The notes beneath the pieces were generated by a model. The model worked only from the letters and a program-made list of their open reading frames with translations, did no database searches and was not told where the DNA came from. Below, piece after piece: positions 1-34,440 of a stretch of 34,440 nt of DNA. Numbering within the stretch: position 1 is the stretch's first letter; each line of letters starts with the position of its first letter. The position numbers and the translations under genes are program-made. This DNA is from Verrucomicrobiales bacterium (GTDB taxonomy: Bacteria > Verrucomicrobiota > Verrucomicrobiia > Verrucomicrobiales > DEV007). The DNA lies in NCBI GenBank assembly GCA_016795505.1, contig JAEUHH010000045.1, forward strand, positions 1 to 34,440, in the 5' to 3' direction.

Positions 1-12
1 CCTCGCCCGCTG

Positions 13-85
13 GCATCCCTCCGGGATGCTCGGTTTCTTTTCCATTTGATCCGGTGGTGTCGTCGCTACGCTCCTCAACCACCGG
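13..85. repeat. Composite two-hairpin interspersed element
   Basis: Two palindromes lie next to each other: GCATCCCTCCGGGATGC at 13-29, and a longer one at 51-85 with arms CCGGTGGT and ACCACCGG around a GTCGCTACGC-type loop. The same pair with the same 21-bp gap recurs at 16897-16963. Variants occur at 6603-6631, 6785-6840 and 12571-12587. This looks like a dispersed REP-like element family of the genome. Its function is not known from the sequence. Confidence 0.7.
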
Positions 86-260
86 CTAATAGCTGTGATG
101 CCTGCGGCATCTATTTCGCTCGAAACACCCGTTTGGACCGAAGAGCCGTCTTAATCCCGTGCCATTCCGATCAGACCCTATCTCATCGCCGATCAGACCC
201 GGTTCGATCGGAGACCAGACCCTGTCGCTTCGTCACCGGCGCCTCCCTTTCCTGACAAAC

Positions 261-711
261 ACCCTCGCGAGGGCAAAAATCACCCTCGCGAGGGTGGAAA
301 ATACCCTCCCGAGGGTGGGAAATACCCTCCCAAGGGTAAAAATCACCCTCCCGAGGGTGGGAAACACCCTCCCGAGGGCAAAATCACCCTCCGGAGGGTG
401 GGAAATACCCTCCCAAGGGTAAAAATCACCCTTCCGAGGGTGGGAAACACCCTCCCGAGGGCAAAATCACCCTCCCAAGGGTGGGAGATACCCTCCCAAG
501 GGTAAAAATCACCCTCCCAAGGGTGGGAAATACCCTCCCGAGGGCAAAATCACCCTCCGGAGGGTGGGAAATACCCTCCCAAGGGTAAAAATCACCCTCC
601 CAAGGGTTGGAAATACCCTCCCAAGGGCAAAATCACCATCCCGAGGGTGGAAAACACCCTCTCAAGGGTAAAAATCACCCTCCCAAGAGTAAAAATCACC
701 CTCCAGACCGA
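261..711. repeat. 22-unit palindrome array, 20-21 bp period (array A)
   Basis: Twenty-two copies of a 14-bp imperfect palindrome (consensus ACCCTCCCRAGGGT; the first copies are the perfect ACCCTCGCGAGGGT) start at 261, 282, 303, 324, 345, 366, 386, 407, 428, 449, 469, 490, 511, 532, 552, 573, 594, 615, 635, 656, 677 and 698. Spacers of 6-7 bp mostly alternate between a GGGAAAY type and an AAAAATC type. A higher-order period of exactly 83 bp (four units) is visible: the TAAAAATC spacer follows units 324, 407, 490, 573 and 656, and the GCAAAATC spacer follows 366, 449, 532 and 615. Open frames crossing it are by-products of the repeat. Confidence 0.95.
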
Positions 712-735
712 TCCAGACCGATCCCGGTCGATTCC

Positions 736-801
736 GGGACACAAACGGGACACAAACGGGACACAAACGGGACGCAAACGGGACGCAAACGGGACGCAAC
801 C
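736..801. repeat. 11-bp tandem repeat, 6 copies
   Basis: Six head-to-tail copies of GGGACACAAAC (the last three have GGGACGCAAMC) start at 736, 747, 758, 769, 780 and 791. The period of 11 bp is about one helical turn. The array sits between array A and the promoter of the WXG100-like operon. Confidence 0.9.
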
Positions 802-865
802 GGGCGTATGGGGGAGGGGTTTTGGCTTTTGCGGGCCGATTTCCGGATTTCTCTGAAAGGCCGGC

Positions 866-894
866 TTTCCAAGCGGTGGATTTTCCGCTATAAC
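866..894 (+). promoter_or_regulatory. Putative promoter of the WxD/FtsK operon
   Basis: TTTCCA at 866-871 and TATAAC at 889-894 are separated by 17 bp, a sigma70-like arrangement. Transcription would begin near 901, leaving only about five bases before the ATG at 906. No Shine-Dalgarno sequence is visible there, so the first gene may be translated from a near-leaderless mRNA. The call rests on pattern only. Confidence 0.35.
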
Positions 895-905
895 CCGGCA
901 TTCCC

Positions 906-1178
906 ATGGCCCAGGCTATCATCGATCCCGAAGAAGTGAGGCGTTTCGCCGAGGAGCTGAAGCGCTTCAACATCGACCTCCAGAACCGCACCGCCTCGCT
1001 CCAGGCCCGCTTCGCCGCGCTCGGCGACACGTGGCAGGACCAGGAACAGGCGAAATTCGCCGAGGAATTCGTGCAGACCATGAAGGCGCTGAAGAAATTC
1101 ATCGAAGTCTCCCATCAGCACGGTCCCTATCTGCTGCGCAAGGCCCAGCGGATCGAGGATTACCTGAACCAGCGCTGA
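906..1178 (+). CDS. WXG100-like (ESAT-6-type) small helical protein
   Basis: A 90-residue, almost wholly helical protein of the size typical for WXG100 substrates. A turn in the middle carries W43-Q-D45 where WXG100 proteins have WxG, followed by F51 and F55 at the spacing expected for the second helix. The family is known as small secreted hairpin dimers that engage an FtsK/SpoIIIE ATPase (EccC/EssC) in type VII secretion. Here the gene starts a four-gene run ending in such an ATPase. W-x-D in place of W-x-G departs from the consensus, but the second small protein (1811-2029) has the same change. Secretion and partner are inferred from context. The ATG at 906 follows a good -10 box and has no clear ribosome site. 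Confidence 0.8.
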   Translation: MAQAIIDPEEVRRFAEELKRFNIDLQNRTASLQARFAALGDTWQDQEQAKFAEEFVQTMKALKKFIEVSHQHGPYLLRKAQRIEDYLNQR

Positions 1179-1230
1179 TCCATCGCCCGTCCGCCGTCGT
1201 CCTTTTCCCCGCTCTCTCTCTCCCGCGCCC

Positions 1231-1785
1231 ATGGCCGATCCCCGCGCCCACGTCACTTCCATCGATACGCTGGAGCGTTTCCGCTCCAGTCTGGTGGTCT
1301 TTCTGGAGCGGGCCAATCTGGTCATCGATGAGATCGGCGACGAGACGAACCGCACCCGCATGTGGCTGCAGAGCGACCAGCGGCTCTACTGGAACCAGGA
1401 GATCCGCCGCCGGCGGCAGCGACTCGACGAGGCGCAGGCGCAACTGCTCGCCGCCCGCATCTCGGCCCTGGGCGAGGCCACCCACGCGCATCACCAGGCG
1501 GTCCGCGCGGCGCACGAGGCGGTCCGGGAGGGCGAGGCCAGGCTCCAGGCCGTGGTGCAGTGGAGCCGCCACTTCGACAGCCGGGTCGATCCGCTGTCCA
1601 AGCAGCTCAGCCGGCTGGACAACATCCTGAATGGCGAGATGAAGCACGCGGTCCACTACCTCACCGAGGCCATCCGGAATCTCCAGGAGTATGCCGAGGC
1701 CCGACCCGCCAGCCCGTCGGCCGGCGCACCGATCGACCAACCCGCGCCCGACGGTGCCGCCGATACCCCGCCGGCCGGAGTCTGA
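1231..1785 (+). CDS. Helical, coiled-coil protein of unknown function in the WxD/FtsK operon
   Basis: I do not recognise this 184-aa protein. It is rich in Arg, Gln, Glu and Ala and reads as long amphipathic helices: residues ~10-35 are a more hydrophobic helix, ~45-155 are charged and coiled-coil-like. The last ~25 residues are a Pro/Ala-rich, probably disordered tail. There is no signal peptide or membrane segment. It lies 52 bp after the first WxD protein and 25 bp before the second, so it is almost certainly co-transcribed. Plausible roles are a chaperone or a larger helical substrate of the ATPase; nothing in the sequence decides between these. The ATG at 1231 is the first in-frame start after the upstream stop. 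Confidence 0.7.
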   Translation: MADPRAHVTSIDTLERFRSSLVVFLERANLVIDEIGDETNRTRMWLQSDQRLYWNQEIRRRRQRLDEAQAQLLAARISALGEATHAHHQAVRAAHEAVREGEARLQAVVQWSRHFDSRVDPLSKQLSRLDNILNGEMKHAVHYLTEAIRNLQEYAEARPASPSAGAPIDQPAPDGAADTPPAGV

Positions 1786-1810
1786 CACGACCGTTTTTTT
1801 CCCATCCATC

Positions 1811-2029
1811 ATGAGTGTCCACAGTCAACGCAACCGCCTCGGCGCCCTGATGAAGGAGCTGATGGGCCGCTGGTCCGAGACGAAGCTGGTCTGGCGCGAT
1901 GCCAAGGCGGTGGAATTCGAAAAGCGCTACCTCGCCGAGCTGGTCGACAATGTGAATGCCGCCATGGTGGTGCTGGAGAAGCTCGACCAAACCCTGACCA
2001 AGATCCGGAAAGACTGTGGTGAATCCTGA
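1811..2029 (+). CDS. Second small WxD helical protein (EsxA/B-like)
   Basis: A 72-residue helical protein. The segment W28-R-D30 followed by F36 and Y40 aligns without gaps with W43-Q-D45/F51/F55 of the protein at 906-1178, so the operon encodes two short proteins with the same WxD...F...aromatic signature. EsxA/EsxB substrates also come as pairs of unequal members, so a heterodimer is a reasonable inference. The frame is open further upstream to 1691, but that part would overlap the previous gene and is Pro/Arg-rich. The ATG at 1811, giving MSVHSQ, is the sensible start. The stop overlaps the start of the ATPase gene by 14 bp, suggesting translational coupling. Confidence 0.72.
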   Translation: MSVHSQRNRLGALMKELMGRWSETKLVWRDAKAVEFEKRYLAELVDNVNAAMVVLEKLDQTLTKIRKDCGES

Positions 2030-5000
2030 CTCTCTGCCCCTGCCCGACGACCTGCGCGATCTCCTCGACCGGCTGCGGTCGACGGTGGAGGACTTTGCCG
2101 CCCGCGAGGTCGCGCTCGACCGCGAGCACAATCTGCAACTCCACCGCGCCCGCGAGAGCTGGGAGGAGGGCACGACCCGCCAGCGCGAGATCCACGACGG
2201 CCGGCTCGCGGCCGAGGCCGAGCGCCACGCAGCCCTCCGCGTCGAGTGGGAGGCCCGCGCGGCGCGTCGTCGCGACTGGATCGACCGTGCCCACAAGTCG
2301 GCCCGCAACCGGGTGAGCCGCAGCCTCGCCGAGCAGGAGGGCCACCGGGTCTACCAACTCCAGATGGAGATGATCCAGCAAAAGCGCGACCTCGCCGCCG
2401 CGCGCGAGCATCTCGGGCAGCGCCACGAGGCCTACCAGGCCGAGCTGGCCGGCGAGCGCGAGGCTCTGGGCCGGCTGCGGAAGGCGGCCACCCGTGCGCT
2501 GCGCGGCTACCCGGCTTTCCTCCGCGGTCTGGCGGGCAATGCCGGGGCAGACGCCGCGGCTGACGGTGTCGATCTCGACCAGCTCATCGTGCGCGCCCGG
2601 GAGGACCGGGCCGCCGCCTCGGAGTCGCTGCGCGAGCTGCTCCAGTTCGGCCTGCCGAAGGTGTTCGCCTCCCTGCCGGCGTCGCTGCTGGTCATCATGC
2701 TGGTATTCGCGGGCGCCGGCGCGGCATTCGGCCTGCCGCAGGTGGGGATGAGTTCCCCGGCCGCCATCGGCATCGGCGCGGGCCTGGCTCTGGGCGGCAG
2801 CCTGATCGTGCTGCTGCTCCACGCCACCGGCCGCACCCAGGCGGCGCCGTATGCCGAGGTGCTGGTCTCCCGGCTGCGCCGCTGCCGCGAGGGGCTCGAT
2901 GCCGCCGCGAAGGCCTCGGAGCGCGATCTCGAGACCACCCTGGCGCGCATGGAGGCGCAGGTCGAGGCGACTTCCACGACTTTTGACCAGCAGCGCCGGG
3001 TCTCGCCCGAGCAGTCGCAGGCGCAAAAGGCGGAAAAGCAGCGGAAGCTCGACGAGCAGGTCACCCGGTTGCTCGCCCACCACGACACGGTCGCGAACCG
3101 GCGTCTGGATGCGCTGGATGCGGCCGAGCGCGAGGCGCTGGCGGGTCTGCAAGCGGCCGCCGATGCCGTGCTGGCCGGGCTCGACGAGACCAACGATGCC
3201 GCCGTCGCCCGGCTCGCCGAGGTCCACCGGGTGCGCTGGGATCAACTGGAAGCCGCCTGGCGCGAGGCCATCGAGCCCCTTTACGCCACCATCCAGCGCA
3301 TGGAGGCGCAATCGGCTGCGCTGTTCCCCGACTGGAGCCGCGAGTATCTCGACGGGTGGAAGGCGCCTGACGATTTTGCCAATGCCGCCCGCCTCGGGGC
3401 GCTGGACGTGGATGTCACCAAGCTCGCCAAGGCGGTGCCGCAGAGTCCGCGGCTCGCGCTGCCGGGGCCGGCGCGGTTCCGCCTGCCCATCTCGCTGGTC
3501 ATGCCGCAGCTCGGCTCGGTGTTGTTCGAGTCGGATGGCGGTGGGGCCGGGCGCGATGCCATGCTCGCCAGTCTCAACCAGCTCATCCTGCGCCTGCTCT
3601 CGGTGGCGCCTCCGGCCAAGCTGAGTTTCACCATCATCGATCCGGTCGGCCTGGGGGATGGCTTTTCCGGCCTCATGCACCTCGCCGACTATGACGAGAG
3701 CCTGATCAGCAGCCGCATCTGGACCCAGAGCCAGCAGATCGATGCCCGGCTGGGCGACCTGAATGACCACATCGAGAAGGTCATCCAGATGTACCTGCGC
3801 AATGAGTTTCCCAACATCACGGAATACAACCGGCAGGCGGGCAAGATCGCGGAGAAATATCACTTCGTCGTCATCGCCGACTTTCCGGCCAATTTCAGCG
3901 AACTCGCCGCGAAGCGCCTGCTCAGCATCGCCACCAGCGGCGCGCGCTGCGGCGTGTATCTGCTGATGCATTGGGACCGCAAGCGGCCCGCGCCGCAGGA
4001 GTTCGTTGCCGACCAGGTGCGCCCCCACTGCCTGCGCATCGTCGCCCGGCAGGGCGGGCAGCCGGCGCTGGACGATGCCGCCATCCCCGGCGCGCCGCTG
4101 GTGCTCGACCGCCTGCCGGACGAGGCGTCGCTGACCAACGACCTCATTCACCGGCTCGGCGCCGCCAGCCGCGATGCCGAGCGTGTCCAGGTGCCGTTCA
4201 AAGACATCGCCCCGGCCGCGGATGCCCTCTGGAGTGTCGAGACCACCAAGGAACTGCGCGTGCCCATCGGCCGCACCGGGGCGACGAAGCTGCAATACCT
4301 GGCCATCGGTCGCGACACCCGCCAGCACGCCCTGATCGCCGGCAAGACCGGATCGGGCAAGTCGACCCTGTTCCACGTCATGATCACCAATCTCTCGCTG
4401 TGGTGCTCGCCGGACGAGGTGGAGTTCTACCTGGTGGACTTCAAGAAAGGGGTCGAGTTCAAGTGTTACGCCAATGCCCGCCTGCCCCACGCCCGCGTCA
4501 TCGCCATCGAGAGCGACCGGGAGTTCGGCCTCAGCGTGCTGCAGCGCCTCGACGATGAGCTGAAGCGCCGCGGCGATCTGTTCCGCCAGCTCGGCGTGCA
4601 GGACCTGCCCGGTTACGAGAAAGCCGGCGGCCGGGAGGCGATCCCGCGCACCCTGCTGCTCATCGACGAGTTTCAGGAGTTCTTCGTCGAGGATGACCGC
4701 ATCGCGCAGAATGCGAACGTCCTGCTCGACCGCATCGTGCGCCAGGGCCGCGCCTTCGGCATCCATGTCATCCTGGGCTCGCAGACGCTCGGTGGCGCCT
4801 ACACGCTGGCCCGCACCACGCTGGGCCAGATGGTCATCCGCATCGCGCTCCAGTGCAACGAAGCCGACGCCTACCTCATCATGGATGACAGCAATCCGGC
4901 CCCGCGCCTGCTGACCCGTCCGGGGGAGGGCATTTACAACGACCAGGCCGGCATGATCGAGGGCAACAGCCCCTTCCAGGTCGTGTGGCTGTCCGACGAG

Positions 5001-5936
5001 GAGCGCGAGGACTGGCTGCGGCAGGTAAGCCGTCATGCCGCCGCCACGGGACGCGAGTTTGCCGCGCCGATCGTGTTCGAGGGCAATGCCCCGGCCGACA
5101 TTCGCGAGAACGCGCCGCTGCGCCGCGCCCTGGCCGCGCACACCGCCCTCAGCCACGCGGCGCCGGAGATCCACTGGTGGCTGGGCGCGCCCAATGCCAT
5201 CAAGGGCCCGACGCAGGCCGTCTTCCAGCGCCAGAGTGGCAACCACCTGCTCATCGTGGGCCAGCGGGACGAAGCCGCTCTGACCATGTTCACCGTGGGG
5301 CTCATCAGTCTCTCCGCCCAGTTTCCCGCCGGCGGAGTGCGTTTCGTCCTGCTCGACAGCAGTGCCCCGGAGACTCCCGAGCGCGAGCATCTGGAGCACG
5401 TCGCGGGACTGTTGCCGCATCCCATCACGGTGGCCCGCGGTCATGACCTCGAGACGGCGATGGCCGGGCTGGCCGCCGAGCTGGACCGCCGCCAGCACGA
5501 CGAATCCGCCTCGGCCACGGCGCCGGCGGTGTTCCTGCTCATCAACGGCCTCCAGCGCATCAAAAAGCTCAAATACGAGGAGGATTTCAGCTTTTCCCTC
5601 GACGACACCGCCGGCGGCGGCAGCCCCGGCACGCAGTTGAACACCCTGATCGCCGAGGGCCCCGCGCTCGGCATCCATGTCGTCGCCACCTGCGACACCT
5701 ACAACAACCTGAACCGCATGCTCAGCCGCAAGGCGCTCAGCGAATTCGAGATGCGCGTGCTCTTCCAGATGAGCGCGAACGACTCCGCCAGCCTCATCGA
5801 CTCCCCCAAGGCCAGCGGTCTCGGTCTCCATCGTGCGCTCTTCTACAACGAGCAGGAAGGCTACCTGGAGACCTTCCGTCCCTATGCCCAGCCGGATCGG
5901 GGGTGGTTTGAGGAAGCGGGTGGTTTTCTCAAGTGA
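2016..5936 (+). CDS. FtsK/SpoIIIE-type membrane-anchored ATPase, EccC/EssC-like
   Basis: A 1306-aa protein. Residues ~1-165 are charged coiled coil. Two membrane segments follow at ~220-242 and ~249-270, then a second coiled coil at ~285-430. Three ATPase-like modules come next. The first (~485-665) has no Walker A and only remnants of strands. The second (~750-1000) is intact, with GKTGSGKST at 776-784 and LLLIDEF containing D884-E885. The third (~1040-1285) has a broken P-loop (GQRDEAA from residue 1082) and a degenerate Walker B (LLINGL). Three tandem modules behind a short membrane anchor match EccC/EssC of type VII secretion better than DNA-pumping FtsK, which has four N-terminal membrane helices and a gamma domain; neither is seen here. 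The GTG at 2016 (or 2019) overlaps the upstream gene. The likely job is energising export of the two WxD proteins. Confidence 0.85.
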   Translation: MVNPDSLPLPDDLRDLLDRLRSTVEDFAAREVALDREHNLQLHRARESWEEGTTRQREIHDGRLAAEAERHAALRVEWEARAARRRDWIDRAHKSARNRVSRSLAEQEGHRVYQLQMEMIQQKRDLAAAREHLGQRHEAYQAELAGEREALGRLRKAATRALRGYPAFLRGLAGNAGADAAADGVDLDQLIVRAREDRAAASESLRELLQFGLPKVFASLPASLLVIMLVFAGAGAAFGLPQVGMSSPAAIGIGAGLALGGSLIVLLLHATGRTQAAPYAEVLVSRLRRCREGLDAAAKASERDLETTLARMEAQVEATSTTFDQQRRVSPEQSQAQKAEKQRKLDEQVTRLLAHHDTVANRRLDALDAAEREALAGLQAAADAVLAGLDETNDAAVARLAEVHRVRWDQLEAAWREAIEPLYATIQRMEAQSAALFPDWSREYLDGWKAPDDFANAARLGALDVDVTKLAKAVPQSPRLALPGPARFRLPISLVMPQLGSVLFESDGGGAGRDAMLASLNQLILRLLSVAPPAKLSFTIIDPVGLGDGFSGLMHLADYDESLISSRIWTQSQQIDARLGDLNDHIEKVIQMYLRNEFPNITEYNRQAGKIAEKYHFVVIADFPANFSELAAKRLLSIATSGARCGVYLLMHWDRKRPAPQEFVADQVRPHCLRIVARQGGQPALDDAAIPGAPLVLDRLPDEASLTNDLIHRLGAASRDAERVQVPFKDIAPAADALWSVETTKELRVPIGRTGATKLQYLAIGRDTRQHALIAGKTGSGKSTLFHVMITNLSLWCSPDEVEFYLVDFKKGVEFKCYANARLPHARVIAIESDREFGLSVLQRLDDELKRRGDLFRQLGVQDLPGYEKAGGREAIPRTLLLIDEFQEFFVEDDRIAQNANVLLDRIVRQGRAFGIHVILGSQTLGGAYTLARTTLGQMVIRIALQCNEADAYLIMDDSNPAPRLLTRPGEGIYNDQAGMIEGNSPFQVVWLSDEEREDWLRQVSRHAAATGREFAAPIVFEGNAPADIRENAPLRRALAAHTALSHAAPEIHWWLGAPNAIKGPTQAVFQRQSGNHLLIVGQRDEAALTMFTVGLISLSAQFPAGGVRFVLLDSSAPETPEREHLEHVAGLLPHPITVARGHDLETAMAGLAAELDRRQHDESASATAPAVFLLINGLQRIKKLKYEEDFSFSLDDTAGGGSPGTQLNTLIAEGPALGIHVVATCDTYNNLNRMLSRKALSEFEMRVLFQMSANDSASLIDSPKASGLGLHRALFYNEQEGYLETFRPYAQPDRGWFEEAGGFLK

Positions 5937-5966
5937 AAGGTAAAAAGTGAAAGGTAAAAAGTGGAG
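5935..5966. repeat. Short GTGAAAGGTAAAAA direct repeat
   Basis: Two tandem copies of GTGAAAGGTAAAAA begin at the stop of the ATPase gene. A related A/G-rich motif in the opposite orientation (reading TTACTCTTCACTTTTT on the plus strand) lies at about 6895-6930, at the other end of the same gene-free stretch. The two may be the edges of one inserted block. Confidence 0.6.
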
Positions 5967-6050
5967 AGAGTGAGGAGAGAGGGTGTGAGACAGGAAAGTC
6001 AGGGCAGGCGATTCTGCCCGGTTCAAGGTGGGGCTGTCTCTGGCTGAGTA

Positions 6051-6317
6051 GATAAGCCCCGTCCCCGGAGCGGCCGGAAAAGGTAGCCCGCGCTGGATGA
6101 GCCACGGTCCCGGAGCGGCCGGAGTATGGAGCCGGGGAAGATAAGCCACCGCCCCGGAGCGGCCAGAAAAGGCAGCCCGCGCTGGATGAGTCGCGTCCCC
6201 GGAGCGGCCGGAGTATGGAGCCGGGGAAGATAAGCCACGGTCCCGGAGCGGCCGGAAGAGGCAGCCCGCGCTGGATGAGCCACGGCCCCGGAGGGGTCGG
6301 AGAAATTAGCCGGTGGC
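6051..6317. repeat. Six-unit 44/45-bp repeat with alternating subtypes
   Basis: Units beginning GATAAGCC or GATGAGCC start at 6051, 6096, 6140, 6185, 6229 and 6274 (steps of 45, 44, 45, 44, 45). All share CCCCGGAGCGGCCGGA. Odd units continue AAAAGGCAGCCCGCGCTG and even units continue GTATGGAGCCGGGG, so the true period is 89 bp. The last unit is diverged. No gene is supported here; minus-strand open frames only read the repeat. Confidence 0.9.
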
Positions 6318-6478
6318 GACAGCCACCGGATAACGGCCCACCCTGACGAGACCGCCCCGGCAGGGGCGGCGGAACGGTATCGGGGTCAGGCGCCCACGAC
6401 CCGGTGTCCTCTTGTTGGCGCCCCATCCGGGGCGCTCGTTTTTTTGGGGGCGGATACCGGTGGCTGTCGCCACCGGCT
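6308..6478. repeat. 22-bp perfect inverted repeat flanking a terminator-like hairpin
   Basis: 6308-6329 is the exact reverse complement of 6457-6478 (core CCGGTGGCGACAGCCACCGG). The enclosed ~127 bp include the GC-rich stem-loop with a T run at 6418-6445. This looks like another dispersed palindromic element. There is no coding evidence inside. Confidence 0.8.
6418..6445 (+). terminator. Rho-independent terminator-like stem-loop
   Basis: The stem GCGCCCC / GGGGCGC with loop ATCC is followed by TCG and seven T. It is about 480 bp after the FtsK-type gene on the same strand, so it could end that transcript, but it lies inside the inverted-repeat element and may be part of that element. Confidence 0.4.
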
Positions 6479-6990
6479 CATTCCCGTCGAGCCTCCGGCT
6501 CGAAAGGGGGAAAGCCGTGAAGGGGACACGTAGGCGAGAATGCGTCGTTTTCCGCACCGGCCGATCCGGTGAGAAGGGAGCCGGAGGCTTCCCGGATATA
6601 AGCCGGTGGTGAAGCGAAGCGGAACCACCGGACCTCCCGCCAAAAACCGTGGCCCGCCCCGGAGGGGCGGCGGAAGCGTGGCCCAGCGCAACCATTCCCA
6701 TTCCAACCCAAATGCTCTGGCGCTGTCGATTCCCGACGCCTCTCGCGCCTCGGCCGGGGCGCCATCCATCCTCCGCGATGGTGACCGGTGGTTCCGCTGC
6801 GCTCCACGACCGGCTACGTTCCATCGTCCCTCCGGGACGACTCTGCCTCCGATGCTCGCCCGAGAAATGACATCGCCCGCCGCCCTCTCGCTGCTTACTC
6901 TTCACTCTTCACTTTTTACTCTTCACTTCTTCCTCCCCCCGATTCCCGCCATCCGACTCCATTGCCGCCTGGTGCGAAGCGTGTCACCCT
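6479..6990. other. Gene-free stretch with dispersed hairpins
   Basis: No credible gene is seen. CCGGTGGT/ACCACCGG-type hairpins sit at 6603-6631 and 6785-6813, with a TCGTCCCTCCGGGACGA palindrome at 6824-6840 just after the second. A T/C-rich CACTCTTCAC motif at ~6893-6930 mirrors the A/G-rich motif at 5935-5966. Confidence 0.6.
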
Positions 6991-9243
6991 GTGGGCGTGA
7001 AAGTCGTTCCGCCTTTTTTCGTCTCCTCACCCGGCTCCCTGGCCGGCCGGCTGGTCCGGCTGGCGGTGGTCGCTCCCGTTGCCATCCTGATGCACGCCCC
7101 CGTCTTTGCCGCCGAAGCCGAAGCCAAAGCCCCTGTCCGCCGGCCCCTGCCGTCGGCCGAGGTGATCGCCAAGCTGCCGCCCGATGGCGGGCCGGACTAC
7201 AACCGGCTCATCTTTGAAAAGAGCCCCTACCTGCTGCAACACGCCGCCAATCCCGTCGATTGGTATCCGTGGGGCGACGAGGCCTTCGCCGAGGCGCAGC
7301 GCACCGGCAAGCCGGTCTTCCTCAGCATCGGCTACACCACCTGCCACTGGTGCCACGTGATGGAGCACGAGTCCTTCGAGGACGAGGAGGTCGCCCGCCT
7401 GATCAATGAACACTTCATCCCCGTGAAGGTGGACCGCGAGGAGCGGCCGGACATCGACGAGGTTTACATGACCTTCACCCAGGCCCTCACCGGCGGCGGC
7501 GGCTGGCCCATGACCGTCATGCTCACCGCCGAGAGGAAACCCTTCTTCGCCGGCACCTATTTCCCCAAGGAGAGCCGCACCGGCCGTCCCGGCATGCTGG
7601 ACCTGGTGCCCCACATCGCGGGGATCTGGAAAGACCAGCACGAGGCCGTGCTGGCCGATGCCGCCCGCTTCGCCGAGAGCCTGAAAGGGATGACCGGCGG
7701 CCAGCCCGGCGACGTGCCCGACCAGGAGGTCTACGCCCGCGCCTATGCCGACTTCGTAAAACGTTACGACGCGGCCCACGGCGGATTCGGCGGCGCGCCG
7801 AAGTTCCCCGTGCCGACGAACCATCTCTTCCTCCTCCGCCACTGGCACCGCACCGGCGAGGCCGCGGCCCGCGAGATGGTCGACCACACCCTGCACGCCA
7901 TGCGGCGCGGCGGCATCTACGACCACGTCGGCCACGGCATCCACCGCTACTCCACCGATCCCATCTGGCTGCTCCCGCATTTTGAGAAAATGCTCTACGA
8001 CCAGGCGCTCCACGTGATGGCCTGCGTCGAGGCCTACCAGGCCACCGGCGACGAGCGGCACGCCCGCGTCGCCCGCGAGGTGCTCGGCTACGTGACCCGC
8101 GACATGACCCATCCCGACGGCGGCTTTTACTCCGCCGAGGATGCCGACAGCGAGGGCGAGGAGGGCAAATTCTACGTCTGGACCCAAGCCGAACTCGTCG
8201 AGGTGCTCGGCGCCGACGATGCCGACTTCTACGCCACCGCCTTCAACTTCGCCGAGCCGGGCAACTTCAAGGAAGAAGCCACCGGCGAGCCCGCCGGGAC
8301 CAACATCCCCCACCTCCGCGCCGACCTGAGCGAGGCCGATGCCGCCCGCGCCGAGACGCTGCGCGCCAAGCTTTTCGCCGCCCGGGAAAAGCGCATCCAC
8401 CCGCAGAAAGACGACAAGATCCTGACCGACTGGAATGGTCTCATGATCGCCGCCTACGCCCGCGCCGCGCAGGCCCTCGACGATCCCGCCTACGCCGAGG
8501 CTGCCACACGGGCGGCCGACTTTGTGCTCAGCCGGCTCGTCACCCCCGACGGACGCCTGCTGAAGCGGTGGCGCGAGGGCGAGGCCGGCCTGACCGCGCA
8601 CCTGGAGGACTATGCCTTCCTCGTCTGGGGCCTGCTCGACCTCTACGAGACCACCTTCGACCTCCGTTACCTGCGCGAGGCCGTGCGCCTGACCGATGCG
8701 ACCCTGGAGCACTTCTGGGACGAGGAAGGCGGCGGCTTTTTCATGACCGCCGACGACTCCGAGGAACTGCTGGTGCGGACGAAAAAGCTCTACGGCGGCG
8801 CCATCCCCAGCGGCAATGCCGCCAGCGTGCTGAATCTGGCCCGGCTGCATCGCATGACGGGCAAAGCCGAGTACGCCACCCGCGCCGAGACGCTGCTGAA
8901 GACCTTTGGCGGTGAGCTGGCCAAGGCACCCGAGGCCTTCCCGCTCACCCTGTGCGCCCTGGAGCTCCTCCACGGTCCCGCCCGCGAGATCGTCATCGTC
9001 GGCGAGCCCGACGCGCCCGACACCCGCGCCCTGCTCGCCGAGTTGAGAAAGCCCTACCTGCCGAACAAAGTCGTGCTGCTGCGCTCCGCCGCCCATGCCG
9101 ACGAACTCGCCCGGCTCGCGCCCTACACCGCCACCCAGACCGCCCTGGAGGGCAAAGCCACCGCCTACGTGTGCGAGAATTTCGCCTGCCAGTTGCCCAC
9201 CGCCGATCCCGCCAAAGTCCGCGAGATGCTGAAGGCGAAGTGA
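6991..9243 (+). CDS. Exported DUF255 thioredoxin-fold / six-hairpin protein (YyaL/SSP411 family)
   Basis: A 750-aa protein of the COG1331 family. Residues ~23-42 form a signal-peptide-like hydrophobic stretch ending PVFAAEAEA. The DUF255 thioredoxin-like domain (~65-225) begins with [17 protein letters not shown] and carries CHWC at 118-121, then [10 protein letters not shown] and GGGGWP. The rest is a long alpha/alpha-barrel-type region ([40 protein letters not shown]). The exact reaction of the family is not firmly known. Most family members I know of lack a signal peptide, so the leader here is worth noting. The start is GTG 6991 or 6997; starting at the next ATG (7090) would remove most of the leader. 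It converges with hemB with only 12 bp between the stops. Confidence 0.88.
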
Positions 9244-9255
9244 GCGGGCGGCTCC

Positions 9256-10263
9256 TCAGCCCAGCCGGGCGGCGACCGATTTCGCGAAGTAGGTCAGGAT
9301 CATGTCCGCGCCCGCGCGCTTGATGCCGGTCAGCGACTCCAGCACCACCTTGTCCTCATCGATCCAGCCCGCCGCGGCGGCCGACTTGATCATCAGGTAC
9401 TCGCCGCTGACCTGGTAGGCGGCCAGCGGCAGGTCGATCTCCTCGCGCAGCAGGCGGATGATGTCGAGATAGGGGCCCGCCGGCTTCACCATCAGCATGT
9501 CGGCGCCTTCCGCCACATCCAGTTCGGCCTCGCGCAGCGCCTCGCGCCAGTTCGCCGGGTCCATCTGGTAGGTCTTCTTGTCGCCGGCTTTCGGCGCGGA
9601 ATCGAGCGCCCCGCGGAAGGGGCCGTAGTAGGCCGAGGCGTATTTCGCCGTGTAGCTCAGGATGCCGACCCGCTCGTGGCCCGCCTCGTCGAGCGCCTCG
9701 CGGATCGCGCCCACCCGGCCGTCCATCATGTCGCTGGGCGCCACGATATCCGCCCCCGCCGCCGCGTGGCAGAGCGCCTGGCGGCACAGCACGGCCACGG
9801 TCTCGTCGTTTAAAATGCACAGCTCGCCCGTGCGGTCGTCCGTCACCACCAGACCGTCGTGCCCGTCGGCATTGTAGGGGTCCAGCGCCACATCGGTGAT
9901 CACCGCCACCTCCGGATGCGCCGATTTGATCGCCCGGATCGCCCGCGGCACCAGGCCGTCGGCATCGTGGCACGCTTCGGCGCCGGAGGTCTTCAGCTGG
10001 TCGTCGATTTTCGGAAACAACACCACGGCCCGCACCCCGAGCGCGCTGGCCTCGCCCACCTCGCGCACCAGACTCTCCAGATGATGCCGCTGGCAGCCGG
10101 GCATGGAGGCGATCTCATCCACCCGGTTGTCCTCGTGGAGGAACAGCGGGTAGATCAGGTCCGCCGGAGTCAGTGTCGTCTCGCGGACGAGACCCCGGAT
10201 CGCCGCTGACTGGCGATTGCGGCGCGGGCGGATGGGCAGGTGGAGTTTTTCGGGAAAAGCCAT
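9256..10263 (-). CDS. hemB: Delta-aminolevulinic acid dehydratase (porphobilinogen synthase)
   Basis: A 335-aa protein of normal HemB length. It condenses two 5-aminolevulinates to porphobilinogen in tetrapyrrole synthesis, in the cytosol. The two Schiff-base lysines are K207 (SYTAKYASAYYGPFR) and K260 (MLMVKPAGPY). The metal-site segment reads DVALDPYNADGHDG (124-137), with Asp and Ala where zinc enzymes have cysteines, so this is the zinc-independent, Mg-type enzyme. The frame stays open upstream to 10362, but MAFPEKLH at 10263 is the natural start and leaves a 97-bp divergent region with the next gene. Haem supply fits the two cytochrome c-type proteins further along. Confidence 0.95.
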   Translation of the reverse strand: MAFPEKLHLPIRPRRNRQSAAIRGLVRETTLTPADLIYPLFLHEDNRVDEIASMPGCQRHHLESLVREVGEASALGVRAVVLFPKIDDQLKTSGAEACHDADGLVPRAIRAIKSAHPEVAVITDVALDPYNADGHDGLVVTDDRTGELCILNDETVAVLCRQALCHAAAGADIVAPSDMMDGRVGAIREALDEAGHERVGILSYTAKYASAYYGPFRGALDSAPKAGDKKTYQMDPANWREALREAELDVAEGADMLMVKPAGPYLDIIRLLREEIDLPLAAYQVSGEYLMIKSAAAAGWIDEDKVVLESLTGIKRAGADMILTYFAKSVAARLG

Positions 10264-10324
10264 GGCGATGTCCCGCCCAGTTTCACCCACTCCCCGCGCC
10301 CCGCCAAGGAGAGATCGCGCCGGC

Positions 10325-10353
10325 TTGACGTTCGGCCCGCGCCTCCCTACGCT
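10325..10353 (+). promoter_or_regulatory. Putative promoter for the beta-helix protein gene
   Basis: TTGACG at 10325-10330 and TACGCT at 10348-10353 are spaced by 17 bp in the hemB/10361 divergent region. Initiation would fall at about 10360, immediately before the ATG at 10361, implying a leaderless mRNA. The -10 box matches the consensus weakly. Confidence 0.35.
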
Positions 10354-10360
10354 CCGAGCC

Positions 10361-11821
10361 ATGACCGCCCGACTTGCCGGCGTGGTCGCCGCCTTGGCGC
10401 TCGGGGCGTCGGCTGCGGAGTTTCACATCACCCCCGCCGGGATGCCGGATGGGGATGGCAGCGCCGCCCGTCCCTGGGATCTGGCCACCGCCCTGGCCCA
10501 TCCGGCCGCCGTCCAGCCCGGGGACACGCTGTGGCTGCATGGGGGTGTCTATCGCGGCAGTTTCGAGAGCCGGCTCACCGGCGCCCCCGGCCGGCCGATT
10601 GAGCTGCGACAGGTCCCCGGAGAGCGCGCCACCCTCGTCATCGAGCCCCATCCGCGGATCGGTGCCGGCCTCTTTCTGAGAGGCAGCCACCTGCGGTGCC
10701 GGGACTTCGAGGTGAGGTGCGATCTGCCAGCCCGGCAGACCGCCACCGCCGGCTCCTGGCCTCAGGACTTGCAGCGTGGCAGCGTGGAGTGCCGCGGCTC
10801 GCACCTGGAATTGATCCACCTCGTCATCCACGACCTCGGCACGGGTGTCGGCTTCTGGTCAGAGGGCGAGGGGGGGCGCATCGAGGGCTGCCTCATCTAC
10901 AACAATGGCTGGATCGGCCCCGACCGCGCCCACGGGCATGGCATCTACGGTCAGAATGAAAAAGGGCGGAAACACATCGTCGACTGCCTGATTTTTGGCC
11001 AATACGGCGCCGGCATCCATCTCTATGGCAGCGAAAAGGCCAGCCTCCGCGTCTTCCGACTCTCGGGAGTGGCCGCCTTCGACAATGGGCGGCCGAATCG
11101 CTCGCGCGACATCCTCATCGGCGGCGGCTCGCCGGTGGACGATGTCGAGATCGCCTGCTGCGCCACTCGCGGCAGCGGACTCCAGCTCGGCTACGGCGAC
11201 ATCCCCGACAATGGCCGCGTCGTCGCCCGCGACCTCTACCTCCACGGCGGGCTGCGCCTCGCCTATCCCGGCGATTTCCAGATCTCCGATGCCACCCTCA
11301 TTGCTCCGGACAGCCTGCTGAGCCTGCAGTGGGGCCAGGTCCGTCCGACCGCCGGGCCGCGGCTGGAGGGTTGCCGCTTTTTCAAAACACCCTCGCCCTA
11401 TCCGCCTGTCGTCGTCTCCGAGCCGACTGGCACCCGGTCGGGCGGTCCGGAACTCCTCCGCCAGGCCGGGCTCGATCCCGCCGAGTCCTTCCAGAGCGGA
11501 CCGCCGGCGGAAAACCGCATCCTCCTGCATCCGAGCCGTCATCAGCCGGGTCGGGCCCACCTCATCATTTACAATTGGGAGGGGCTCGACGCCGTGCCGG
11601 TCGATCCCGGCTCGCTGCTGACGGTCGGGCAGGGGTTTCGCATCGTCGATGCCCGCGATTTTTTCGGTCCGCCCGTCGTCGCCGGCGTCTATCGGGGCGG
11701 CGCCGTGCCCGTGCCGATGACCGCCCGCACCATCCCGGCCCCGATCGGCAGCGACCCCGCCACCGAGACCACCGATCCGGCCTTTGGCGCCTTCGTGGTG
11801 CTGCCGGGTGACGCGCCGTGA
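10361..11821 (+). CDS. Secreted right-handed parallel beta-helix protein
   Basis: A 486-aa protein with a clear signal peptide (residues 1-20, ending GASAAEF). The next segment, ITPAGMPDGDGSAARPWDLATAL...GDTLWLHGGVYRG, is the typical opening of pectate-lyase/chondroitinase-like beta-helix proteins. It is followed by GAPGRPIELRQ and successive Gly/Asn/Asp-rich rungs to ~residue 330. The C-terminal ~150 residues look like a small beta domain. Such proteins often bind or cleave polysaccharides, but I see no catalytic signature that fixes an activity. The frame is open to 10217, but the leader peptide at 10361 decides the start. It is divergent from hemB. Confidence 0.8.
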   Translation: MTARLAGVVAALALGASAAEFHITPAGMPDGDGSAARPWDLATALAHPAAVQPGDTLWLHGGVYRGSFESRLTGAPGRPIELRQVPGERATLVIEPHPRIGAGLFLRGSHLRCRDFEVRCDLPARQTATAGSWPQDLQRGSVECRGSHLELIHLVIHDLGTGVGFWSEGEGGRIEGCLIYNNGWIGPDRAHGHGIYGQNEKGRKHIVDCLIFGQYGAGIHLYGSEKASLRVFRLSGVAAFDNGRPNRSRDILIGGGSPVDDVEIACCATRGSGLQLGYGDIPDNGRVVARDLYLHGGLRLAYPGDFQISDATLIAPDSLLSLQWGQVRPTAGPRLEGCRFFKTPSPYPPVVVSEPTGTRSGGPELLRQAGLDPAESFQSGPPAENRILLHPSRHQPGRAHLIIYNWEGLDAVPVDPGSLLTVGQGFRIVDARDFFGPPVVAGVYRGGAVPVPMTARTIPAPIGSDPATETTDPAFGAFVVLPGDAP

Positions 11822-11835
11822 CCGCCGGCGTCGCG

Positions 11836-12139
11836 CGGGGAGGTTTTGCCGTCCTGCAACCTTTGGGTGAGCCGGAACCCAATCGTTTTGCGCCGCTGCA
11901 ACATCGATCCGCACCCGCGCCAGCGACCGGGCGACGGTGCCCGTTCCCGTTGCGACGCGACGAAATCATTTTGTCGCGTCGCAAAATCGTTTTGTCGCGG
12001 TGCAAGGTCATGTTGCGACGCTCCCAGCCGGGTTGCCGCGGTGCAAAACCGTCTTGCGCCGGCGCAAGACGAGCGGGTGACGCGCCAAACCGCGCTGATC
12101 CGGCGCGACGAAAGGTTGCAGGACGGCAAAACCTCCCCG
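11836..12139. repeat. Palindrome array B enclosed by a perfect 29-bp inverted repeat
   Basis: 11836-11864 is the exact reverse complement of 12111-12139. Between them lies a degenerate series of palindromic units at 20-21 bp steps, for example from 11969, 11990, 12011, 12031 and 12051. These include ATTTTGTCGCGTCGCAAAAT at 11968-11987 and a perfect GTCTTGCGCCGGCGCAAGAC at 12051-12070. The unit sequence (TTTTGYCGCGNYGCAAAA) differs from arrays A and C but the design is the same. The 304-bp size and terminal inverted repeats recall a MITE; no target duplication is visible. No coding is supported. Confidence 0.85.
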
Positions 12140-12196
12140 GGCCGACCTCCCGCCCCTCGGGGAGGGAGGCCCCCGGCGCCGCGGCGCGGCCATTTC

Positions 12197-12262
12197 CGAT
12201 GCAACAGGGTACGATCGCCGATGCAACAGGGTACGATCGCCGATGAAAGAGGGTACGATCGC
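12197..12262. repeat. Three 22-bp repeats centred on CGATCG
   Basis: CGATCG occurs at 12212, 12234 and 12256, each within GATGCAACAGGGTACGATCGC or a close variant (the third has GATGAAAGAGGG). The period is exactly 22 bp. Confidence 0.85.
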
Positions 12263-12281
12263 GATGCGTTGGGATGCGGGC

Positions 12282-12299
12282 GCGCCGTTGGCGCTTTTT
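12282..12299 (+). terminator. Terminator-like hairpin of a dispersed repeat
   Basis: The stem GCGCC-GTT-GGCGC is followed by five T, preceded by ATGCGGGC. The same segment recurs at 16309-16328 and 16663-16682 with seven T, so it is a repeated module and not necessarily a gene-specific terminator. Confidence 0.4.
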
Positions 12300-12439
12300 C
12301 TTCCCAATCCCGGGCGTTGATTTCGTGGGGCGCAGGTTCGATCGGAAAAGCCGTGGGGCTCCGGTCGCCGGCGAACCGCGGAGCGGTTCTCCTTGAATAG
12401 CCAGGGGTCGTAGACCCCTGGTCTCCGGTCCCGAAATCG

Positions 12440-12521
12440 GCAACCCCGGATGGGGTTGTCCCATGCGGTTGACCCGCCGCCGGGGTATTCATCCCCATTG
12501 GACAACCCCATCCGGGGTTGC
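12440..12521. repeat. 22-bp perfect inverted repeat
   Basis: 12440-12461 is the reverse complement of 12500-12521; each arm is itself palindromic (CAACCCCGGATGGGGTTG). Just downstream are further hairpins at 12541-12559 (CCCGTAG-TTTCA-CTACGGG) and 12571-12587 (GCATCCCTCCGGGATGC). The whole stretch to 12708 is gene-free. Confidence 0.8.
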
Positions 12522-12708
12522 GGTGATTTCCCGCGGTCGACCCGTAGTTTCACTACGGGCTATTCATGGAGCATCCCTCCGGGATGCACGGCTCTTCGGG
12601 AACACGCCTTTCCCCGGATGACAAATCCGGCGGGACGGTCAATCTTTACGGCCCCAACCCTGCTATCGTCCTCACCCGTATCCGCCAGCCCCCCTCTTTG
12701 TTTTTGCC

Positions 12709-14073
12709 ATGAACTATGTCTCCACCCGCGGGAAATCCCCCGCCGTCGGCTTTGCCGAAGCTTTTGCTCAGGGGCTCGCGCCCGATGGCGGCCTCTATGT
12801 GCCGGAAACGCTGCCCTCGCTGCCGGGCGACTTGCTGCTGGAGGAGGGACCGATGCCGTATCCGGCGCTGGCGTGGGATTTTTTCAATCTCTTCGACACG
12901 GACCATGACTCGGAGGAGCTCATCGCCCTGATCGATGAGAGCTACGGCAGCTTCAGCGAGACGATGACGGCGCCGCTGGTCCAATTGGCCGAGAATCTGC
13001 ACGTGCTGGAGCTGTTCCACGGGCCGACGCTGTCGTTCAAGGATTTTGGCCTCCAGCTCATCGGGAATCTGTTCGAGCACCAGATCCGCCACACCGGCGA
13101 GCCGATCAATGTCCTCGGGGCCACGTCGGGCGACACGGGGTCGGCCGCGATCCATGGGCTGGCGAACAAGAAGGGGGTCAATGTCTTCATCCTCTATCCG
13201 AAGGGCCGCATCGCCGAACTGCAGGAGCGCCAGATGACGTGCACGGCGGCGAAGAACATCTTTCCCATCCCGATTGAAGGCACGTTCGACGATGCGCAGC
13301 GGATCGTGAAGGAGCTGATGGGTGATCTGGAACTGAAGAACCGGCTGCGGCTGTCGGCGATCAATTCGATCAATCTCGCCCGCATCCTGGCGCAGTCGGT
13401 CTACTACGTGCATGCCTACATGCAGTTGCCGCTGGATCGCCGCGGGGATGTCCATTTTGCGGTGCCGACGGGGAATTTCGGCAATGTCCTGTCGGGCTGG
13501 CTGGCGCACCGGATGGGGCTGCCGGTGGAGCGTTTCATCGTGGCGACGAACCGCAATGACATCCTCCACCGCCTGTTCACCACGGGGCAGTATGCGTCGG
13601 GCGAGGTGCACCCGAGTCTGGCTCCGTCGATGGATATCCAGATCGCGTCGAATTTCGAGCGGTTCCTGTATTACTTCCACGGCGAGGACGGCAAGAAGAC
13701 GGCCGCCGACATGGCCAAGATCGCGAAGACGGGCAAGCTCAAGCTGCCGAACTTCGATCCCGGTGTCTTCGCCGCGACCCGCTGCGATGATGACCAGATC
13801 CTCGTCAACATCCAGCGGGCCAAGGAGGAGTACGGTTACATTGTGGATCCCCACACGGCCTGTGCCCTGCAGGAGATCGATCCGGACCGCACCACGGTGG
13901 TGCTGAGCACGGCGTCGCCGGCGAAATTCCCCGATGTGATGAAAAAAGCCATCGGCGAAGCGCCCACGGATCCGATGCTCGATGTGCTGAAGAAGCGCAA
14001 GCCGGTGCGCTACGAGCTGGAGGCGACGCCTGCGGCGGTGCGGGCGTTTTTGGAGGCGAATGCGGCGGGGTGA
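12709..14073 (+). CDS. thrC: Threonine synthase
   Basis: A 454-aa PLP enzyme that converts O-phospho-homoserine to threonine, in the cytosol. The N-terminal domain (MNYVSTRGKSPAVGFAEAFAQGLAPDGGLYVP) is typical of the longer, yeast/enterobacterial-type threonine synthases. The PLP lysine is K111 in GPTLSFKDFGLQL. The phosphate-binding loop is GATSGDTGSAAI, and VPTGNFGNVLSGW provides further cofactor contacts. The length is normal and nothing is missing. No Shine-Dalgarno sequence is evident before the ATG. The gene stands alone between two repeat fields, and no other threonine-pathway genes lie in the window. Confidence 0.95.
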   Translation: MNYVSTRGKSPAVGFAEAFAQGLAPDGGLYVPETLPSLPGDLLLEEGPMPYPALAWDFFNLFDTDHDSEELIALIDESYGSFSETMTAPLVQLAENLHVLELFHGPTLSFKDFGLQLIGNLFEHQIRHTGEPINVLGATSGDTGSAAIHGLANKKGVNVFILYPKGRIAELQERQMTCTAAKNIFPIPIEGTFDDAQRIVKELMGDLELKNRLRLSAINSINLARILAQSVYYVHAYMQLPLDRRGDVHFAVPTGNFGNVLSGWLAHRMGLPVERFIVATNRNDILHRLFTTGQYASGEVHPSLAPSMDIQIASNFERFLYYFHGEDGKKTAADMAKIAKTGKLKLPNFDPGVFAATRCDDDQILVNIQRAKEEYGYIVDPHTACALQEIDPDRTTVVLSTASPAKFPDVMKKAIGEAPTDPMLDVLKKRKPVRYELEATPAAVRAFLEANAAG

Positions 14074-14088
14074 GGGGGAGTTTGGGTT

Positions 14089-14158
14089 TTGGATCTTGGA
14101 TCTTGGATCTTGGATCTTGGATTTTGGATTTTGGATTTTGGATTTTGGATTTTGGATC
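14089..14158. repeat. Heptamer array, 10 x TTGGATY
   Basis: Ten perfect 7-bp units start at 14089, 14096 and so on to 14152. The first four are TTGGATC, the next five TTGGATT, and the last TTGGATC. It begins 16 bp after the thrC stop. A second array of the same heptamer lies at 16004-16059. Confidence 0.95.
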
Positions 14159-14201
14159 GCGGGACTTTGAGGGCGTGGCTAGAAGGGGAGGAGCGGGGGC
14201 A

Positions 14202-14402
14202 TTTTTCGGTACCGGAGGGTGATTTTCCGGTACCGGATTTTCATTTTCTGGTACCGGAAAGTGATTTTTCGGTACCTGATTTTGGTTTTTCGGTACCGGA
14301 AAGTGATTCTCCGGTGCCGGGATTTCATTTTTCGGTACCGGATTTTCATTTTTGGGCACCGGAATTTCATTTTCCGGTACCGGAAAATGAGTCTCCGGCG
14401 GG
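14202..14402. repeat. Ten-unit 21-bp GGTACC palindrome array (array C)
   Basis: GGTACC centres start at 14208, 14229, 14250, 14271, 14292, 14313 (GGTGCC), 14334, 14355 (GGCACC), 14376 and 14397 (degenerate GGCGGG), each exactly 21 bp from the last. The best units read TTTCCGGTACCGGAAA, separated by short spacers of GTGA/TTCA type. Substitutions inside the palindromes are few. No gene is supported in 14074-14516; open frames on either strand only translate the repeat. Confidence 0.95.
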
Positions 14403-14516
14403 GTGAAAAACGCGTAAAGCGTTGGTTTTCAATGAAAAGTCCGTCCGAGTAGTCCGGGGCTCGCGGTTCGGGCCCGGGAAACGATGAAGCGGGCAGGAGT
14501 GCCCGCGCTCCGTGGG

Positions 14517-15221
14517 TCAGGGGCGGTAGACCTGCTTCAGGAGCAGATGGGCGGTGACGGGCGGATTGGCTCCGAGCGGGGCGCTGGAGCGGAAAAAGAG
14601 GGTCATGCGATGGGAATTGTTGCACCAGAGGGAGAGAAAGGCCTCCTCGGGGGCGTCGAGCAGGCGCAGATTCGGTTCGGCGGCGAAGTTGAGCCAGGCT
14701 TGACGGTCGGGCCAGGGGGAGTCGGGGTGGAAGGTGTATCGGCTGCCATCGAGGCGGGCGAGGAAGGCGGCCACTTCGGTGCGGGGGACCCGTTTGTTGC
14801 GGCTTGAGTAGGGGCTGAGGAGCCATTCGGACTCGGTGCCGGGGGTGGACGGCGGGAGCTCGGTCCGCAGACGTCCGTCGGCGCCAAAATGGAGGGTGAA
14901 CCGGCCTCGTGGCACTTCGGCGATCCAGATGGTGCCGGCCAGCTCCAGCTCGCGGGTGCGGTGGCTGGATTTCCACCATTGGAGATCGGCTTCGCGCATC
15001 CAGAGCCAGTGCGAGACAGGCTCGAGGTCGATGCCCGCCACGGTCTTGGGCAGGGTGGGCATGGAAAAGTCGGTGCGATACCAGGCGCCCAGGGCGCCCA
15101 CCAGCAATCCGAGGGACAGGCCGATGGCGGCAAGAATCAGTGACCGCCGCCAGCGTCGCCACGCTGGACCCGGCGACGGGGGAGCCTGCGGCTCGGCGCT
15201 GTCGTCAGTCGGGTGGGGCAT
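14517..15221 (-). CDS. Membrane-anchored protein of unknown function
   Basis: A 234-aa protein I do not recognise. A Pro/Ala-rich start (1-20) is followed by WRRWRR and one hydrophobic helix (~27-47, SLILAAIGLSLGLLVGALGAW). This makes it a type II-like single-pass protein with ~185 residues on the outer side. The exposed part is Trp-rich (HWLWMREADLQWWK) and mixed alpha/beta. There are no catalytic motifs. It is transcribed away from thrC and lies 75 bp downstream of the lipoprotein gene at 15297-15911 on the same strand, so the two may be co-transcribed. Confidence 0.65.
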   Translation of the reverse strand: MPHPTDDSAEPQAPPSPGPAWRRWRRSLILAAIGLSLGLLVGALGAWYRTDFSMPTLPKTVAGIDLEPVSHWLWMREADLQWWKSSHRTRELELAGTIWIAEVPRGRFTLHFGADGRLRTELPPSTPGTESEWLLSPYSSRNKRVPRTEVAAFLARLDGSRYTFHPDSPWPDRQAWLNFAAEPNLRLLDAPEEAFLSLWCNNSHRMTLFFRSSAPLGANPPVTAHLLLKQVYRP

Positions 15222-15296
15222 ACCCGGTCGATGGTGCCGGGTCGCGCGGATGTTGTCAATGCCGTCGGCCGGATGGGGCCGGAGCCGGGTCTGGGA

Positions 15297-15911
15297 TCAG
15301 CGGATCTGGGAGTCGAGGCGGCGGATCAGGCGCATCACGTCGCGATTGGCTCCGATGACGGCGGGCGGGGTGCTGGAAAGGGCGCGGATGCGGTCTTCGA
15401 CGCGGAGGCTGGCATTTTCGACGGCCTCGAGACGCTGCCGGGCCTCGGCGGGCGGGGCGCTGCGCCCGTCTTTGAACAGGTCGGAGAACCGGTCGCTGGC
15501 GGTCTCGAGGGAGGTGGTGGCTTCCTTGAGGGCCTGGAAGCCGCCGGTGGGCTTGCCGCCGCGCTGGGAGAGGAAGCGGTCGACTTCGCGGCGCAGGGTA
15601 TCGGTGGCGGTATCGAGGTCGCGGGCATCGAGGCGCAGGCCGTAGGGCACGTCGGCTGCCGGGGGCGCGTAGCCGGGTGCGGGCCGGTAGGGATCGCCGT
15701 AGCCGCCACTGTATCCACCGCCATAGCCGCCGGAGGCATAGGCGGGCGGGGGCGGCGGCGGTGGGCCATAGGCGGCGCCACCGGCATTGCCACCCTGGCT
15801 GGAGGCGGCGGCAGCGGCGACGCTCTGGAGGGTCTCGGTGTCGCAGCCGGTGGTGACGAGGCCGATGGAACCGGCGGCGGTGAGGGCGAGGATGCGGGTG
15901 GGGAGGTGCAT
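15297..15911 (-). CDS. Putative lipoprotein with Gly/Pro/Tyr-rich linker and helical C-terminus
   Basis: A 204-aa protein. The signal peptide ends in a lipobox (LVTTGC) with the lipidated cysteine at residue 23. Residues ~38-90 are low-complexity (proline run, GGY repeats), likely an unstructured periplasmic linker. The C-terminal ~110 residues are charged helices (DTATDTLRREVDRFL, ASLRVEDRIRALSS). The frame remains open to 16142, but that extension translates the heptamer array; the ATG at 15911, placing the lipobox correctly, is the start. I do not know its function; an envelope structural role is only a guess. Confidence 0.7.
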   Translation of the reverse strand: MHLPTRILALTAAGSIGLVTTGCDTETLQSVAAAAASSQGGNAGGAAYGPPPPPPPAYASGGYGGGYSGGYGDPYRPAPGYAPPAADVPYGLRLDARDLDTATDTLRREVDRFLSQRGGKPTGGFQALKEATTSLETASDRFSDLFKDGRSAPPAEARQRLEAVENASLRVEDRIRALSSTPPAVIGANRDVMRLIRRLDSQIR

Positions 15912-16003
15912 GGGAGGGAATCGGAGGGAGGTGGGAAAATCGCGGAGATGATGCCACGGATGGGGCGTTTTGCCACTGGGAGGGGTGGGGATTTTTGGGG
16001 ATC

Positions 16004-16090
16004 TTGGATCTTGGATCTTGGATCTTGGATTTTGGATTTTGGATCTTGGATCTTGGATCGTGGGATTGGGATTGGGATTGGGATTGGGAT
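16004..16090. repeat. Second TTGGATY heptamer array plus ATTGGG hexamers
   Basis: Eight heptamers run from 16004 to 16059 (TTGGATC x3, TTGGATT x2, TTGGATC x3). They are followed at ~16064-16090 by about four and a half copies of GGGATT. This is the same heptamer as at 14089-14158. Confidence 0.92.
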
Positions 16091-16092
16091 TT

Positions 16093-16842
16093 GAGTGGGC
16101 GGGAGATGATCCGGAAAAAGCCGGGCTGAAGGCCCGTCGCATACCAGCCCGGGCAACGCCCTGGGAACCGGGGCCAAATCATGAAAAGCGTCCTGAAGGG
16201 GCGCCGCCATCACCGGTGAAGGTATGCCGGATGCGACGCCCCTACAGGGCGTCTTGAGAGGGGTGGGTGGGGTTCCCCAGGGCGTTGCCCCTGGGCTGGT
16301 ATGCGGGCGCGCCGTTGGCGCTTTTTTTCGACGGTGACGGGCCGTGGGACGGATGGCGGGAATCAACGCGAACGGGGGAGCCTGGTCTGAATGATTGAAC
16401 GCGAATGGAAAGGAATGAAACGAATGACGCGAATGGGGGAATCGGGAATCGAGTGGGAGATGATCCGGAAAAAACCGGGCTGAAGGCCCGTCGCATACCA
16501 GCCCAGGGCAACGCCCTGGGAACCGGGGCCAAATCAGGAAAAGCGCCCTGAAGGGGCGCCGCCATCACCGGTAGGGGCATGCCGGATGCGACGCCCCTAC
16601 AGGGCGTCTTGAGAGGGGTGGGTGGGGTTCCCCAGGGCGTTGCCCTGGGCTGGTATGCGGGCGCGCCGTTGGCGCTTTTTTTCGACGGTGACGGGGCGTG
16701 GGACGGTGACGGGCCGTGGGACGGTGACGGGGCGTGGGACGGTGACGGGCCGTGGGACGGATGGCGGGGATCAACGCGAACGGGGGAGCCTGGTCTGAAT
16801 GATTGAACGCGAACGGAAAGGAATGAAACGAATGACGCGAAT
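16093..16842. repeat. ~350-bp tandem duplication of a repeat block
   Basis: Copy 1 (16093 to ~16438) and copy 2 (16451 to ~16842) are nearly identical along their length. Each contains GGGCTGAAGGCCCGTCGCAT, CCAGGGCGTTGCC..., a GCGCC-GTT-GGCGC-T7 hairpin (16309-16328; 16663-16682) and a GAATGAAACGAATGACGCGA tail. Copy 2 has expanded one 18-bp unit, GTGACGGGCCGTGGGACG, to about four copies (16685-16759) where copy 1 has one. No coding is supported. Confidence 0.9.
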
Positions 16843-16896
16843 CGGAAATGGTGCCTCGGGATGGGAACGAATAGTCCCCTGACGCCTGTCTGAACG

Positions 16897-16963
16897 GCAT
16901 CCCTGCCGGGATGCGCCGGATGCTCCTGGATCGATCGGTGGTGTCGCTTCGCTCAACCGCCGG
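16897..16963. repeat. Composite two-hairpin element overlapping a gene end
   Basis: GCATCCCTGCCGGGATGC at 16897-16914, a 21-bp gap, then the CGGTGGT...AACCGCCG hairpin at 16936-16963. The arrangement matches 13-85. The second hairpin runs into the coding region that ends at 16953, so the repeat supplies the stop codon and last residues of that protein. Confidence 0.75.
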
Positions 16964-19595
16964 CGGCGATGTAGGCGAGGAGGTCGGCGACATCCTGCTC
17001 GGTGAGGGCGGCTTCGAGGCCTTCGGGCATGAGGGAGCGACCGACGCCTTTCATGCTGGCGACATCTTTGCGGGGGAAGGTCTTTTCGAGGCCGCCGGGC
17101 ATGCGGACGGTGACTTCGGTGGCGTCCTCCTTGGCGATGAGGCCCATGACGGTCTCGCCGCTGTGGAGGCTGAAGGTAAAGGCCTGATACTGGGGGGCGA
17201 CCTCGGCGTTGGGGTCGAAGAGGTTTTTCAGGATGGAATCGGCGCCGGCGGTCTTGAAGGTGGCGAAATCGGGTCCGACGGCGGCTCCCTGGCCGTCGGG
17301 GGATTTGTGGCAGGTGATGCAGGCGCCCTTGAGGTAGGCGAGCTTGCCGCGGGCGGCATCGCCCTTGAGCTGGAGGGCGGCCTGGTAGCGGGCGACGACG
17401 GTCTCGCGGGGCACGACGGCGGGCCGGGGGATGACGCTGGCGGCGAGGGCTTTGACGGCGGCGTCGGCATGGTCGCGGAGCAGGTCGGCGGTGGTGCTGG
17501 GCAGGTCGGGGGCGGGCAGGGTGCCGGCTTTGATGGCCTGGAGCAGGGCGGTGGCGCGTTCGGGCCGGGCGGTGAGGGCGTCGAGGGCGGTGGCGCGCTG
17601 GCCGGGGCTGAGTCCGGTCCACTGGGCCAGGAGCAGCGGAGCGATGTCGGGCCCGCCGAGCGTGCCGGCGATCTGGATGGCCTGCTGGCGCAGGGACTCG
17701 GGGGCGGCGGCATCGGCGACGAGGGTGCGGATGGCGGCGGTGGACTCCGGGCTGGCGGCATCGTAGCCGAGTAGGCGCAGGGCGGTGGTGCGGGTGCCGG
17801 CGGCCGCGGCGGGATCGGACGCGGCCTGGCGGGCGGCGCTGAAAATGGCACCGAGCCGGCCCTGGGGATCCATCTTGGCGAGGCTGGTGCCCGCGCTGCG
17901 GAGGCCGGCGCCAAGGGCGGCGATGAGGGCGGCGGAATCGGAGCCGACTCCGGCGGCGACGATGGTGTCGATCACGGCGGTGACGGCGGCGGGATCGGCG
18001 GTTTTTCCGATCATCTCGGCGAGGCCGGTGCGGAACTCACCGGTGGCGCGGGGCCAGACGGCGGTCATGGCGGACGCGTCGGTGAGGGCGTGGAGGGCGA
18101 AAGCGGTGGCCCATTTGTCGTCGGTGCCGGGGGTGGGGGCGGCGGGACGGGGGAGGGGCTGGGATTGGCCGGCCTGATAGGCGAGGCGGGAACGGGTCAC
18201 GGCCTGCCAGCCGCTGTCGCGGTCGAGCGAAAACTTCGGCCGCTGGTAGCCGTCGGGCACGACGCGCCAGATGCGGCCGCGGTCGAAGCCGCTGTTCAGG
18301 TCGAGGTGTTTTTTGATGCCCTCGGGGATGGACCAGGGATGCTCGATGGTCTCGCGATACATGTCGCAGATGTAGAGGCAGCCGTCGGGGCCGTTGGCGA
18401 AATTGACGGGGCGGAACCAGTTGTCGCGGGAGCGGATGAACTCGATGTCTTTCTCATCGTCGGCGCGTTCGGCGATGGGCTGATAGGCGCCGGGGACGGG
18501 CTTGACGACTTTGCGGTGGACGAGGTTGCTACCGGCGTCACCGATGAAGGCATTGTCCTTGAAGGCGGGGCCGTAGGCATCCCCGGTGTAGATGGTGATG
18601 CCGGTGCCGGCGGTGAAGTAGCCGGAGACCCGTCCGCCGCCCTCCACGGCCCCACGGACTACGCCGGAGACGCGCCAGCGGGTGCGGACGATGCGCCAGG
18701 GCTCGTCGGGGCTGATGCGGAAGACGGGAGCGGCGGCGCCATCGACCGGGATGCCGGCGAGGGGTGCGGGCATGGAATGGTAGGGGTTCTCGGGGAGCCA
18801 GTGCCGCTCCCAGGCGACCCAGACGATGTGGGTGGAATTGCCACAGACATAGCGCCGGCCCTGGGAGTCGAAGCTCATGCCGTACTGGATGGTGCCATTT
18901 TCGGGACGGAGATCGAGGGTCCTGGGGTCGAAGGAAAAGTCGGTGCCGCGCACAGGGATGGCCTCGGAGGCGGGTTGGTCGGGCCGGCGGATGATGCCGC
19001 CATTGCCGGCGGTGGCGCCCCAGATGCGATTGTCGGGACCCCACTGGAGGCTGTTGACGAGGGCCTGGACGTTCAGCCGGGCCGCTCCTTCGCCGAAGCC
19101 GGTGAAGACGATCTTTTTCTCGTCGGCGACGCCATCGCCGTCGGTGTCCTTGAAATAGTGGATGTCGGGCGTGGCGGCGACGAAGACCCCGCCGTCCCAG
19201 CAGGTGACGGCGGTGGCCCATTTCAAGCCGTCGGCATAGACGGTGGACCGGTCGAAGGTGCCGTCGTCGTCGTCATCGAAGAGCAGGCGGATGCGGCACA
19301 GGGCATCGTCGCGGCGCTCGGAGTAGCCGCGCATCTCGACGACGAACAGGCGGCCTTTCTCGTCGAACTCGATGTCGATGGGGTCGTTGACGAGCGGCTC
19401 GTGGGCGGCGAGTTCGAGGCGGAAGCCGGGCCGGACTTCAAAGGTGCCGAGGGCGTCGGCGGGTTCGGTCGGGGGGATGCGCGGCAGCTCTTTCGGGTCG
19501 GCCTGGGGCTCCTCCTGGGCATTCACCAGGGACAGGGTGGCGGCAGTGGCGGTAAGGATGGCCAGGGCGCGACGGGACAGCGTGGGGGAAATCAT
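16953..19595 (-). CDS. PVC-type membrane-bound dehydrogenase with HEAT region and C-terminal cytochrome c
   Basis: An 880-aa exported protein. The signal peptide ends LSLVNAQEE (~26). Residues ~45-480 form the beta-propeller 'Piru_Ver' dehydrogenase-like domain (GFRLELAAHEPLVNDPIDIEFDEKGRLFVVEMRGY, DTDGDGVADEKK, NGPDGCLYICDMYRETIEHPWSIP). An Ala-rich HEAT-like helical region (~500-730) follows. The last domain is the Pirellula/Verrucomicrobium-type haem-binding domain, with C759-I-T-C762-H763 and a later MPEGLEAAL. Such proteins are periplasmic and numerous in PVC genomes; substrates are mostly unknown. The frame is open far upstream (to 21155) but that part is antisense to the next gene; the ATG at 19595 with its signal peptide is the start. 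It is divergent from a related gene 129 bp away. Confidence 0.9.
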   Translation of the reverse strand: MISPTLSRRALAILTATAATLSLVNAQEEPQADPKELPRIPPTEPADALGTFEVRPGFRLELAAHEPLVNDPIDIEFDEKGRLFVVEMRGYSERRDDALCRIRLLFDDDDDGTFDRSTVYADGLKWATAVTCWDGGVFVAATPDIHYFKDTDGDGVADEKKIVFTGFGEGAARLNVQALVNSLQWGPDNRIWGATAGNGGIIRRPDQPASEAIPVRGTDFSFDPRTLDLRPENGTIQYGMSFDSQGRRYVCGNSTHIVWVAWERHWLPENPYHSMPAPLAGIPVDGAAAPVFRISPDEPWRIVRTRWRVSGVVRGAVEGGGRVSGYFTAGTGITIYTGDAYGPAFKDNAFIGDAGSNLVHRKVVKPVPGAYQPIAERADDEKDIEFIRSRDNWFRPVNFANGPDGCLYICDMYRETIEHPWSIPEGIKKHLDLNSGFDRGRIWRVVPDGYQRPKFSLDRDSGWQAVTRSRLAYQAGQSQPLPRPAAPTPGTDDKWATAFALHALTDASAMTAVWPRATGEFRTGLAEMIGKTADPAAVTAVIDTIVAAGVGSDSAALIAALGAGLRSAGTSLAKMDPQGRLGAIFSAARQAASDPAAAAGTRTTALRLLGYDAASPESTAAIRTLVADAAAPESLRQQAIQIAGTLGGPDIAPLLLAQWTGLSPGQRATALDALTARPERATALLQAIKAGTLPAPDLPSTTADLLRDHADAAVKALAASVIPRPAVVPRETVVARYQAALQLKGDAARGKLAYLKGACITCHKSPDGQGAAVGPDFATFKTAGADSILKNLFDPNAEVAPQYQAFTFSLHSGETVMGLIAKEDATEVTVRMPGGLEKTFPRKDVASMKGVGRSLMPEGLEAALTEQDVADLLAYIAAGG

Positions 19596-19724
19596 ACCGG
19601 GATGGTGCGGAAAAACCGGGGGGCTGGCCAGTCCGCATTTGCGTTGCCGGAGTGGTGGAGGTGGCGGGGATGAGGCGGAGTTTTCGGTTTCCCGGCGGGG
19701 ATTTTGGGGTTTCACTCTCCGGCT
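19596..19724. promoter_or_regulatory. 129-bp divergent region between two paralogous cytochrome genes
   Basis: The start codons of the two PVC-type dehydrogenase genes face away from each other across this segment, so it must hold both promoters unless they lie inside coding DNA. I see no convincing -35/-10 pair and no clear operator palindrome. Shared control of the pair is an inference from layout only. Confidence 0.4.
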
Positions 19725-22700
19725 ATGTCTGTGAAAACGCCCCCGGTTTCCCTTTACCCAACCCTGTCCCTGATCGCCGCCTGTCTGGGCGGCTCCGTCG
19801 CCCCGCTGGCGGCGCAAAACGGCCTCCGCGACATCCCCGACCCGTCCGTGGAGGCCCAACTCGCCGGTTTCAAGCTGCCGGAGGGCGCAAAGATCAATCT
19901 GTTCGCGGGCGACCCGGCGATCAACAAGCCGGTCCACATGAACTGGGACAGCGCGGGCCGTCTCTGGGTGGTGGGCAGCTCGATGTATCCCCACATCAAA
20001 CCGGGACAGGACGAGGAGGACAAACTCTACGTGCTCGAGGATGCCGATGGCGACGGGGTGGCAGAAAAGGCCACGGTTTTCGCCGACGACCTGCACATCC
20101 CGTCGGCGGTGCTGCCGGGCGACGGCGGGGTCTATGTGGTGAACTCGACGGAGATCCTCTTTTTGCAGGATGCCGACGGAGATGGGAAAGCCGACCGGCG
20201 GACGGTGATGCTGTCGGGCTTCGGCACGGAGGATACCCACCATCTCGTCCACACCCTGCGGTGGGGGCCGGAGGGGATGATGTGGTTCAACCAGTCGATC
20301 TACATCCACAGCCACGTGGAGACGCCCTACGGGGTGCGGCGCATGCTGGGCGGCGGGATGTGGCATTTCCGCCCCGAGACGCGGCGGCTGGAGCCCTTCA
20401 TGCTGGGCCTGGTGAACTCGTGGGGCCATGTCTTCGATGACTGGGGCCAGAGTTTCATGACCGACGGCGCCGGGGGGCAGGGGATCAACTTTGTCTTCCC
20501 CCGTTCGGTCTTCCTGTCCTCGCCGGGGGCGTCGCGCATCCTGTCGGGGCTGAATCCCGGCCAGCCGAAGCACTGCGGCGTCGAGGTCCTGACCGGCCGG
20601 CATCTGCCGGACGACTGGCAGGGCACGCTGGCGGCTCCGGACTTCCGCGGGCACCGGATCAATCGGTTCCGCCTCAGTGACAACGGCAGCGCCTACACCT
20701 CGACGCAGGTGGATGACCTGGTCAGCTCGACCCACCGGGCCTTCCGGCCGATCGATGTGAAGATGGGGCCGGACGGGGCGATCTACATCGCGGACTGGTA
20801 CAACCCCATCATTCAGCATGGCGAGGTCGATTTCCGCGATCCGCGGCGCGACCACCAGCACGGCCGCATCTGGCGGATCACCTTCGAGGGGCGCGATCTG
20901 GTGAAAAAGCCGGCCATCAAGGACGCTCCGGTGCCGGATCTGGTGGCGCTGCTCGATGCGCCGGAAGGCTACTCGCGCCAGTTGGCCATCGCCGAACTGC
21001 GGACCCGGTCCGCCGACGAGGCCCTGCCGGCGATCGAGAAAGCCCACGCGGCGGCGACCACGGATCTGGGCCGGCTGCGCGCCCTCTGGGCCAGTCAGGC
21101 GGTGAACCGCACCCGGCACGACTGGGCCGCGGCGCTGACGGCATCGGAAAGCCACAAGGCCCGCGCCGCAGCGCTCCGGGCGGTGTACTACGAGGCGTCA
21201 ACAAACGCCGAGGCGCTCGCCCTGGCGGAGAAAGCGGTCGCCGATCCGCACCCGCAGGTGCGCCTGTGGGGCGTGAGCGTGCTGGCCCAGCTCGACTCGC
21301 CGGACACGGTGAAAATCGCCCTGCGCGCGCTGAACGGGGTGGCGGTGGACGATTTCCTCGACTTCGCGGTGTGGTCGATCTGTCGCGAGCACAAGTCCCG
21401 CTGGATGCCGAAGCTGTCGGAGGGGAATCCCTTTGAAAGCACCAGCCAGCTCCTCTTCGCGGCCCGCGCGGTGAACGAGCCGGTCGGCATACCCCAGGTG
21501 TTGGACGGTCTGACGAAGGGTGAGATCGCCTCCGACGAGGACATGACCGACGTGGCGGACTTTCTCAGCCGGGTGGGCAATGCCGAGCAGCTCGACGCGC
21601 TGTTCACCCATGCCCTCGCCGACGGGCGCTCGCCGGCGCACCAGGCGATCGTGCTGAAGGCCCTGGCCGAGGCGGGGCGGCTGCGCAAACTGACGCCGGC
21701 CGGTGATCCGGCCCGGCTGACGCGCTTTCTGGAGTCGGGCGAGGCGGCGACGTTCGCCCAGGCCGCCTCTCTGGCCGGCCAGTGGAAGCTGGAGGCGGCC
21801 CGGCCCGTGCTGGAGCAGGCCTTTGTTGCCTCCGCCGACCGCGACGAGACCCGCGCCCGGGCCGCGCTCGACGGTCTGCGCACCCTCGGCGGCGGGCCGA
21901 CGGTGGCGTTTCTCGCCAAACTCGCCAAGGATGAGTCGGCCAGCTTCAAGGTGCGTTCGCTGGCGGTGATCGGCCGCACCCAGATGGACCCCAAAGCCGG
22001 CGCCGAACTGGCCCTGCCGGTGCTGAAGGCGGCCCCCGGCGGCCGGGATCCGCACGGGATCTTCGATGCCTTCCTCGCGAACAAACAGGGTCCCATCGCC
22101 CTGGCAACCCTGTTGAATCAGCAACCGGCCGGATCCCTGCCGCAGGAGATCGCCCTGCTGGGCGTGCAGAAGGCGGGCAGCGCCGCGACCAAGCCGGAGG
22201 AACTGGTGAAGGCCCTCCAGCAGGCCGGCGGGCTGAAGCCGATGAAGATGGCCCTGACGCCGGAGGAGATGGAGCGGATGATGAAGCTGGTGGCCGAAAA
22301 GGGCGACCCGCACCGCGGTGAGTCGATCTATCGCCGGGCCGCGCTGCAATGCGTCGTCTGCCACGCGATCGGCGGGGCGGGGGGTATCATCGGGCCGGAC
22401 CTGGTCTCGATCGGCTCCAGTGCTCCGGTGGACTATCTGGTGGAGTCACTGCTGGAGCCGAGCAAGAAGATCAAGGAGGGCTATCACACCACGCTCGTCA
22501 CCACGAAGAAGGGCGACAACTTCGCCGGGGCGATCGCCCGCGAGGACGCCAAGGAGATCGTGGTCCGCGACGCCGCCGGGGTGGAGCACCGCGTGCCCAA
22601 GTCGGAGGTGGCCAGTAATCTGGTCAGCCCCGTGTCGCTGATGCCGCCGGGTCTGACGTTGCAACTGCGCGAGGATGAATTTGTCGACCTGGTGCGGTTT

Positions 22701-23195
22701 CTCTCCGAGCTGGGCAAGGACGGAGCCTTCAAGACGCCGGCGAACCGCTACCTGCGCCAGTGGCAGGCCCTCCAGCCGCACGAGCGCACCCGCGACGAGA
22801 TCGGCCACTACGGGGAGAAGATTTTTGCCGAGGATTTCGCCGGCTACCAGTGGGTGCCCATCTACGCGAAGGTGAATGGCGACGTGCCGTCCGGCGAGAT
22901 GCCGCAAGTGGTGGGTCGCGGCCAGAACCGCTTCGGTGTGGCGCGGAGCTTCATCGAGGTCAGCCAGGCGGGCAAGGTGCCGGTGAAGATCTCCGGTAAA
23001 TTGAAGGATCTGCACCTCTACATCGGCGAGACGAAGATCGCGCTGCCTGCCGAGGGCAACGAGGCCACCGTCGAGCTGGATCTGAAGCCCGGCCGCCACC
23101 GCCTCACCGCCGCCGGCTTGCTCGGGTACGGCTACGAGACGGTCCGGGTGGAACTGACCGGCGACGCCGGGATGGCCCGGGCGGTGGGTCCGTGA
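19725..23195 (+). CDS. Large PVC-type membrane-bound dehydrogenase/HEAT/cytochrome c protein
   Basis: A 1156-aa exported protein. The signal peptide (~1-30) ends APLAAQNGL. A beta-propeller domain (~40-420) contains LPEGAKINLFAGDPAINKPVHMNWDSAGRLWV, EDADGDGVAEKA, DADGDGKADRRT and GPDGAIYIADWYNPIIQHGE. A long HEAT-like helical region covers ~430-830. The haem-binding domain has C876-V-V-C879-H880 followed by GIIGPDL and GYHTTLV. A ~150-residue beta-rich C-terminal tail (FAGYQWVPIYAKVNGDVP...) is absent from the neighbour. It is a paralogue of the protein at 16953-19595 with the same domain order. The ATG at 19725 is preferred over an in-frame TTG at 19704. A periplasmic redox role is inferred from the family; the substrate is unknown. 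Confidence 0.9.
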   Translation: MSVKTPPVSLYPTLSLIAACLGGSVAPLAAQNGLRDIPDPSVEAQLAGFKLPEGAKINLFAGDPAINKPVHMNWDSAGRLWVVGSSMYPHIKPGQDEEDKLYVLEDADGDGVAEKATVFADDLHIPSAVLPGDGGVYVVNSTEILFLQDADGDGKADRRTVMLSGFGTEDTHHLVHTLRWGPEGMMWFNQSIYIHSHVETPYGVRRMLGGGMWHFRPETRRLEPFMLGLVNSWGHVFDDWGQSFMTDGAGGQGINFVFPRSVFLSSPGASRILSGLNPGQPKHCGVEVLTGRHLPDDWQGTLAAPDFRGHRINRFRLSDNGSAYTSTQVDDLVSSTHRAFRPIDVKMGPDGAIYIADWYNPIIQHGEVDFRDPRRDHQHGRIWRITFEGRDLVKKPAIKDAPVPDLVALLDAPEGYSRQLAIAELRTRSADEALPAIEKAHAAATTDLGRLRALWASQAVNRTRHDWAAALTASESHKARAAALRAVYYEASTNAEALALAEKAVADPHPQVRLWGVSVLAQLDSPDTVKIALRALNGVAVDDFLDFAVWSICREHKSRWMPKLSEGNPFESTSQLLFAARAVNEPVGIPQVLDGLTKGEIASDEDMTDVADFLSRVGNAEQLDALFTHALADGRSPAHQAIVLKALAEAGRLRKLTPAGDPARLTRFLESGEAATFAQAASLAGQWKLEAARPVLEQAFVASADRDETRARAALDGLRTLGGGPTVAFLAKLAKDESASFKVRSLAVIGRTQMDPKAGAELALPVLKAAPGGRDPHGIFDAFLANKQGPIALATLLNQQPAGSLPQEIALLGVQKAGSAATKPEELVKALQQAGGLKPMKMALTPEEMERMMKLVAEKGDPHRGESIYRRAALQCVVCHAIGGAGGIIGPDLVSIGSSAPVDYLVESLLEPSKKIKEGYHTTLVTTKKGDNFAGAIAREDAKEIVVRDAAGVEHRVPKSEVASNLVSPVSLMPPGLTLQLREDEFVDLVRFLSELGKDGAFKTPANRYLRQWQALQPHERTRDEIGHYGEKIFAEDFAGYQWVPIYAKVNGDVPSGEMPQVVGRGQNRFGVARSFIEVSQAGKVPVKISGKLKDLHLYIGETKIALPAEGNEATVELDLKPGRHRLTAAGLLGYGYETVRVELTGDAGMARAVGP

Positions 23196-23244
23196 GGTGC
23201 TGGTTGAACTTTGGGGCGGGTTGAGCAGGCGTTTGCTGTGATGC

Positions 23245-23263
23245 CGAATGAGCGACTCATTCG
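23245..23263. other. 8-bp-stem hairpin between convergent genes
   Basis: CGAATGAG-CGA-CTCATTCG is a perfect stem of eight pairs with a three-base loop, in the 119-bp gap between the plus-strand cytochrome gene and the minus-strand PII-like gene. There is no T run, so it is not a classic rho-independent terminator. It could be a bidirectional stop or an operator. Confidence 0.4.
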
Positions 23264-23314
23264 CGTCGAGGACCTGCTGCCTTGACCGCCCCTGCGAAGG
23301 TCAGGGTTACCCGA

Positions 23315-23626
23315 TCAGCGGGGGTGCTGGTATTTCTCCCCCCGCATCACATCGACATCGGCGGCGTAGATGATGAGCGACCAATCGGCGAAATAGCGGC
23401 GGCCGATCTCGTCCATCAGGCGCTCGGCGAGGTCGGGCGAGACGATGGTGTCGATCTGGACATTGCGGCCCTCCCACTCGGAGGCGCGGATGCCGCGGGT
23501 GCCCTCGCCTTCGACGGCGGTGAGGGTCCAGCCGGTGGCTCCCAGCTCTTTGAGCAGGTCGAGCAGGTCGTCGCGGAGCACGCGCTCGGCGATCACGGTG
23601 ACTTTGCGGAGGCGGATGGGGGTCAT
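23315..23626 (-). CDS. PII-like signalling protein, SbtB type
   Basis: A 103-aa protein with the PII ferredoxin-like fold pattern: beta-strand MTPIRLRKVTVIAE, helix with DDLLDLLKELGATGWTLT, then a T-loop containing EGEGTRGIRASEWEGRNVQIDTIV, and the second half LAERLMDEI...YFADWSLIIYAADVDVMRG. RASEWEGRNV is typical of SbtB, which controls the SbtA bicarbonate permease by binding adenine nucleotides. The C-terminus ends EKYQHPR and lacks the CGPxGC-type tail found in many cyanobacterial SbtB proteins. Its ATG overlaps the stop of the permease gene by four bases (ATGA), indicating coupled translation. A role in gating that permease is a strong inference from context. Confidence 0.85.
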   Translation of the reverse strand: MTPIRLRKVTVIAERVLRDDLLDLLKELGATGWTLTAVEGEGTRGIRASEWEGRNVQIDTIVSPDLAERLMDEIGRRYFADWSLIIYAADVDVMRGEKYQHPR

Positions 23627-24597
23627 AGCCAGGCGTGGAAGAGGGTGGCGAGTTCCTGAAACAACGGGATGCCGAGGGCGAGATTGAAGGGAAAGGTGAT
23701 GCCGAGGGCGAGCGTCAGGTAGTAGGCAGGATTCGCCCGTGGAAGGGCGACGCGCACGGCGGCCGGGGCGGCAATGTAGGAGGCGCTGCCGGCCATGGCG
23801 CCGAAGATCACGGCTCCGCCCTCCGACAGGCCGGCGAGGACGGCTCCGAACACGCCGAGCGCTCCGTGCAGCACGGGGATCAGACATCCCAGCACGAGGA
23901 GACGCAGACCGGCGAGCCGGGCGTCGCGCAGGCGCTTGCCGGCGGCGAGGCCGAGATCGATCATGAACAGGCAGAGGGCCCCTTTGAAGGCGGTGGCGAA
24001 AAAGGGCTGCACGTCCGTGAGTTTCTCCGGACCGCACAGCCAGCCGATGACGAGCCCGCCGAGCAGCAGGACGATGCTTTTCCCGGTGACGACCTCGTGG
24101 AGGGCTTTTTTCCAATTGCCGCCCGAAGATTCGCCGCCGGACCCGGCTCGGCTGGCAAAGAGCAGCGCGATGACGATGCCGGGTACCTCCAGCAGTGCCA
24201 CCATGGCGGGCAGGTAGCCCTCGGCCGTCAGCCCCGCTCGTTTCACCGCCTCGCCGGCGGCGAGGAAGGTGACCACCGAGACCGATCCATAGTGGGCGGC
24301 GACCGCGGCGGCGTCAGCGCGCTCGAGGCGGCCGATCCGGCGCATCAGACCGTAGGCCGACACCGGGGTGATCCCACCGAGGGCCAGCGTGAGCACGGCA
24401 GGCAGGAGCAGCGCGGCCAGCGGCTCCACGGCGAGGGCGGCGCCGCCTTTCAGCCCGATGGCGAGCAGCAGATAGATCGACAGACCCTGCTGGATGGGCT
24501 CGGGAATGGCGAGATCGCTCCGGATGGCCCGGGCGAAAATACCCAGAGCGAAGCAGAGCACGACGGGAGAGATGAGGTTCTCGGCGAGCAGTGACAC
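23623..24597 (-). CDS. Sodium-dependent bicarbonate transporter-like permease (SbtA family)
   Basis: A 324-aa integral membrane protein with about ten hydrophobic segments in two halves. Conserved stretches of the family are visible: LISPVVLCFALGIFARAIRSDLAIPE near the N-terminus, LLAIGLKGG (~45-53), AAHYGSVSVVTF (~100), then ALCLFMIDLGLAAGKRL and FGAMAGSASYIAAPAAVR in the second half. SbtA takes up bicarbonate with sodium in cyanobacteria; homologues occur in many heterotrophs, where the transported ion is less certain. The gene overlaps the PII-like gene by four bases and follows the exported helical protein gene by 89 bp on the same strand, a likely three-gene transcription unit. Confidence 0.88.
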   Translation of the reverse strand: MSLLAENLISPVVLCFALGIFARAIRSDLAIPEPIQQGLSIYLLLAIGLKGGAALAVEPLAALLLPAVLTLALGGITPVSAYGLMRRIGRLERADAAAVAAHYGSVSVVTFLAAGEAVKRAGLTAEGYLPAMVALLEVPGIVIALLFASRAGSGGESSGGNWKKALHEVVTGKSIVLLLGGLVIGWLCGPEKLTDVQPFFATAFKGALCLFMIDLGLAAGKRLRDARLAGLRLLVLGCLIPVLHGALGVFGAVLAGLSEGGAVIFGAMAGSASYIAAPAAVRVALPRANPAYYLTLALGITFPFNLALGIPLFQELATLFHAWL

Positions 24598-24686
24598 AGG
24601 TGGCGACGGCGGGGAGAGTCCGCCAATCCGGGAGTCTCCGCAAGGGCGATTGGCTTGTTCTCTGTCTGGTCCACAGCCGCGCGAGC

Positions 24687-25658
24687 CTATTTGGCCGGAG
24701 GCGCGGGAGGCACCGGTTCGCCCGGCGGCGGTGGGGCCGGTGAGCCGGGCTTCGGAGCCGCCGGGTCTTCGCGCCGGTCGCGGCGATCGCTGCCGGGCTC
24801 GCCGGGGCCGGGATTGGGCCGGCGCTCGTCGAAGGTCTTGGGCAAAAACTCCGCCACGGACGGGTCGGCCTCAACCAGCGCCCGGTGCAGTGCCAGATGA
24901 AGGCCGCGGATCGTCTCGGTGCGCTTTTTCCGGTTTTCGTCGTCTTCGAGGCGGAGAGATTTCAGCGAATCGAGCCGCTGGCGCACCTCGGGATGCTCCA
25001 AGGCGCGCCGATGGGCTTCGCGGTAGCGGGATTTCTTGGCGTCGTCGAGGTCGCGGAGGAAAGGGGGATTTTCCATCAGCAACAGGCCCTCGAGTCCCGG
25101 ACGGCCGTCGCGATTGCCACCACCGTTGCCATTGCCGGACCCCATGCCGGGCAGGCCGGGAAAGTTGGGCGGCATCTGGCCGGGCGTGCCGCGGCCGTTG
25201 GGCAGACCGGGGGCCAGATAGCCCCGCGATTCGGACTGGGTGGCGAGGCGGAATTTCTCCACCAAGCCGGCGATCTCGGGATCGGTGCGGACCAGGGCCT
25301 CGCGGAGCGCGGTCTGGTAGGCATCGGTGGCGGCCTTCACCTCGTCGCGGGCTTGAATGACGGCGGGATCGTTCCAGGCGCGGCGAACGGCTTCGCGCAG
25401 CCGGTTGCGGTCATCGGGCGAAAGGTCGCGGAACGGATCTTCCTTGCCCTCGGGGGCGTGGGTGGGCCGCTTGCCGCGTTTCTCCCCGTCCTTGTCGTCG
25501 GGCTTGGATGGATTCTTGCCCTCGGCGGGTGGAGCGGGAGGGGGCGTCGCGTCTTCCTGCGCCGGTGCCGGGCTGGCGATGAGCCAGAGGCAGGCAACCG
25601 TCAGGGCGGCCGTGAGCCGGGTGGCCTGTGCGGCGGGGGGCGGTAGGTCGGGAGACAT
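24687..25658 (-). CDS. Exported helical protein with two related halves, function unknown
   Basis: A 323-aa protein with a signal peptide (~15-34, ending SPAPAQE). A Pro/Lys-rich linker follows to ~residue 75. Two charged helical segments appear to be copies of one domain: residues ~86-132 (LREAVRRAWNDPAVIQARDE ... LREALVRTDPEIAGLV) and ~213-270 (YREAHRRALEHPEVRQRLDS ... HRALVEADPSVAEFL). Both have A-x-x-x-P-x-V near the start and A-L-V-x-x-D-P near the end. Between them is a Gly/Asn/Pro-rich loop; the C-terminus is Pro-rich. Transcription runs toward the bicarbonate permease gene. I do not recognise a family; a periplasmic sensor or stress protein is conceivable but unsupported. Confidence 0.7.
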   Translation of the reverse strand: MSPDLPPPAAQATRLTAALTVACLWLIASPAPAQEDATPPPAPPAEGKNPSKPDDKDGEKRGKRPTHAPEGKEDPFRDLSPDDRNRLREAVRRAWNDPAVIQARDEVKAATDAYQTALREALVRTDPEIAGLVEKFRLATQSESRGYLAPGLPNGRGTPGQMPPNFPGLPGMGSGNGNGGGNRDGRPGLEGLLLMENPPFLRDLDDAKKSRYREAHRRALEHPEVRQRLDSLKSLRLEDDENRKKRTETIRGLHLALHRALVEADPSVAEFLPKTFDERRPNPGPGEPGSDRRDRREDPAAPKPGSPAPPPPGEPVPPAPPAK

Positions 25659-25801
25659 CGGTGGGGCAGGAAAAGGGATTGGTTCCGGAAATCAGCTGTC
25701 AGTGTAATGCCGGCTCCGGCGAATAAAAACCCCCGCGGAGGGAAAAGTTGCATTGAACCCGGCCCCGGCCCGGTGTTCTCTCACCGCTGCTTTGGGCAAC
25801 C

Positions 25802-26848
25802 ATGTGGCGCAGCCGGACGAAATACATTGAGCGGGTATCCGCGGGTCTCGATCGGGCCCGCAGCGAGGCCGCGGTCGAGCATGTACCGGTGGACGGCGAG
25901 CGCCTCGTGATCTTTTCCGATCATCACCGGGGAGTGGGAGACCGGGCGGATGACTTCCGGCCGTGCCGGAAGATCTACCATGCCGCGCTCGGCTACTACG
26001 CGGCGCTGGACTACCGGCTGATCCTGCTGGGCGACGTGGAGGAGCTGTGGGAGAGATTGCTCGTCAGCGTGATCGACCAGTATGAGGGCACGCTGAATCT
26101 GGAGAAACGTTTCTTCGAGCGCGGTCGCGGGGTGAGGATCGTGGGCAATCACGACGAGGCCCTGCTGTGGGCGTGGAATCGCCGGCTGATCGATTCCTAC
26201 ACGAACAGCGCGCCTCTGCGCGAGAGCCTCGTGCTGCGGCTCACGGATGACGGCGGCGCCACGCTCGGCGACATCCTGCTGGTCCACGGGCATCAGGGCA
26301 TCAACTACTCGTGGTTCGATCAATTCGTGGTCAAACGCTTCTGGGTGCCGATCCAAAAGCTGACCGGACTCGCCGTGGGCACGCCGTCGACCGACCATTC
26401 CATCCGGCTGACCCACGAGCTGGCTCTCTACGACTGGGCTGCGCGCCAGGATGATCTGCTGCTGGTGTGCGGACACACGCACCACCCGGTTTTCATGTCC
26501 TCGGCCTGGGAGCAGGCCCTGCGGCGGGAGCTGGATCAACTGCGCCAGAGCGGGGCCTCGCCGGAGACGATCGCCATGACCGAGGCCGAGCTGCATTGGG
26601 TCGCAGCCGACCTCGACGAGATGAAATCGGCGTTGCCCTCCGAGCCCCGGCCGTGTTATTTCAATACCGGATGTTGCTCCTTTTACGACGGTTCTATCAC
26701 GGGTATCGAGATCGCCTCGGGGCGCATCCGTCTGGTGCGCTGGACAGGGGAAAAGGGTACGCCGGAGCGGATCGAGCTGCGCGAAGCCGAACTGGCCGCC
26801 ATTCTGGGCCGGTGCCGCGATGGGCAGTGTGCGGTGCCTGCGCCGTGA
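25802..26848 (+). CDS. Calcineurin-like metallophosphoesterase
   Basis: A 348-aa cytosolic protein with all metal-binding motifs of the family: FSDHH (D40, H42), LLGDVEELWE (D78), VGNHDE (N116-H117), VHGHQG (H162, H164) and CGHTHHP (H225, H227). The DVEELWE and GNHD spacing resembles the LpxH/UDP-diacylglucosamine hydrolase branch, but substrate cannot be read from the motifs. The segment ~232-290 (helical, MTEAELHWVAADLDEM) is an insertion before a last beta portion (YFNTGCCSFYDGSITGIEI). It is divergent from the gene at 24687-25658 across 143 bp. Its stop shares one base with the ATG of the next gene. Confidence 0.9.
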   Translation: MWRSRTKYIERVSAGLDRARSEAAVEHVPVDGERLVIFSDHHRGVGDRADDFRPCRKIYHAALGYYAALDYRLILLGDVEELWERLLVSVIDQYEGTLNLEKRFFERGRGVRIVGNHDEALLWAWNRRLIDSYTNSAPLRESLVLRLTDDGGATLGDILLVHGHQGINYSWFDQFVVKRFWVPIQKLTGLAVGTPSTDHSIRLTHELALYDWAARQDDLLLVCGHTHHPVFMSSAWEQALRRELDQLRQSGASPETIAMTEAELHWVAADLDEMKSALPSEPRPCYFNTGCCSFYDGSITGIEIASGRIRLVRWTGEKGTPERIELREAELAAILGRCRDGQCAVPAP

Positions 26849-27579
26849 TGCTGGGCTGGCCGCCGCCGGCCCGACCCTCCGAGGCTCCGCTGCCCGTCCT
26901 CATCGGCCCGGTGCCCCGCGGCCTGGAGCCGACGAAAGGGGTGAAACCGCCCACGTCCTATGCGGAGATCGCGATGAAGGATGGCCGCGTCTTTCGGTCT
27001 TGCGAGGTCATCCGCAGCGAGCCCGATGCCCTGCATGTGAAACACCAGGGCGGCGTGGCGAGGCTGTCGTTTTTCGATCTGCCGGAGTCCATCCAGCGGG
27101 AGCACGGCTTCGATCCCGTGGTCGCCATGCGGCATGCCCGGGCCGAGATGGACCGGCAGCGCGACCTGAAGTGGAAGCTGTTCTGGGAGCGCCAGAATTA
27201 CGAATCCGAGCAAGCCCGCCAGGCGGAGTACGAGGCCATTGCCCGCGAAGCCGCCCGCGAGTGGGTGCCGGTCGAGGCCACCATCCTGCGCCGGCTCGGA
27301 CCCGACGCGGTGCTGGCCAGTTGTCGCCGGATCACGTTTGAGAAGACCACGACCAAGTCCACGCTCGGCTTCACCGTGGATGGGCCGCCGCGCCGCGTGC
27401 TGGTCGATTTTGGCGACGGACCGCTCGCCCTCCGCTTTGCCGTGCCTCCCGGTGATGTCCCCGCCGGCGGAGGCGTGTGGAAAGTGTTCGTACATCCGGT
27501 CAGCGACGGGGAAATCTCGTTCGAGGTGAGCGGCTCCACCGCCAAAGCTGGCGCCCACCGGGTGGTTCCGGCAAAATGA
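26848..27579 (+). CDS. SHD1-like domain protein, probably exported
   Basis: A 243-aa protein from the ATG at 26848 (TGATG overlap with the previous stop). A GTG at 26812 is also possible and would add MPRWAVCGACAV, making a fair signal peptide with the following MLGWPPPARPSEA. Residues ~30-85 (YAEIAMKDGRVFRSCEVIRSEPDALHVKHQGGVARLSFFDLPESIQREHGFDP) are a pattern I associate with small SH3-like domains of many verrucomicrobial envelope proteins. A helical stretch (~90-135) and a beta-rich C-terminal half follow. The function is unknown. The overlap suggests co-transcription with the phosphoesterase. Confidence 0.72.
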   Translation: MLGWPPPARPSEAPLPVLIGPVPRGLEPTKGVKPPTSYAEIAMKDGRVFRSCEVIRSEPDALHVKHQGGVARLSFFDLPESIQREHGFDPVVAMRHARAEMDRQRDLKWKLFWERQNYESEQARQAEYEAIAREAAREWVPVEATILRRLGPDAVLASCRRITFEKTTTKSTLGFTVDGPPRRVLVDFGDGPLALRFAVPPGDVPAGGGVWKVFVHPVSDGEISFEVSGSTAKAGAHRVVPAK

Positions 27580-27699
27580 CCGCTGGCTTTTCGAATATCC
27601 GCAGAGGGACCTCTACTGCTTTCTTTTGGTCCGATCGGGGTTAACATGGCGCGTTTTTACCACCCCCGTTGTTTTTCCCGTCGCCCCGACCCAGTTGAC

Positions 27700-28806
27700 A
27701 TGAATTGGGATACTTTTTTCCGCAACCCGATCGTGCCGGGCCTGGTGGTCTCTGTCCTGGTGGGACGGCTCGCCACCGCGGGACTGCCCTGGCAGGGGGC
27801 CGCCGGGCTCGGGGTCGGCATCGCGTGGTTCGGGGTGTCGCTGATCGACTGGCTCTACAATCTCCGTCGACGCCGCGCTGCCTATGCCGCCGCGCTGGAG
27901 CGCACCCTGACCAAGATCCAGGCTCCCCTGTCGCTGGTGCTGCTGCTCGACGGACCCCGCAATGGCGACCTGAAATCCGTGCAGTCCTGCGTGCGCCACG
28001 CCCTCGCCATCGATGGGGAGCCGGTTGATTTTGTCGTGGAAGCCGTCTCGCCCTCGGTCGCCACTGCGAAAAGCCTGCGCCAGTTTCTCGTCCGGCTGCC
28101 ACACGGGGTGTATGGGATTTTTCTCTCCTCCCGGCCCTACATCGCCGATCCCGAGCGCTTCGCCCGCGAGACGATCCGGGACAAGCGCCTGAGAAAAGCG
28201 GTCGAATCCCACGCCGCCTGGCTCTCAGTCGATCTCGTCAGCGCCACGCCCGAGGAGACCGAGGGTCGGCACCGGGCCTACGACACCATCGGCAGGCTGC
28301 TCGCCGCCATGACCGGTCCCGACTGCCTCGCCATCTATGCCCCGGAGTTGGCGCGGTGCAACGAGTTCGACCCGGCTCTGATCGAGCGGTTGTCGTCCGG
28401 CACCCCGCTGGCCATCTTCGACGAGCCGACCTTCGAACCCGTGCTGGAGATCGAGGAAGGCGACCCACGGATGGTGGCCGCCGTCGAGGAGGCGCTGAGC
28501 CGCTGGCCCGAGTTCGTGGCCGCCTATCACCAGCGGCGTTATCCCGATGACGACCGCTACATCGTGAAGGCCGAGTTCAGTGAAAGTGGCCGCTCGGAGT
28601 TCATGTGGATCTGCGTCAATGACATCGGCGGCGGTCGCATCGGCGGCATCCTGATGAACGATCCCCACGAACTTGAGGGCTATCACCGCGGCATGCAGGT
28701 TTCCATCGAGATGGACCGTCTCAACGACTGGATCTATCCCGGTGAGGAGGGCGGCATCGTCGGTGGCTTCACCTTGGATGTGCTGACCGACCGGGACGAC
28801 TCGTGA
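27700..28806 (+). CDS. DUF2314-domain protein with N-terminal membrane segments
   Basis: A 368-aa protein from the ATG at 27700 (MNWDTFF). An upstream in-frame ATG at 27646 would add 18 Arg/Pro-rich residues and is less likely. Residues ~11-50 hold two hydrophobic helices (VPGLVVSVLVGRLATAGL, GLGVGIAWFGVSLIDWLYNL) followed by RRRR. The middle (~60-270) is alpha/beta without a family I can name. The C-terminal ~95 residues (DRYIVKAEFSESGRSEFMWICVND, GGILMNDPHELEGYHRGMQV, MDRLNDWIYP) match the DUF2314 pattern. The function of DUF2314 is not established. The stop overlaps the GTG of cutC by four bases. Confidence 0.8.
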   Translation: MNWDTFFRNPIVPGLVVSVLVGRLATAGLPWQGAAGLGVGIAWFGVSLIDWLYNLRRRRAAYAAALERTLTKIQAPLSLVLLLDGPRNGDLKSVQSCVRHALAIDGEPVDFVVEAVSPSVATAKSLRQFLVRLPHGVYGIFLSSRPYIADPERFARETIRDKRLRKAVESHAAWLSVDLVSATPEETEGRHRAYDTIGRLLAAMTGPDCLAIYAPELARCNEFDPALIERLSSGTPLAIFDEPTFEPVLEIEEGDPRMVAAVEEALSRWPEFVAAYHQRRYPDDDRYIVKAEFSESGRSEFMWICVNDIGGGRIGGILMNDPHELEGYHRGMQVSIEMDRLNDWIYPGEEGGIVGGFTLDVLTDRDDS

Positions 28807-29543
28807 AAAGGCCTGCTGCCATTGAAATCTGCGTGGATTGCCTCGCCTCAGTCGAGGCCTGTGCCGCGGGCGGTGCCGACCGCATCGAGCTGTGCGCCGG
28901 TCTGGTCGAGGGCGGCACCACGCCGTCGGCCGGCTTTCTCCGCGAAGCCCGGCGGCTGTTTCCGGGCAAAATCATGATGATGATCCGGCCCCGGGGAGGC
29001 GATTTTCTCTACAGCCCCGGCGAGATCGAGATCATGATCGAGGATATCCGTCGCGCCCGTGATGGCGGAGCCGATGGTGTCGTTTTCGGTTGCCTGACCG
29101 CCGATGGTGAGATCGATGCCGGCCTGACCGAGCGGTTGATCGCAGTGGCGGATGATCTGGATGTCACCTTTCATCGAGCATTCGATGCCAGCCGTGACCT
29201 GGCGGCCTCCCTGGAAACCCTGATCCGGTTGGGCGTGCCGAGAGTGCTCACCAGTGGCGGGGCCGCCACGGCGCTGGGCGGCTTGGATACCCTTGCGGCG
29301 CTGGTCCGGCAAGCCGGCCAGCGCATCGTCATCCTGCCAGGCGGGGGTATCGCCGCCGCGAAGGTGGCGGACGTGTTGGCAGCCACCGGCGCATCCGAAT
29401 GCCACCTGTCGGCCCGCGAGATCACGCCCAGTCCGATGCGTTTTTACCGGGCCGGGCTCGCCATGGGCGCCGCGACCGTGCCCGACGAGCGGGAGCGGTG
29501 GATCGCGCAAGCCGCGTTGGTTCGGTTGGCTCGGGGTGGGTAA
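28803..29543 (+). CDS. cutC: CutC family protein (PF03932)
   Basis: A 246-aa TIM-barrel protein of normal family length. Signature stretches: IEICVDCLASVEACAAGGADRIELCAGLVEGGTTPSAGF at the N-terminus, MMIRPRGGDFLYS (~60), GADGVVFGCLTADGEID (~93), VTFHRAFD (~120), RVLTSGGAATALGG (~148) and ILPGGGI (~178). The name comes from a proposed role in copper homeostasis, which is not well supported biochemically. The start GTG overlaps the previous gene (GTGA), so translation is probably coupled. No copper genes lie nearby. Confidence 0.93.
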   Translation: MKRPAAIEICVDCLASVEACAAGGADRIELCAGLVEGGTTPSAGFLREARRLFPGKIMMMIRPRGGDFLYSPGEIEIMIEDIRRARDGGADGVVFGCLTADGEIDAGLTERLIAVADDLDVTFHRAFDASRDLAASLETLIRLGVPRVLTSGGAATALGGLDTLAALVRQAGQRIVILPGGGIAAAKVADVLAATGASECHLSAREITPSPMRFYRAGLAMGAATVPDERERWIAQAALVRLARGG

Positions 29544-29591
29544 ACGTGACAGGTGGCTTCCCACTTGCACCCCGCGGCCGGGACGGCTTGA

Positions 29592-30728
29592 ATGAGCGGC
29601 ATCATGACAGATTCCCTTTCCCCCCTTCATCGCCAGAAATTGATCGCCCTTGCCGAGGCCCTCGTCGACCAGCGGGCTGCCCGGGTACTGGTGGAACCCT
29701 ACGGTCAGGCTCAGGGATTTTGGTTTGGTGGCGGAAATGTGATCCGCGATCGCGACGGGTCCTTCCTCATCTGTGGCCGGCATCGGGTCAGCGGCGACTC
29801 GCGGCTCGGCACCGGAGCCGGTGAGCGCGGGCTGGAACTGGCCATTTATCGCGCCGCGTCGGCCCTGGGGCCGTATGAGAAGGTGAAGAGCTTCTCCAAA
29901 GCCGACCTGACCTGCGCGGGCCGCGCGGTGGTCTCGATCGAGGGCGTGGCTCTCCACGCGCTGCCCGACGGCGGTGGAGTCGAGTTGTTCATCTCGACCG
30001 AAAAGGATGCCGCCTACCCCGAGCGACTCGCTGCGTACCAAAAGCCCGGCACCGGCGTGTGGAGCATTGATCGCATCCAGGCTGCCGACATTGACTCGCT
30101 CAATCCCGCGGGCATTGAGGAGATCGTGCCGAGCGGATGGGACCAGCCGGAGCATCTGCATTGCAAGGACCCGGTCGTGTCCGATCTGCCCGGCGGCGAT
30201 CTGCTGTTGATCTACTGTGTCCACCCGTTCACCTGGTCCAGCAGCGGCACGGCGGCGCTGATCCGTCGATCCGGGACGGGAATCTATGAAAAAGTCGGCG
30301 ACGATCTGCTCCGCCGCGGACCGGTGTGGGATATCGCCGCTGCTCGGGTCACGGAACGCCTCCCGGTGCCGGCCGTGGGAGCCTTTGCCGATCTCCCGCC
30401 GCTCTCGATCTATTTCTATGACAGTTGTGAAAGCCTGCGCCAGCTCGACGAGAACCCCGCCGCCGTCAGCCGGCCGCGCGGATGGTCCTGCGAGGAGATT
30501 GGCGGCATCGCCGCGGGTTTCGACGCCGCCTTTCCCGAGATGCAGAGCGTCACGGTGGAGTCACCGATCTTTGTGTCGCCCCACGGCACGGGCTGCTCCC
30601 GCTATGTGGCCACTCTCGTCACCGAGGACGGCATTCTCGCCACCTGGCAGCAGAGTCAGACCGATCTCCGCCAGCCTCTGGTGGGGCATTTCCTGCCCAT
30701 GGATCGGGTGCGCGAGATCCTCTCCTGA
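29592..30728 (+). CDS. Possible beta-propeller protein, function unknown
   Basis: A 378-aa soluble protein without signal peptide. After a short helical start (~7-30), the sequence is beta-rich with repeated blade-like patterns: GGNVIRDRDGSFLICGRHRVSG (~47), GAGERGLELAIYRAASALGPYEKV (~75), HALPDGGGVELFISTEKD (~119), HCKDPVVSDLPGGDLLLIYCVHPFTWSSSG (~192) and VESPIFVSPHGTGCSRYVATLV (~318). Acidic residues near strand starts recall five-bladed glycosidase propellers (GH43/GH32-like), but I cannot assign a family. The start is ATG 29592 or the in-frame ATG 29604. It lies 48 bp after cutC on the same strand. Confidence 0.7.
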   Translation: MSGIMTDSLSPLHRQKLIALAEALVDQRAARVLVEPYGQAQGFWFGGGNVIRDRDGSFLICGRHRVSGDSRLGTGAGERGLELAIYRAASALGPYEKVKSFSKADLTCAGRAVVSIEGVALHALPDGGGVELFISTEKDAAYPERLAAYQKPGTGVWSIDRIQAADIDSLNPAGIEEIVPSGWDQPEHLHCKDPVVSDLPGGDLLLIYCVHPFTWSSSGTAALIRRSGTGIYEKVGDDLLRRGPVWDIAAARVTERLPVPAVGAFADLPPLSIYFYDSCESLRQLDENPAAVSRPRGWSCEEIGGIAAGFDAAFPEMQSVTVESPIFVSPHGTGCSRYVATLVTEDGILATWQQSQTDLRQPLVGHFLPMDRVREILS

Positions 30729-30746
30729 TCGCCGCCCGGCTTGCCG

Positions 30747-32648
30747 CTACCGAAACGGCCAGAGCCAGGGAATGCAGAAGCTCGCCACGATCCAGAGGAT
30801 CACGTTCAGCGGCACGCCGACCCGTGGGAAATCGCGGAACTGATAGCCGCCCGCCCCATAGACGTAGGTATTCGTCTGGTAGCCGATCGGCGTGGCGAAA
30901 CTCGCGCTGCATCCGAACATCACCGCGATGATGAACGGCCGCGGGTCCACCCCGATCTGTCCGGCATATTCGAGGCGCCCGGCGAGGCCGATCACGATCG
31001 GCGTGAGCAGGGCGGCGACGGCGTTGTTGCTGATCATTTCCGTCAACACGGAGGCCAGCAGGTACACCACCGACAGCACGATGAAAGGCGAGAAGTCCCC
31101 GAAGACGCCCATCACCCCATCGACCAGCAGATTCGCCGCGCCCGACTGCTCCATCGCCAGACCCAGCGACAACATGCCGAGGATGAGAAAGACCAGGTTC
31201 CACTGGATCGCGTCGTAGGCCTGCCGGATCGTCAGACAGCGGCTCAGCACCATCGTCAGCGCCACGAGGATGGCCAGACCGGGCACGGGGAGGATCTCCA
31301 GCGAGGCCCCGGCGACGAAGGCGACGGCGATCGCGACGGCGATCCACATCTTTCCCGGCACCACCCGCACCTCGGGGGGCTCGGTGATGGTGATGAAATC
31401 GTGTCCCGACTGGAGTCGGTTGATCGCCTCGGCCGTCCCCTCCATCAGCAGCGTATCGCCGAAGTCCAGCCGCACCGATCGCATGTCACGGCCGAGATTG
31501 GCTCCCTGCCGGTGCACGGCCAGCACCTGGAGCCCGTGCCGGCGGCGGAAGTCGATCTCCGCCAGCGTCTGACCGGCCAGGTCGGAGCGCGGGCCGACGA
31601 TGCCCTCGACCATCTTCAGCTCCCGCGTCTCCACCTCGCGCAGGCTGGCTTGGGCGAGGAAGCGGATGCCGTCGGTCTCGTTGACCTTCCGCGCAAATGA
31701 GCTGGGCAGCGTCACGAGCAGGCGGTCGCCTTCCTGGATCTCCAGCCGGTCCAGCGGGGCGTGCACCGGCTCGCCCAGACGCCGCACCTCCAGCACCTGA
31801 GTGCCGGGGAATTGCTTCAGCAGCGTCTCGGTGACCGGCTTGCCCGCCAGCGTCGAGCCGGGATCGACCACAAATTGCGACAGAAAGTGGCGCTCCGACT
31901 GCGGCTCGAGCAATTCCGCCAGGGAACTCCGCGCCGGCAGCAGGCGGCGGCCGATGGTGAACAAATAGGCGGAGCCGATCACCGCATAGATCCAGCCCAG
32001 CTTCGTGATCTCGAACATCCCGAACGCGGGCTGCCCGTAGTCCTGTGCCACCCCGGCGACGACCAGATTCGTCGAGGTGCCGACCAGCGTGCAGGTGCCG
32101 CCGAGGATGGAGGCGAACGACAGCGGGATCAGCAGCTTCGACGCCCGCAGGCCCGTCGCCCGCGCATGGGCCAGCACGATGGGCAGGAAGACCACCACCA
32201 CCGGCGTGTTGTTGATGAAAGCCGACAGCCCCACCGCCATCGTCACCAGCACCAGCAGCACCCGCAGCTCCGACCGGCCGGCGATGCGCGTGAAGATCCG
32301 CCCCATCGCGTCGATGGCGCCCGCCCGCTCCAGTCCCGCACTGAGCACGAACATCGCCGCGATGGTGATCGGCGCACCATTGCTGAACACACTGAGCAGG
32401 CCGCGATGGATTTCGCCGCCCTCACCCGCCGTGTCGGTCACCGGCAGCAGGCCGGTCCCGAGGAGCAAGCCCATCGCCACCAGGGCCACCACATCGGGAG
32501 ATCCCCATTCCCGGAGAAAGGCCACCGTCACCCCGACCAGCAGCAACAGGACGGCGATGGGGGCGACATCGACGGCGGGGAACCAGGATTGAAGCAGATC
32601 GATCAAGGGAAAGAAAAACGGATCGGGGACAGCGACGGAGAGCCGCAC
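30747..32648 (-). CDS. SLC13 (DASS)-type permease with two RCK_C/TrkA-C domains
   Basis: A 633-aa membrane protein. Two membrane halves carry the family motifs: SAFINNTPVVVVFLP and CTLVGTSTNLVV in the first, EMISNNAVAALLTP and ATPIGYQTNTYVYG in the second. Between the halves sit two cytosolic TrkA-C domains (DPGSTLAGKPVTETLL...EIQEGDRLLVTLP; GPRSDLAGQTLAEIDF...LDFGDTLLMEG). Such proteins move divalent anions (dicarboxylates, sulfate) with sodium; the substrate here is unknown. The start is uncertain. The ATG at 32708 would leave only 10 bp to the divergent gene, while the GTG at 32648 leaves 70 bp and begins just before the first membrane segment, so I prefer the latter. The stop lies 18 bp from the convergent gene's stop. 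Confidence 0.88.
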   Translation of the reverse strand: MRLSVAVPDPFFFPLIDLLQSWFPAVDVAPIAVLLLLVGVTVAFLREWGSPDVVALVAMGLLLGTGLLPVTDTAGEGGEIHRGLLSVFSNGAPITIAAMFVLSAGLERAGAIDAMGRIFTRIAGRSELRVLLVLVTMAVGLSAFINNTPVVVVFLPIVLAHARATGLRASKLLIPLSFASILGGTCTLVGTSTNLVVAGVAQDYGQPAFGMFEITKLGWIYAVIGSAYLFTIGRRLLPARSSLAELLEPQSERHFLSQFVVDPGSTLAGKPVTETLLKQFPGTQVLEVRRLGEPVHAPLDRLEIQEGDRLLVTLPSSFARKVNETDGIRFLAQASLREVETRELKMVEGIVGPRSDLAGQTLAEIDFRRRHGLQVLAVHRQGANLGRDMRSVRLDFGDTLLMEGTAEAINRLQSGHDFITITEPPEVRVVPGKMWIAVAIAVAFVAGASLEILPVPGLAILVALTMVLSRCLTIRQAYDAIQWNLVFLILGMLSLGLAMEQSGAANLLVDGVMGVFGDFSPFIVLSVVYLLASVLTEMISNNAVAALLTPIVIGLAGRLEYAGQIGVDPRPFIIAVMFGCSASFATPIGYQTNTYVYGAGGYQFRDFPRVGVPLNVILWIVASFCIPWLWPFR

Positions 32649-32649
32649 G

Positions 32650-32664
32650 GAGAGGAGGTGATCC
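32650..32664 (-). promoter_or_regulatory. Anti-Shine-Dalgarno-like sequence at the SLC13 gene start
   Basis: Read on the minus strand the segment is GGGATCACCTCCTCT, lying a few bases before the GTG at 32648. It shares GGATCACCTCCT with the usual 3' end of bacterial 16S rRNA. It could pair with a ribosome-binding site or be chance. On the plus strand it reads AGGAGGTGAT, a perfect Shine-Dalgarno, but no suitable start codon follows at the right distance. Confidence 0.3.
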
Positions 32665-32718
32665 CGCTTGCATCGCGGCAGGACCGGCCTTTGGTGAAGG
32701 ACGATCATACCCCGACCG

Positions 32719-33060
32719 ATGCCGACTGCCAACCACCGCCCGCCCACCGCGTTCGAGACCCGCGTCTACGAGGCCCTGTGTCGGGTGCCCGTGGGCAAGG
32801 TGACCACCTACGGCCGGCTCGGTCGCCATCTCGGTTGCGGATCGGCTCAGGCCATCGGTCAGGCCCTGCGGCGCAATCCCTTTGCGCCCGAGGTGCCCTG
32901 CCATCGCGTGGTGCGGGGCGACCGTGGCATCGGCGGCTTTGCCGGCCAGACCGACGGTGGAGAGATCGAGCGCAAGATCCGGATGCTCCGGGCCGAGGGC
33001 GTCGCGTTCGAAGCCGACGGTCGGGTCGCGGCCGGTTGCCTGCACGATTTTCCCGGATGA
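32719..33060 (+). CDS. O6-alkylguanine-DNA alkyltransferase, single-domain (MGMT C-terminal type)
   Basis: A 113-aa protein consisting only of the DNA-binding/active-site domain. FETRVYEALCRVPVGKVTTYGRLGRHLG is the helix-turn-helix part, and VPCHRVV holds the acceptor cysteine C61. The nearby sequence is GGFAGQTDGGEIERKIRML. Family members transfer alkyl groups from guanine O6 to this cysteine. Alkyltransferase-like proteins have W in place of C; this one keeps C, so activity is plausible although the N-terminal Ogt/Ada domain is absent. Its stop overlaps the DUF3820 gene start by four bases (ATGA). It is divergent from the SLC13 gene. Confidence 0.9.
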   Translation: MPTANHRPPTAFETRVYEALCRVPVGKVTTYGRLGRHLGCGSAQAIGQALRRNPFAPEVPCHRVVRGDRGIGGFAGQTDGGEIERKIRMLRAEGVAFEADGRVAAGCLHDFPG

Positions 33061-33341
33061 GCGACGAGTCCGCCGGCTTTCGGATCGACGATTTTCGGGC
33101 CGATCTGGCCGACTATCTGGCCGATCTCACGCGCTACCGCATGCCCTTCGGGCGTTACAAAGGGGCGGCAATCCACGATCTGCCCTTGGAGTATCTGCGG
33201 TGGTTCATCGACCAGCGTGGCGGCTTTCCGACCGGCCGGCTCGGCGAGCTGATGGCCTTCGTTTACCACACCAAGGCCGATGGCGCCGAAATGATCTTTG
33301 CCCCCCTGCGCCGCGCGGGAGGGGGAAAGCAGGCGCCATGA
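33057..33341 (+). CDS. DUF3820 family protein
   Basis: A 94-aa protein. The core MPFGRYKGAAIHDLPLEYLRWF (~30-51) is the hallmark of DUF3820, small proteins sometimes called putative quorum-sensing-regulated factors, of unestablished function. The start ATG overlaps the alkyltransferase stop (ATGA), so the two are probably translated together. The long open frame upstream of 33057 is antisense to the SLC13 gene and is not part of it. The C-terminal tail (APLRRAGGGKQAP) is basic. Confidence 0.88.
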   Translation: MSDESAGFRIDDFRADLADYLADLTRYRMPFGRYKGAAIHDLPLEYLRWFIDQRGGFPTGRLGELMAFVYHTKADGAEMIFAPLRRAGGGKQAP

Positions 33342-33655
33342 GCCGGCGGGCGTTTGTCATCGGGTCGGCGACTGAATGGGTGAGGGGCTGGCAATGCACC
33401 CGTCAAAGGGCGGAGCGACTTTGATCCGCCTCATACCGACCGCCGTGAAGGCGATGCCACCCGAGTGGCACGGGATGCATGGACGGAGCGCAGCGGAGTC
33501 AAAGCGATCTGGATCGTGCGGTACTACGGGCCAAAAGCCCGAGTCTGATTGGAACCGCCCTGTACGGAGCCGTACACAGGGATGCGAAGCAGGTAGCTGC
33601 GACGACCCGCGGTCGGCGGAGCCTTTGTGGGACCCGTGGCTGGCTGGGTGAAAGC
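33342..33655. other. Gene-free stretch at the edge of a low-GC region
   Basis: No convincing gene is seen. The stretch holds short hairpins such as TGCCACCCGAGTGGCA (~33456-33471) and the folded segment at 33551-33585 described separately. Two overlapping open frames have no recognisable protein features and start within this non-coding-looking sequence. Confidence 0.45.
33551..33585 (+). ncRNA. Possible group II intron domain V relic
   Basis: GGAACCGCCCTGTACGGAGC followed by CGTACACAGGGATG folds as CCC-TGTACG-(GAGC)-CGTACA-CA-GGG: an upper stem, a four-base loop and a two-base bulge on the 3' side. The GGAACCGCC opening and the bulged ~34-nt hairpin resemble domain V of some bacterial group II introns, but the lower stem is damaged and no maturase is present. 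It is at most a remnant. Confidence 0.22.
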
Positions 33656-34279
33656 TCAGTCAGTCGCGGGGACCCGATTAGCCAGTTGTTTTTTTGCGTA
33701 TTCGAGCTTTGCTGCCTGCGCTCTCGGTAGCTGATCAATGAGAGGGACCAAATGTCTTACGACTGTCTCGTAGTCCTGTCGCTGGAACGCCTCACTTGCT
33801 CGACTAATTGCTGAATCCAAGTGTAGCCGTCGCTCCCATTCTTCGCCTGCCGCTTTTCTCTCCGCTAGTAAACGGTCGACTTCAGGCTCAATTGAGAAGT
33901 CTCCCCGTAGAATATCCGAGGCGCACTTCGGCATAACCTCGGCCCATTTAACGAACTTGTCGATCATCGGCATCGACTCGGAATACAAATTGGGGGAATC
34001 GCGAACTGTCATAATTGCCCACAAGGGGAGCGCGCCGTAGTTAGCGTCCCGTGGATTCTGAGCTCGGTCCAGTGCGACCAGCGGTCCCTCCCACTCGCTT
34101 CTAATCACGACCAGCGTTGAGCCATTCGTAAATCGGAGTTCGCTCTGCTGAGTTGGGGGGACTTCTTTAAAGTCGAAATCGGCCTCAAGAAAATGGAATA
34201 GTTTCCTGAGGTATCCTAAGAGTCCGCGTTCGTAGTCGTCTCCGGTAAGGTGAGCGAGGGCTTTTGACGGCGGTTCCAT
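33656..34279 (-). CDS. Unknown protein on a low-GC, probably acquired segment
   Basis: A 207-aa soluble protein I do not recognise. The N-terminal ~110 residues are mixed alpha/beta (DDYERGLLGYLRKLFHFL, RFTNGSTLVVIRSEWEGPLVALDR). The last ~75 are helical and acidic, with a TPR-like SEAFQRQDYETVVRHLVPLIDQLPRAQAAKLEYAKKQL. Base composition is clearly less GC-rich than in all other genes here. The start ATG at 34279 lies 17 bp from an attC-like hairpin, as in integron cassettes. An immunity or toxin-antitoxin role would suit a cassette gene but nothing in the sequence shows it. Confidence 0.7.
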   Translation of the reverse strand: MEPPSKALAHLTGDDYERGLLGYLRKLFHFLEADFDFKEVPPTQQSELRFTNGSTLVVIRSEWEGPLVALDRAQNPRDANYGALPLWAIMTVRDSPNLYSESMPMIDKFVKWAEVMPKCASDILRGDFSIEPEVDRLLAERKAAGEEWERRLHLDSAISRASEAFQRQDYETVVRHLVPLIDQLPRAQAAKLEYAKKQLANRVPATD

Positions 34280-34296
34280 GATCGCACTATTCTTTG

Positions 34297-34383
34297 GCTA
34301 ACGTTAGAGTGGATGCACCGGCGGTGGCGAGCCTGAATTCAACTAGGGACGTTGTCGCCGGTTGCATCTCACGGCTTGTTCGC
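34297..34383. other. attC-like imperfect hairpin (integron cassette recombination site)
   Basis: Outer core-like ends GCTAAC (34297-34302) and GTTCGC (34378-34383) pair at five of six positions. Inner arms GAGTGGATGCACCGGCG (34307-34323) and CGCCGGTTGCATCTCAC (34356-34372) pair with one bulged base and a mismatch, around a 32-nt loop. Overall size (87 bp), short outer cores, bulged arms and position just before a low-GC gene fit an attC site. The cores deviate from RYYYAAC/GTTRRRY, so certainty is moderate. No integrase lies in the window. Confidence 0.5.
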
Positions 34384-34440
34384 TTCGGGTTGATTGCTTG
34401 CTCCCAATCTGGCGATCTCACGGAGCCAATCAGGCGGTGA

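Follow-up and report, generated by a model that had tools for sequence, protein, structure and literature searches.

A Probable Decayed Minisatellite of 21-bp Units Downstream of thrC in a Verrucomicrobiales Genome Rich in 21/22-bp Tandem Arrays

Introduction

In an uncultured Verrucomicrobiales bacterium, the intergenic DNA behind the threonine synthase gene thrC carries the palindrome GGTACC, or a close variant of it, again and again at a distance of exactly 21 bp. Is such constant spacing maintained by selection, for instance through a protein that binds one face of the helix, or is it simply left over from the way in which the repeat was made? The window considered here (34,440 nucleotides) corresponds to contig C119 in a draft assembly of 6.55 Mb and 120 contigs. 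Here, we describe this repeat, array B, together with similar arrays in the same genome and in related genomes. We conclude, with a probability of roughly 0.7, that array B should be classed as a bacterial minisatellite of intergenic DNA, which grew by duplication of whole units and has decayed since.

Structure and Surroundings of the Array

Array B lies between convergent genes and begins 127 bp beyond the thrC stop codon. Genes were called with a crude codon-usage predictor.

12709–14073, + strand: thrC, threonine synthase (Pfam PF14821, PF00291), the upstream neighbor
14077–14157, no strand: heptamer array GGATTTT/GGATCTT, 11.6 copies, a separate tandem repeat directly upstream of array B
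14200–14398, no strand: array B, nine head-to-tail 21-bp units, from Tandem Repeats Finder and rows set in register
14208, 14229, 14250, 14271, 14292, 14313, 14334, 14355 and 14376: cores of the nine units
14313–14318, no strand: core of unit 6, GGTGCC, one substitution from GGTACC
14355–14360, no strand: core of unit 8, GGCACC, one substitution from GGTACC
14367–14390, no strand: fullest dyad of the array, a perfect 24-bp palindrome (TCATTTTCCGGTACCGGAAAATGA) within unit 9, read from the sequence
14397–14402, no strand: GGCGGG, not a palindrome, at the end of the array
14517–15221, − strand: convergent downstream gene of 234 aa, crude call, no Pfam match

Tandem Repeats Finder delimits the array at 14200–14385 (period 21, 8.9 copies, 75% matches, 0% indels), and its call at period 42 extends to 14398. 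Identity at a lag of 21 bp is 0.742, whereas shuffled sequences average 0.273 and reach 0.365 at most, and the repeat is therefore far beyond chance. The consensus unit is CATTTTTCGGTACCGGAATTT; set in register, a unit consists of GGTACCGGA, five variable bases, ATTTT and two or three pyrimidines. The sequence-only reading had counted ten GGTACC palindromes, which is too many: seven of the nine units carry the exact hexamer (14208, 14229, 14250, 14271, 14292, 14334, and 14376), two differ from it by one base, and the supposed tenth is the GGCGGG at 14397. The 21-bp pitch without an indel was correctly seen from 14208 to 14376. The two variant cores are exact reverse complements of each other, which, for two transitions, could easily be chance.

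The spacers had been described as variable, and their sequence does vary, but not freely: there are two related, recurrent types (...TGATTTT... and ...TTTCATTTT...), and T stands at the fourth base of the variable part and at the 13th base of the unit in 9/9 units. When units are typed by eye as X (GGAAAGTGATT-like) or Y (GGATTTTCATT-like), their order is XYXYXYYYX, an alternation that looks like early copying as a 42-bp pair of variants. About 26 substitutions are spread across the units and there are no indels, with T-runs present in each unit; neighboring units are only ~74% identical, and no two of the nine are the same. In its ideal form, a unit has two dyad centers ~10.5 bp apart, an arrangement best realized in unit 9, where the 24-bp palindrome folds as DNA with 10 bases paired on each side of a 4-base center. 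Such symmetry makes the array partly self-complementary.

Occurrence in Other Genomes

Array B appears to be confined to this genome. With one genome per species searched, it is absent from 74/74 further genomes within the family; across the phylum, 386 further genomes lack any set of three in-phase GGTACC sites. The region after thrC contains no 21-bp array in two relatives of the same genus; the closest named relatives by thrC are HKST-UBA MAGs. A second copy is also lacking within the genome itself, in which the sole match on both strands is the array. An origin from viruses, phages or plasmids was considered and rejected: array B has no match in phages or plasmids, and the 65 viral contigs that match the bare double-core pattern nearly all have two cores only. 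One viral contig (IMGVR_UViG_3300033143_006496, L326, 2166–2230) has three CCGGTACCGG cores exactly 21 bp apart with A-rich variable filler; the site lies outside the ORFs found and is an independent look-alike of array B.

Is the Spacing Selected or Inherited?

To judge the lack of indels, arrays were compared within the same genome (1.13 Mb, non-genic, at least four copies). Indel events per substitutions amount to 41/437 (0.094) for periods of 21–23 bp and 22/211 (0.104) for other periods, a rough comparison, as the repeat finder favors indel-free arrays and the counts of array A and the C12 array are inflated by higher-order copying of the same indel. Array B has 0/26, where the pooled rate predicts ~2.5 (Poisson P about 0.08), and 12/18 arrays of its class likewise have zero indels. 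Exact spacing is thus no good evidence of selection, and the suggestion that the spacing is under selection finds no good support. The other proposal of the sequence-only reading, a very recent expansion followed by substitutions, fares better: whole-unit duplication and subsequent substitution fits best, although "very recent" is at odds with neighbors that are only ~74% identical.

We therefore favor the minisatellite reading, which is consistent with nine units in exact register, two unit types, scattered substitutions, and absence from the sampled relatives. A 21-bp unit bearing GGTACC would have given rise to head-to-tail copies, with slippage or unequal recombination as the probable mechanism, and some of the copying may have involved a 42-bp pair that joined the two spacer variants. 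The copies would then have diverged by substitution; array B would be one among many 21/22-bp arrays to have arisen in this genome. Copying of whole units would then account for the exact pitch without any selection on spacing. Both this mechanism of duplication and the neutrality of the array are presumed from its present form. Like bacterial minisatellites (VNTR), array B has head-to-tail units of one length (21 bp, among tandem units of about 10–60 bp) and imperfect copies, is specific to one locus and is absent from relatives; in contrast, the genome-wide preference for 21/22 bp described below is not general for such loci in the sampled relatives. Three points weigh against this reading. 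Duplication and decay leaves the strong preference for 21/22 over 18–20 and 23–24 bp unexplained; zero indels among ~26 substitutions, despite the T-runs, is slightly below the pooled rate; and no shorter or longer allele of array B was found in a relative, so that growth itself is something we infer.

A Genome-Wide Preference for 21/22 bp

Array B is accompanied in the window by further repeats of similar period.

253–704, no strand: array A, 21-bp units (dyad ACCCTCCCGAGGGT) and 20-bp units forming an 83-bp higher-order repeat
11940–12075, no strand: short degenerate 21-bp array around AAATCATTTTGTCGCG (Tandem Repeats Finder core 11963–12005; lag-21 identity 0.55 over the wider stretch)
12196–12267, no strand: three tandem units (CGATnnnACnnnGTnnnATCG) of a dispersed 22-bp dyad family

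Array A is the same kind of array as B, but with indels, and an array related to it is present on contig C7 (69970–70164). Four arrays with a 22-bp period (C12, C13, C40, and C108) have the dyad ACCCTnnnnAGGGT in common, a pattern found 42 times across this genome, also in the 21-bp arrays A and C7 (reversed control, 5). The spacer core TGATTTT/AAAATCA was rejected as a genome-wide family: it has 9 sites at 21-bp pitch, mostly in A, B, and C7, and 6 in the reversed control. The 22-bp dyad CGATnnnACnnnGTnnnATCG also occurs at 190–211 of the window; usually its family has two units in exact 22-bp register with TTTC...GGAAA flanks. A strict form, CGATCnnACnnnGTnnGATCG, has 210 copies here, 23 in G013, which belongs to another genus, and 0–3 in the other 36 genomes searched, and its reversed control gave zero matches. 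Neighboring copies are 22, 44 or 66 bp apart and at no other distance under 120 bp, and they often follow closely on a stop codon or lie where two genes converge. Mutual information between the arms of the family is within the shuffle range, without sign of covariation, and the arms match less than chance (0.143 vs. 0.209), which argues that those positions are not selected to form a hairpin.

About 17% of the genome was read (1.13 Mb), part of it picked for its repeats, which inflates density but should not alone make a 21/22 peak across unrelated units. In this sample, periods of 21 and 22 bp account for 56/116 non-genic arrays; many of those with 22 bp are formed by two members of the 22-bp dyad family. 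Identical intergenic hexamers are paired 1621 times at 21 bp and 1397 times at 22 bp, compared to 256 times at 20 and 210 at 23 bp. About a dozen intergenic 21/22-bp loci are left after removal of the 22-bp dyad family and the heptamer arrays, and from locus to locus the units are mostly unrelated; at periods of 31 and 32 bp, zero loci are left. Neither hexamer spacing nor the array census shows an excess at 31–32 bp in the same sample. In ~1.15 Mb from relatives, non-palindromic hexamers have no peak at 21 or 22 over neighboring distances (palindromic ones were discarded there, since runs of N score as palindromes), and no 21/22-bp array has four or more copies; these samples come from fragmented drafts, in which contigs are broken by arrays, and some were centered on thrC instead of being drawn randomly. 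Literature searches turned up no account of tandem repeats of 21/22 bp in Verrucomicrobia.

The general feature is the pitch, not the palindrome. Palindromic hexamers are not over-represented at 21/22-bp spacing compared to other hexamers (ratios 0.81 and 0.68, intergenic, sampled genome), and the GGTACC palindrome is therefore incidental to the pitch. The 21-bp phase is likewise seen with another palindrome, CCATGG, at two loci elsewhere (C50 and C57). General helical phasing was rejected for want of a 31–32 bp excess: the missing three-turn class points to a unit length fixed near 21–22 bp and speaks against phasing by the helix as such. A single cause may lie behind the excess. It is conceivable, if doubtful, that a process particular to this genome, either a fixed duplication register of 21–22 bp or a two-turn dyad-binding protein, repeatedly makes 21/22-bp arrays from unrelated intergenic sequence and holds the 22-bp dyad family in register, array B being one product. 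Array B alone matters little, as regular spacing follows from the growth of a tandem array; the unusual part is the wider pattern, with one genome crowded with such arrays and the sampled relatives not. If one genome repeatedly builds arrays of 21–22 bp from unrelated sequences and its sampled relatives do not, close strains could be compared to learn what sets the length of bacterial duplications: an enzyme, the helix or a bound protein.

Alternative Explanations

Other origins and functions for array B each have some support, be it as binding sites, as a transcript end or as a remnant of a mobile element, but none of these is favored. A pitch of 21 bp nearly matches two turns of B-DNA, so that a dyad-recognizing nucleoid protein or regulator could sit repeatedly on one face of the helix and select for the spacing. 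In line with this idea, the consensus of array B is dyad-symmetric at 14/21 positions (P about 0.04), above chance as in arrays A, C13, C108, and C40, and close neighbors in the 22-bp family are strictly 22, 44 or 66 bp apart. In a wedge model, curvature is raised in array B (1.357 vs. a shuffle mean of 1.139) and peaks at 21 bp when unit length is varied; yet 142/300 column-permuted arrays of the same 21-bp period are bent at least as strongly, and intrinsic curvature was rejected as a special feature of the array. The strong arrays C4, C37, and C38 show no dyad symmetry in their consensus, spacings of 31 and 32 bp have no excess although they would keep phase equally well, and palindromic hexamers are not favored at 21/22 bp. 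Together with one-sided changes in 2/9 cores, the lack of conservation of array B, and a convergent position that is only mildly common among such arrays, this makes an array of binding sites unlikely. We consider it similarly improbable that the thrC transcript folds here into hairpins and U-runs that end transcription or guard the 3′ end of the mRNA. The position between convergent genes, 127 bp past the stop, would suit such a role, as would an RNA fold of −119.6 kcal/mol (z −13.2), far stabler than shuffles, and five terminator-like sites in 800 bp compared to 1.4 in shuffles. However, any near-self-complementary tandem array folds in this way, so that the fold is not independent evidence. 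The consensus scan for intrinsic terminators (a GC-rich hairpin followed by a T-run) places four of the sites inside the array, all on the thrC strand; sites of this kind come automatically with self-complementary repeats. No Rfam family matches, two relatives of the same genus lack such an array after thrC, and on the other strand no U-run follows the dyads, so that the element could serve thrC only.

The ends of IS21 consist of multiple repeats (PMC10122671). Array B might be a remnant of transposase-binding repeats of the IS21 type, or of REP elements spread by a REP-associated transposase; the motif AA(A/G)T(G/C)A is common to arrays A, B, and C7 and one C38 array, and one relative of REP-type transposases, on contig C20, is flanked by 41-bp and 22-bp arrays. 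We hold this reading to be very improbable. No IS genes lie beside array B, and IS21 ends were rejected, as istA and istB are not linked to it and the only IstB match of the entire genome is weak and falls on a different contig. A link to REP-associated transposases is not supported overall: most other Y1-transposase loci examined have no arrays or 22-bp dyads close by, and G013, the relative second only to this genome in its number of 22-bp dyads, has just one Y1 gene, which is interrupted. REP/BIME and REPIN are GTAG- and CGTC-tagged palindromes (PMC3733652). Like them, array B consists of short extragenic palindromes in a cluster, as they sometimes are, but it occupies a single locus without the dispersed copies that define REP/BIME (its only match in the genome being itself), has no linked REP-associated transposase, and contains neither tag nor its complement at 14195–14405. 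An assembly artifact is scarcely credible. The draft does consist of 120 contigs, and the ends of some carry repeat arrays, several in all, but array B is internal to its contig, spans 200 bp and has no two identical units, so that reads can assign each unit uniquely.

Two further classes of repeat resemble array B in part. CRISPR arrays have regularly spaced, partly palindromic repeats as well; here, however, the units are contiguous, the whole 21 bp is the repeat, there are no unique spacers, and the variable part takes two recurrent types. No Cas-like protein was found among eight window proteins scanned with Pfam. The heptamer repeats of cyanobacteria and Xanthomonas (PMC4692102) are intergenic tandem arrays like array B, and GGATTTT/GGATCTT heptamer arrays are present in this genome too, one of them beside it. 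Array B differs from these STRR-type repeats in having no 7-bp sub-period, and a heptamer origin was rejected with a lag-7 identity of 0.292, at background (shuffle mean 0.272), vs. 0.742 at lag 21.

Other Features of the Window and Genome

Heptamer arrays are located at 14077–14157 and 15999–16063 of the window and at the ends of contigs C4, C37, C82, and C116, and their frequent position at contig ends suggests that they break assembly. On contig C20 (L073, 8376–9904), a Y1-type transposase gene interrupted by one stop lies between the 41-bp array and an array of 22-bp dyads. A small protein of the WXG100 family (Pfam PF06013, E 2.4e-10) is encoded at 906–1178 of the window, near the contig end. 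Finally, a stretch of ~300 bp with GCAACGCCCTGGG and GGGCGTC segments is present in two near-identical copies at 16085–16380 and 16445–16800 of the window.
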